Below are positions 1 to 64,000 of a DNA stretch of 64,000 bases, piece after piece. The position numbers and the translations under genes were made by a program. The notes under the pieces are model-generated. The model was not told where the DNA came from and made no database searches. It was given only the letters and a program-made list of their open reading frames with translations. Every line of letters begins with the position of its first letter. Positions within the stretch are counted from its first letter, which is position 1. This stretch comes from Siphonodentalium dalli (lineage: Eukaryota > Mollusca > Scaphopoda > Gadilida > Siphonodentaliidae): assembly GCA_032622095.1 (NCBI GenBank), contig CP136062.1, positions 200,733,828 to 200,797,827 on the forward strand. The letters are read 5' to 3'.

Positions 1-1778
1 ATTCAGATTTGTTAAAATGAGGTCAACCTGTCAAGAAATGGCAGGCTATGGGGAGTTAACACTTTTGTGTCTAATAAAATCATTGAAATACCAAATTCAT
101 TAAAACATCTACCTTGGAACCACCTGACTGATTGGTCTGACATACATGTATTGTGTTTTGGGTCCATGGATAATTGGGCTTCAAACATGTTTAAATGGTT
201 TTAGAAAAAGGCGCTTGTGAGATTGGAAATTTCCAACAATTGAGAAAGTTTGAGGTGTCGGTTGTGAAATTCCAACCTAAGACTTGAGAGTCTGGATCCC
301 GGTCGGGAGGGGACTTGTTGAGCTGGAGGAGGGGGGTGATCAGTAGTGTACAGTTGGCAATTTCAAGGTGGATTTTTACCAAGCTACATACTTGAAGTCT
401 CTCTAGCCACATATCCTGTTTAAATCAACTTCTTTTAAAGTGATTATGAAAAGTGCTGACTCCAGAGTCCCAGTCTTATCAGTCTTTGCAGTCTGGTGAG
501 CGACCCCACAGTCATTGACTGTCTTGTTTATTGTAAGTATAGGTTATAACCTGCTTGGGTATCTGTACAAGAAATATGGACCAAGACGCGTTTATCGCAG
601 CGGTCTGTATTTCTTGTACAGATATTCAAGCGGGTTATGACATTTATAAACCGATTCACACCCCAAGACAAACAGAATTGTGCCGCATTCTATACGACGA
701 TTACCTATCGATTACCTATCAATTGCCATTCAATCAAAAGTTAATTGAATGGTTTGTGGTGTTACATTTTCCTGTTGAACAATTAGTCAAATGCTCGTTG
801 ACATTCGGATCACTTGCGTCAGCATTATTTATCAGCGTTGATATACAATTTTGTCTCCGAATTTGAAAATGTTTTTGTACTGACGACGTGTTTCTGGATA
901 AAACAGATTCTTCCTGGTGATAATAAACTGTTTCGGCTGTTAAGGTTATTTTTCGTCTTGTTGTCATAATGGAATTATTGTTCAGAATACAGGAGGCAAT
1001 CAATGTTCCGGTTGTGTTCAGACTCTGACGTGAAACTATTCCACATTGCATGAAGTGAGTGTGATGAAATATTGCTGGCATTCATGACAAAAGACTTAAT
1101 CAAACCTGCATATATTGCCTGAATGTTCGGCATACATGAATGTATATGTGAACAGTTTGTGGAATGTTCTCAATGTTATCATTCCAAAGATCATTGTGGA
1201 TGATACATTCCAAACAGATTTGGATTTCTTTCTGTTTACTTCCAATTACCTCGTCCCTCCCGGCAAACCAAAAAATATTCTTTCGAAAGTTTTGGGCCCC
1301 CACCGATGCAGCCCACCCCCTCTATGACCGCTACTGATGGTATGATCCGTGTTTAACTTCCCGAGTGACTGGTGCTATCATTATGGCGTATTGTTAGAAT
1401 TTCACACCTTCAGCTCCGATTTTTCAGCTTACTATCCATTAAATGTCAATTTCTGTATGATATTTAGCTCAATTCTATAGTTTGGCCCCGTCGAAATACA
1501 GATTCATACAAGAAATATTGTTCATCAATTTGAGCAATTTGATTGGCCTAGGGGTGTGAACGAGTTTATAAGTGATTATTACATGGCCGGATTCAATTTG
1601 ATAGGAAAGGTATCTGATCGAATAAAGCTGAATATTTATCCCTTTCTTTACTAGCAAGCCTGAAAATAGCGTGCCTGTCATTTGCAGAATGAGGTACCCA
1701 GAGGGTGAATTTAGTAATGCTATCCAGCACAGCGGGCTAGCATCACCAAATTCACCCTCTGGAGACCTCATTCTGCTT
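1..1778. repeat. tandem duplication, left copy (truncated by window edge)
   Basis: Positions 1-1778 are repeated almost base for base at 2901-4716. The first about 90 bases differ between copies by replaced sequence; the rest differs by scattered single changes and an extra 11-bp unit near 700-720 in this copy. Short open frames inside are not conserved as protein. No coding function seen. Confidence 0.95.
1684..1776. repeat. GCAGAATGAGG hairpin, copy 1
   Basis: A 93-bp imperfect palindrome. Arms contain CCAGAGGGTGAATTTAG and its complement CTAAATTCACCCTCTGG-like sequence, ends GCAGAATGAGG / CCTCATTCTGC. It forms the right edge of the duplicated unit. Confidence 0.85.
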
Positions 1779-2033
1779 TGTTTATAACTAAAATAATGTT
1801 ATGTATTGGCAAAACATGCAACAAGTCGAAAAAGGGGAATAACTCCACAAAAATAAAGTCGGACAGGCGTCATAATCGCAGGTGCACAGGTTCCCATGGT
1901 ACTGAATATCAGTGCCAAGATTAAAAAACATTGACCTAAAAATGTAGGAATAAAAGCTGGGACAAAATTATGCATGTTGCAAAATAATTCTAAGTAAAAA
2001 AATGGGGATAATTCCACCAAAATATAATGAATC

Positions 2034-2181
2034 GGTGTATCTCGAAAGTTTCAATCAATGGGTGGTGTTCCAGGATTGGTAATGATAGTAGCCTTTGCAT
2101 GAAGTCTGGTGTATCTCGGAAGTTTCAATCAATGGATGGTGTTCCAGGATTTTGTAATGATAGTAACCATTGCATGAAGTC
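2034..2181. repeat. two-unit tandem repeat, about 75 bp
   Basis: GGTGTATCTCG-AAGTTTCAATC and the following bases up to TGCATGAAGTC occur twice in direct order with a few substitutions. Confidence 0.85.
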
Positions 2182-2327
2182 ATTTTTATGGTTTTCGCTA
2201 TATTCCCATTATATTTTTCCACATCAAAATGGGCAGAATGTCAACTTCCCCACGCACGACATCATGATGTCATTCAGCAGTGAACAGGTTAATGTTCTAT
2301 TAAAATGTACTGGTATATGAATATATG

Positions 2328-2449
2328 GAATGACTGGAAGATCGATTGGGGTAATTGGTTTTGACTGGGAGAGTAATTATACAAAGTTTTGTTTAATTAC
2401 TCTGCTGGTCAAAATCCAATGACCCCCGATCGATCTTTCAGTCATTTCG
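2328..2449. repeat. inverted repeat with about 50-bp arms
   Basis: Arms GAATGACTGGAAGATCGATT and AATCGATC-like complement (GATCGATCTTTCAGTCATTTC) with the inner TTTTGACTGG / CTGGTCAAAA also paired. Probably a small MITE. Confidence 0.75.
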
Positions 2450-2900
2450 CATGTAAATTGCATTTATAATTACCACAAGTATTTGTTTCTGAAAAATTGG
2501 GGGGATTTCTCTCGAACAATTTGAAAAATTCTCCGAAACTTCTGCCTAATGGTGTACTGTCTGAGTTTGCAGCAAATCAAACACAGATCCATGACAAGGT
2601 GTTCAGTATTTTCACATGCGTCGACCCACTTCTGTCAACATGTGTATCTGCTTATGGCGTGGCAAGACAAAACGTCTTACCAATGTGTTCTAGACTGATT
2701 TCTCTTTTTGGATAAATGTGGACTTTCGATTAAGGAATTTGGTAAAACGGTCAGTTTTTTAGTTCACCGGAGACTTCTATAGTCATCACTCCTCGTCCGT
2801 GGTCCGTCCGTCCGTCAACTTTTTAAAAAAACATCTTCTCCTCTGAAACCATCATACCGAATTGGTTCATATTTGGTGTGGATGTTCCCTAGGTGACTCT

Positions 2901-4716
2901 CATTCAGATTTGTTCAAATGAGGTCACTGGGTCACTAGTTGCGAAACCAGGGCCATAACTCTATTCCTCCATAGTAATTCTTACAACAACTTCTTGTCCA
3001 TAACCATTGTGCCGATTTAGGAAAAATCATTGAAATACCAAATTCATTAAAACATCTACCTTGGAACCACCTGACTGATTGGTCTGACATACATGCATTG
3101 TGTTTTGGGTCCATGGATAATTGGGCTTCAAACATGTTTAAATGGTTTTAGAAAAAGGCGCTTGTGAGATTGGAAATTTCCAACAATTGAGAAAGTTTGA
3201 GGTGTCGGTTGTGAAATTCCAACCTAAGACTTGAGAGTCTGGATCCCGGTCGGGAGGGGACTTGTTGAGCTGGAGGAGGGGGGTGATCAGTAGTGTACAG
3301 TTGGCAATTTCAAGGTGGATTTTTACCAAGCTACATACTTGAAGTCTCTCTAGCCACATATATCCTGTTTAAATCAACTTCTTTTAAAGTGATTATGAAA
3401 AGTGCTGACTCCAGAGTCCCAGTCTTATCAGTCTTTGCAGTCTGGTGAGCGACCCCACAGTCATTGACTGTCTTGTTTATTGTAAGTATAGGTTATAACC
3501 TGCTTGGGTATCTGTACAAGAAATATGGACCAAGACGCGTTTAGCGCAGCGGTCTGTATTTCTTGTACAGATATTCAAGCGGGTTATGACATTTATAAAC
3601 CGATTCACACCCCAAGACAAACAGAATTGTGCCACATTCTATACGACGATTACCTATCAATTGCCATTCAATCAAAAGTTAATTGAATGGTTTGTGGTGT
3701 TACATTTTCCTGTTGAACAATTAGTCAAATGCTCGTTGACATTCGGATCACTTGCGTCAGCATTATTTATCAGCGTTGATATACAATTTTGTCTCCGAAT
3801 TTGAAAATGTTTTTGTACTGACGACGTGTTTCTGGATAAAACAGATTCTTCCTGGTGATAATAAACTGTTTTGGCTGTTAAGGTTATTTTTCGTCTTGTT
3901 GTCATAATGGAATTATTGTTCAGAATACAGGAGGCAATCAATGTTCCGGTTGTGTTCAGACTCTGACGTGAAACTATTCCACATTGCATGAAGTGAGTGT
4001 GATGAAATATTGCTGGCATTCATGACAAAAGACTTAATCAAACCTGCATATATTGCCTGAATGTTCGGCATACATGAATGTATATGTGAACAGTTTGTGG
4101 AATGTTCTCAATGTTATCATTCCAAAGATCATTGTGGATGATACATTCCAAACAGATTTGGATTTCTTTCTGTTTACTTCCAATTACCTCGTCCCTCCCG
4201 GCAAACCAAAAAATATTCATTCGAAAGTTTTGGGCCCCCACCGATGCAGCCCACCCCCTCTATGACCGCTACTGATGGTATGATCCGTGTTTAACTTCCC
4301 GAGTGACTGGTGCTATCATTATGGCGTATTGTTAGAATTTCACACCTTCAGCTCCGATTTTTCAGCTTACTATCCATTTAATGTCAATTTCTGTATGATA
4401 TTTAGCTCAATTCTATAGTTTGGCCCCGTCGAAATACAGATTCATACAAGAAATATTGTTCATCAATTTGAGCAATTTGATTGGCCTAGGGGTGTGAACG
4501 AGTTTATAAGTGATTATTACATGGCCGGATTCAATTTGATAGGAAAGGTATCTGATCGAATAAAGCTGAATATTTATCCCTTTCTTTACTAGCAAGCCTG
4601 CAAATAGCGTGCCTGTCATTTGCAGAATGAGGTACCCAGAGGGTGAATTTAGTAATGCTATCCAGCACAGCGGGCTAGCATCACCAAATTCACCCTCTGG
4701 AGACCTCATTCTGCTT
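2901..4716. repeat. tandem duplication, right copy
   Basis: Second copy of the left-edge repeat, offset 2938-2947 bp. It ends exactly at the GCAGAAT...ATTCTGC hairpin, as the first copy does, then flanking sequence diverges at once. Confidence 0.95.
4622..4714. repeat. GCAGAATGAGG hairpin, copy 2
   Basis: Near-identical to the copy at 1684-1776 and likewise at the edge of the duplicated unit. Confidence 0.85.
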
Positions 4717-4913
4717 ACGCCTCATCTTCTGGGAAGTATCTACAGTATCAAATTAACATTGTGTTTTTAGTTTTCCCTTCTGGGAAGTTTCTATATCCCC
4801 TAATTTGGAGCAGATAAAATGCATAATCAAGGTGCCCAATGGGTGAACATCATCAACTTCAACTGGGGAACTTCAATCTGATCCTAGGTCTACCATAGCA
4901 GTTGAGGGTCTAA

Positions 4914-5008
4914 GCAGAATGAGGTTCCCAGAGGGTGAATTTAGTGATGCTAGCCTGCTGCGCGGGATAGCGTCACTAAATTCACCCTCTGGGGACCTAC
5001 TTATTCAT
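4914..5008. repeat. GCAGAATGAGG hairpin, copy 3 (solo)
   Basis: A third, more diverged copy, 200 bp to the right and without the rest of the duplicated unit. The right arm ends early (GGGGACCTACTTATTC). This shows the hairpin moves or spreads independently. Confidence 0.8.
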
Positions 5009-5079
5009 AACTGGGAATTGGAGCATAGGAGCCATTGTATCTTGAAGTTTGATAGTGTATTATGTTCCATGACTGTTAA

Positions 5080-5471
5080 CCCTTTACCCAACAAAACGGC
5101 CAAAACCGGCCAAATAAAGCTTCAACAGCCTAAAATATCTTGGGTCTGTCTCAATAGAACCATACAAATATGGATATCATTGGAACCGGCTCCTTGACCA
5201 CATTGTGATAGTTACAGTTATGCCCTGTGCCAATGCATTCTCTTATATATGCGAGTCGACCATAGGTCGCCTCGCATATATAAGAGAATGCATTGGCCTA
5301 AAAAACATCTTTTTTTAACACTTTTTACCATTTTTTCTTACATTCTTTAACAATTTTATAATTTTTAATGTGTTAAGCCAATGCATTCTCTTATATATGC
5401 GAGGCGACCTATGGTCGACTCGCATATATAAGAGAATGCATTGGCACAGGGCCGTTCTGTTGGGTAAAGGG
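5080..5471. mobile_element. piggyBac-like hairpin MITE, copy 1
   Basis: Terminal inverted repeats CCCTTTACCCAACA with TTAA on the left; the right flank is TTGG, a decayed target. Inside are two about 80-bp palindromes starting CCAATGCATTCTCTTATATA, separated by a T-rich linker. CCC termini and TTAA targets are the piggyBac signature. No transposase. Confidence 0.75.
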
Positions 5472-7380
5472 TTGGTAATAGCCTGCAACAGAGTCAGTTG
5501 TAGGGTTATCATGTTCCCATTATATTTTTCGGCTGGAAAAGGTCCATAACTTCAAAGGCCCAGCACATGTCATGACATTATTTAGCAGTGAAGAGTTTAA
5601 AGTCGCTGTTTAATAGTTATGTAATTTTTTTTTACATTATTTGTTTAACGATCCGAGCACACCATACGTAGATCAAAATTAGACTATTTCATAGTGTGTT
5701 TCTGAAATAAAAATTTAGTATATATAGCACTGGTATTTTATTCTTGAATGCAGATTATCTTGGGACCTATCTTCCATCTTATATCTCATGAATATTATTA
5801 TACCCCACCATCAGTTCCCTGGAATCAGCATGTTCATTAGTCCGTCCGTTGATGCAGTTTTATTTTATTGAAACTTGGCAGATATTTATTAGAATGGGAA
5901 CCTGTGATTGTAAGATTAGGCCAACTTATTTTTGAAAAGTTATCATTTTTAGACCAATAAAGGTTTTTTGCAATATACATGTACATAATTTTTGGGATAA
6001 GCAGGATTAAGGGGAATTTTCTGATATTTAGTGACCAGAAATTTGGTATATAGTTTATTTTGATAACAAAGAAATTTACAACAAATAAAACAATAAAAGA
6101 AACAAATTAACCAATAGAATAGACCAGTATTTTTTATGTGAATTTAATAACCATAAAACATTGTTGAGATTTTGTTCTCATCTGGTGTTCATTTCTACAG
6201 TCTGTTATTGAATGTTTATAAAAAATGTTGGGTATCATACTAAAAATAGACTATTGTCAGGGTTTCTGCTTGGGGGGCCAATGGGTCTCTTTCCATGCGC
6301 ACCACATTTCTTCCAGACTCATTCCAGTGGGATGAAAAGATATTCGCCACCATTCCCATGTTGTGTATATACTAAAAATGGTGAGAACAATTATTTTACT
6401 TGCAGATTCATCTTGATGTATGCGCTGCAAAACAGCTACCTACCATATTAATTTCAAGTAGTGCCATGGAAGACAAAACCTATATTTGCTAAAATAAACA
6501 AATGATTACGATTCCTTGACTTTATATACCTTAAAATGGGCTGAATAAGGATAGATTCTCTTCTGAATTTTTTCTTTTAATACATGAGCATTTATAACTT
6601 CAATGTTGTGTCCATGGGTAAAGACTACATGGGGTGTGTTTGACTTTATGATTACTTTTTTTTTTTAAATTCAGTTATTAATGACTGCCCCTGTTCGCCT
6701 CTACAACAGGTGAATTATGAATATGGATAGCCATTAGCTCATGTCTAATATCTCTATTGTACTCTGTATTGGGGATAATAGGGATTACTGTTTTAAGAAA
6801 TAAATTTATAGAACTTTTATGTTAATGGTACAAAATCTGATTTGATGGTCCCCATATCATCCAATTACAACAACGGAATTTCACCAAAAGCCGATTTAGT
6901 TATCCAAAAGAGTGTACATACTACCAATAAATACACACTACGATACGAAGCACAGTGTCATATTTGCCGAAAAAGTCCTGTAGTAAGATTTTTCTTGACG
7001 GTTTCTACGATGAGCTTGTGTGGTTTTCATCTTCCATATATGGTGATGCCCATAGTTTTAGTGGAATTCCTCATCACATGTCATCACAAATGTAAACAAA
7101 CATATTTCCACATGTAACTGGCATTCTGTTATATAACATGTCTATTTGTATGACTAAAACATGCTTACCAATTCATAAATAAAAGAATATGTTATGTATC
7201 TAAGTCAACTATCAAAAGTTACCGTATTTGTTGTTGTTGACATTACTTTTCGTTGTGTTATATTCCAAAGTAATTTGCAATAGCATTGATCTCAAATCTT
7301 GTTCAGTGCTTGGAAACTTCATGCCCGACACAACATTAGTAGGAAATTTTATACCACATATAGGCTGAAATCATTCTCAA
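5472..7380. other. no gene seen; one dispersed repeat
   Basis: The stretch 5810-5960 (with GTCCGTCCGTTG and AAACTTGGCAGATATTTATT) is related to 17310-17460. The rest is AT-rich sequence without recognisable exon or element; part may be 3' UTR of the channel gene. Confidence 0.5.
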
Positions 7381-7640
7381 TGTTTGATTTTCCAACCAGT
7401 AATTAGGGAGAATATGTCGTATATAGACCAACAACAGCATTTGTTTTTACTTTTTGTCAAATAGTGGTCTGACATCGCCATTAGTTGAAACTTTTCCAAC
7501 CTTAGGTAGGTATCAGGTTGGACATTTCCGAAAGTTGGAAAGATTAATTGAGGTACCAGTTAGAAAAATCCAATCCATGTGGGGTGCAATTAATATTTCG
7601 TGAACATGGGTGTTTGCTCTGGTTCAAAAGGGGGGTTTTG
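7380..7640. repeat. dispersed repeat, copy A
   Basis: Similar over about 250 bp to 12905-13180: shared GTTTGATTTTCCAACCAGTA, AGACCAACA, CAGGTTGGACATTTC, GTATTTCG-type segments in the same order. Confidence 0.75.
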
Positions 7641-7862
7641 TATTTTAAAATGGCATGGTGTGCACCCCCCAAACAAAGTATCTCTGCAACTCATCCATGT
7701 TATTGGAGTTCCATTCCCCAAACCCATAGGGATTGTAGGGGTATTGTAGTCGTATTGATTGGCTCTGCTGGAGTTTCGTGCACAAATATTGTGTTCATTA
7801 ATATGTGTGAAGATCTGATTCTGCTTGTAGGAGTTCATAGAATATGATCACTGAAAATATGC

Positions 7863-8316
7863 TTATAACTGTGTTTCTCTGTCAACTTTGCCGTCAGAGA
7901 TTTGGGATGAAGATAATTCTCGGCTGATGATTTCTTCTAATAAATCAATCGTCTCATCACCTTTAATACTGTCTGACTGACTCAGTTTCACGAGAGGCAG
8001 AACTTTCGCAGTCGGTTTCGCATGAATGATTTTGTCATCTGACCAAAAGTCGGGTTTAGGAGAGATAATCCCATCTGGTTTGTAATGTATCTCTGCATTA
8101 CAAATAAACTGATTTTGCTTCGATGAATTTTTGTTGTTTGGCGTTTCATGATTACTGATGGGTGAATCGACTGTTATTTCAATTGAATTCTTTCTAAAGT
8201 TGTCTTTTATACACGACACCGGCGTGACTGTTTGCACAGGCTTTTGTGAGACTTTGAGCACCTCTGGTGCTTCAGAATGCTGCGGACTTGGAACATTCTT
8301 AGGGTCTGTACAGGTC
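7863..8316 (-). CDS. CNG channel last exon (C-terminus and stop)
   Basis: From acceptor TTTTGCAG, completes a glycine and encodes TCTDPKNVPSPQHSEAPEVL and about 130 further residues rich in Ser, Lys, Pro and Asp, ending KVDRETQL and a TAA at 7863-7865. No known domain is seen; it reads as a disordered tail. The 3' UTR continues below 7863; I found no convincing polyadenylation signal close to the stop. Confidence 0.78.
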
Positions 8317-8659
8317 CTGCAAAAGTCAAGGAAAATGATTCAATTTCCAGGCCTGGAATTCATGAAAATAACTTATTTGTTTGGAGAGTCATGGAAAACA
8401 GCATTTTTAATTAGCAGAAATTTGCCTTGGATAAACATTTCTAAACCAACAATTTGGATTTGCATATTGGTATGCTTTTACATATATCAACTTGAGTTTG
8501 CAATTCAAATTTGGTCCAGTATCATCCACATCAACATTCAGGAATTTGTTATGTCTGGTTTAAAACTATTGATTTGTGTAAAAGTATTTTCCATCTAGTT
8601 GTTGTTGCAGTAATTGACATTCTAAAATCAATTTATGTTGTTTGCATCCATTCTGTATA

Positions 8660-9320
8660 TTTATAATAATAATAATAATAATAATATTTATATAGCGCCT
8701 ATCCCCCGCAAGGGGCCCTAAGCGCTTTACACATTATATAAATACACAAGAAATGCACATGGAAAATAATCAATAGATATGTGGAATTATATATAATCAG
8801 ATTTTGTTAGTTTTCTTTGTGTCGGGGTAGCGTCGTCGGAATATGTGAGTTTTTAAAGCAGATCGAAAATCGGTTAGCAAGCAAGATTGTCGCATTTCAT
8901 TTGGTAGAGAGTTCCAAATGTCGGGACAGGCTACAGAGAAAGCTCTGTCGCCGACGGTCAAAAGATTTGCACCTTGAGGGCAGAGAAGGGACGATTCACC
9001 AGAACGAAGTGTTCGCCGGGGAGTGTATGGATATATCAGACTGTTAATATATTCGGGAAGGGATTCAGAGACAAACATCCGACGGAAACCAAATGTTGCT
9101 ATTTTGAATTGTATCCGATCTTTGATAGGTAGCCAGTGAAGGTCGGCGTGCATGGTTGTTACCCTACAGCCTTTCCTTCTTCGGAGTACATGCAATTCTG
9201 GCGGCGGTGTCCTGCAAGCGTTGAAGTCTGTTGATTTGCGAATCGGGGAGCCGGAATAATAATATGTTACAGTAGTCTAGACGACTCATAACAAACGAAG
9301 CAACAACTGATAGATCAAAC
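8660..9320 (-). pseudogene. 5'-truncated LINE (non-LTR retrotransposon) fragment
   Basis: On the minus strand the frame reads SRLDYCNILLFRLPDSQINR, then after a stop/frameshift DLHWLPIKDRIQFKIATFGF, and ends with GDRAFSVACPDIWNSLPNEM and FRSALKTHIF. This is the C-terminal end of a reverse transcriptase of the CR1/L2/I group. The 3' end at 8663-8690 is a TAA/ATT microsatellite tail after AAGCGCTTTACAC-like 3' UTR. It lies in the last intron of the channel gene and is a dead copy. Confidence 0.85.
8663..8685. repeat. TAA microsatellite, tail of the LINE
   Basis: Uninterrupted AATAAT units, the usual simple-repeat tail of this LINE group. Confidence 0.85.
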
Positions 9321-9512
9321 CAAGTATTTCAATTATATTCTGCCTATTTTAATAAATAAGGAAACAAGTTGAGTGTTAGGATTTGATGTTACACCGTGTA
9401 TACAAGTTCCACAGCATGAATGCATATATGAGTATAAATATTTGGCCATGGAAATATGCAAATTGGCCAAGGAGAAGTCATGGCATTTCATTTTTTTTAA
9501 ATATGTACATAC

Positions 9513-9723
9513 CCTGCATTGTTGAGTGATGCCGCCCCCGGACTTGGCGTCTTTCTTTCTTTAGCACTGTTCTCTCTATCATTAATGCTAACAACATCCT
9601 CATGACTACTTAAGGAGAACACACTCTCCTCTCTTATATCTTCCATCCTTCCGAGATTCATCACCTCCTCTATCTCTTCATCAGTGACAGATAATGTCCT
9701 CAGCTCATCATCCATTTCTTTCT
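9513..9723 (-). CDS. CNG channel exon 15 (acidic tail)
   Basis: Starts by completing a glutamate codon: EKEMDDELRTLSVTDEEIEE, then VMNLGRMEDIREESVFSLSS and onwards to SPGAASLNNAG. It is very acidic and serine-rich. Acceptor TTACAG, donor GTATGT, exit phase 2. The intron upstream, 18833-9724, is the longest inside the gene at 9.1 kb. The tail length is not conserved in the family, so support is splice phase and coding character. Confidence 0.75.
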
Positions 9724-9999
9724 CTGTAACAAGTTTAAAGAAACATATAATCATCAAGCCACATATTAAAGGGGCATACGGCACACACAGAGGGTTAATG
9801 TCAAAAATCATAAAAGTTTGTTACAGTGCCAGCCATTTTATCAACAAAGTTGAGCAAATTCTGATAAAATCATGAAGATCTACATTAAAAAAGGTTGGAT
9901 AAATGACAAATATTCCAGAAGGCACAGATTTTCACTGTAACAGTGAATTTTTTACATAACAATGGTTTCAACATGTGAAATCTCATCATTTGAGAACTA

Positions 10000-10081
10000 C
10001 AGTAAAGCCCTAAATAATCGACTCTTTAACCACAGCATAATTCTGCTGTGGTTAAGGAGTCAATTATTTAGGGCAATACTG
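10000..10081. mobile_element. TA-flanked palindrome, short form, copy 1
   Basis: Ends CAGTAAAGCCCTAAATAATC with TA on both sides; 82 bp, only the outer arms of the family are present. CAGT...ACTG ends with TA targets suggest a Tc1/mariner-type MITE. Confidence 0.8.
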
Positions 10082-10189
10082 TACCAATAATAAAAATAAG
10101 AACAAAATCTATCTAATTTCCATGGTCTTCTTAGTGATGATGGTTTACAGGTATTTTTAATTTTTAACATTTACCTACTGCGAGTCCCT

Positions 10190-10320
10190 TTAACCCTTTG
10201 AGTGCCAGGTCCGATTTTTTTATCAACCCATATACCCTGTGCCAATGCATTCTCTTATATATGCGAGTCGACCATAGGTCGCCTCGCATATATAAGAGAA
10301 TGCATTGGCCTAACAATTTA
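10190..10320. repeat. shared hairpin, partial element
   Basis: One complete CCAATGCATTCTCTTATATA palindrome preceded by TTTAACCCTTTGAGTGCCAG, which may be the end of another TTAA-type element. The other half is missing. Confidence 0.65.
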
Positions 10321-11595
10321 TTTATTTTTTTTACAATTTTTTACAATTTTAATAATTTATTCTTATATTCTTTAACAGACTTATTTTGTAGGTTTAAACC
10401 ATGTCGTTTCTTGACAAAACTAAATGACTTGTAAATTCGGCTAGACCAAAAAAACCTTGGGTCACTTGGAGAAATTAATTTTCTGAGTCTGGCCGTGCTA
10501 ATTGTTAGATCACTAGCTAGCTTGCTACTAGAACATGTTCTTATTATTCACCCTTTCCTAATAACTGCGGTCTGAATGCTAATGTGCCAAAGTGAACCAC
10601 AAGCAAATTTTCCAAAAATGTCAGCTCAGTTCTTGGATCTGATAAGGCCATAAAATAATTACCTAGATTATCATCAACTCCCCCCTGCATATTTCGGCCT
10701 GCCCAAATTATTTTGTTTTTGTTATGTACTCATGATCTCCCACCCCAACCATAGTCTAATATAGCCTAGGCATGTTTGTGTAGAAATTAACCTTGCAAAT
10801 GTCAGTGTTGTCTGTGTTATGCTAAAATATGTTTTAAACACTTTTTAAATCGCCACTTAAATTCCAAATACAGAGATCTCGAAAATATAGCCTTCAGTTG
10901 AATTTAAAGGGGCACTTTGATTATTGCGACATAACGAAGAAGCGGGCCCCGTTGGTTCAGAGTGCCCGGATGAAGATAATTAATCGAGTGTGCTTCTCAC
11001 AGTACGAGCTAACTGCATGGCCTCCTATAGCCTGATACCGGAGTACGCTGTGTATGTCTCTTTGGAAAGCAGACGAAATTCCTAAACGATGTACATCTGT
11101 TAGTAATTTCGTCGGCTTTTCTAAGATAGGCTATTTGGCCATGCGTTTGTCACAACAGACCTGTTTCTTACGTGCATGCATAATTCGTGTTTATTGATAG
11201 TAATGATGAAAAGAGTAACGGCTTGTATTAATCGAATAATATAAATGAAGTTAGTTTGCCGCGTATCGTAATCAGGATGGACTTTATTTTACCTATAGAC
11301 CATTTTACAGATAACCATTTTGACTGTTGCATTGTGGGCCAGAAAGTATCCAAATAAAGCCACGTGCTTTACGGTCGCATGCATTTACTATGGGGCATTT
11401 AGGGTGGGTCTATACAACTAATTATAACTTTGGTATCTGTCATAGTTTACGCGATAAATTTTAAACATATATCAGGGACATGTACCCCTTCTAGAATGTT
11501 CAAAAACATTTCCAGTTGCTTGTCGTATTTTAAATGATTTTATGCGATGAAATAATGCGAAAATTTAGAAAATTGCACTATAATTTCTCAATACT
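10321..11595. other. intron sequence, nothing recognised
   Basis: No exon, no clear element. A short inverted pair GAAATTCCTAAACGATG / TAGTAATTTCGTC lies near 11080-11115. Confidence 0.4.
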
Positions 11596-12509
11596 TTGCG
11601 GTTTTAGTAAACGCCTGATAAAAGTATTTCTATTGGGAATTTTTACACCAAATTTTCAGAGAATATAGAGTAAACACAGTACTATCGGAATATCGTAAAG
11701 GAGTTCTGTGCATTTGGGATTGATTAACCCTCAGACTGCCGAAGCTGTCGTCAATAAATTCGCTTTTTCGTGTTCGACGAAAATGAAACTTGTCTGTTTA
11801 AAGGTCCCATTTCGTGTCGAATGGTGAATTTGGCTGCAACAACACCCGTGACGTTTTACTTCAACTTTCAAAAGAGGAAGTTTGAACACATTTTGTATTG
11901 TTTTTTTTTTTTTGCCTAGAACAATATTCAATGATTGCGTCCATTAAAAACCTTCTTGCGCAAAAGCGCCGCTACACGATAAAGAGCGTTTTCATTTACA
12001 ATCGTTTTTACTCGTTTTCAAAACTGATGTATATTGTTTTGTGAATGCTCATTGGTCACGCTATTTATTTTACGTATTTTTTTCTGTTGTATTTGAACAT
12101 TTGTTACACAGGCTTCGCGATTATTAACTTCAACTGATAAGCGCCGACTGCGCAACGTATGCGCTCAACAGTTTGTCTCAAATAAATTGTTATAAAAACA
12201 CAGGTTTATGGCCGCGGACATAAGCCGATTAAGTGTGATGTAATTTATCCATGAACTTGACAACTGGAGATTATATCACCATTCGACACGAAAATTGGAC
12301 CTTTAAACAGACAAGTTTCATTTTCGTCGAACGCGAAAAAACGAATTTATTGACGGCAGCTTCGGCAGTCTGAGGGTTAATCAATCCCAAATGCACAGAA
12401 CTCCTTTGCGATATTCCGATAGTACTGTGTTTACTCTATATTCTCTGAAAATTTGGTGTAAAATTTCCCAATAGAACGACTTTTATCAGGCGTTTACTAA
12501 AACCGCAAA
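11596..12509. mobile_element. large inverted-repeat element, about 230-bp arms
   Basis: Arms 11596-11828 and 12277-12509 pair along almost their full length (TTTGCGGTTTTAGTAAACGC at one tip, its complement at the other). Inside the arms TTAACCCTCAGACTGCCGAA faces its complement, as if a TTAA-type MITE end is nested. The 450-bp loop has no gene. The termini and target duplication are not certain. Confidence 0.8.
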
Positions 12510-12539
12510 CTTATTCCCTTCCCTATATATTCCTAATTT

Positions 12540-12770
12540 CAAAAATGTCGCTTTCGGCTGACTTGACGGCATGGGTGTGTGGCCCGCCCCGAATACCACA
12601 TAGAAACACTCCGACCTCCACCCATTACCCCCCCCCCCCCCCCCCCCCCCAGTGGCACCACTTTTCGAGAATGGTAAGGATTTTGACCGATTTGACGGAA
12701 TGTGTGGGTGGCCCGCCCTAAATACCACCTAAAAACACTCCGAGCCACCACGTATCACCCCCGGGTGGTG
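12540..12770. repeat. two-unit tandem repeat around a poly-C run
   Basis: GGCCCGCC-C-AATACCAC and AAACACTCCGA segments occur twice about 130 bp apart, separated by about 23 C (12628-12650). Confidence 0.75.
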
Positions 12771-12904
12771 GGCCTACCTCCCAACCCAAAACATATAATA
12801 GCTTACTATATAGAGACTGGGACTCATATAATATATAATATTAGTCCCAGCTACATGTAGCTAGAAATGTGAACAGCAGACATCCTGAGATACAAACAAT
12901 ATAT

Positions 12905-13180
12905 ATTATTGATTGTTTGATTTTCCAACCAGTATTTAGTGGGGGGAATGTGTTGTTTTTAGACCAACAGCAGTATATTCTTCTACTTTTGGTCCAAAGT
13001 TTGGTCGGAATGGCTATCGGTTGAACAATTTAGGTTTAGAGGGTGTCAGGTTGGACATTTCATTTGGAAATGTTTGAGGTACCATTTGGAAAGTTCAACT
13101 GGGAGGGGGGGGGGGGGGGGGGGTGCAAAGTAGTATTTCGAGAACACTTGACTTTGGTCTGGTTCAAGGTACGTACATTT
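12905..13180. repeat. dispersed repeat, copy B
   Basis: Counterpart of 7380-7640, interrupted by a run of about 19 G at 13105-13123. Confidence 0.75.
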
Positions 13181-13626
13181 GGAAATGTCAAGGTGGACAA
13201 ACCCAAGTTTCCCAACCACCCACCAATGGGGACCATCTACATGTAGCCACCTCCCCGATTATAAGGTATAAGAACACATTGGCTACATGGATGCGACTAG
13301 AGATCTCCATTGTGGGGGGGGTCTCCAACGATAACTTACTATTATTATCACAGCTCTCAGTTAGTGGCCAAGACATAAATGCTATACGTGTAAGCATTCT
13401 CTCCAGTCAATTATTTACCAGATCGACATACTTCTAAGTTAGGAATGAAATAGACACGACAAGAGAAAAATGTAATCCTGTCCATTTTGGTCAATACATG
13501 TAGGCGATCACTACCATAAATATGGTAATATAAATTTTTGCCTCAAGGCGACATATAATATTTCCGAATGCCATGCTACATGAAACTAAATATGAAATGT
13601 TCCAGATACCATAAAATCTCTTACAG

Positions 13627-14070
13627 GTACCGGTACTTAATCCGATCAGAGGGTCCCCATATAATCACATTCCAACAACAACATTTTTTGAAATGACGCT
13701 TCAGTTTCAGAATCTAATAATTGCCCAAAAATAATGAAAAACACCATCAACTATAGTATAAAATTGCACAAAACCTGTTATTTATCACCATTTTGTTCAA
13801 CGAAATTTTACCGGTTTGTCAAATATCTGACACCAAAAGCCACTTGATTTTAGAGTTTAATATCCATCTTTGCCCGCAATTTGGTCAATGAAATTCTTCT
13901 CGTTGACTGTCTATTGGGCCACTATAATTAAAATAATAGATTTATAACATCGATATCTGATCACTCTGAGCTGTGGTGGGTGGGTTCCTCGACTCGAATC
14001 AAATATTTTTTACCCCCGAAGTCAAGGAAATAGTAATTTGCGACCGTTAATTCGGATTGAGTACCTTTAA
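13627..14070. mobile_element. GGTACTCAATCCGA MITE, copy 1
   Basis: About 440 bp. The right end TCGGATTGAGTACCTTTAA and left end GGTACTTAATCCGATCAGAG form inverted repeats. Related along the full length to 45529-46012 and 55833-56282. Confidence 0.75.
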
Positions 14071-16814
14071 TATCTAACAGCAACCATATCTCAACCCCAC
14101 TACAATCTGGGACTAATATATGTTATACATGTATTAGTCCCAGCTACAATCAGTGAACCTGATGAATAATTTTAACAGCATCTGAAAATGAAAGAAACAT
14201 CCCGCACCTTGTCTACGATATAATGAAAGCCATAATTGTAAATCAATCAGCTCTGCGTGTACCGGTATACATGTATATGTACACATATTGGACCCACATG
14301 AATTGCTATATTCTCCATATTAATTTAAAACGAGCGCACCACTTTAACAAACTCATTATTGAGTATTATATCAATAGCGATGTGTTTGTTAAAGTGGCAA
14401 GGTCATTTTAGATTTATACTCCTTTTAACATCAGTAGGCCTACACAATCATTCGTTGCATAACTTTCATTAAATTTTCCTAGTACTGAATATAAACAGTA
14501 CTGGTACAACACTAGCAGTACTTGAACCGACCATACTGTAGGTGTCTGGCCTGTTTATTACCTTTTTAATTTGTTGATAGTTCATTCAGACAACATCCTC
14601 TAAGTTGCCTAATAATAGAGACAAACTAATAATAGTGATGGTGGGATTTTTTAGCTAAAATTAATAATAGTAACCACAGCAATTTCACTCTATGTCTCTT
14701 AGTGATCTGATCATGGGAAGTGTTCTCCAAATATAATAACAGTGTTGACACTATCATATTATTGACACTATTATTGCACATGAGAGTACCGTTACTAGTA
14801 CATGTAGATGCTAATATGAGTAAGTCATTATCAAGTCTGGCTCTTCTTGAATTCAACTATCATAGTGATATTCAACTACATGTATTATAGCTTAATTGTA
14901 CTACCATACACAATGTATACTGGTACGGTATATACGTAAACTCCAGGTTTTCTCTGTTTTTACTAAAACTTCATGGAATCATCTCACTTCGTAATGCACA
15001 ACCACATTAAAGTGTACATGTATATAACACTATAATTTTAAAAGAGAAAATGAGAAGGCATCAGATTCCAATATAAAAAGAATTCTACAGCTTATTGCAG
15101 GAGACCTGTTTATTTCATAATGGCAGAAGTACATATGTGCATGTATGCCATTTGAATGACATTTTAATAACTTCTCACCAAGATGATTTCAAAATTCTAA
15201 CTACTAGTACAAGTAAATCAGTTAAATAATCAAAAATGCCAGCACCGATATATATACTGTACTACATGTAGTAGGTACTGTACATGAGATATTGTCACCA
15301 CTTCATAATAGTTGAATATATATGGTACATGTACCGGTACAATGGAATTCAAGTTGTATCAGACCTGTTGTTTGGCATAACCAATGTACCAGTAAGTGAC
15401 TTTGGTGATCACTGTTAGTCATTGATTTTGATAACATAAGTTCATGATTTTTACAAAATAATTTTAATGAATCAAAACCATGTGCAGCCGCATGTGTAAC
15501 ATGTAACTGTCTTTGTCCATTAGTCATTATCCAAGTCTGGTTTAGTCTTGATCTAATGATCAAAGGCGGAATGTTACTAGTATGTACCGGTAACTTATTA
15601 TCATGATCCGGGAGTACTGATGAATTATAATCCATTTCACAGCATTGTCCATGTCTGCATGTATCATGACATGTTTGGTAAACATCCTCACTCGATTCAC
15701 TGACACTGGTGAGTGGTGCCATTGCCATTCTAATTCTCCATATCATGTTCTACCCTTCACAAGTTCACACACATGTAGCTACTGTACTTCTAATCAGTCT
15801 AATGTACTATTCAGAATGATAGAATCTGAATGAACATTCAATGACCTTTTACGGCATCAGCGTTGACTGCATTTCAGCGTTGACTGCATTTCAGCATTGA
15901 AGGGATGAGGAGTCCAGAATAGAACTATAATCATCATATTTTGCAATAATCATTACATTCACATTGTTTGCATTCTTCCATTGGGGTCAATCAGTGCTAT
16001 TCTGTATTCACTTATTCGAGTCAATCAATGTCCATGATAATAACAGCTGAATACGGCATAGTCTGACCTGCCACACTCAGTGACTCACACACAGTGTCTG
16101 TGACCAGTCCAGTGTTAGTTCAGTCATGAACGTAGTGCGCATCCTTCTACGCTGGAAGCAGCAATCTGCGAAAGCGGTCATGTTGACCAACTTCACCAAG
16201 TCCAGTGTGCGATATTCGGATTGGTCCCGTCACTTCACATGATATTTTCTGATAATTAAGCGGTATTTCTAACATCCAACGGGTTAAAACAGTCTATATC
16301 TAATCCGTTGTGTACACGAAAGAATGAGATACACATTTTCTGCGAATAATGAACGAAACAAGCAGATATGACAGATGAAAAAACTATTTATTTTTAACAC
16401 ATAAAAATTCGGAAATTCCACACCGGAAGTGTGAAATAACGTACTCTAACTCTGGGAACAATTTATCCCCAATTTCATGTACAAGAATGTTTAAACATTA
16501 TCATAACATATTCGACTTGTTTTTAATTTGTTTTCGTGAAAAGGAATGATAAAAGGCACAATAAACATATCTAGAACGACAACTAAATCCAAATTAGCCA
16601 TTTCCCCGTCATATTTCGGTCAGGCAAGCGAGGTACAAAAATGTATGAATCTGAGTACGAAAGTCGGAGTGTTCCTCTATCGTATTGCAATAATCGCCAA
16701 CCTATTATAATATAAAAAGCTATGCAGGGGGATAACTCGGAAAAAAAATTATTGTTGCGGAAAAAGTCTCATTGTGAGACTTTAACATTGTAGTTTCATA
16801 TGAATCAGCTTTAC
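14071..16814. other. TACATGTA- and ACCGGTAC-rich intron, no exon recognised
   Basis: TACATGTA and ACCGGTA words occur many times between 12.8 and 15.8 kb. A 38-codon frame on the plus strand at 16126-16242 (MNVVRILLRWKQQSAKAVML...) is noted but matches nothing I know. Short repeats: GCGTTGACTGCATTTCA twice near 15865-15895. Confidence 0.45.
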
Positions 16815-17030
16815 TTCTGGACCCCTACATGCATGTATACAACAATAAGACAAAACATGTACTATTATTTATTATACTTTATAACTGTCATCATATGGAC
16901 CCCTACATGCATGTATACAACAATAAGACAAAACATGTACTATTATTTATTATACTTTATAACTGTCATCATATGGACCCCTACATGCATGTATACAACA
17001 ATAAGACAATACATGTAATACTTTACTGAC
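16815..17030. repeat. 78-bp tandem repeat, about 2.7 units
   Basis: Units begin GGACCCCTACATGCATGTAT and are almost identical, so this is a recent minisatellite. Confidence 0.9.
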
Positions 17031-18097
17031 ACATGTAATCAGTACAATGTATGCATGTATTTAAGGAGGGATTTTTTTTTGTCACTGAATGATTCACTGA
17101 AAATAAATAATAATTGATAAATACCCCCTCCCCCGCTTCAATTTTCAAAAAAAATCTGATGATTTGAATATAGGTATTTATTCTTAATGTTGAAGGAAAA
17201 AAAATATAAACCGAAATTTCTTCAGGGAAATCTCCCACCTATGTATTTTTTCTTTATTAATTATACACCCATCTGCACCCATAACTAATTTATGGGGGGT
17301 TTAATTGTCTTGTCTGTCTTTTCCGTCCGTCCGTGGACACAACTTTTTCCGAACTTGTATTCCTTCATTTTTCCATAATTTTTTTTAAAACTTGGCACAG
17401 ACATTTAGTATCATCAGAACCTGTGTACCCGCAATTATGAGATCCAGTCAGAGGATTTTACTACAGTTATCCCCCTGCTAATACTTAGAATGCAACATAT
17501 GTAAATTTATAATTTTTTTAACAGAATTGATGTTCTTTTTTTCGAGTACATATCTTCTAATATGAATACAATTATTAATGTATACCAAGTCTTCTCAGTC
17601 CACAATAGCTTCGGATATCGGTGGATTGATGTTGATTTGGACCGAGTCCCATCCCATTACTTTTCTATAACTGACTTTACACCCAGAATCGTGTGCAGGA
17701 TTTATCCTGCTGGTATGTCTTCTGATTAGGTAAAATGGACAATTTGCCTATATGAACATAGAGGACAGCCTTTCCCAAGCATGATGACGTCAAACATGCG
17801 TATATCAGAGGTCCATTGAATTACAAAGCAACAAGATTTATAAGTAACAAAGCCTTGTTTTCCAGAGATGTTTGATATGTCGTGCTATCAGAAAATGTAT
17901 GTAAAAATATATTAAACAATCGTATCACTTTGATATATCATTTTGAAGACAGATCAATCGCAGACATGTCAGATGATTAAACACATTCATGGGAGCATGT
18001 CAATGCGCGGGCTCCATGTGTAAATGTAGTACGCCTTTACAGTGAAAGTATATAATAGAAGAGTAACGGGATGTGACTCGGTCAAAAACGGCACTAA
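17031..18097. other. intron sequence with one dispersed repeat
   Basis: 17310-17460 is a diverged relative of 5810-5960 (TCCGTCCGTCCGTGGACAC, then AAACTTGGCACAGACATTTA). Nothing else recognised. Confidence 0.45.
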
Positions 18098-18101
18098 TTA
18101 A

Positions 18102-18493
18102 CCCTTTACCCAACAAACCGGCCAAAAACGGCCAAATAAAGCTGCAACAGCCTAAATTATCTTGGGTCTGTCTCAATAAAACCATACAAATATGGATATC
18201 ATTGGAACCGGCTCATTGATCACATTGTGATGGTTACAGTTATGCCCTGTGCCAATGCATTCTCTTATATATGCGAGTCGACCATAGGTCGCCTCGCATA
18301 TATAAGAGAATGCATTGGCCTAAAAAAATCTTTTTTTTAACACTTTTTACCATTTTTTCTTACATTCTTTAACAATTTTATAATTTTTAATGTGTTAAGC
18401 CAATGCATTCTCTTATATATGTGAGGCGACCTATGGTCGACTCGCATATATAAGATAATGCATTGGCACAGGGCCGTTCTGTTGGGTAAAGGG
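18102..18493. mobile_element. piggyBac-like hairpin MITE, copy 2
   Basis: Same structure as copy 1, with exact TTAA on both sides (18098-18101 and 18494-18497). A TA-flanked palindrome begins 13 bp to the right. Confidence 0.85.
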
Positions 18494-18506
18494 TTAACCC
18501 AACATA

Positions 18507-18704
18507 CAGTAATGCCCTAAGTAATCGACTCCTTAAACACAGGAGAATTATGGGTAACTTTTCAGGATTTAGTCGGAAATATGTCTTATTGCCATTCATC
18601 AGAGCTTTCCGATGAATGGCAACAAGCCATATTTCCGACTAAATCCAGAAAAGTTACCCATAATTCTCCTGTGTTTAAGGAGTCGATTACTTAGAGCATT
18701 ACTG
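18507..18704. mobile_element. TA-flanked palindrome, copy 2
   Basis: About 100-bp arms, nearly perfect, TA at 18505-18506 and 18705-18706. The centre is GCCATTCATCAGAGCTTTCC. Confidence 0.85.
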
Positions 18705-18833
18705 TATATCCCAAACTGTTGTGGAGAGAAGACTTTTAATGTAGACAAATTGCAGCACTGGGGTATCCTTAATCTCTGACACTGTGACAGTCCTATCTCT
18801 AGTTTTTAATGGTATACATAAATATCTTCCTAC

Positions 18834-18969
18834 CAAGTGATTTTTGCCTCTCGAATTTGTTTCTCTCTATTTGTTCCGCATCTCTAATAACTGCATCTTC
18901 TTCTAGTTCCTGCTGCGACTTTTTGACTGGAGTAACTGGCTTCATCTGATGGTTACTTTTAATTGAGCC
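18834..18969 (-). CDS. CNG channel exon 14 (charged tail)
   Basis: Encodes GSIKSNHQMKPVTPVKKSQQ, then ELEEDAVIRDAEQIERNKFE and RQKSL, exit phase 1. The second half is strongly charged and helical in character. Acceptor TTTTAG, donor GTAGGA. It joins in frame to exon 15 (SLEKEMDDEL). Confidence 0.75.
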
Positions 18970-20886
18970 CTAAAATGGATAAATAATTAATACAAGCAAC
19001 AAATGAAATGAATTTTGTAATTTTCATTGGGTTCCTGGGTCACTTGTTATATTCCAGATAACAAATAAAAGTCTGCTGGGCCACATGTGTGTATGAACCC
19101 CAAATAAGGTGGCTTTATTGGCTGTTAGTTTTTTTAGATATGAAAAATATGATTCTGGGAACTATCATTGAATAAAACTTTGCTTCCAACTGTCTCATGT
19201 TGTCAACACACCTAGTGTTCTGTATTTTCATGGAAGTAATCCTTATTCCAAATTTTAAAACAATCTTATAGCTAAAATTAAAGATATACTGTGACTGCAC
19301 CCATGTTCGGAAACCATCTGGGTGGGAAGGATGCATGGACTGACAACGTTGATTTCAATAGTTTTTTTTTTCAGGGGACAAATATGATGATAACAACCAC
19401 ATGCAATACTTATCATGAAGCAAAGCTTGGTTCGTACAAATGCTAATCTGAATTTGTGATGTCACCAATGTTTTTTTAGATAATGCGAGAATGAAAATAT
19501 CATAGAGGGTAGTAGAAATGTCATAATCGGTGATTATCACCCAACGAAATAAGACCTATGTGAATCTTATTTTATGGGAATAAGTATCTATTAACTGATT
19601 TTGATAAGAATTTTTTTAAAGCCACAAATACCCTTATGCGTGTGGTTTAGCTGTGTTCCGATTGTTAATTTTGCTAGCGTATACATATATGGTATATTAT
19701 TCATATGCCTATAAATGCTATTAAAGTGATAGAAATTATAGCTTTAAAATCAGAAGGAAAGTTTGTATCCTTTTCCCTGCAGGATTTAAAAAACATGAAT
19801 TGTCTCCATAATTTACCCTGATATGATAAAAATAAAGAGATTTTGTCCGACTAGTGTGCTTAATGTTGCAATCAATTAAAATATTTCTAGCACATAACAG
19901 GTCATTATCGGTCATGTAAAGATTGAGTTTTCTCTGTAACAACTTAAGGTTAGATGTTGCTATAAAAATTAGCCCTTTGATAGGCCTAACTGCATAGTTG
20001 CTGATGATTATAGTTACTCCATTCCCATTGATTCATTTGTATTGATTTTCAGCTAATAAGGTCAACATATGGCCTGTTAGCAAATTACATGGTGTTTATT
20101 TGCTTGCTTGTATTTTCCGAATAACACTCCTACAAATAAAGATAGACCATTCCAATGAATATTTTTATATTTGAGGTATAGTACTCATTAAATATTCACA
20201 AGGTTCAGCCTCATTATGGGCAGTACTTGGAGTGGTACTCTAAAATGGCAGAATGTCCCTGATGGGTTTATAATAACAACATGAAGTATTACCGGCCTGT
20301 TAAATTTATGTGAGCATGCCGTTGATGCACGCAGGAAAAAAATTCCAATAACTTAAGGCTGTATGTTAAACTTATTTGTTGAATATCCATACAAATGGAT
20401 CAATGGGAATAAGGCAATTACCCATCAACAAATATATTCAGTTATTAAGTGGTTAACACTTTCTTTACAAAAGGGATTCTCCCACCCAGTTATAAAAGTA
20501 TACACTGGGGAATGATCTATTATTCATTTCAAGGGATGTTCATATAATAAAAGCAGACGACAGACAGACGAAAAGATAATACAAATGCAGGATTCATGTT
20601 CATTGATGGGATATGTTCAAATAATAAGTTCAACAAACCTAAACTTGTCAATGATTAATTAGTAAAACTGAAGATTTCATTGTCTCCATATTTTGGTGTG
20701 CTGGGTACCCAGCTTTATGAAAAGATGTTTTTGGTGCCGGCCAGCTTGACATTTGCTGTGTTTTTAGCACACAGTATGGAATATTTGATACAAAAATCTT
20801 CCATCCGATCACATGGGTAGCCATCTTTAAAAATGTTATCCTTGTATAAAGAAAAGGGTAAACAATAACCATGGGCATCTGTTATA
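18970..20886. other. intron between channel exons 13 and 14
   Basis: About 20460-20640 is related to 35710-35920: shared AAGCAGACGACAGA, AATGTTCA-type and AAGTTCAACAAAC segments in order. No exon seen. Confidence 0.5.
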
Positions 20887-21101
20887 CAGTAATGCCCTAA
20901 ATAATCGACTCCTTAAACCACAGCAGAATTATGGGTAACTTTTCAGGATTTAGTCGGAAAATATGGCTTGTTGCCATTCATCGGAAAGCTCTCAGTGAGA
21001 GCTTTCCGATGAATGGCAATAAGCCATATTTCCGACTAAATCCTGAAAAGTTACCCATAATTTTGTTGTGGTTAAGGAGTCGATTGTTTAGGGCATTACT
21101 C
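20887..21101. mobile_element. TA-flanked palindrome, copy 3
   Basis: Full-length form with central CGGAAAGCTCTCAGTGAGAG; arms about 105 bp, almost perfectly complementary. Confidence 0.85.
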
Positions 21102-21857
21102 TATCTCACTTATTGAAGGAAGAGAATCCTTATAAAAATCTGAAATATGCGACACCGATTACCGTACAGGAGTATAGATGCCAAAAATGAAAATCAATTT
21201 TTCAAAATTAGTCCATGGACCAGACCGAAAATCGATATCAAATTAGGGACAAAGGCTCATATGTTTTTACTTAAAATACAACATCTACTGTATTAAGGTA
21301 TGGTAGACATATTTTAAATGCAGCGTTCTGGTAAAATTCTTACTTTGAAGATGGGTAGCCCCTAATAAAAATCAATTTTCAATAATTGTTCAATGAGTGG
21401 ATACTAAAGGAGAATGAGGCCCACAATTTGTTATCATACACATTATAATTGTTCTACATGTACATGCATATCGAGTCACAAACTTTTGTGTGCCAAATTC
21501 GATCTATCTTGCAGGTTTTGCAGCCAAATTTGTGAAAAATAGAAAAAATATTTAGCATTTTCAATAACGGACATCTAAATCTATAATACCAATCCGATCA
21601 AAGCACAATTCGATACATAATGATAATTTGTTCAACTGCATATACATTCAAATAGAAAAAGCCATATCTAAAGCCATATCTAAAACACGAGAATTTACAG
21701 CAAATGCGACAATTTACCATTATGTGCGATCGTATTAATATCCAAAGTCTCTTTGCACAAGTGTCATTGGTATCCACCTGATGACAAAGATTTGATAAAA
21801 TTTGAATCAGGACAGCCGATATAAAATCAAATTGATTCTCATGGCCCTAACACTCAC
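21102..21857. other. intron sequence, nothing recognised
   Basis: AT-rich; only a local AAAGCCATATCT duplication near 21660. No element ends or exon found. Confidence 0.4.
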
Positions 21858-21968
21858 CCTACGACTGGATAAAGTAAGACTTGACCCCATAGAAAGCTCG
21901 TAATTTCTCTCTTCACCATCTTCTTCAGTCTCTTGTAATTGTGTTCCTCCTTTTCGGACTTGCATGAT
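21858..21968 (-). CDS. CNG channel exon 13 (acidic tail)
   Basis: Thirty-seven codons, phase 0 to phase 0: IMQVRKGGTQLQETEEDGEE then RNYELSMGSSLTLSSRR, rich in Glu and Ser. Donor is a consensus GTGAGT; acceptor CAAAG is less typical. The only frame that joins exon 12 and exon 14 without a stop is the one given. No conserved domain is seen. Confidence 0.7.
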
Positions 21969-22077
21969 CTTTGAAAAGATGGCCATGTATTAAACAGATA
22001 ATAAATGTACAGATAAGTAGCCCAGATTGGTGCAATACCCGGGAGAACAATCTGCATCTTTGTAGGTTTCCAGAATA

Positions 22078-22164
22078 CAGTACTAGTAATGCCCTAAATA
22101 ATCGATTCTTAACCACAGCAGAATTCTGCTGTGGTTAAGGAGTTGATTATTTAGGGCATCACTG
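22078..22164. mobile_element. TA-flanked palindrome, short form, copy 4
   Basis: Short form like copy 1, 110 bp upstream of channel exon 13 on the minus strand; CAGTACTAGTAATGCCC at the left end includes a small local duplication. Confidence 0.8.
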
Positions 22165-22372
22165 TACTTTATAATATAAATTAGAAGAAACAGAGACACA
22201 ATCTTGTTGTCCCCCATTGAAAACGTGTTCTGAAACCATGGCAAACATAGGGCACATCAAAATATTGTATACTGAAACTAACAGAAGCCATCACTCAGGT
22301 ACAGCAAATTATAATACAAATTAATACACGTTCTTCAACAGATTATCAACAAAAGCGGCTGAAATTCCTTAA

Positions 22373-22754
22373 CCCTTTACCCAACAGAACGGCCAAAACC
22401 GGCCAAATAAAGCTTCAACAGCCTAAAATATCTTCGGTCTGTCTCAATAGAACCATACAAATATGGATATCATTGGAACCGGCTCCTTGACCACATTGTG
22501 ATGGTTACAGTTATGCCCTGTGCCAATGCATTCTCTTATATATGCGAGTCGTCCATAGGTCGCCTCGCATATATAAGAGAATGCATTGGCCTAAAAAAAA
22601 TCTTTTTTTACCATTTTTTCTTACATTCTTTAACAATTTTATAATTTTTAATGTGTTAAGCCAATGCATTCTCTTATATATGCGAGGCGACCTATGGTCG
22701 ACTTGCATATATAAGAGAATGCATTGGCACAGGGCCGTTCTGTTGGGTAAAGGG
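22373..22754. mobile_element. piggyBac-like hairpin MITE, copy 3
   Basis: Exact TTAA on both sides (22369-22372, 22755-22758); both internal palindromes present. Confidence 0.85.
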
Positions 22755-22859
22755 TTAATGTAGGTATTTATTATATGCTTGCCTATAAAATAGCGGAAAA
22801 TTTTACCGAAACGTAGATCTTAGAACCCACAGTGAAATCTGATTTTGTTATTTCACTGT

Positions 22860-23140
22860 AGCTTTTGCTATTTCACTGTAGCTTTGGGTCAACCAGTCAT
22901 TTCCTTCCAAGGATTGTTCCATTTGTTGTACTACTAAAAGTGAAAATGCCATATAATTTAGCGACGTTGAGTATTAATTAGGCACATATAATAAAAAAAA
23001 TACCTACAGTTGTTTGTTTGAATACCTGAAACATCTCATTCGTGTCTGGAAAGAAATATTGAAGTTTCACTCGTGGCTTGCAGCCGCTCATCAGAAACTC
23101 AAGATATTCAAACGGAAACTGTAGGTATTCTCTATGTTTT
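22860..23140. repeat. dispersed repeat with AATACCTACAG hairpin, copy A
   Basis: Related in opposite orientation to 27845-28100. Shared: CAACCAGT, AAAAGTGAAAATGCC, CACATATAATA, and a hairpin between AATACCTACAGT and ACTGTAGGTATT. Confidence 0.75.
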
Positions 23141-23205
23141 AATATCCCACTTCCTAATTACATATAAATTATACAAATTAATCTTGCGACGAGCCGTATC
23201 ATCAC

Positions 23206-23317
23206 CTTTATAGCGGTCGTAATCAACTTTGGCGTTTCCTGTGCCGTCTTGATGATTTCCTCAATCTCTTCGACCTTCTCACTTTGTTCTATCTTCTCAT
23301 TAATTTTAATGAGTTTT
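23206..23317 (-). CDS. CNG channel exon 12 (post-CNBD helix)
   Basis: Encodes KLIKINEKIEQSEKVEEIEE and IIKTAQETPKLITTAIK, a charged, probably coiled-coil stretch after the nucleotide-binding domain. Acceptor TTTTCAG; the chosen donor GTGATG is weak but is the one that keeps phase 0 for exon 13. A palindromic MITE carrying a hAT insertion lies only 35 nt upstream of the acceptor. The assignment rests on phase and position rather than on a conserved motif. Confidence 0.75.
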
Positions 23318-24004
23318 CTGAAAATAAAATGCAATGGAAGGCCGTTGCCATACAGTAATGCCCTATAAGTAATCGACTCCATAACCACAGAACAATTATG
23401 GGTAATTTTTCAGGATTTAGTCGGAAACAGGGATGTGGTAATTGTAATTTGTAATTGTTATTGATTGTAATTAATTACATTTTTTCAAGTAATTGCATGT
23501 AATTGGTAATTGAGTTTATTCTCAATTACATGTAATTGCAATTGTAATTGGTTAGTATGTAATTGTAATTAGGGTTTAATTTCAATTACTTCAAAATCAC
23601 AGGTACTTGTTTCTTCTCAAAGTTCTCTTTCATGATTCATCCAATGGTTTCTTCAAATGGTATTTTTCCAAAATTTCAAAGTGTAAGACTGGTGACTGGC
23701 TATCACTATGTTGTCACAACACTGAGTTTTTATCCACTGTGTCTCAATGGTGAATTCTGTTGACACCTCCTGTTTGTTTGCTTAAGCATTGGTTAACCTT
23801 TGAGGTAGAAGGCTTGTTTTGATAAATACAATGAGAAACCAACTTCAAATAATAGACAATAGATCACTATAATATATCACTCTTATGATAATGTTTCATT
23901 ATCTCCATCTGTTATGGTATATATGCTATGGTAGAAATTCATACCAACCATTGCTAATGCTATCAACATGTCTACAAAAAAATCTGGCAGCATTTTAATT
24001 TGCA

Positions 24005-24104
24005 GAAAGACACATCATGTCCTATGAAAGCGAAGTGCAAACTTTGCCCAACTACAATATCCAGTTCCAAAAAAGTTACCTCCAATTTTGTGACACATCT
24101 GAAG
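24005..24104 (+). CDS. BED zinc finger exon A of the hAT element
   Basis: After an acceptor TTTGCAG the frame reads KDTSCPMKAKCKLCPTTISS then SKKVTSNFVTHLK to a consensus GTAAGT donor. CxxC followed by H with the matching K-H pair in the next exon is a BED-type zinc finger, the DNA-binding domain at the N-terminus of hAT transposases. Confidence 0.75.
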
Positions 24105-24566
24105 GTAAGTTTCCATTTCTATGTATTAGTTTTGTTTAATTCCATTGACATATAACTTCAGTCATATGGTGGTATTGGTAATTTAATTTATTTTTGTAAT
24201 GCTTTTTCACCATTTGTACCACGATTGTGGTTTATGTGAATAAACAATTTGATTTGATTTGGTATATGCATTGTATCTTGTCCCTTTTAATTTGCAACTG
24301 AATGACAAAGTGGGGACAACTATCTGCCTCAGTAATCCCCCAATTAGCACTATCTAGTGGATGCATTGTGTTACCAATAAGCTGGTGGCCACAAAGGCTA
24401 ATTAAGATTATGACTCTAATTAACAATCATAGTGTTGATTATCTCATTGTCCTTTACAATTGGCCTGGCTGTGTGTCTGACTTACTGAGATAGTCTTATT
24501 CCCTTAATAATTAAATGATGGATACATGTGTGTTACTAAAATACTCTATTATTTTCATTTTATAGC

Positions 24567-24689
24567 GAAAGCATCAAGATGTCTATGAATCAACAGTCAC
24601 ACAAGCACCATCAGCAAGTGATCAACAACCTACTAGGATCTATCAGTATGCAAAAACATCGGTCAAGAATGCCATTGAAGATAGTTAGC
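24567..24689 (+). CDS. BED zinc finger exon B of the hAT element
   Basis: Begins after TTTATAG with RKHQDVYESTVTQAPSASDQ and ends KTSVKNAIEDS and TAG. The RKH supplies the last zinc ligand of the finger begun in exon A. The reading frame stops soon after, so only a DNA-binding fragment could be made. Confidence 0.7.
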
Positions 24690-25319
24690 AAAGTTCATAA
24701 ATGTCTGATATCATTCCAATTTTTAGAAGATCAACCCCGACTACAAGCTGCCAATGCAACACGCTAGAATTGCCAGCTATAAATCATGATTCGCTCAGTT
24801 CTACGAACACCTATACTGGACTCAGTACATTGGCTGCTCTGCACCAAGTGTGCTTCACCATGTATTTCATCTTGCTTGTATTAAATTTATGTTTTGTTTT
24901 CAAATAAAGTTTATATAAATAAAAAGTATTCCTACATCAATTATGTGCTGAAATGTAATTGTAATTGTAATTGAATTACATTTCTAAGTAATTGTAATTG
25001 TAATTAATTACATTGTGAAATAGGTGTAATGGGAATTGTAATTATAATTGAAAAATGTTGAAGTAATTGTAATTAATTACATTCACAAGTAATTGCCCCA
25101 AGCCTGGTCGGAAATATGGCTTGTTGCCATTCATCGGAAAGCTCTCGGGGAGAGCTTTCCGATAAATGGCAACAAGCCATATTTCTGACTAAATCCTGAA
25201 AAGTTACCCATAATTCTGCTGTGGTTAAGCAGTCGATTAATTAGGGCACTATTGTAGGATCAGTAGAGGGATGCATGGTTATGGACTGCATAACATACAT
25301 ATGGTTAACAGGTGGAGCA

Positions 25320-26042
25320 CACAGGGCCCTGGGTAAAATACCAGATATACCAATCAAAATTATACCAGTGACAAGGTTCACAAGTCCGATTTTGGGAAAA
25401 ACACACCGTCTATAATATTCCTCATATATTCTCAAAATTGTTCATCTCAGTCACATTATATTTCAATGTGTCTTATTGACCATGAAATTTCCTTTCTTTT
25501 GGTGTATAATTCGATAGTATCATATGAAGGTAAGTCGAGATATTGTATTGAACACAAGCGAAACCCACCTACAAATAGCGGTCGTTAATTTCCCTGTCCG
25601 GTAAGTAGTGAACACAGATATCAATTCAATTATTATGATCACAATTGCCGAACTTGCGAATTCCCCGTATGATATGTCGACTTCGCTTCAATTGACAAAA
25701 CGAAAGGAAATTTTATGCCCTATAATATATACTGGGGCATATTTTGGCTGAGTTGACAATTTTTTGGAATTATTGAGGATATTAGGCAAATAGGGACTAT
25801 TACGACCAGTTTTTACTCCCAAATTTCCAGTAGGTTTTGCAAGTTTTCGGTACGACATCAAAAGAAAGGAAATTGCATGGCCAATAAGACACATTGAAAT
25901 ATATTGTGTCTGAGATGAATGATTTTGAGAATCTATGAGGAATATGATAGATGATGTGTTTTTTCCAAAAATCGGACTTGTGAACGTTATCACTGGTATA
26001 GTATATATTGGTATATCTGGTATTTTTACCCAGGGGCCTGTG
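25320..26042. mobile_element. hAT-like MITE with about 180-bp inverted arms
   Basis: Termini CACAGGGCCCTGGGTAAAAT and the complement of ATTTTTACCCAGGGGCCTGTG. Flanks GTGGAGCA and GAGGAGCA agree at 7 of 8 positions. Arms pair to about 25500 and 25850. No coding region. Confidence 0.75.
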
Positions 26043-26513
26043 GAGGAGCATGTGTCTATCTTTGTATTTATTTAAATACATTTTATACAGGACTTAAATA
26101 TTAGTTTTAATTGACGCCTCTTTGACTTTGCGTTTACAACAATTAATGAAATTATTTTGATCATGGAAGGATATAACAGCCAAGTCTAGAGCTTCGACTA
26201 GATCATGCCATGACACTCTGGAGAGATCATACTCCACCAGTTCAATACCTGAGAATTAACTTGTTAATTTTCTGATGGGGAACTTTATGACATTGAAAAA
26301 ACAACTCATTAATAATTTTGCAGTAGGTGAAGATCCCAGCTGGAGATTACACGATGAGCGACTTTTGTGAGCCGATTGTGAGCTTTAATTTCATCGCTTA
26401 AAATCTTGGAATTTTCCCCCGAGCAATCATGTCATTTTATTTATTGCTAAATCGGCTCATCAAAGTTGCTTAACTTATGAATATCGCGCTGGTACCACCT
26501 CTATTGTGAAATA

Positions 26514-26658
26514 CAGTAATGCCCTAAGTAATCGACTCCGTAACCACAGCAGAATTATGGGTAATTTTTCAGGATTTAGTCAGAAATATGGCTTGTTGCC
26601 ATTCATCGGAAAGCTCTCAATTCTGCTGTGGTTAAAGAGTCCATTATTTAGGTTGTTG
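26514..26658. mobile_element. TA-flanked palindrome, copy 6 (right arm mostly deleted)
   Basis: The left arm is complete to CGGAAAGCTCTCA; the right keeps only its last 50 bp with several changes (ends GGTTGTTG). Confidence 0.8.
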
Positions 26659-26699
26659 TAGGTTTTAATTTACAAAAAAAGTTACCAAATTGTGAATTT

Positions 26700-27050
26700 C
26701 CTCAAGAATATACTAATAGTGTACTATATTAATGATGGTATGAATGCGATAGTATCCACAAAACAAACTTTGTGTGAGCCGAGCATTAGTTTATATACAG
26801 CACATAAAGTGTGTGTGATAAGCAAAACACTCAACACCATGGCGATTTTGTTTTAGGAGAGTGATTCAGTGACCAATTCAACACTGAAATCTTCAGTGGC
26901 GAGGATTAGCGAGCGCTATATCGGTATGTTGTAACAACTTGGTGGCAATTTTAACGAAAGTTCACTTAGTGGGGTCTCCCCAGTGTTGAGTGTTTTGCAT
27001 ATCGCACACTCTTTAGGTATTGTACTGTATATTAACATGGCCTTTGTAAA
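26700..27050. repeat. inverted repeat with GATAAGCAAAACACTCAACA arms
   Basis: ATAAAGTGTGTGTGATAAGC and AAAACACTCAACACC near 26810 face GTGTTGAGTGTTTTGCATAT and GCACACTCTTTA near 26985-27015. Probable small MITE; exact ends not fixed. Confidence 0.6.
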
Positions 27051-27062
27051 CTAACAAGGTGT

Positions 27063-27210
27063 TCGATCTTGTCACAAACTTGTTACTTATGTAATATTTA
27101 TGATTGGTATAAGAACAAAATCTGTCTGTATAGTAACACTCCTTCTGTTTGTGGTATGACGGTTTTAAAGGATGTGACTATTTCAACAACAGTACCCATC
27201 GCGAAGGCCA
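27063..27210. repeat. partial copy of the TTAAAGGCACG family
   Basis: Shares TTATGATTGGTATAAGAACA, AAATCTGTCTGTAT and CCTTCTGTTTGTGG with the 3' third of the elements at 41709 and 54687. Confidence 0.65.
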
Positions 27211-27370
27211 TCCATTCATTTAACAAATAAATATGTTCTCTGAGTTGTTCGTTCAAAGTTATAAAGTTCCACATCAGAATAGGTCAGAACATCAAAAAGT
27301 TCCCAAGTTTTAAACGGGTGAAATGTAATCTCTATCGGTATAGCAGAGTAGATATTCATGTGCTATTTTA

Positions 27371-27579
27371 CAGTAATGCCCTAAATAATTGACAGCAGAA
27401 TTATGGGTAATTTTTCAGGATTTAGTCGGAAATATGGCTTGTTGGCTGTTGCCATTCATCGGAAAGCTCTCAATGAGAGCTTTCCGATGAATGGCAACAA
27501 GCCATATTTCCGACTAAATCCTCAAAAGTTACCCATAATTCTGCTGTGGTTAAGGAGTCGATTATTTAGGGCATTACTG
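27371..27579. mobile_element. TA-flanked palindrome, copy 7
   Basis: TA on both sides; a 13-bp gap after AATAATTGACAG on the left arm and an 8-bp extra GGCTGTTG. Lies 60 nt past the donor of channel exon 11. Confidence 0.85.
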
Positions 27580-27638
27580 TACATACTCATACCATAAACT
27601 GACGGACAGTAACATGTATACATATAATTGTGACATAC

Positions 27639-27791
27639 TTGGCTTTGTGTTTGAGTAGTTTGTGAGCCTCTGGGTAGTCTCTCATCGCTTGCTCGAAATC
27701 ACTCTTGGATAGAATGAAGAGATTGGTGAACCCTCTGCACTTTATGTCAGCAGTCCGTCTGTTTCCATCTCCTTTAGACATTCCCAGTAAG
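27639..27791 (-). CDS. CNG channel exon 11 (phosphate cassette and C-helix)
   Basis: Completes the serine, then LLGMSKGDGNRRTADIKCRG, FTNLFILSKSDFEQAMRDYP, EAHKLLKHKAK. The NRRTA motif supplies the arginine that binds the cyclic phosphate and the threonine favouring cGMP, so ligand binding should be intact. The rest is the B and C helices (FTNLF-L-K-D). Acceptor TTTTAG, donor GTATGT, exit phase 2. Confidence 0.95.
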
Positions 27792-27844
27792 CTAAAACAA
27801 ATTTCAAATTCTATCAAATTTAATAGGATAATTATGATATAAAG

Positions 27845-28100
27845 AGAATACCTACTGTTTTTTTGTTTGAATACCGAAATATCTCATTTGTGTATGGAAA
27901 GAATTTTTACTCGGCTGCAATGAGGAAGATTCAGGTATTCGAACAAAAAACTGTAGGTATTTGTGTTATTATATGTGCCTTATTAATGGTCAAAGTTGCT
28001 AAATTACGCGGCATTTTCACTTTTAATAGTACAACACGTTGAACAATACTTGAATGAAACAACTGGTTGACCCAAATTCGATATAAGCTACAATGAAATA
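27845..28100. repeat. dispersed repeat with AATACCTACAG hairpin, copy B
   Basis: Inverse counterpart of 22860-23140 (ends TTTCATTG...CAACTGGTTGACCCAAA). Lies between channel exons 10 and 11. Confidence 0.75.
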
Positions 28101-28218
28101 ACGAAAGCATATATGGGAGACTGCATATACATATATAATAGAATGTATTGAGAGGTTTTTTCGCCAAATTTCAGGAAGCTCCAGTCATGGAAGGGTTAAA
28201 CAAATTATTTATCTTTAA

Positions 28219-28610
28219 CCCTTTACCCAACAGAAGGGCCCTGTGCCAATGCATTCTCTTATATATGCGAGTCGACCATAGGTCGCCTCGCATATATAAG
28301 AGAATGCATTGGCTTAACACATTAAAAATTATAAAATTGTTAAAGAATGTAAGAAAAAATGGTAAAAAGTGTTAAAAAAAGAATTTTTTTAGGCCAATGT
28401 ATTCTCTTATATATGCGAGGCGACCTATGGTCGACTCGCATATATAAGAGAATGCATTGGCACAGGGCATAGCTGTAACTATCACAATGTGGTCAATGAG
28501 CCGGTTCCAATGATATCCATATTTGTATGGTTTTATTGAGACAGACCGAAGATATTTTAGGCTGTTGAAGCTTTATTTGGCCGGTTTTGGCCGGTTTGTT
28601 GGGTAAAGGG
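28219..28610. mobile_element. piggyBac-like hairpin MITE, copy 4 (opposite orientation)
   Basis: TTAA at 28215-28218 and 28611-28614. The long unique segment with GGCCGGTTTTGGCCGG is on the right, so it is reversed relative to copies 1-3. It ends 35 nt from the donor of channel exon 10. Confidence 0.85.
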
Positions 28611-28645
28611 TTAAGAGCAAACAATATTAGATAAGATGAACTAAC

Positions 28646-28764
28646 CTGATCTCTCCAAAGACACTTCCCTCCCGCAAGGTCGCTAGTATTTGCTTCCCTT
28701 CTTTACCCCCGAGTACATCCACAACACCCTGGCTCACAATGTACATCTCTTTGCCAACCTCTCC
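28646..28764 (-). CDS. CNG channel exon 10 (nucleotide-binding domain beta-roll)
   Basis: Encodes [39 protein letters not shown], and the first two bases of a serine codon. [10 protein letters not shown] and L--GS-FGEIS are core beta-roll motifs; FGEIS opens the phosphate-binding cassette. Acceptor TTTTAG, donor GTTAGT. A piggyBac-like MITE begins 35 nt past the donor. Confidence 0.95.
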
Positions 28765-29177
28765 CTAAAATTAAGATCCAGCTCTTATATATGCTTTATG
28801 GTTAGAAAGTGTCATGCTACAAAGACAATATTATGGTTCTATTCAAAATTCATTTTAACCCAACATTGTGAACTCGAAATGACTTATTTGTATGGGTTAA
28901 AAGATGGCATACAATAATAGCCAGATTCAACCATATATACGTGTAACTTTTAAAGTATATTGCCATTGCCAATGGCGGTCACCTGACCCACGTGATCATT
29001 TCGCCTACACATATACGGTCAATCCGTTTAGAAGTTTCATGTTCAAAGAGGAATAATCCAATCTGGTGATAACTGAATGAGTGAGCGATGTGAGCAATCA
29101 ACGCTGTGAAGGCAAGGAAAAATCTTAATTTGATTGAAGCCAATTAATTCGCTGGTTTCACTGTGACCGCTAATTTT

Positions 29178-29397
29178 ATATCATAAATTAGGTACTCACC
29201 TGATATAATTTGTTCTTGATATTTATCCCTAGCGCCCACTATCGCCTAGCTTAATATTTACATATAAAACGGCATTCCGAAATTTCGTTTCGGCATGCAG
29301 TTGTAACTTTTAATTTCGTTTCGTAATTCCGTACGCATGTACTTTGTGTTAACCCTCAATCTGCCTCTATTTCTTCTAGGCGCTTGCCACGGAAACA
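29178..29397 (+). repeat. DIRS left inverted terminal repeat
   Basis: Complementary to about 34047-34290: AGCGCCCACTATCGCCTAGC, TTTCGTTTCGGCATGCAGTT and CTTTGTGTTAACCCTCAATC all recur inverted on the right. Confidence 0.9.
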
Positions 29398-29437
29398 TCG
29401 CAAGTATACTCGCTCCTGTTTTTTCTTTTTCTGAGAT

Positions 29438-30825
29438 ATGTCGGAGTCGAACGCTCCCGACTCACCTGTTGACGAGGAAACTATACGCCCTCGCGGTCAC
29501 AGGAACGATATCTATGATCAATTGTGAAAAGAATTCTCTGATGAATTTTCAAAAATGCGAGACGAATTTTTTCGCAAAAATACTTCAGCTTCTGTGGAAG
29601 CAACGGAGGTTCAGGCGCCTGGCTCAGGGCCTCAAACAACTTCCAAACATACGAGTCGCTCGTCAGGTCGACGGAACAAGCGACTTTGTCCTGATACCCA
29701 TGCTGCCGGTAGTTCTTCTTCTGAACTAGACGACCAGGACAATGTGTCACTGGCATGTAGCCAAACTATTCATGTGGACAATGTGAATGACATTCATGAT
29801 TCTGACGTGGAGGACATCACTTTGCCTCTCCCAGTGGCTCCTGCGGAGCAAATTTCTGTACAAAAAGGCCTTTTGGAACTGTTTGGCGAAGATGCCTTAA
29901 CCAAAACACAGGATGTTCAGCAAGGTCTTTTGCTTGATCGGACACAGAATATGGTGTTACAGCAGACATGGCGGTCAGAAAAGCCACAGCATGTCAGTGC
30001 TTTCCCGGAGGGAACTTACACCGAATTTCCAATTCATACTGACAGTGAACAGTTCTTAGCCGTTCCTTCCATGGAAGACCTTGTGAAGCGGTGTGTCTTA
30101 AAGCAGCACAATAAACCCATCACCAAGGATCTCAAGGGTCTCATCGGCATGCCTTATAAGCCAATTGAAATGATGGCATTCAAAGGTCACTGTTCTGCTC
30201 ATGCCGGTATAGCCATCACATGTTATTTGCAACAAGCTTTGGCCAAAACTCTGACGGAGCTCAACAAAGAGGAACCGGATACAGACGTTCTATCTACCCT
30301 TATTCGCGATACGTTCGCCATGTCCACTCGGATTCTCGATCAATTTGGTCGCTGTGGCGTTTTCCACCATCTAATCAGACGTCAGTCCACTCTCACTGAC
30401 TCTGGTCTGTGGAAAGTGGATGAAGGTCGGGACCTTTTTCATATGCCTCTGTCTCGTGATGGCATTTTTGGTCCAGAGTTGGAAACTCGCTTGAAGGATG
30501 TAAAGAACGCTCAAAGGCCTTAGATGAACTCTTTCATGATACCACTCATACCGGTCCCAAACCCAAAGGTGTGAAAAGGCCAGCAGCTAGTGCTAGTACC
30601 AACTCAGCTCCAGGGCCACCTCGTCCCCTGAAAAGACAATTTGTTCCCACATCTGATTTTCAAGGGCACAGATCTCCACTGGACAATGTCGGTGGTGGTC
30701 CTTCAGGTTCTACCGGAAGTTCTTTTCGTGGCTACAATACTCAGCGACAATCGAGCACAGCACCAACCACGAAATTCAAAATTCCGAAGAGAGGCAACCA
30801 GCGGGGCAGAGGCAACCGCAGTTGA
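29438..30825 (+). pseudogene. DIRS gag-like open reading frame (broken)
   Basis: Starts ATG at 29438 (MSESNAPDSPVDEETIRPRG). An in-frame TGA at 29525-29527 interrupts it; the frame then runs on to about 30500, where a one-base shift moves it to the frame ending TGA 30823-30825. The C-terminal part is basic and rich in Gly, Arg and Ser (RGNQRGRGNRS), fitting a nucleic-acid-binding capsid-like protein. The next frame begins four bases later, at 30830. Confidence 0.75.
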
Positions 30826-30829
30826 CTAC

Positions 30830-32732
30830 ATGATGGTGAGTACATTACCTACAATTCCTTATCCCGATGTTCTGGTGGGGGGAAGTTTTCAAAATTTTGT
30901 TCCTCGCTGGCAACAAATAACATCCGACCCATGGACTCTGGAAGTCATCAGCAACGGGTACCGATTCATTTTTGTGACACTGCCACCGTTTCGGGGCATC
31001 ACCGTGACCAAGGTCAACCAAACACAGCACGCTCTGTTAGACACGGCCATTCAAAATCTTTTGGAATTAAACGCTATCGAACGTGTTCCCACCGAATTAA
31101 CTCAGACCGGTTTTTACAGTACGCTGTTTCTGGTCCGCAAGAAAAATGGGGACTTTCGTCCAGTTTTAAACCTCAAAACTTTAAACCTTTATATAAAAAA
31201 GGAACACTTCCAAATGGAAACTCTCGCCACAACTTTGGACATGGTTCAAAAGGGCGATGGGTAGCTTTTACGGCAGACATTCAAAATGCTTATTTTCACC
31301 TCGCAGTCTGGGAAGTTCACCGCAAATATCTACGGTTTTGCGTGGGGGACACCCGTCAAATTTATCAATTCCGATCTCTCGTGTTTGGTCACACAGCGGC
31401 ACCACGAGTGTACACCAAGGTGGTCCGCCAAGTTGTAGGCCATCTTCGAGGCCTCGGTCTCCGACTGATGGTCTATATCGACGACTGGTTATGTCTGAAT
31501 CAATCCCCAGTGGAACTACTTCATCACCGATCAATAGTTTTACAAACCCTGATCAACCTGGGATTTTTAATCAACTCCGAAAAATCCAATCTAGCTCCGA
31601 CCCAAAATTTCACTTATTTGGGGGCAGCACTCAGCATGGATCTTGGAATGGTGACGCCATGCGTAGACCATTTAGAAACCATCAACAAAGCTGTACAACT
31701 TCTTCTGGCGAGTTCCCAGAGTCCAGCCAGGACCTATCTCCATCTCCTGGGTCTAATTGCCTCTTGTCTAACCTTGATTCCGAATGCTCGGTTATTTATG
31801 AGGCCACTCCAACATTACCTCTTGGAGCATTGGCGACCTTCCTGTCAAAATTTCGACCAACCAATAGCATGTTCACGGTTGCTCATTCCTCATCTACGCT
31901 GGTGGCAACAAACAGCCAACACAGCTCGGGGTCAATCAGTAGTACCCGCCCAAACTTCAGTCACGATCACAAGCGATGCGAGTTTGAAAGGGTGGGGGGT
32001 GCATTTCGGGAATCTGAATGCGCAAGGGACCTGGTCTTCCGAAGATTCAACCCTCCACATCAACAACCTGGAAATGAGGGTTGTTTACCTCGGTCTTCAG
32101 CATTTCTCTGCGCTAATCCGCAACAAGTGTGTTCTCCTTCGCACCGACAACAACACTGTCGTGTTATATTTAAACAAGCAGGGGGGACGCGTTCGCCGAC
32201 CCTATCTCGTCTAGCTCAAGAGATATGGCACTACGCTCTGTCCAAGGGCATGACTATCCAGGCATTACACATAGCCGGAATTCTCAATGTACGAGCAGAT
32301 ATTCTGAGCCGACATTCAATCAGGGACACGGAATGGGAGTTAGCTACCCCAGTATTAGCCAGGGTGTTTCATCTATGGGGTCGACCCAACATAGACCTTT
32401 TTGCCAGTCACATGAACAAAAAACTACCGGTCTTCTGCACATGGCATCATCATTACCAGGCATACGCAACGGATGCGTTGTCTCTGGATTGGAATCAAAT
32501 GTTCGCGTATGCGTTTCCGCCTATTCCGACCATGAGCAGAGTCTTGAGTCATTTTCAGAAATATCATTGCGAGATAATTCTAATAGCTCCACAATGGCCG
32601 ACACAACCGTGGTATCCGATACTTCTCGATTACCTGATCGACCTGCCGATCCGATTTCCACTGCAGACGGGGTTATTAACTCAACATCGAGGTTTTGTCC
32701 ATCATCCCAATCTCCAAATGACACATCTATAA
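30830..32732 (+). pseudogene. DIRS reverse transcriptase - RNase H polyprotein (frameshifted)
   Basis: Reads VRKKNGDFRPVLNLKTLNLY, then after a shift near 31253 ADIQNAYFHLAV and the catalytic YIDDW. RNase H follows (TSDASLKGWGVHFGNLNAQG, HINNLE, RTDNNT). A second shift lies in the G run at 32181-32186. The frame continues through HIAGILNVRADILSR to a domain with NIDLFASHMN, YAFPPIP and LIAPQWPTQPWYP, the conserved region found after RNase H in DIRS polyproteins. It would make cDNA from element RNA if intact. Confidence 0.88.
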
Positions 32733-33729
32733 ACTGCTTGGCATCTTTCGACTTGCGCCTCCAAACGCAAGGCTTTTCAGAAAACTCTCGAAAGTTGGTC
32801 GTTGCCTCCTGGCGACCCGGTACGCGTCGGGATTACAACTGTAAGTTCCGACGATTCCATCGCTGGTGTCAAAAACGGAAAATTAATAGCTATTCAGCTA
32901 CTATAACTGAATGTGCCGATTTTCTGGCTGGCTTATTTCATGAGAACTTACAATACCGCACCATTTCTGGATACAGATCCATGTTATCAACAATGTTACC
33001 ACCAGTTGACAATTGCGTTATTGGGCAACATCCTCACATTATCAGAATGCTCAAGGGAATATTCAATTCCCGTCCACCTACTCGTAAATTAATTCCGGGT
33101 TGGGAACTTCCGTTGGTTTTAAAATTGCTCCAACAACCGCCTTTCGAACCACTTGACAAGTCTTCTTTGCAATATCTAACTTGGAAGACTGTGTTCCTCA
33201 TTGCAATCACAACTTTCAAACGTTGTGGGGACATTAAATCACTTGGTACGGGTCCCGAGGCAATGCAAATACAACAAAAGTTCATAAGACGGGGACTTGC
33301 TAAACAAGATCGGATTAATCATAGAAACCCGATAATTTTTGTACCTGCATTCATGGACAATGAACTATTGGATCCTCGACGGACCATTTTAGCTTATTTG
33401 CACCGAACTAAGACATATGGAGGTCACTAGCATCTGAGGATAATTCTTTGTTTTTGTCCATTAATAGACCCCATAAGCCTGTTTCATCTCAGACAATTTC
33501 TGGGTGGATTGTTAGCACAATTAAAAAGGCTTACTCTTCTCTTTCCAGCAAACCTATTGACGAGTGTGTGAGAGGGCATTCCACACGAGCAGTCGGGCCT
33601 TCGTGGGCTCTTTACAAGGGCGTTCCTTTGTCTCAAATTCTAGAGAGTGCGCATGATTGGAAGGATCCATCCACTTTCATAAACTTTTATCTTCATGATG
33701 TGATAGCATCCATCTTGGAAGATGCATGA
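32701..33729 (+). pseudogene. DIRS tyrosine recombinase (frameshifted)
   Basis: An N-terminal core-binding part (SWRPGTRRDYNCKFRRFHRW) precedes the catalytic domain. Probable catalytic residues: Arg in FKRCGDI, His and Arg in RGHSTRAVGPSWALY, the HW-like SAHDW, and Tyr in FINFYL. A shift near 33411 separates the first Arg from the rest. It overlaps the end of the polymerase frame. In DIRS elements this enzyme inserts a circular intermediate without making target duplications. Confidence 0.9.
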
Positions 33730-33901
33730 TTGTTATGACAGCAATATACCTGTGAAGGATTCACGGTTTTTCGTCTAGAAAAGACATTTGCAGTTTTGTA
33801 TATAGTTGTGTAAAATATTGAACTCCACATGGGAATGAATCCATGAAATGTGATCCTCGGATGCAGCCGGTAGCAGAGCTGTTCAATCAGAGGAATATCC
33901 A

Positions 33902-34009
33902 GAACAAATTATATCAGGTGAGTACCTAATTTATGATATAAAATTTAACAATTTGATTTATCAAGTTATAATTTTATGAGTAAATTATACTCACCTGATA
34001 TAATTTGTG
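33902..34009. repeat. DIRS internal complementary region
   Basis: 33902-33945 is the complement of the outer left edge and 33940-34009 the complement of the outer right edge, joined at AAAATT. This is the template used to close the circular DNA intermediate in the DIRS cycle. It is followed by a run of 14 C. Confidence 0.9.
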
Positions 34010-34046
34010 ACCCCCCCCCCCCCCACCACCCCTGCATCCTCAGTTT

Positions 34047-34290
34047 TTCCGTGGCAAGCGCCTAGGAAGAATTGAGGCAGATTGAGGGTTAACACAAAGT
34101 ACGTGCGTATGGAATTACGAAACAAAATTAAAAGTTACAACTGCATGCCGAAACGAAATTTCGGAATGCCGTTTTATATGTAAATATTAAGCTAGGCGAT
34201 AGTGGGCGCTAGGGATAAATATCCAGAACAAATTATATCAGGTGAGTATAATTTACTCATAAAATTATAACTTGATAAATCAAATTGTTA
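34047..34290 (-). repeat. DIRS right inverted terminal repeat
   Basis: Mirror of the left repeat with a longer outer tail (ATAATTTACTCATAAAATTA...), as is usual in DIRS elements, where the two outer tips differ. Confidence 0.9.
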
Positions 34291-34773
34291 AATTTTCTCG
34301 CCACAAGATTATTATTTGCAAGTTTTGCTGGATGTTGGCCGATATCTATAAACGTGTAGATTTGGCACCGTGAAATCATGTGACTGTTACCGCCATGTGA
34401 ATCTCCATAGCAATACCATAGTAACACATTAACAGTTACACGTACGTGTGGCTGAACCTGGCTAATAGCTAAACCTGTCCACAATTAATATGGCACATGT
34501 TGCAGGCAGTATCTCACAAATACCATGACACTGAATAGATGTTATCATTGCAGAACTTTTTTAACAGTACAGACAGAAAACAAAACAAAATATCTGAGCT
34601 GTGCTAGCCTAAATAATGGGTATCGGGCAGCAGATAAACTGTTGCCTTAAATTATACCCAAATTGTAATTAAACCCAAATCATCTCCATGCTGACATACA
34701 ATGACTTCATTTGCTTCAAGCATCCAAAACTTCAATGGCGAAGGCAGTCTGTGAATAGTATGATATAACGTAC

Positions 34774-34857
34774 CTTCCTACATATGTAATCATCGTTGAG
34801 GTAGAGAGCAGGCTTCAACTTTAGTACCAATGTGAAAAGCAGAGATTTATCGCAATC
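34774..34857 (-). CDS. CNG channel exon 9 (nucleotide-binding domain, first strands)
   Basis: Twenty-eight codons, phase 0 at both ends: DCDKSLLFTLVLKLKPALYL, NDDYICRK. This matches the CNBD stretch from the first helix to strand beta-2 (LVLKLKP...DYICRKG). Acceptor TCAACAG, donor GTACGT. The following intron is 6.0 kb and holds the DIRS element. Confidence 0.94.
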
Positions 34858-34894
34858 CTGTTGAAAAAGAACGACATTATATCCATCTCATGAT

Positions 34895-35050
34895 GGGAGC
34901 TGTGCATATATAAGAGAATGCACTAGCTTACAAGGTCATTGTAAATATTGTTAGGGCAATATACTCTCTTATATATGTGAGGCTCCTTATGGGAGACTCG
35001 CAAATATAAGACAATGCATTGGCACAGGGTTTTCGCAAAATTCCAGGAAG
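34895..35050. repeat. shared hairpin, decayed copy
   Basis: Two diverged palindrome arms (TATATAAGAGAATGCA and CAATATACTCTCTTATATATG) with no recognisable termini; ends in CACAGGGTTTTCGCAAAATT. Confidence 0.6.
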
Positions 35051-35495
35051 CTTATGAGTCACTAGCATCTTTAGTGGTATGACTCAGTAACCTGAATGAC
35101 AACAAATGGAAGATTATTGTAGAATATTGCATTTGCAGTTAGGTGAGGGTTTAATTAACATGTAACTCATTGTTCCAATTTGGGATTGTATGCAATGGAT
35201 TTGCAATCAAGATTCCGATTTTTGCAAGGAATGAAAAATGGAAAATGGTGAAAGGAAATGCTAATGGCTTAATCCTATTAAAGTTATTTAGAAAACATTC
35301 TGGCTTCTTAAAATTATCTTCAGTTAAAAATTAATGAACATCCTGGTACTTGGTTGGCATATTTAATCATTGAAACGAAAAAAAAAGATATCAGGATTTC
35401 TTACATAAATCTACCACAAAAGGTTTGACAGAATGACAAATTTAATATATCACAAATATTATCATACATGTATAAGCAAATATGTGGATACCTAC

Positions 35496-35593
35496 CTGAA
35501 ATATCTGTACTTTATTAAGTGTCTGGAAGTTAACACTGATGGCTAGGTCTGTCTTGAGGGCTCTTGGTAATGATTCCAACACAGCATTCTCAT
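35496..35593 (-). CDS. CNG channel exon 8 (C-linker end, start of nucleotide-binding domain)
   Basis: Completes an aspartate codon with exon 7, then encodes ENAVLESLPRALKTDLAISV and NFQTLNKVQIFQ. The LESLP-LK-DLAI-V pattern and the V-IFQ entry to the cyclic nucleotide-binding domain are standard. Acceptor TTTCAG, donor GTAGGT, phase 0 exit. Confidence 0.93.
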
Positions 35594-35709
35594 CTGAAAT
35601 TTGGAAAAGATACATTTTCTTTTTATTAGAAATAAAATCAATATCACAAGAGGGCCTACTCTTGGCATCAATGTTAAACTACTCTTGGCATCAATGTTAA
35701 CTCATTACC

Positions 35710-35920
35710 ACTTGCTATACTAAATGTAATAGCCCACTCAGTAATAAAAAGTATACCATGGAATGGTCTATTCTACATCTGGAGGGGTTTTCAGGAAAAT
35801 AAGCAGACGACAGATAATAGAAGTGCAGGAAAAGTTCAATTTATTGGAGGGAAATGTTCAGATAAAAAGTTCAACAAACGCTCACTGTTGAATTTACTAA
35901 CTGAACATTTCCTGAAGGAT
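35710..35920. repeat. dispersed repeat related to 20460-20640
   Basis: Same orientation as its partner, with AAGTATACCATGGAATGGTC, AAGCAGACGACAGATAATAG and AAAAAGTTCAACAAACG. Just before it, CTACTCTTGGCATCAATGTTAA is duplicated at 35656-35702. Confidence 0.7.
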
Positions 35921-36019
35921 AACTACTCATCAATGGGTATTTAGTTTAGAAATGGTTATAGGCCGATGGCAGTTTGAAGCCTGTAATTATGAATTGTTAC
36001 AACATGCAGCCTGGTTACA

Positions 36020-36560
36020 GGGACTAAAATATGTTGATAAATATGTTGAACAGTTTTATACACAGAGACTATAATATATTTTAGAAAAGTTGGTTGTCTA
36101 TTCCTGATAAGGTAAAAAATAAAGAGCGTTTGTTTTTTCTGAGAGAAATATTTAAAACAGGTGGAAAATTTATATCATTTTGGCAAGTTTTTTTCTGGGT
36201 ATATAAAGCCTGTAGATAGGACGTTTGTGAATGTGTAAACCTATCTCACCCCACCCCCATAATTCAGAGGTTGAAATAAGCCATGCCCGTTTAGTGTCTT
36301 AATAGATATAGAGTTATGTTGGAATTTAATTTAGTGCAACGAAGTTGGACAATAATTTAACTTTAATGAACAAAGCAATCATCTTGCATTGCCTGTTGTT
36401 GGTGTCATGTGCTGCTTTTCAAAATAGTATTCATCCGCCTAAATCAGTGTAAAGATGCAAGGTCATTTGTTGGCGTGATGCCAAGTGATATTTAACTAGT
36501 GAGAGATAAGGAAAAATGTAATGGCCTTTTTAATAATATAATAAGGGGTTTCATGTAATA
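36020..36560. other. intron sequence, nothing recognised
   Basis: AT-rich, no exon or element ends seen. Confidence 0.4.
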
Positions 36561-37019
36561 TGTGACCCGCCATAACAAATCCAGTCGTAAGTCGGTATTT
36601 TTTTTACCCTGTGCCAATGCATTCTCTTATATATGCGAGTCGACCATAGGTCGCCTCGCATATATAAGAGAATGCATTGGCCTAACAAATTTTTACAATT
36701 TTAATAATTTTTTCTTGTATTCTTTAACAATTTTATAATTTCGCCCATACAGAGCCCCAGACAAACATGAGCAGACGACACTCTTCTATATGCTTCTATA
36801 TATGTGTAGGGCTCCCTGCAGGGTAATGGATGTTTTTTATTTTATGTCCTAAAAATTGTAAGCAACATTTATTTTTAAAAAATGATAAAAAATTGTTAGG
36901 CCAATGCATTCTCTTATATATGCGAGGCGACCTATGGTCGACTCGCATATATAAGAGAATGCATTGGCACAGGGTGAAAAAATCCCGACTTACGACTGGA
37001 TTTGATATGGCGGGTCAAA
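36561..37019. mobile_element. TA-flanked MITE with TGTGACCCGCCATA ends and the shared hairpin, copy 1
   Basis: Long terminal inverted repeats (TGTGACCCGCCATA, then CAAATCCAGTCGTAAGTCGG) flanked by TA. Between them are the two CCAATGCATTCTCTTATATA palindromes also found in the TTAA family and a distinct core with GAGCCCCAGACAAACATGAG. Confidence 0.8.
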
Positions 37020-37239
37020 TATAGTCTTATTCCATTCTGAAAAGAAATAGGAGTGATTTATTCTTCACCAAAGGGGTTCCGTATTATAATCAGATGAGAG
37101 AAAGAGATAACCCCAAATTCATGGAAATGTCTAGCTACTAAGTTCAACAAGCAGTCTAAATTTAAAATAAAAACCCAAACATCATTATAAGTTAATGACT
37201 ACCCATACATCAGGAAGTATTCAATTATCAAAGGATTAA

Positions 37240-37468
37240 CCCTTTACCCAACAGAACGGCCCTGTGCCAATGCATTCTCTTATATATGCGAGTCGACCAT
37301 AGGCACAGAATGCATTGGCACAGGGCATAACTGTAACTATCACAATGTGGTCAAGGAGCCGGTTCCAATGATATCCATATTTGTATGGTTCTATTGAGAC
37401 AGACCGAAGATATTTTAGGCTGTTGAAGCTTTATTTGGCCGGTCTTGGCCGGTTTGTTGGGTAAAGGG
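37240..37468. mobile_element. piggyBac-like hairpin MITE, copy 5 (internally deleted)
   Basis: TTAA on both sides; 229 bp. One palindrome is reduced to a fragment and the other lost, while both termini remain, as if the hairpin pair collapsed by deletion. Confidence 0.85.
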
Positions 37469-38098
37469 TTAATCGTAGCATTGGGTTGGTCGATCTCCAT
37501 ATAAAGAGAATGTGGTTGAGACCTAATCAGATTCAAAGTACAACTCTGGATCGAACACTGTAGCCGTGAGTGCCATTATCGATAGAGCTAGCTAACGTTC
37601 TGTAATATTTGACAGAAGAAGAATTGGGTCCTTTCTTGAAGTTATGCCTCCTTGCCCAGTGGTTCCTTGCACGATATTTGATAAATTTATTCTTTTTGCC
37701 TTTCGTGCATACCCAGTCTCTTTAAAAAGCTGTCGAAAATTTTACAATATTTACGTCTCTGGATATCTCATTCATAATCAGATACTGAATTGATGGGATT
37801 CCCTCCATTTCATTGGAGAGTGGCGAAACATGCATGTGATTTCATTGGTTTATGGCATAACAGATCACTTCACAGATCAGAGGACAATTACATGTTGACA
37901 ATTTTCCCAGGCATTGTCAAACTCCACTATTATTGGAAAATGAATACAGGCGATATATCCATAATTCATTTTATTCATCGCAATGTAGGAGATATCATCT
38001 TCAAGTTTTTATCAGTCAACGATATTCATGACTGATTATTCTTTCGCATCTTCTTTTATTTATAACTATTTCTAAATACTACGATTCTCACAAACATT

Positions 38099-38200
38099 TA
38101 CTACGCCATGAATGCACTCCATATTTGGAAACGGTTTATTGCATCATGTTGGGAAGGCCGCGTCATTGTAGAAATGAAATATAATGGACACATCTAGAGA
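38099..38200. repeat. segment inverted with respect to 43376-43492
   Basis: Shared in inverse: GCACTCCATATTTGGAAACG, GTTTATTGCATCATGTTGGG, TAGAAATGAAAT, and CATCTAGAGACG at the outer end. Two copies of one repeat, exact ends unknown. Confidence 0.65.
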
Positions 38201-38204
38201 CGTA

Positions 38205-38487
38205 CAGTAATGCTCTAATTAATCGACCTCTTAACCAAAGCAGAATTATGGGTAACTTTTCAGGATTTAGTCGAAAATATGGCTTGTTGCCATTCATCGG
38301 AAAGCTCTCGGGGAGAGCTTTCCGATGAATGCAGGATTTAGTCGAAAATATGGCTTGTTGCCATTCATCGGAAAGCTCTCGGGGAGAGCTTTCCGATGAA
38401 TGCAACAAGCCATATTTTCGACTAAATCCTGAAAAGTTACCCATAATTCTGCTTTGGTTAAGAGGTCGATTAATTAGAGCATTACTG
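38205..38487. mobile_element. TA-flanked palindrome, copy 8, with duplicated centre
   Basis: The central hairpin is present twice in tandem, joined at GATGAATGCAGGATTTAGTC, so the element could fold as one long arm with two alternative tips. It ends 35 nt past the donor of channel exon 7. Confidence 0.85.
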
Positions 38488-38522
38488 TACATCGTCGGCT
38501 TTTCAAAGAGACGGGTGCATAC

Positions 38523-38682
38523 CTAGTGCCTTCTGCTGTTCCCAGCTGTAGTTGAACCACTTGCGGACTCTATCTTGGATTGACTGCGGCAGATTGATAC
38601 GCTTCATGTATCTCATAATGTCGTTTACTTTCTTTCGATGTTCATCTTGATGCTTGGTGACTGAATCAACAATGTCGCGGAT
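38523..38682 (-). CDS. CNG channel exon 7 (C-linker)
   Basis: Starts IRDIVDSVTKHQDEHRKKVN and continues to NLPQSIQDRVRKWFNYSWEQ, then QKALG. This is the helical C-linker that couples ligand binding to the gate; the NLP-x-x-x-Q-x-RV-x-W-F/Y-x-Y-x-W motif is complete. Acceptor TCAACAG, donor GTATGC, exit phase 1. A palindromic MITE ends 35 nt downstream of the donor. Confidence 0.95.
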
Positions 38683-39113
38683 CTGTTGAAAGAGAAAATC
38701 TCTGGTTATTAAAGGGAACAAGCCACTCGCAGAGGGGAAATGTAACAAAATATAACACAGTCTGTAAAAACATCACCACTAAGAAGAACATGGAGAATTC
38801 AATTCAATTCAATTTATTTATGTTAATGGATTTGTAGATATTACAGACAAGATATATATATATATATCATATAAAAATATTCAATATGACATATAATGAC
38901 AATAAATTTCATGTGAGGAATACATGTGTGTTTAGATTTTTTTTAAGTTTCCGATTGGGTGATGATTTCAGATACAGTGGCCAGGAAGTTATGGTCACGG
39001 ATGTAGATAGATATATAAACATGTTCATGAAAGGCCTGTACTTTCAGTATTATTTGGTCTATATAAAGAAACCAAGCACACAATTTACTGGACAAGAACA
39101 AAATAAATTTTAC

Positions 39114-39255
39114 CTGACCGACAAGTAGAGCAAACACGAATACACCGGAGAGCCAGTATATTGTCATGAAGACATACTCAAACACTGTCGATGGCTTTGG
39201 GTTGTTCCCGATTGAGGTGGCAGTTTTAGCAGCCAAATAGAAACATCGGATGTAT
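39114..39255 (-). CDS. CNG channel exon 6 (pore helix, filter, S6)
   Basis: The exon encodes YIRCFYLAAKTATSIGNNPK, then PSTVFEYVFMTIYWLSGVFV and FALLVGQ. SIGNNPKP is the selectivity filter. The glutamate that binds Ca2+ in CNGA subunits is replaced by asparagine, as expected for a beta-like subunit; insect CNG-like proteins have a similar IG-NPKP. The rest is S6, leading to the conserved GQ before the C-linker. Acceptor TTTCAG, donor GTAAAA. Confidence 0.95.
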
Positions 39256-39376
39256 CTGAAACAAAAAAGTGCAAGTACTCTAATATGGGATGCATGTGAA
39301 TCAGCTTGTGGGAGGGGTTCCAATTGAGTAAACCCCTAATTCACAGCCAATGAATTTTTAATTTACTTGCATTTCT

Positions 39377-39485
39377 CAGTGAGAGCTTTTCGATGAATGG
39401 CAACAAGCCATATTTCCGATTAAATCCTGAAAAATTACCCATAATTCTGCCGTGGTTAAGGAGTCAATTATTTAGGGCATAACTG
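39377..39485. mobile_element. TA-flanked palindrome, copy 9 (right half only)
   Basis: Only the half from CAGTGAGAGCTTTTCGATG to GGGCATAACTG remains, inside the 371-bp intron between channel exons 5 and 6. Confidence 0.8.
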
Positions 39486-39626
39486 TATGTTGTTAATTCA
39501 GATGTTGCTTCTCATTTCAAGAAGATAAAATACATTCTGATAACCCCAGTCTCACGCACCCCTGAATTATAGGTCTGTATTTAGTGACTAAAACATAATA
39601 GGCTGGTAATATTGTGAGTTACTCAC

Positions 39627-39749
39627 GCATTGCCCTCTCCATTGTAGACCCACGTATTTGTACCGATTCCCTCGTACACAGATGCTGCATAGTAACCACA
39701 ACCCTCGAGGTGTATGAGATACAACATGTAGAATATCGTCTTGAATATC
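39627..39749 (-). CDS. CNG channel exon 5 (S5 and pore turret)
   Basis: This exon encodes IFKTIFYMLYLIHLEGCGYY (S5), then the turret AASVYEGIGTNTWVYNGEGN. The GxGTxxWVYNGxGN-YIRC run across the next junction is diagnostic for CNG beta-type subunits. The acceptor is TCTTCAG and the donor a consensus GTGAGT; the final alanine codon is split with exon 6. Confidence 0.94.
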
Positions 39750-39928
39750 CTGAAGAGAAAAACAAAATACTAAATGGATACTCCCATCAAACGTCCTATG
39801 ACCGGTAACTTGCTGAACGTGTTATCTCCAACATTTCCTAAAGGAACTATAATGAGTATTTAGCAAGGAGGGTGTCAATATGTATATCATATGCTACTAG
39901 TAATCATAAACTCCACATGCTACACATA

Positions 39929-40389
39929 TGTGACCCGCCATATCAAATCCAGTCGTAAGTCGGGATTTTTTTACCCTGTGCCAATGCATTCTCTTATATA
40001 TGCGAGGCGACCTATATAGGTCGCCTCACATATATAAGAGAATGCATTGGCCTAACAATTTTTTACAATTATAATAATTTTTTCTTTAACAATTTTATAA
40101 TTTCACCCATACAGAGCCCCAGACAAACATGAGCAGAGAACACTCTTATATATGCTTCTATATATGTGTGGGGCTCCCTGCAGGGTAATGGATGTTTTTT
40201 ATTTTATGTCCTAAAAATTGTAAGAAACATTTATATAAAAAAAATGATAAAAAATTGTTAGGCCAATGTATTCTCTTATATATGCGAGGCGACCTATGGT
40301 CGACTCGCATATATAAGAGAATGCATTGGCACAGGGTAAACAAAATCCCGCTTTACGACTTACGACTGGATTTGATATGGCGGGTCACA
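39929..40389. mobile_element. TA-flanked MITE with TGTGACCCGCCATA ends and the shared hairpin, copy 2
   Basis: Same architecture as the copy at 36561, TA on both sides. The left palindrome has a short loop deletion. It lies in the intron between channel exons 4 and 5. Confidence 0.8.
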
Positions 40390-40727
40390 TATGGACTGGA
40401 CAAAATTTCAAGTGAAAAGTATATAAGGTAAGCTATTTCGGTTCTTGCTATTTCCATTAGTCCAAAGATACCATTCATGCACACAGTGTCAGTTTCATAT
40501 AGGAGGTAGTGTCCTTAATGACTGGTGGCCGAAAATGGTAACACATATAAATGATTCATATAAATAACTTTTTGTCTCAAGATAATAACTTCAGAGCATA
40601 TGGTACTAACATGCAGATACAACGCTGTGCTGCTTAAGAGCGCAGAAATATACAAGTCAATCAGCCTTTCATTTTTTCACAAATGAACTTTTATTTTTGA
40701 AGAATTGAAAACGGATGCTGCCATACC

Positions 40728-40746
40728 CCCCCCCCCCCCCCCCCCC
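40728..40746. repeat. poly-C run
   Basis: About 19 C. Other C/G runs are at 12628, 13105 and 34009; lengths may be unreliable. Confidence 0.8.
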
Positions 40747-40909
40747 AACATGGAAAATTGAAACACGGGCAGGACAGAACCCACATGCAAAATAATCAAA
40801 GGATAATAACTCTAAAAGGGAAGATGCGAACAGCACCAACACTTCATTTGAATTTAATCCTGTGTTATAATGATGATGATGAAAAACCTTAAGTACCAGA
40901 TTTCTTGAG

Positions 40910-41395
40910 ATCCTGTAACGATTATTGAAATCGGTTCATATTTGTTTGATTTTTCAAGCCGGATGGCCAATAATCGCGAAAAATTGACAAACTATATAAT
41001 TAAGGTCCATGACTCATGCAAAAAAATGGGGATAAACCTGGTTTGACATTAGTTACTGTGGCTATAACTTTTATACCAATGGTTCACATTTGTTCGAGTT
41101 ATCAAGCCGGAAGGACGACCAGATGGCCAACAAATGGACAGATGTAGTCAATCCAGTGTATCCCCTCCAATTCTCTTCGTGAGTGGGTGGGGGGGGGGGT
41201 ATAAAAATGTGAATGCCATTGGACCCTCTTGTGAAAGTACTGCTGATGGGAAACTTCATACCAATACCAAATTGTATTCAGATCCGATTACCCATGACTG
41301 AGATATATACCCGGCTCGACAGGCGTGGGCAGACGGACGGACAAAGTCAATCCAGCATACCTCCACCCTCTAATTTTTCTTCGGAGTATAGTTAC
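40910..41395. repeat. diverged short-period repeats with TCAAGCCGGA and GACGGACGGAC
   Basis: The segments TTCACATTTGTTCGAGTTAT / TTCATATTTGTTTGATTTTT, TCAAGCCGGA, and AGTCAATCCAG-TA occur two or three times at similar spacing. They resemble dispersed repeats common in mollusc introns. Confidence 0.5.
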
Positions 41396-41460
41396 CTCAC
41401 AGCGAAGCCACTCCTGACTGCCTGGTCACATCTCTCGAAGAACTCCCAAAAAGTCTGAAT
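41396..41460 (-). CDS. CNG channel exon 4 (S4 to S5 segment)
   Basis: A small 65 nt exon with phase 0 entry and phase 2 exit, between TTTTAG and GTAACT. It encodes IQTFWEFFERCDQAVRSGFA then VR, the segment that follows S4 in CNG channels (F-EF-R-D). It was found by searching the intron between exons 3 and 5 for the missing phase; both borders fit exactly. Confidence 0.9.
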
Positions 41461-41708
41461 CTAAAATGTAAGAAGAAATATCTATCGGTATTGACAGTAA
41501 AGTCATTTGAATGGAGATACTGTTTGTGTCGCCTAATTTTGTGAAGCTATTTAGCACTTTTAATTATCTCCATTTGTGGAAAAAAAAACTTCACTGAAAG
41601 TTTGGCGGCCATTTTCCAAAAAAAAAGGCCATTGGCCACCGACAGCACAAACAATGTTTGAATCCCCGCGACTAAACAAAACAATTAACGAACCATTTTG
41701 TTCAATTA

Positions 41709-42240
41709 TTAAAGGCACGGGTGGCGTTCGTTGCAGAAATATTCATATTTTTTCAAATCGCCATCAACAGAAGGAATATTAAAATATATATATAGTTTTG
41801 TTGATATGTCAATCATAATCAGCGCATAAATAGTATATTGTCATCAAGACGTACGATGGTGTACGTAAACAAGAGCTTGCTCGTGTTACAGAAGTTGTGC
41901 TTCTGTTTACACAAGACAGCGCAATTCTATTGGTTAATCACACACAAATGATATAAACGCTCTTTATTAGTTCCATATCAGGAAAACAGTAACAAATAAT
42001 GCTCTTTATGTTTACCATATACGGATCTAAACAAACGCCAGGTAACGTAACATTTTTTGCTTTTTTTTACATAACAATTAAAGGAAACAAAATTGACAAT
42101 AACATACTGATTATGCCATATTTCTGATTGGTGTAAGAACAAAGTCTGTCTATATTTTACTATTCTTTCTGTTTATGGCGGTTTTTGATGGAGGTGAATA
42201 TTTTAACAGCATACCCACTGCCAACGCCGCCCGTATCTAA
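41709..42240. mobile_element. TTAAAGGCACG MITE, copy 1
   Basis: About 530 bp from TTAAAGGCACGGGTGGCGTT to CAACGCCGCCCGTATCT, which are inverted. Internal direct words AACGCTCTTTATTAG and ATGCTCTTTATGTTTACCAT. Highly similar to 54687-55211. Confidence 0.8.
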
Positions 42241-42539
42241 GTGATTGTCATAATAATGATATGCAAATAAAGTTTCGAATTACAAGCTATTCGTAAGCTT
42301 CATATACACAGAAGAGAAACACAAATCGATACTTGCTACACAGTAGAGAAATCGGGGCTCTTTATCGTTACCGTATTAGGAAGAAGTAGGAGTTATCTAT
42401 CTTTATTGCCACATGCAGTGTATACAAACATTTCCAGTGAAACCATTTTGGCAAGGAATAATTACTGAGTGAGAGGGCATTTGGACACAGAACACAAGAG
42501 GCTACTCTACTGGTCCGATTGTCTAGAACGGAACAATGT

Positions 42540-42800
42540 GATTGATTAATTGGTTGGGGTTTAATGTCGCTTTTAGCAACTAAGGCCATATTACGACATT
42601 GCCAGTTTTAGTGGTGGAGGAAATCCGCACACTTGCGGCTAATCCAACAGTTATTTCAATGGCTGCTAAACTTGTAGACCATGTGCGGAAAACCACCGAC
42701 CATCGGCGAGTAACTGGCAACTAAGATAACGATTTTGAGTTACAAACATGTGGATTTGAACCCTTATTGCCAGCGCTGGGGCCGGCCAAAAGGTCAGATG
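42540..42800 (-). repeat. tRNA-derived SINE-like repeat
   Basis: On the minus strand GGGTTCAAATCC (42752-42763) matches a tRNA B box, preceded by GGCCGGCCCCAGCGCTGGC where an A box would lie. Downstream is a body with TGCGGAAAACCACCGACC-type and TTAATGTCGCTTTTAGCAAC complements, which I associate with SINEs of molluscs. No tail is obvious. Confidence 0.5.
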
Positions 42801-42930
42801 TCATATATGAGGTCAAACAGTCACTAAAATCCGATTCCAAGATAATACACGACAACCGGTTTAAACCGTTTCACTTTCAGGGCACAGCATAAAATGATGC
42901 ACCCCATTCACAGGTCCAATACGAGGCTAA

Positions 42931-43304
42931 CCCTTTACCCAACAGAACGGCCCTGTGCCAATGCATTCTCTTATATATGTGAGTCGACCATAGGTCGCCT
43001 CGCATATATAAGAGAATGCATTTGCTTAACACATTAAAAATTATTTTTAAAAATGGTAAAAAGTGTTAAAAAAAGATTTTTTTGAGGCCAATGCATTCTC
43101 TTATACATGCGAGGCGACCTATGGTCGACTCGCATATATAAGAGAATGCATTGGCACAGGGCATAACTGTAACCATCACAATGTGGTCAATGAGCCGGTT
43201 CCAATGATACCCATATTTGTATGGTTCTATTGAGACAGACCCAAGATATTTTAGGCTGTTGAAGCTTTATTTGGCCGGTTTTGGCCGGTTTGTTGGGTAA
43301 AGGG
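42931..43304. mobile_element. piggyBac-like hairpin MITE, copy 6 (CTAA target)
   Basis: Both flanks read CTAA instead of TTAA, so this looks like a true duplication of a variant target. Same interior as copy 4. Confidence 0.8.
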
Positions 43305-43375
43305 CTAAAGAGACAAGCAATATGGTCAGCAGTCTCTTTAAAAAGACGACGATAATCCTAACGGATGTATATAGG

Positions 43376-43492
43376 CTACGTCTCTAGATGATCCACTAAA
43401 TTTCATTTCTACAAGTACTGGCTAATAGCGTCATACCCAACATGACGGAATAAACCATTTCCAAACATGGAGTGCATTCCTGGCATAGTAAC
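43376..43492. repeat. segment inverted with respect to 38099-38200
   Basis: Begins CTACGTCTCTAGATGATCC; see partner. A nearby CAGTCTCTTTAAAAAG word also recurs near 37708. Confidence 0.65.
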
Positions 43493-43732
43493 TATAGAAC
43501 TACCCTTCAATTAGTATTTAGTGAAAAAAAGGTTAATTGTCAGAAAGGGTAAGATATGTCGATAAACACGATATACAAGGTATATATATAAATAACTTGC
43601 CATTATAGGGTATATAAAGCGGGGATAATATTACCAATAATAACAATTTAGTAGCTGCTTTCATTTTTACTATATTATAAGTCAGATATACGCTCTTTAT
43701 TTTTACCATATCTGGGAAAAATACACAATTAA

Positions 43733-44017
43733 CCCTTTACCCAACAAAACGGCCAAAACCGGCCAAATAAAGCTTCAACAGCCTAAAATATCTTCGGTCT
43801 GTCTCAATAGAACCATACAAATATGGATATCATTGGTCGACTCGCATATATAAGAGAATGAATTGGCCTAAAACCATTTTTTCTTACATTCTTTAACAAT
43901 TTTATAATTTTTAATGTGTTAAGCCAATGCATTCTCTTATATATGCGAGGCGACCTATGGTCGACTCGCATATATAAGAGAATGCATTGGCACAGGGCCG
44001 TTCTGTTGGGTAAAGGG
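43733..44017. mobile_element. piggyBac-like hairpin MITE, copy 7 (deleted left hairpin)
   Basis: TTAA on both sides. The left palindrome has lost its first arm, leaving GTCGACTCGCATATATAAG only. Confidence 0.85.
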
Positions 44018-45120
44018 TTAATGCTCTTTATTGATTCATATTAGATTTGTCTGAATTCTTACTTGACTGAGTATTTCTGTCCCATATAATGTGCGTGTGA
44101 ATTTTAAGTATTTCAGGTAGCCTATTTGTGAAATTATTTGGATATGACACTATTAGCCAGCATTACTTGGTATAATTTGGGGCTTTAAACCACCAGAACT
44201 GGTGGTTAATATCAGCTACTTTCAACTTTGCACACAATTTAGTGAGATCATATGACATAATTATCCTGATCATATATATTTCACGGATTCGAACGAGTCT
44301 GACTGACTATTATTTCTGGTGCTTACTCATTGTAAAATTACATTTGAGACAGTAAAATGTTATGGGAAGTCCATTTGGTACTCTATGTCAATCTAGTTAC
44401 TATAATACTCTAGGTCTTGAGAAAAGATTGCCAGGGACCTGTGTAGTGGTAGGCATATATATAGTCCAACAATTCCTTGAACTGGTTTAAAGTTTCATTT
44501 GGTATAGCCTATTCCACATTGGTCTAATTCTATTAAATGTGTAAACAACTATTTTCTGACATCTTTTATTATTTCTGTGTTCCATCATAATTTCATATGA
44601 ATGATGTCGGCATCTTTTTGCTGCATGTCGCATCAGCGAATAGCTTTTCGTTTTTGATATTGGAATAACGATCTTTGTGTTTACCATAGTAGGAATAGCC
44701 ATACAGGAACGCTCTTTATTGTTTCGGGCTGAAAAAATATAATGTTTTGTATAGCGGTATATGACCTAACTATTTTTTTCAACAGCATATCACGTTTGTA
44801 TAAAAGTATTGTTAGATATTTGTCGACGAACCGGCAAGACATTTGTGTGTTTGAGTAATTATTGAAATAGATATATAGCCTACTAAGTAGTTCAGTTTAT
44901 CCAATACTGAGATTGTCGTTGACAGATTTTGAGAGAATACGTTTTGAAATACCAGGACATTTTGGCAAAACGTTCGCCCGACCCTTAACTTTAACAGAGA
45001 AAATCGGTGAGATCTCAAGTGACCAATTCAGCATTATTATGCTCGGCCTATGTAGTTCTGGCTTACTTCTCCGTCCGTACGAGCATATCGCCCTGTAACT
45101 CGGGTTTGGATAATCAAGTT
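44018..45120. other. intron sequence, no exon seen
   Basis: Contains isolated GCTCTTTAT words (44023, 44710) like those in the TTAAAGGCACG family, which suggests decayed copies. Nothing else recognised. Confidence 0.4.
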
Positions 45121-45124
45121 CCGT

Positions 45125-45420
45125 TGAACTTTGGCATGGCGCTAGCCCAACTTGGGGAGGGGAGGATACCCATGCACTTACGCTACTATTGGGTTTGTTC
45201 ATCCATTCTTACTGACTCTACTTGCATTAACAGACTTCAAACTTTTGGGGAAAGGCGATCCACTTACTAAGTACTGAGTTTGTCCATTCAATCTTTCCAG
45301 AGTTACGGGCCTTGATTTACTTCAAAATTTGGGGGAAAGGATACCCACTTAGTACTGGGTTTGTCCATACATTCTTACCAGAGTTACGGACCTTGATTGC
45401 TGTCAAACATTTCACACAAT
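45125..45420. repeat. diverged tandem repeat, about 75-bp units
   Basis: GGGTTTGTCCAT-CATTCTTACC, AGAGTTACGG-CCTTGATT and GGGGAAAGG-ATACCCACTTA recur three to four times in order. Confidence 0.75.
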
Positions 45421-45528
45421 ACTGTCATTTTGCATTGTAAGTCGGGTATCAATTGATGGTCATACTTAAATACTACTAATACAGCATTGATGAAAAGATA
45501 GGCATACTATAGGCCACTTTTCTTTCAT

Positions 45529-46012
45529 TAAAGGTACTCAATCCGATAAAACTCCTCTCAATTACTATTTCAATGGCTTCTGGGGTCAAAAATATTTGAT
45601 TCGAGTCGAGGAAGTCACCCATCAAAGCTCAGAATTGTTAGATATCGATTTTAGAAATCTATTATTTTTCATTATCGGGAATACTTTCTGGCCCAGAACA
45701 CAGTCAAAATTTCGTTTTATTACCACTTGATTTTAGAGTTATCCATCCTTGTCTGTTTGAATAGTGTTTTGGTGTACACATCTCGAGCAGGTTACGGAAT
45801 TGACAGCAATTATTAGTACTCATCTCGAGCAAATAACAAATTTCAAAAATCAATATCTAATAACTCTGAGCTTTGTTTGATGGGTTCCTCGACTCAAATC
45901 AAATATTTTTTACCCCCAAAGCCAAAGAAATAGTAATATAGGACCCTCTGATCGGATTGTTGTTGTTTGAATATGTTGAGATGGGGACCCTCTGTTCGGA
46001 TTGAGTACCTTT
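45529..46012. mobile_element. GGTACTCAATCCGA MITE, copy 2
   Basis: TTAAAGGTACTCAATCCGA on the left, TCGGATTGAGTACCTTTAA on the right. It contains two copies of the ATTTGATTCGAGTCGAGGAA segment in opposite orientation. Confidence 0.85.
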
Positions 46013-46019
46013 AATATAG

Positions 46020-46425
46020 AAATTATTTCTTAATAAGAAATTTTTTTATAATAGAAATATTTTCTCACCCTTTATAAATGTTCTCTAAGACATTAGATAT
46101 ATTTTCTATCATTTCTTAAATTATTTCTTAACTTAGTCAACAATCTATAAACAAGGAAAAACAAGAAAGATATCTCTCATTTGAGAAACAATTTTCTTAG
46201 TAAGAAAATGGTTTCTCAAATGAAATATTTATTTCTTAATTTTGTCTTGTTTCAAGATTAAATCTATCATATTTGAGAAAACTATCTCTTGTCTGGTCGG
46301 ATTTTCTTAAATTTTCTTTACATAGCAGACTTGATGGGTATATTTTCTCAATATAAGATTTAATTTCTTAATATTTCTTGGTTCAAGTAATTGTTTTCTT
46401 ATTAAGACATTATTTTTAGCAGTGT
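46020..46425. mobile_element. MITE rich in TTTCTTAA / TTAAGAAA words
   Basis: Dense TTTCTTA and AAGAAA motifs on both strands; the right end TCTTATTAAGACATTATTTT then TAGCAGTG resembles a widespread animal MITE ending CACTGC. The left end is near 46020 (TTTCTTAATAAGAAA). Confidence 0.6.
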
Positions 46426-46892
46426 ATTATGCAGAGAATTTCGTCCATAGTTTTTGGCAGAGTTATTGGACTTGTTGGATTTGGAAACTAGCAGCTGTTT
46501 TGCATCTGTGCAACATATTCAATCGGAAACCTCGGTACTGAAATAGGTAAGCCGATTCGATGAGGGTGACGATTGCAACATATTTAGCATTGTTACTCAA
46601 GCACCAACAATTGGATTTGAAAATCTTTTGGTGTAATGATATGAGTGAAAGGATACCGCAATGCGATTGGTTTCCATTGATTTTCACCCAAGTTATAAAA
46701 CTTACAAATATATTTGAGCCTAGCAGATAATAGCAAAAATAAAAAAATCCTCCATGCAAACAGTTTGTATTGGCTACTCTAAACTGAGCATTTGGGAATA
46801 TGTCACACATGGCGTTGCAGTTACATGTATGTTATATTTTGACATTATATGTTTCGTTCTTTCTACTATACCCTCAAATGCCCAGCCTTTAC

Positions 46893-46979
46893 CTTGAACA
46901 TTCTTGGTATCCTTAGCCACGCGTTGACACCGACAATGAAGTAAAAGAAGTCCAGCGGAAGCAAGGAAAAGAGGTCAAC
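46893..46979 (-). CDS. CNG channel exon 3 (S3 and start of S4)
   Basis: Twenty-nine codons, phase 0 at both ends, between TTATAG and GTAAAGG. The product VDLFSLLPLDFFYFIVGVNA is a clear S3 helix with the LLPLDFFYF signature of CNG channels. WLRIPRMFK follows as the first half of S4; its widely spaced arginines are typical of the weakly voltage-dependent CNG S4. Confidence 0.95.
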
Positions 46980-47112
46980 CTATAACATATGAAGATACCT
47001 ATATTTAGGCTATATCAAATGAAATGTTCTTCCATCCAATTTGGCACTAATTTGCAGAAATTTAATTTAAAATAACTTCTAAAAACATCCATGGTACACA
47101 GGCGTTATTTAA

Positions 47113-47320
47113 CCGTTTCATGACTGGAGCTTCCTGATTTTTTTGAAAACCCTGTGCCAATGCATTCTCTTAAATATGTGAGTCGCCCATAGGGCGCCTC
47201 GCATATATAAGACAATATTTACCTTTATCTTGTAAGCCAGTGCATTCTCTTATATATGCGAGGCTCAGGGTCGCACTGGCACAGGGTCTTTAATGCCGCG
47301 CAGCTCGCGTCATGAAAGGG
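47113..47320. mobile_element. TTAA-flanked MITE with CCSTTTCATGAC ends and the shared hairpin
   Basis: Ends CCGTTTCATGAC and GTCATGAAAGGG between TTAA tetranucleotides. The termini differ from the CCCTTTACCCAACA family, but the interior carries the same palindrome (CCAATGCATTCTCTTA...). A similar end (CCAGTCATGGAAGGGTTAA) lies at about 28180-28200. Confidence 0.7.
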
Positions 47321-47868
47321 TTAAAGATCCACAGTCCGATGTGACACATTATAACTACATTGGTGCATTTATATAGTTGTATACAAGGAATTTAATATAA
47401 TTTGATGGTGGCAATAGACCCAGTAATAGGTTCTGATGGTCAGATATTAACTTTCAAAAGGGAATGATTTAACGTGTTTTGAATTTATGTCAGGCAAGCA
47501 AAAAATCCAATGATCATCTGTGATAAAGAGCCCCGATGTTTTCCTTTCCAAAAATAAGAATATAACAAAGAGCGTTCTCAATTCTGATTGTTTTCAATTT
47601 AAACCGTATGGATGCTTTTGTGGATTATCGATATGCATGTGCCACAAAAATTATGGTGATTACAGTTATTTTTGTCTTTTCAGGAAATGAAAATTTTCTT
47701 GAAAAGTTTGACTATAAGTTGGTGTTAAATCGGATCGTGGACGTGGATATTTACTATGCATATATGATTATATCTCTTGTTCAAAGGAAGCATTAAAGGG
47801 ACGCAAGGCCTTCAAAGTGGGTTCATGCAAAATAACATAAAATTGTATAACAGTCTGTAAAACAACCA

Positions 47869-48081
47869 CAGTAATGCCCTAAATAATCGACTGCTTAACC
47901 ACAGCATAATTATGGTTAACTTTTCAGGGTTTAGTCGGAAATATTACTTGTTGCCATTCATCGGAAAGCTCTCAGTGAGAGCTTTCCGATGAGTGGCAAC
48001 AAGCCATATTTCCGACTAAACCCTGAAAAGTTACCCATAATTCTGCTGTGGTTAAGCAGTCGATTATTTAGGGAATTACTG
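47869..48081. mobile_element. TA-flanked palindrome, copy 10
   Basis: Full-length form; TA on the right, CA on the left where the target has mutated. Confidence 0.85.
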
Positions 48082-49429
48082 TATTATCAACACAATACAT
48101 TAAAATATAGATGACTTTGTTCTTATTTTCATTATTAATAACTCTTCAATAATGAGATTTTCCACCTCAAAACCATTATTATGTAAACATTACTGTTACA
48201 GTGGAATTACCGACAAAAGTCCAATTATGAATAAGATACCAAAGTTTAATCCAAACTTGACGGGAAACATAGGAAAAGGTCAAAGCATTGACACATATTC
48301 TGAAAAGTCATATTTAGACTAAAATATTTTAACTTACTACACGATCAGCAACAGTTGTTGACAGATCACTGAAACAGTTTTGTTTACATATCAATACTTA
48401 ATTATGATGAACATGGACTTGTTGGCAAAGCGAGGCTGCCTACGCCGTTTGTGGATCTTTCGAGCGGTTATATCACTTGCACATGGTACTTTCGCGCCAA
48501 GAATATTTCTATAACAACCCAATTTAGAAGTTTTTTACGTTTTATAATCCACGGTGAGGAAATCACGTGGTTCCGAGGTTGGTGAGTACCATGCATGCAA
48601 AATGGCCAATGCGAGATAAAACCCACAAAAACATAATATACAAGAAAACCATAGTCAGAAATGGTAATGCCCTCAATATCATATTATTAGGCATATATAA
48701 CATATTGGAGTTTTAATGTAGTTATTGTGAAAAATGTGTATATAGGTAACGGCTATGTAGTTGATTATATGTGATATGTTTTGTATGTGTGTATACTGTG
48801 CACTTGGTGAGATAGGATGTGAAAACATTTTTTAAATCGGATGTGCCAAACTAAATGTTTGATTTGAAATATTTACACACCTGACCATATGTCACATATG
48901 ATGTGTACACAAAGGGGCGCAAATATATATACGTTCTGAAATGTTCATCACCAAACATGCAATGGCTATTGCATTGATACACCAATAACCACACACCCAT
49001 TGCCAAAAAAAGTTACGAACGCCTTGACGACCCATTATTATGTTGACTCGCTGCCAGCTCACAGAAAATACTTTAAACTGTTGGTTTCTTGGTTCCCTTA
49101 TACAACATTTGAATTGTTTTTGACGGGCATGTATCTTTTCTTTGTTATCTGTTCTAATTTCTATTGAAATAGAGATATGAATATAGTGCATTATAATATC
49201 ATGCAGAATAATAATCAGACCAAAGCTCTCGATCTTCGTCTACATGGTTCAAGTAAGGAAATACCGAGTATGTTTCAAATCACATTTAGTCCATCCACAT
49301 ACGCAAATACCGAGTACGTTTTAATCACACTTAGACCATTAGCTCCTACAACAGGGCCAGACATTCTTGCCAATATGCACCATAAGAGGGCGTAATGGTG
49401 ATCTAAGAATGGCCTCAGGTAATGCACTC

Positions 49430-50010
49430 CTGATACCAACTTTGAAGATATGGTCTCTCATGAGGATTAATTAAAATACCTGTATGGTCCCAGGTCCCAT
49501 GAGGGTCAATTAAAATATGGTCACATCCAGAGAGGGTTAATTGAAATATGGTCAGATTAGGGTAAATTGAAATATGGTCACATCATGGTTAAATAAAATA
49601 TGGTCCCATGAGGATTAATTAAAATGTGGTCAAATGAGGATTAATATAAATATGGCCCCACAATGGTTAATAAAAATATGGTCCCATAACTTATGAGGGT
49701 TAATTAGAATATGGTCTCATGATGGTTAATACAAATATGGACCAATGGGGGTTAATTGAAATATGGTCCCATGAAGGTCAGCTAAAGTATGGTAACATGA
49801 TGGTTAATGAAAGTTAAAATATGGTCCCATTACGAGGGTTAATTAAAATTAAAATATGGTGTCATCAGTGTTGATTAAACTTAGGTCCCATGGGGTTAAA
49901 CAAAATATAGTTCCATGAGGGTCAATTAAAATATGTTCCAATGAGGATTAATTAATATACCCCCCCCCCATGATCAATTAAAACATGGTCACAGGAGGGT
50001 TAATTTATTA
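49430..50010. repeat. minisatellite, about 25-bp degenerate unit
   Basis: About twenty units of the type AATATGGTCCCATGAGGGTT followed by AATTA, with many single-base differences. No coding meaning is seen. Confidence 0.9.
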
Positions 50011-50089
50011 ACATTGTTCAAATCATATGACATGCTGATATATGCTGCTATACGCAGAATTAAAAATGTTTAGAATAAGTCCACATTTG

Positions 50090-50720
50090 GTTTCCGTCCG
50101 GGTGATAACTTTATTTTTGTCTTATCAGATCGAACCAAATTTGGTATGTGAGTTTATGAGCTCAATACAGTTTGAATATCGGTTTGGTCCGCCCATTTTT
50201 GCCTGAGTTATGGCCCCCTTTCGACTTAATATTTTGTCGTTTTGAGGTTTCTGGATAATAACTTTAGTTTGTGAGATTGGATCTGAACCAAATTTGGGTA
50301 TGTCAGATTATCAACACCAAATACAAGTCAAGTTCGAATATATATTCGGTCCGCCAATTTTTGCAGGAGTTATGGTCTTTCCTTGTCGACTTAGAATTTG
50401 CCGATTATTTTGGTTTCCAGATGATAACTTACATTTTTGTAATCTGATTGTTTTTTAATTTGGTATGTGGATTAACCACATGGAGATACATGTCAAGTTC
50501 GAATTTGGGTTTGGCCCCCTCATTTTTGCCGGAGTTATGGTCCTTGTCGACTTAAAATTTGCCAATTATTTTGTTTTCCGGATAACTTTACTTTTGCTTT
50601 AAATTCATCTGAATCTCTTGAACTGAATCTCTTGATATTTGGTACATGGTTCAAATTTCAGAAATCAGAGGCCACCTTTGAATTTGGTCATGGTCTGCTG
50701 AATTTTTACAGAGCTATAAA
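50090..50720. repeat. tandem repeat, about 150-bp units
   Basis: Roughly four diverged units, each with GATAACTTTA-TTTTTGT, ACCAAATTTGGTATGTG, TTTGGTCCGCCCATTTTTGC and GGAGTTATGG. Confidence 0.88.
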
Positions 50721-51112
50721 AAAGCTAACCTAACTAAAAGCAACATTTTCTGGAGACACGTGGTCGGCGACCTTTTATTTTATGTAACATTCTCGCATAA
50801 GTTGCCAATCAGAGGTTCGTGGAATACAGCAGTACATACGTCCCGGAGAATCCTTCGACTAACAACTGTGGTCAGAATGTTAGATCAAACAGCTGTGAGT
50901 TTGGACACAACAAAGCTATCAGCTTGTTTGAAAAATAGTATTGCATATGCTCGTAGCTGCCATAATACTATGTAATATGTCATATCCTAGTTTATTATCT
51001 TTTCCCTCGTTTCTGGCCGTGTTTACGGTCGCATTTTGAATACGTGTACTCATCAACTCGAAACCACGTGATTCCCCGCCGTGTAATCTAAACCTTGTCA
51101 TTATATATATAC

Positions 51113-51372
51113 CTTGAACTTCCGGGATTTCACGTAATTCTTGATAGTCTCTTTAAGACTCTTCTCAAGTACCCCATGGTGTACAAATCTGATCCGTGTC
51201 TGGGCCAGAATAATATCCATCAAGTAGAGTCCATCACTCAAGTAGTCGAGGGTCAACCAGATGTGGACGTTACTAGGTTTCTGGTATGGGAAGAAACCAC
51301 GTAACGGGATCGATACAGCGTTGTAAACGAACGCCAAGGTCACCAGCGCCAACCAAACTATGTAGAGCTTAC
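51113..51372 (-). CDS. CNG channel exon 2 (S1 and S2)
   Basis: The exon encodes IVWLALVTLAFVYNAVSIPL (S1), the loop with the FPYQKPSNVHIWL motif, and S2 (LDYLSDGLYLMDIILAQTRI), ending YVKSRKFK before a GTATAT donor. The FPYQ...N.H.WL.DY...YL.DI pattern is specific to CNG beta-type channels. The exon begins GT AAG CTC: the acceptor TTTTTGTAG is followed directly by GTAAGC. The same composite site is repeated five more times upstream to 51529, so the acceptor used is inferred from protein homology. Confidence 0.93.
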
Positions 51373-51545
51373 CTACAAAAACAATCAAACTATATATGTA
51401 GAGCTTACCTACAAAAACAACCAAACTATATAGAGCTTACCTACAAAAACAACCAAACTATGTAGAGCTTACCTACAAAAACAACCAAACTATGTAGCGC
51501 TTACCTACAAAAACAATCAGCTTACCTACAAAAACAATCATGTGT
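51361..51545. repeat. 32-bp tandem repeat across the exon 2 acceptor
   Basis: On the minus strand each unit contains TTGTTTTTGTAG|GTAAGCTC. Six junctions end at 51371, 51407, 51439, 51471, 51503 and 51524 on the plus strand. Each unit equals the first 22 bases of exon 2 plus the acceptor tract before it. Confidence 0.92.
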
Positions 51546-51753
51546 ATACTCTGATTATGGCTCAGCTGATCGAATACGCTTTGTTGTGTTGATTTCGATA
51601 TAACCAGGATCTCGATAAGTTGACACTTTATATAAAATATTTTATGTACGACATGCACATTCCAATTTATGTACAGTCTATATTACCAGTATGAGGGTCA
51701 GAAGTAAAATTACATTGAACAGATAAAGGTATCAACTGACATGGCACATATAT

Positions 51754-52582
51754 ACCGTGGCTGGTTTAGGACATGGGGACCCCTTCTGAGCGGCGACCAT
51801 TTTGGATCGGCAAAACCCCTTATTTGACATAAATCGGTCAATAGGTCGAGAGAAATGTCATTCCCATTCGACCCCTTGTGGTAAAAACTAATGAATATTC
51901 AGTTTGTCTTGGAGCCACCTAACCCGTGTTTCCCCGTTCTCTCTGGGCTATAGTTTATATCGGACGTTCATATCCCCATAGAGCCCGGGTTATTTCGTGG
52001 ACACGAAATACTAATCGGGGTTTTGCCGATCCAAAATGGTCGCCGATCAGAAGGGGTCAAATAGGGTACACATTATTTCTCGGCCACTTGACCGATATTG
52101 ATAAAATAAAGGGTGTTGTACGCTGGCTCGCAAAACAAGCTAAATTTTCACACCTTCAGCCCACCTCGAGCGAAAATTATAACTGATCAGATGGGTCCAT
52201 ATATGGTGCCCATGCACCCCCCCCCCCATTTTATGTCGAATAAAGTGTGTTGTATGGTGACACCTGAGACAAGCTAAATATTCACCCGCTTTCACCCTCC
52301 GCGATCCAAACAATGGCCGCCCCAGATGGGTTCAAATATGGCACCTATACAATTTCTCGGCACTTTAACCGTTTGATGTGGTATAATGGGTGTTGTAGGG
52401 TGGCCCCCAAGATATACTTAATGTCGTGGGTGCCCTATGTGACCCCATGCACCCCTGGACGGCGGCAACTTTGGATCGGGTTGGTGAAAGGGGTGATTAC
52501 TTATTTATTTCGTGGCCACGAATTAATATTTCGTGGCTACGAAAAAAAATAAAAAATTCCCATATCCTAAACCAGCCACCGT
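51754..52582. mobile_element. DNA transposon-derived element with exact 8-bp duplication
   Basis: Inverted ends ACCGTGGCTGGTTTAGGACA and the complement of TATCCTAAACCAGCCACCGT, flanked on both sides by ACATATAT (51746-51753, 52583-52590). An inner inverted pair with GGGGTTTTGCCGATCCAAAA lies at 51776-51823 / 52012-52060. No transposase; family not assigned. Confidence 0.82.
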
Positions 52583-52590
52583 ACATATAT

Positions 52591-53371
52591 ACCATGGGAC
52601 AAATACACGAAATATTGATATACGGTTCATATATGCTCTGAAAAATACTTGTCACCGTTACAGAAATTTTCCAAATGTTTTCAATTGTTTTCAATTAGTC
52701 TTTCTGTGGCATAAAGAGTCCGTATAAGATTATCAGCGTATACCTATATAATTATGTTGGTCCCTGCCGCACACTGAACCTGAACGCGATGTAACAAAAG
52801 CGAGCATAATTTTAACCTTGCAACAAAAATTTATTTGGCAAAACAAAAATTGTAATGTGGCAAACTTTTGGCAAGTGGTTTTTTTCTTTATTTGTTTTAA
52901 TACAATATAGTATGCTGTTCGTCTACTGATACATCTATAGGCTCGTAGCTCGTAGATCAATCGAAAAACGACGTTGATGGCATATGTATATAATCGGCTG
53001 TTCGTCTTTTTTTAAAAGAAAAAAATACGTCACTTTGCACGAAACAGCACGCTCCAGTCACACTGAAGCCGAATTTTCTAAATTCGATAACTTGAATAAG
53101 TCAATCTGTGGTTATATAAAGTCCGTATAATAGTATTTATCGATAAAATTTGAGCAGTGGAACCGGACAGGGGTGTACCAAAAGCGAGCGTGATTTCAGG
53201 ATGCAAACCTCCACGAGACTTTAATTTGAAGCTTGAAGAATATGCATCAGGTGGCTTTATAGTTGGTTAGCTCAGTTCATTTTGAAACTGATAACGCAAT
53301 TTACATATAAACCCAATGTTACACAGATCCGGAAATACACAACGAAAAACTACATGCTATTTGAGACGTAC
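52591..53371. other. intron between exons 1 and 2, nothing recognised
   Basis: Two stretches share AAGTCCGTATA-A and GATTATCAGCG/TATTTATCGATA-like words (52716, 53120), suggesting an old local duplication. No exon. Confidence 0.35.
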
Positions 53372-53569
53372 TTTGGGCTTCAATAGTTAGAGGAATGTGC
53401 AGTTTTCTCATCCAATTGGGCTTCTTCCATCTGTGTTTTCCCACTGCGACCCAAGTGACGTCAGCCAGGTTGTTCTCACTCGTGTGCGACAAAGCCGGGA
53501 CGAATGAACCGAGGCGGAGGCGCTTCGTTTTCGGTTGTAGACATGCATCCAGAACGGACACTGCCGAAG
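53372..53569 (-). CDS. CNG channel exon 1 as found (end of N-terminal domain)
   Basis: This exon runs from the acceptor TCTAG at 53570 to a strong GTACGT donor after 53372. It encodes about 65 residues, basic and tryptophan-rich near the end (KHRWKKPNWMRKL), then LTIEAQS completed across the junction and followed by KLYIVWL of exon 2. That joint resembles the conserved IDPxSxxYxxWL segment just before S1 in CNG channels. Donor phase 1 fits the exon 2 acceptor. The residues before the last 20 match nothing I recognise. Upstream exons must exist, because there is no suitable start context here. Confidence 0.65.
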
Positions 53570-54348
53570 CTAGACCAAAGTAGTTGATATTAGTAAGGAC
53601 ACAACAATATTGGGTCCAAAAACAACGGGGAACAACTAACACATATTAATCACATACCTTAACAAATTAACAACAATCAATAACCAGTGAAACTATTTGT
53701 AATTTACAAGGATGTTGACCTTTGTTCTATTCAAAGTATAACGTGTGGTAAAACTGATGTATTTATTATCATGAAACTGATTGAATAATTGAACAGAGTA
53801 AGAAAGCAAACGGAAAGACTCTGGTGTCAATTATTTTCACCATATACTTCATTCTTTGGTTAACCTGACATAAACAGAATTATGGGGAAATTGTAGGATG
53901 GTTTCCTGAACTATATTCAGGCTATTGAAGATATACAATGAGTGTCTGACCACCTCCAACAAGCATTTATTCCCCACAACGAACTCAACATATCATAGTA
54001 TATTTACATACTAAGTGTTGCCATCACTAAATCCAGCATTCTGATTGATCGGCGCCCACGTGGCTAGTTGCAGTTATTTCTCGGTGAATGCGCAACGCCT
54101 CATAACACCAAGCTCATAACACCATTGATACGTCATTTGGTTTGGAAAGACGAACGCGTATTGTTTTGGGCGCATTTGGACTCGCGCAGGATTGACTTAA
54201 TACATCATCGGGTTTCAATATGAAGAGAAATTGTTCCTATTAACTTTTGCCAAGGGTGCTATTGGGTATTTTGGGCTGTTTTTGTCACGATACACTTTTC
54301 GATTTAAATACATTTACAAAAGTGGCTTTTTCGCTAAATGTATATAAA
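53570..54348. other. upstream of exon 1, no gene seen
   Basis: No ORF with coding character and no promoter motif that I would call. Confidence 0.4.
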
Positions 54349-54511
54349 TATAAGGATTAACTGTCATGTGGACTATTTTTATGGAGATGTAACCGTGAGG
54401 TAAGTGGTCATAACTTGTATGTAAAACCCTTCGGGTTTTACACAAGTTATGTCCACTTACCTCACGGTTACATCTCCATAAAAACAGTCCACATGACAGT
54501 TAATCCTTATA
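54349..54511. repeat. near-perfect hairpin, about 78-bp arms
   Basis: ATATAAGGATTAACTGTCAT at one end faces its complement at the other; the centre is AAAACCCTTCGGGTTTTAC with almost no loop. The two arms differ at only a few positions. Confidence 0.9.
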
Positions 54512-54686
54512 TATAACTGTTTGCATGTATCATCTCTATACTGGGGTGGTGATGTGCATGTGGTTTCATATACGCTGTTACTACATTGAACATTCATTAC
54601 TCCTTTATTACAGCTCGATTCTGACTGATGCATGACATGACTGTATATATACACCACTTACTACATAATCTGCTCTGTCTACTTCC

Positions 54687-55211
54687 TTAAAGACACGAGC
54701 GGCGTTCGTTGCAGAAATATTCATATTTGTTCAAATCGCCATCAACAGAAGGAATATTAAAATATATATAGTTTTGTTCATATGCCAAACATAATCAGCG
54801 TGTAAATAGTATATTGTCATCAAGACATACGATGGTGTACGTAAACAAGAGCCTGCTCATGTTACAGAAGTTGTGCTTCTGTTTACATAACACAGCGCAA
54901 TTATATTGGTTAATCACACAAAATGATATAAACGCTCTTTATTATTTCCATATCAGGAAAACAGTAACCAATAACGCTCTTTATGTTACCATATCCGGAT
55001 CTAAACAAAAGCCAGGTAACATAACGTTTTTTGCATTTGTTTACATAAAAAAGGAAAAAAATTGACAATAACATACTGTTTATGCCATATTTCTGATTGG
55101 TATATGAACAAAGTCTGTCTATATTTTACTAATCTTTCTCTTTATGACGGTTTTTGACGGAGGTGAATATTTTAACAGCATACCCACCGCCAACGACGCC
55201 CGTATCTTTAA
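54687..55211. mobile_element. TTAAAGGCACG MITE, copy 2
   Basis: TTAAAGACACGAGCGGCGTT to AACGACGCCCGTATCTTTAA. Same order of internal words as copy 1. Confidence 0.85.
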
Positions 55212-55450
55212 TTTCTCCCTTCTATTTCCCCTGCACTCGCCCAAATATATCAATGCATGCAGCACATTCTCGTGCAAATAGGTTAATATTATTATTCTCG
55301 TGCAAATATCATCAGTGTACACATTAAGCCTCAATATTGACATATATGTTCATATTGAACAAATTGATTCTGAAATAAGCCCGCAGTGAACTTATATCCG
55401 TTATTCTGTTGAATGGTGCGGGCCACAATGGAAACACGTTACCACGTTAA

Positions 55451-55832
55451 CCCTTTACCCAACAAAACGGCCAAATAAAGCTTCAACAGCCTAAAATATC
55501 TTCGGTCTGTCTCAATAGAACCATACACATATGGATATCATTGGAACCGGCTCTTTGACCACATTGTGATAGTTACAGTTATGCCCTTTGCCAATGCATT
55601 CTCTTATATATGCGAGTCGACCATAGGTCGCCTCGCATATATAAGAGAATGCATTGGCCTAAAAAAAATCTTTTTTTAACACTTTTTATCATTTGTTCTT
55701 ACATTCTTTAACAATTTTATAATTTTTAATGTGTTAAGCCAATGCACTCTCTTATATATGCGAGGCGACCTATGGTCGACTCGCATATATAAGAGAATGC
55801 ATTGGCACAGAGTCCTTCTGTTGTGTAAAGGG
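55451..55832. mobile_element. piggyBac-like hairpin MITE, copy 8
   Basis: TTAA on both sides (55447-55450, 55833-55836). The right TTAA is at the same time the first four bases of an adjacent TTAAAGGTACTC element. Confidence 0.85.
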
Positions 55833-56282
55833 TTAAAGGTACTCAATCCGAATTAGCGCTCGCAAATTACTATTTCCTTGGCTTCGGGGGTAAAAAATAT
55901 TTGATTCGAGTCGATGAACCCACCCATCAAAGCTAGGAGTGATCAGATATCGATGTTTGAAATCTATTATTTGAATTTTAAGCGGCCCAGTAAATTAACT
56001 GTCGACGAGAAGAACTTATCTGACAATATTGCGGATGAAGATAGATAACTCTAAAATCCAGTGGCTTTTTTGTGTCAGATATTTGACAACTGCCAAAATT
56101 TCGTTGAACAAAACGTTGATAAATAACAGGTTTTGGGCAATTTTATACTATAGTTGATTGTGGTTAGAATTATTGTTTTGGCAATTAATCGATTCTGATA
56201 ACTGAAGCGTATTTTGAAGAAATGTTGTTGTTGTTGTATCTTGATGATATGGGGACCCTCTGATCGGATTGAGTACCTTTAT
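55833..56282. mobile_element. GGTACTCAATCCGA MITE, copy 3
   Basis: Same ends; directly abuts piggyBac-like copy 8, sharing its TTAA. It is reversed relative to copy 1. Confidence 0.85.
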
Positions 56283-58096
56283 ATGGTTATGTAGAAACTA
56301 GTCTCAAATAGTGCCATATTAGGCATATTTCGTTTTGAAATACGTCCACATGGAACCCATTTCAACCTCCAGATAGGCTCATGTTGAGCTTATGACACAG
56401 GAGACCAGGCTACTCCATATGTGGATTTATCAGAGCACAAAGAACTAGTCTAATTACCGTCTTCCTTATCCTATTGTTGTCTACTTTGACACACGGGTGG
56501 AACCATTTCCTGAGGATAGGATATTTTATGCAAGAAAACCAATGTCAGAAATGGTAACGCGCTCAAGATCATATATTATTTACCCATGATTGTAATTATA
56601 GAATATTATTACAACAATTATATATGGCTTATCACTGAAGGTTTCTCGTGCATCTCACCAGAATTCCCAACTACACCTTTTACCGGACTCGGCCTACGGG
56701 TCGCAGTTCGACTTTTAAATCCGTCCCAAAAATTCCCATTTCTATAAATAAAACCCCAGCGCCCAGCAATACCAAGAATCTCTAGATTAGTATACACGCG
56801 GAGCGCGGAATAACCCGCATGGCTTGATGTATCTATCCTTATTTGAACTTTTGTATTTATGCATGTATAAACTTCTAATATATGATATTCTACAAATAAT
56901 ATTGTTTACACTAACTTAAAATTTCATTTGAATCACACGAAAGTATATATTATCTTAATACCAGGACAGACGAAAGAACGAACAAGAGTATGTGTCGTAA
57001 GATATGTGCAATAATTGGACACCTTTCGCATAATGAAATATTGATAAGAATTACGAACAGGGTACCGCGTCACTAGAATTTGTGTTCTTTAAATCATGTG
57101 TTGTTTGTCGTATCCGCAGTTTCGATTACGGTTTCGAGAATCCAAATTGGACCCGCGAGTATTGCATGAAACCATCGAGCCAACCACTGACTACGAGCTG
57201 ATAACAACATGATTAACAACAAAATAATCACGGCAAACAAAACCATATCACCTTACTGCGAGTGGCAAAACGTTTGAACGGCACTATTTCCTCACAAACT
57301 GACTCGTATAGTCGTTAATTCTGCGAAAAGGTTTTTGGACCGTCTGAAAAAATTACGATTACTATTAGCTATTCGTAATTCTTATCAGTAGTAGTTCATT
57401 ATACGAACGGTACGTGTCAATTCAGTGAGTAAGATACAACGAAAGATAGGGTGAATGGGACTCAACCCATCATAATGTAGAGTTACCTTCCCTGGTCAAA
57501 ACAATTCGCACGAAAAGAGAGACGAACGTCGTAGCGCAAATTCACGCTTACCAGGAAGGGTAACTGTGCGAGACATGTGACAGTCAGGGGTTCATCGTGA
57601 GTGAACGAGTGAATGAACTAACCAATGTATATGTTTAATTATGTACGCATCACCTCGATTTGTTGAATAAACCTGCATCACAATTTCTCCACAAACTTGG
57701 TACCTTGCTGTTGAATATGGTTATATCAAAATCACGAGATGAAAAAAAATTACAATGCCCATTCAACAGGGCCATGAACATACGTCACCAATCAGGTATC
57801 TAACCCAAAGCGGTTTTTATTTTTAAAACATTTAAAACATATATAAAATCGGGATAAATTAGTTCATGAGCTGCAGAAATTTACAATTCGTATTCAAAAA
57901 TCAGTAATCGTTAAAAATTTATAACTGAAATTTTAAGGAAAATTGCTATGGATTGTGCCCCAATTTTGAACATCAAACACACGTCAACCATTTAATAGAT
58001 GGTCGCAGAAACATAACATCCCTTTCACTCGTTGTTACAATAACCCATGCAACAAATGTGTAGTTTATCCACAGCATGATTTCCAGATAGCAGCTA
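56283..58096. other. mostly unassigned; one inverted-repeat element
   Basis: 57014-57424 has inverted arms (TGATAAGAATTACGAA near 57047 and TTCGTAATTCTTATCA near 57370, outer ends AATTGGACACC / GTGTCAATT). A second inverted pair GAGTTACCTTCCCTGGT / ACCAGGAAGGGTAACT lies at 57479-57570. The possible exon at 56458 is the only coding hint. Confidence 0.5.
56458..56509 (-). CDS. possible small upstream exon of the channel gene
   Basis: Between a pyrimidine-rich acceptor (TCCTCAG) and a GTAATT donor, one frame is open: KWFHPCVKVDNNRIRKT. It reads like protein rather than noise. It exits in phase 0 whereas exon 1 needs phase 1, so another exon would have to lie between them, or the call is wrong. 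Confidence 0.25.
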
Positions 58097-59297
58097 CACG
58101 CCCGATAACCCTATAGGCTGGTGGCTGTGGGTAGGCATATTGCTGTAGTGATATTGCGTGGCGGGTTTCTCAACCAAGGTATGTTTTAGATTATAATTGA
58201 TCAAATGCGCTGTAAAAGTTCAGATTTGTTTATCACGTCAGATGCAGTAATGTCTGATTTATAAGTTGAACCTCTTGGTAACAATTTGGCATTGTAGAAT
58301 ACGTTGTTTGAAGACAAAATATCTCGGATTTTGTCGACTTTTTCAAACTTTCAAAGTAAACAAACTCCCAAATTTGCTCAGCATGTCGATTTGTAAGTTA
58401 TTTTCGTGGATACATGTGGTATAGTATCTCAGTGACAAGACAAACATGACTGCGAACTCAAATAATGCATTTTCAGTTAAAAAAAGCTATTTGACATACT
58501 GTCCCGTCAATATTTTGTGGTAGGCATATTGAATAGCCAAACACCGAGAGGATAGACATATGGCAAACACAGATACGCATGTAGCACTATGATCAATAGT
58601 GGTTTTAGTCTGAGAAAAACGCTTTTGTGATGCTATATTATTCACAGTGTTGTAAATTCACATCGTCCATGCGTCAGGAAACAAACACTAATTATTTCCA
58701 AAAACTAAATACTGGCAGTTGTAATGTAAAACGTTTTAACTGTGACAAACTTGCAAAATGGGGTTTTAATTGAAAATGGGGAAAGTATAGCCCAAACTAT
58801 TCAGCATATTTTAATGTAAAAAAAATGAGCCATGCCAGCTTTGTGCAGTTTTCAGGCTGAATGGTCATGGTCCACTACATATAGATAATATAGCTACCAT
58901 TTATAGCCGGTTTTATTTTTGGCGTTCTGCGAAAGAATGGGGTTCATATATTTCATATTTGTTGTTTTCTCTTCGACCACAACGATTCATGTCACGCCGG
59001 TTTATGGAATATAAACCGCACACAAATAAATAACAGTATACGATGCTATTAACAATAATTCAATGTCCCGCCAATGCTAAATGTAGCTAATAGTTATACA
59101 TAATTTTATGTGGTATCAATATAGGTAAAGACATTGGGCTCAGAGAAATATCAGGTGCGAAAATTAGGGTACGCTAGAGCCTAGAACCTGTATAGCTAGA
59201 GCATACATATAGTGGACCTGGACCATGACCCAGTTATGCCGCATATACATAAACAGTAGCACCGAGCAGTAATACAAATGTGTGTGGGGCGTTAACT

Positions 59298-59800
59298 TAA
59301 AGGCACGTGAGGCCTTAGTTGTCGAAAAATATTTATATTTGTTCCAATCACCGTAAACAGAAAAACATTAAAACGCATACAGTTTCGTTCATATATACCA
59401 TGACCATCGCGTAAACAGCATGTTATCATACATATTTACTATATTTTACCTAAGCAAGAGCCTGATTGTGTACAGAAGACAGCACAATGCTGCTGCTAAT
59501 CACACACAAATGGCATAAACGCTCTGTATTCGTTCCATATAAGGAATTCACCGACAAAGAACGCTCTTTATGTTTACCATCATAATATAAACAAACACCA
59601 GAAAAGTTACTTTTTATGCTTTTGTTTACATAACAATGGTCAAATATATGACAATAACATACTGTTTATGCGATATTTCTTATTTGTATACGGACAAAGT
59701 CTGTCTACATTTTATTGTTCTTTCTGTTTGTGGCGGTTTTTGACTGGTGGAAATATTTTCACAGGATACCCACCGCCAAGGCCAACCGTACCTTTAATTG
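59298..59800 (+). mobile_element. TTAAAGGCACG MITE, inverted pair, left member
   Basis: TTAAAGGCACGTGAGGCCTTAG to CCGTACCTTTAA; the reverse complement follows at 60156-60654, nearly identical, with a 355-bp spacer. Together they form a giant fold-back. Confidence 0.88.
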
Positions 59801-60155
59801 AGTGAGCGCTGTTGTCTCATGGGCTATATATAGGAGGAATCGCCGTGAGATTTCGTGTGCATTTATAGTGGTAAATGTTTTTGTCAAGACCGTGGGGCAG
59901 GTTTTTGGGTGCGTCTAAAATTCACCGAGTACGATATCATATCGGAGAAATGATCACCTCAGAAAAAAAACATCGAGTTGTCATCGCGGGATGATTTCAG
60001 ATTTTCTGACATTTAAATCTAAGATTCTGCTTCTAAATGCAGAAATTTGTCAATAAATCTGATAAAATGTATTAAAACTTAGAAATAATTAGTATTTATT
60101 CAGTTTATTATGAAATAATAGCACAAATTTGAGCGGGTTTTGCAACTTCCGTTTA

Positions 60156-60654
60156 AAGCTACGGTTGGCCTTGGCGGTGGGTATCCTGTGAAAATATTTC
60201 CACCCGTCAAAAACCGCCACAAACAGAAAGAACAACAAAATGTAGACAGACTTTGTCCGTATACAAATATGAAATATCACATAAACAGTATGTTATTGTC
60301 ATATTTTTGACCATTGTTATGTAAACAAAAGCATAAAAATTAACTTTTCTGGTGTTTGTTTATATTATGATGGTAAACATAAAGAGCATTCTTTGTGGGT
60401 GAATTCCTGATATGGAACGAATAAAGAGCGTTTATGCCATTTGTGTGTGATTAGCCAGCAGCATTGTGTTGTCTTCTGTAACACAATCAGGCTCTTGCTT
60501 AGGTAAAATATAGTAAATCTTTATGATAACATGCTGTTTACGCGATGGTCATGGTATATATGAACGAAACTGTATGCGTTTTAATGTTTTTCTGTTTACG
60601 GTGATTGGAACAAATATGAATATTTTCGACAACTAAGGCCTCACGTGCCTTTAA
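60156..60654 (-). mobile_element. TTAAAGGCACG MITE, inverted pair, right member
   Basis: Starts TTAAAGCTACGGTTGGCCTT and ends CTCACGTGCCTTTAA. Mirror copy of 59298-59800. Confidence 0.88.
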
Positions 60655-61916
60655 ACTGTAATGCATATCTCAGAAATGGTTGACGTTAGAAGGCCATTAG
60701 TGAAAGAGCCGACACTTTGTACCTATACTTCGTACCCAACCTGCCCCACGGTATTGACAAAAAATGCCAACCATTTATAGTGGTCCAATTGTATTTATAT
60801 CTGACTCAGGCTGACTAATATACTAGTTCCAATAAATATAGTGTTATTGTAGGTTGCCAAACACGCAAGTAAAATTATATATTTATTACACACCTATTGT
60901 GTTAATTTTCTTATATTGAGCAGTGTAGCCCATACAATATATTTACCAACGTATTCAACACGTATTCAATACGGAAAACGTCGACGTCACGAGTCACAAA
61001 TTACGTCAACTTTATTTTTTGCACAAGAACTACAAACGTTATTAATATAGTCGCCTATCAGTTTGATAAAAATGGCTATAAATTACGACAGAAACGAATC
61101 AATAAACGCTCAATCTCGATGTTGAATAGTTCTAGTGGGTGTGTAATAAAACACAACCACACATTATGTGTGCGTGGTGAGAAAATTAAATTATGCTGCA
61201 AGTTACAACTCGCGCCCCATCGTTGTAACGTTGTAACATTCCGCGTAACAAACTCGTGCGTTAATTTTCACGTCATGCACACATATGTGTGGTTCTGTCT
61301 ATTTTTTATGAATGAATAATCATTCCAGAGTGTATTTATAAAAGAATATATGCCAGAAGTTGCATATTGTTGGCTTTAAAGTGCTAAATTGGAGCTTGGT
61401 CAATATTTACCACGTGCCTATCAACAATGCCACTTGCCTATCATAACAAGTTTGTGCTTTGCCATGAGCCTATCTGCGGAGGCAATATGCCTGTCATAAA
61501 TTTGTGATATGACACTCAGGAAAATCGATATTTTTTCACGAAAAATATGTCTTTTATTGTGGATTTTGATTTCATTGTATCAATGGATTGTGCATCTAGT
61601 GACATGTGTACATGAAGCCTACATATCGATATTTCTACCATTTATATTAGGTAGTTTCTTTGATAACTGACAAAAACCGGTTGTAAAATTCGACAAATTA
61701 AGTAATAAAAAATATATCTAAAGGCACACGGCTATCACAAATGGTGTATGAATACACCAGTCATGGTCCTATCTAATGCCATAAGCGTTCTCGCCGGTGT
61801 GTTCCAGAATTTATGATTTTCCTCAAATTCTGAGCACACGTGTGAAAACCGCCACACAATATCACTACAGCAATATGCCTACCCACAGCCACCAGCCTAT
61901 AGGGTTATCGGGCGTG

Positions 61917-64000
61917 AGCTATAGTCCAAACATCTGAAGAGACGGTTTAGAGAGTAAATTGGTGACAAATTGGTTCCTGACCCTGTTCAAGTTGAATGTT
62001 GATATTACTATTGCCATTTAATCGCACTGTATGTGTAATGGTATTGGAGATCTAGATTAATGCTCCCAGAAGCGTTACCTGCATTATGTTTTTTATCTGG
62101 TGATGACGACAGCGAATTGACACCTAAAATAAAGAAGCGTGTACCTGTATCGTTATTATCTATTATTATCTATAACGCAACTGCCATTTCATCTTGCGTT
62201 TATACCAAATAGTCAAGACCATGCATTTCATGATGGTCACACTGACGGTAACGTAAACCATCGTTACACGACTGTAAATAAAATAATTATAAGCGGATAA
62301 ATTATATTTGACCAATCAGCGATTGAGTCCGCCGTTGGTTGCATTGAAAATTACGACGCCATCTTTGTCGATACTAATTTGGATATCCGTGTTTTCCAAC
62401 AATTATTTTGTTGGTAAATAATTATTTACTGACCTTGTGATTTGTGGACTGCTGTTGGAAATTTATTCACCATTATGGTGTAAATATTACTAATCATTCC
62501 AAAGAATCTTTCATAAATTTACAAATGTTTTTATGCATATAAGTATGCGAGGAAGAATTCTGAGAGGTAAGAAGAGGATTCGCCATCAAGTGATAGATTT
62601 GAAACGATCTCCTCGAGATTATGACAGCTTCTTTCATTTGCTTTACATTCATTACATTTTTTCCCCACATTTATATAGACGTGAAAAATATGTTCTTTTG
62701 TGTTATTCAGGTGGAAGCGGGAAGGGATGAGTGATAGAAAAGTCAGTCTCGGTGAAGAATGAATTCCAGTTTGTGATTGAAAATTATATACAAACCAGAT
62801 GAAAATTAAGAACAAAACACGTCGGTACCTCAAAACAAGCAATGTTCACTGTTTATTACACCGGATAAGTTTATAATACAATGTTTTAGAGCTTCCTCTT
62901 TCAAATGGTATATAATATGGCATATCTTTTATATATGTGATCTGGGGGTTCGAAAATTAAGTGGGCCTTTAAGGCAAATATCGAGTGTAAATAACAGGCA
63001 ATTACATAGTTCTCGTTACCCATGCAGTAAACAGCGGGCAAATACATCTTACAAGTAGTATGTCATTATAGCCTAGCACATTATACCTTCGACTAAGATG
63101 TCATTTTAGCCCAGCACATTATACCCTCGACTACAGATTTCATTATAGCCCAGCACATTATACCCTCGACTACAGATTTTCTGAACAAATTGCCAAGCAA
63201 ATTTGCGAGCGTGTTAACGTATCTTAAGTTGGTGTCAAATGGGATAATATGCTAGTTAGGGGATAAACGTACATGTGGTGAGTTGGTTATTCGGAGATTA
63301 GAGCATGAAACAGTTTGTGAATGAGCCGGCTTGTCGGTGAAATTAAGCATAAAAACACGTCGGCACCTCAACACACCCGCTTGTCGGCGAATTCACAAAT
63401 TGTTTTCATGCTCGAATCCAAGAATATACAACGAAACAGAGTACGTTTATCACCATTGTAATTAAATCCACCAACAGATTTAAAATAAACTTCACGAAAA
63501 ACACTTGTTATGGACATCACATGGATTGATGTGAGATATACTTTTTGCGGTGAGCAACTCTCTGGGTATGTTACATGGGGTTAATCGTAACAGCGCCAGA
63601 ACATCTTCCTGTTAACCGCATCTATAGAAAACAACGTTACGTTTTACTCGATTACGCGTCTCATGGCAGCACAGTTGCGTATTTTACGCGCGCTGCCAAT
63701 GACACCGTGCTCCGTTCAGAATGTTTATTGCGATCAGTGACCGATGATTGGTGAATCGAAAACTAAAATTAACAGCCCTCGGCTAACCATAATATGCAAA
63801 TATTCAAATTGAAATACAATTGATAATAATAACTGATAAACGGGTAGAAGATCATACTAACTAAATTTTGTAAGATAGTCCACGAATATTTCAAATCCAC
63901 CAATAGATTCAATATGAGACTATGAGTTCATAGTGAATACATGTCATATGATTTAATGTTACATCTTTGTATCCGAGTCCACCTATAACTGCTCAAATCC
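61917..64000. other. no gene recognised; short repeats
   Basis: A frame near 62533-62640 on the minus strand (NLEEIVSNLSLDGESSSYLS) and a GTAAGA donor-like site on the plus strand at 62569 are noted but not supported. An inverted pair GAGCATGAAACAGTTTGTGA / TCACAAATTGTTTTCATGCTC lies at 63301-63413. Confidence 0.4.
63063..63180. repeat. 40-bp tandem repeat, three units
   Basis: Units contain CATTATAGCCCAGCACATTA and TACCCTCGACTACAGATTT; the first unit is most diverged. Confidence 0.88.

Follow-up and report, generated by a model that had tools for sequence, protein, structure and literature searches.

On the minus strand of the window, the whole 64,000-nt stretch of Siphonodentalium dalli DNA analyzed here, the start of a cyclic-nucleotide-gated channel exon is preceded by a tandem array of six exact TTTTTGTAG|GTAAGC composite acceptor-donor sites, named sites S1 to S6 in transcript order. 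The structure is true and unusual, and its origin is ordinary. The extra copies are most likely a recent copying accident that is removed by splicing. We favor, with moderate confidence, the reading that the array is in the main a tolerated tandem duplication and no dedicated device, with the productive mRNA made through site S6.

A search of the window for TTTTTGTAGGTAAGC with up to two mismatches gave six matches, each of them exact and located on the minus strand between 51367 and 51534. None of 100 dinucleotide shuffles of the window reached six such matches (mean 0.17, maximum 2). Counted outwards from site S6, the site spacings are 36, 32, 32, 32, and 21 nt. Tandem Repeats Finder reports a repeat of period 32 with 5.1 copies at 51350-51516 and another of period 21 with 2.0 copies (100%) at 51499-51540. 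Two repeat units are apparent, one of 21 nt (-15 to +6) and one of 32 nt (-9 to +23), and each unit contains AGGT in acceptor-like and donor-like surroundings, as a dual-specific tandem repeat does. The first-pass annotation had described six sites with these spacings, each a composite acceptor and donor made of an acceptor tract and the first bases of the exon. The array is real, given six exact minus-strand copies that no shuffle equals; the spacings are as described, the sequence of the repeats bears out the composition of the unit, and the composite nature of the sites is supported. Table 1 collects the features discussed below.

Table 1. Coordinates, in the window, of the channel gene, its probable upstream exon, and the array.
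Feature	Position	Strand	Remarks
Probable end of upstream exon	51687..51735	-	LIPLSVQCNFTSDPHT plus first base of a Gly codon; acceptor CAG|TTG weak, start uncertain
Native donor CTG|GTAATA, first base	51686	-	Weak, matrix score 4.15; conditional on the upstream exon
Intron containing the array	51373..51686	-	314 nt if spliced to site S6
Acceptor tract of site S1	51526..51534	-	TTTTTGTAGGTAAGC match; exon-side first base 51525; TGAT at -13
Unit U1	51505..51525	-	21 nt; in frame, stop-free
Acceptor tract of site S2	51505..51513	-	TTTTTGTAGGTAAGC match; exon-side first base 51504; CTGAT at -13
Unit U2	51473..51504	-	32 nt; in-frame TAG at end
Acceptor tract of site S3	51473..51481	-	TTTTTGTAGGTAAGC match; exon-side first base 51472; AG-free stretch without A
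Unit U3	51441..51472	-	32 nt; in-frame TAG at end; first 23 nt shared with the start of the coding exon
Acceptor tract of site S4	51441..51449	-	TTTTTGTAGGTAAGC match; exon-side first base 51440; AG-free stretch without A
Unit U4	51409..51440	-	32 nt; in-frame TAG at end
Acceptor tract of site S5	51409..51417	-	TTTTTGTAGGTAAGC match; exon-side first base 51408; AG-free stretch without A; use would add 12 residues in frame
Unit U5	51373..51408	-	36 nt; in frame, stop-free; would add GKLYIYSLIVFV
Acceptor tract of site S6, start of conserved coding exon	51373..51381	-	TTTTTGTAGGTAAGC match; exon-side first base 51372; TTGAT at -13; product colinear with CNGB chains
Coding exon, CNGB-type	51113..51372	-	260 nt; channel S1 to S3; begins GTAAGC; donor AAG|GTATAT
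Further exons, same gene	46979-46893, 41460-41396, 39749-39627, 39255-39114, 38682-38523	-	
Further exons, same gene	35593-35496, 34857-34774, 28764-28646, 27791-27638	-	3' limit of last exon provisional

The gene that carries the array is, judged by its predicted protein, a CNGB1/CNGB3-type cyclic-nucleotide-gated channel gene. The 86-residue piece encoded after site S6 has its best match in a CNGB1 chain (3.9e-21). Segments of CNGB1 and CNGB3 served as queries to locate the other exons on the same strand, apart from the short S4 exon, which was found separately. Eleven exons join in frame into 447 residues with 0 stops, and all 10 introns between them have AG/GT borders. The joined protein contains Ion_trans (3.6e-22) and cNMP_binding (9.3e-16) domains; compared with solved chains, it matches CNGB1 at 4.4e-142, CNGB3 at 1.1e-130, and CNGA3 at 4.7e-95. 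It thus combines ion-channel and cyclic-nucleotide-binding domains with CNGB chains as its nearest relatives, and the earlier placement of the array in a channel gene, just at channel S1, is supported by this CNGB-type match. The gene looks intact over the 11 exons read, from 51735 to 27638. More 5' exons are expected upstream of 51735 because the short upstream exon has no in-frame ATG and an uncertain start, and for the same reason the label of exon 2 given to the channel exon is unsupported. The next intron of the gene holds a 26-bp minisatellite of 18.7 copies (window 49493-50005).

The upstream exon was sought in the window plus 49 kb, an area in which 5,000 bases are N and would hide any exon lying there. 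A narrow motif gave poor or no candidates (one weak hit within the window, none in a second search, and one weak hit when 49 kb were added to the window), and a relaxed motif gave five. Scored against a CNGB3 16-mer, the GT at 51686 ranked first among 1447 open GT candidates with 32, the next candidate reaching 14 and the mean being -16.6 (sd 8.7). The stretch TSDPHTGKLYIVW aligns gap-free to SIDPLTNLMYVLW of solved CNGB1, with the upstream exon's first 10 residues outside the alignment. Its last codons, joined at site S6, give TSDPHTGKLYIVWL, which aligns gap-free to CNGB1 SIDPLTNLMYVLWL. With a CNGB1 12-mer, position 95224 scored 28, 104399 scored 14, and 51686 scored 11, level with 57303; this query is imperfect, since solved CNGB1 has other letters at two of its places. 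An upstream exon at 95224 was set aside on account of its donor (GTCTTT), its position 44 kb upstream, and the colinearity of CNGB1 letters through the last residues of the exon at 51686, the exon for which colinearity with solved CNGB1 was examined. The acceptor of the upstream exon scores -2.83 on the rough matrix used here, and that of the last exon, taken as true, scores -2.81. The intron before the channel S1-S3 exon is probably 314 nt long. Four CNG paralogue loci served solely to view the sequence preceding channel S1 and have no gene models of their own. The S1-region exon of a CNG-type gene was matched twice with equal score, at C5:50139295-50139459 and C5:28012984-28013148, 22 Mb apart; this pair appears to be a duplicated exon or gene piece.

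The six sites differ in what they would produce. Only site S6 would give a product that follows the solved CNGB chains colinearly and carries no insert, and the five printed CNGB-chain alignments are all gap-free at its junction. Sites S1 to S4, joined from the upstream exon, meet a stop, and site S5 adds 12 residues, GKLYIYSLIVFV, in frame. Each 32-nt unit read in the upstream exon's frame ends in TAG, so the earlier suggestion that 32-nt micro-exons would shift the frame is wrong in detail: such an exon would end the protein. Enumeration over the six composite sites gave 16 products at a minimum intron length of 40, 50, or 60 nt and 10 products at 70 nt; at each minimum length, four are stop-free (+0, +7, +12, and +19 residues). 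The distances are 153 nt from S1 to S6, 132 nt from S2 to S6, and 64 nt from S2 to S4. By sequence, site S5 could serve as an alternative acceptor, the intron could be removed stepwise (S1 to S6 or S2 to S6), and an intron spanning a whole number of units, such as the 64 nt from S2 to S4, is also possible.

Splice signals were scored with rough human matrices drawn from general knowledge, not with the MaxEntScan used in PMC6224609. On the donor matrix, the native CTG|GTAATA scores 4.15, the composite TAG|GTAAGC 9.74, and the CTG|GTAAGC that is recreated by joining the upstream exon to any of the six sites 9.97. Nine native donors, the S4-exon donor being left out, range from 4.15 to 10.78, and the recreated donor outscores eight of these nine on this rough human matrix, which is not MaxEntScan. 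Among the acceptors, sites S3 to S5 score 4.49, site S6 3.66, site S2 1.88, and site S1 1.06. Sites S1, S2, and S6 keep TGAT, with the A at -13. At sites S3, S4, and S5, the interval from the previous AG to the site's own AG is devoid of adenosine. This pattern fits the makeup of the 32-nt unit, in which exon TTTGGTTG runs straight into the tract at the point occupied in the intron by TGATTG. Among units U2 to U5, TTTGATTG is present only in the last one. The acceptor-matrix ranking and the branch-adenosine argument contradict each other. A branch point at -13 is closer than usual in animals; given the looseness of animal branch sites, the true ones may be placed elsewhere. By the principle of first-AG scanning, branch points located before site S1 would favor S1 over S6. 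An intron RNA fold that hides or exposes the acceptors was rejected (z-score 0.26; 62 of 100 shuffles gave a fold at least as stable).

The repeats also speak to the age and origin of the array. Units U2 and U3 differ at 1 of 32 bases, as do U3 and U4, and U2 and U4 differ at 2 of 32; the coding exon's first 23 bases are identical to those of U3. The near-identity of U2 to U4 and the bases shared between U3 and the exon argue for a young duplication across the intron-exon border, and the middle copies look young. In the genome, the 428-bp stretch 51373-51800 matches only itself; an origin from a dispersed repeat or mobile element was rejected because this stretch has no other genome match at the search sensitivity used. 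The history we propose starts from a single acceptor before an exon beginning with GTAAGC, which would have been tandemly duplicated as 21-nt and 32-nt units, the latter several times, the order of these events being itself reconstructed. The outcome would be five extra acceptor-donor sites within a short intron of an apparently intact CNGB-type gene. The productive mRNA would very probably consist of the upstream exon joined to site S6, because only this site gives the conserved protein without an insert. The likeliest route to it would go straight to S6, drawing on the branch candidate TTTGAT, which among U2 to U5 is found only in the last unit. Some use of S1 or S2 might perhaps be repaired as well, the recreated CTG|GTAAGC being re-spliced to S6.

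Such an arrangement is rare within its genome, though not the sole one. In the 2.23-Gb genome of nine contigs, TTTTTGTAGGTAAG occurs 14 times, six of them in the array; with its letters reversed, it occurs 49 times. Paired TTTTNYAGGTAAG sites 6-36 nt apart amount to 64 pairs at three places (the reversed pattern gives 6), with 5 pairs in the array, 58 in a minisatellite at C4:12938677-12941394, and 1 at C4:54907098. At 37-67 nt apart, there are 43 pairs at two places, 4 in the array and 39 in the same minisatellite, and the reversed control gives 2. Single TTTTNYAGGTAAG sites number 670 in the genome and 1555 when reversed; since the reversed control preserves base counts only, depletion is not claimed. 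The molluscan haemocyanin domain PF14830 gave no match in this genome and equally none in the control genomes, and its absence carries no weight on the taxon.

Several of these loci have features of their own. The C4:12938677-12941394 minisatellite has a 22-bp unit built around TTTTATAGGTAAGATGAGACCA; strict TTTTNYAGGTAAG sites number 71 in 5 kb there, and AGGTAAG occurs 91 times. At C4:54907098, on the minus strand, 30-bp units of GTAAGTTCCCACCAGGAATTCATTTTATAG lie shortly after CAG|ACCAGTGCTGTCATCTGCTTAG|GTGAGT, a possible micro-exon, so that this may be a second composite array. No coding exon was recognized beside either locus, only open frames of at least 60 codons. At C2:127340487-127341849, four TTTTCTAGGTAAG sites stand in a repeat with spacings of 323, 344, and 683 bp; the other strand of this repeat reads like what we take to be degenerate C2H2 zinc fingers. 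Recurring translated stretches such as ANAFSYICESTIGRLAYIRECIG are found on both strands at window 36796-44044 and 55479-55679 and represent a dispersed repeat, which is also present at both C4 loci. The window further contains a 71-bp unit in two copies that are 100% alike (38261-38404), itself containing an inverted repeat (CATTCATCGGAAAGCTCTC / GAGAGCTTTCCGATGAATG), and a 39-bp unit in 3.1 copies with 92% matches (63060-63177).

The reading of a tolerated duplication spliced through S6 faces several objections. The acceptor matrix puts S3-S5 (4.49) above S6 (3.66), first-AG scanning from branch points before S1 favors S1, and a branch point at -13 is unusually near for animals, whose loose branch sites may lie elsewhere. 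The placement of the upstream exon depends mainly on one CNGB3 16-mer, together with a short stretch of colinearity; the exon has a weak acceptor (-2.83), and the CNGB1 12-mer prefers two other places. A two-step route is, in our view, possible but doubtful. Here, the first acceptor, S1 (or S2), would usually be taken, and the recreated CTG|GTAAGC would then be spliced to S6 to give the same mRNA. S1 is the first composite site past the unduplicated part of the intron, S1 and S2 both retain a branch candidate, their distances to S6 (153 and 132 nt) are workable intron lengths, and the recreated donor, at 9.97 against 4.15 for the native one, exceeds eight of nine native donors, although on a human matrix taken from general knowledge. 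The available portions of the literature weigh against this route: the intron is short, and most knowledge of ratchet points comes from long ones (PMC8605326; but compare PMC10156609), and in human cells re-splicing at junctions of this kind is repressed by the exon junction complex (PMC6224609). In a broader form, which we hold just as tentatively, the array would correct itself, with any of S1 to S4 chosen and its stronger-than-native donor re-spliced to S6 or, from some sites, to S5. The first-pass annotation had taken juxtaposed AG|GT as the signature of recursive splicing through zero-length exons. Such juxtaposition is insufficient alone, given that a donor is re-formed at the upstream junction of 3.6% of human exons (PMC6224609, as far as the available text goes), and the zero-length-exon version is weakened by an intron that is probably 314 nt, where the accessible parts of PMC8605326 place the phenomenon best in long introns and those of PMC10156609 report a wider size range.

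The remaining explanations are far less probable. Purposeful alternative isoforms, in which S5 or U1 as a 21-nt exon would place 12, 7, or 19 residues before channel S1, are quite improbable. The four stop-free products (+0, +7, +12, +19) among 16 (minimum 40-60 nt) or 10 (70 nt) would allow them; nevertheless, the AG-free stretch of S5 has no adenosine, the five printed CNGB chains have no insert at this place, and it is unremarkable that two of five units are multiples of three. Very unlikely, too, is an array of poison sites that would send part of the transcripts to stops and decay, its copy number tuning the channel dose. Stops do follow the use of S1 to S4 and occur in every enumerated product containing U2, U3, or U4; against this, there is no sign of regulation, and the middle copies appear young. 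Least plausible is an assembly artifact or a rare broken allele: the array is known from one assembly, but its span is about 170 bp, no second copy of the stretch was found at the search sensitivity used, and the 11 exons read are intact.

Published precedents exist both for dual-specific AGGT sites in tandem and for duplicated borders between intron and exon; the array adds a variant of that kind at one exon start. Judged from the available portions of the papers cited in this paragraph, the closest relatives are the tandem dual-specific AGGT splice sites of the human genes UBC and VCX3A (Duan et al. 2024, PMC10809524), where, likewise, each unit of a tandem repeat has an AG|GT usable as acceptor or donor and copy number is expected to vary. 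The UBC units are 228 nt, coding, and a multiple of three, whereas those of the array are 21-36 nt, three of five are not multiples of three, and they lie at the border of one existing intron; site usage in UBC was demonstrated by RT-PCR, and the array is known here from sequence alone (PMC10809524). The potato RdRp gene has a duplicated intron-exon border in which a cryptic GTAAG became a donor (Ma et al. 2016, PMC4974935). There, too, the duplicated segment took in the exon start along with branch site, tract, and acceptor, with GTAAG as a potential donor; however, a single larger duplication created a new intron and inserted exon sequence, whereas the array is made up of multiple short copies, none of which has to contribute sequence to the main product. 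Fission yeast has 24-bp AGGT arrays with an intron across two or four units (Zhu and Niu 2013, as cited in PMC4974935), also several short tandem copies, but these segments are described as exonic, whereas the array multiplies the acceptor of an intron that already existed. Donor-recreating exons (RS-exons), the 3.6% of human exons mentioned above, resemble the coding exon, which begins with GTAAGC and recreates a donor at its junction, although their definition involves one such start per exon and the array has six in succession (Blazquez et al. 2018, PMC6224609). Ratchet points or zero-nucleotide exons of Drosophila share the donor placed directly after the acceptor, yet long introns are their main setting and their motifs are well conserved (Joseph et al. 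2021, PMC8605326), unlike a young tandem array in an intron that is not long (314 nt, if the upstream exon is right). Zero-length-exon recursive splicing has been reported across a wider range of intron sizes (PMC10156609). The word "tandem" is absent from the available portion of a 2026 preprint on recursive splice features (PMC13105047). Among the matches listed, mostly from non-subscription literature, no title or abstract opening describes a short acceptor-donor array at one exon start.

The consequences depend on how the sites are used. If only S6 is used, five good upstream decoys are passed over, which would bear on first-AG scanning. If the copies funnel into one mRNA, the array would be a natural experiment on acceptor choice, in which the last nine bases are identical and position and branch adenosine differ, and it would test whether recursive splicing buffers repeat expansion at exon borders. 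The segment from S1 to S6, if used, would be an intron gained by tandem duplication. Should the array correct itself, a frame-breaking copying accident would be repaired at the RNA level, and its copy number would be free to drift.
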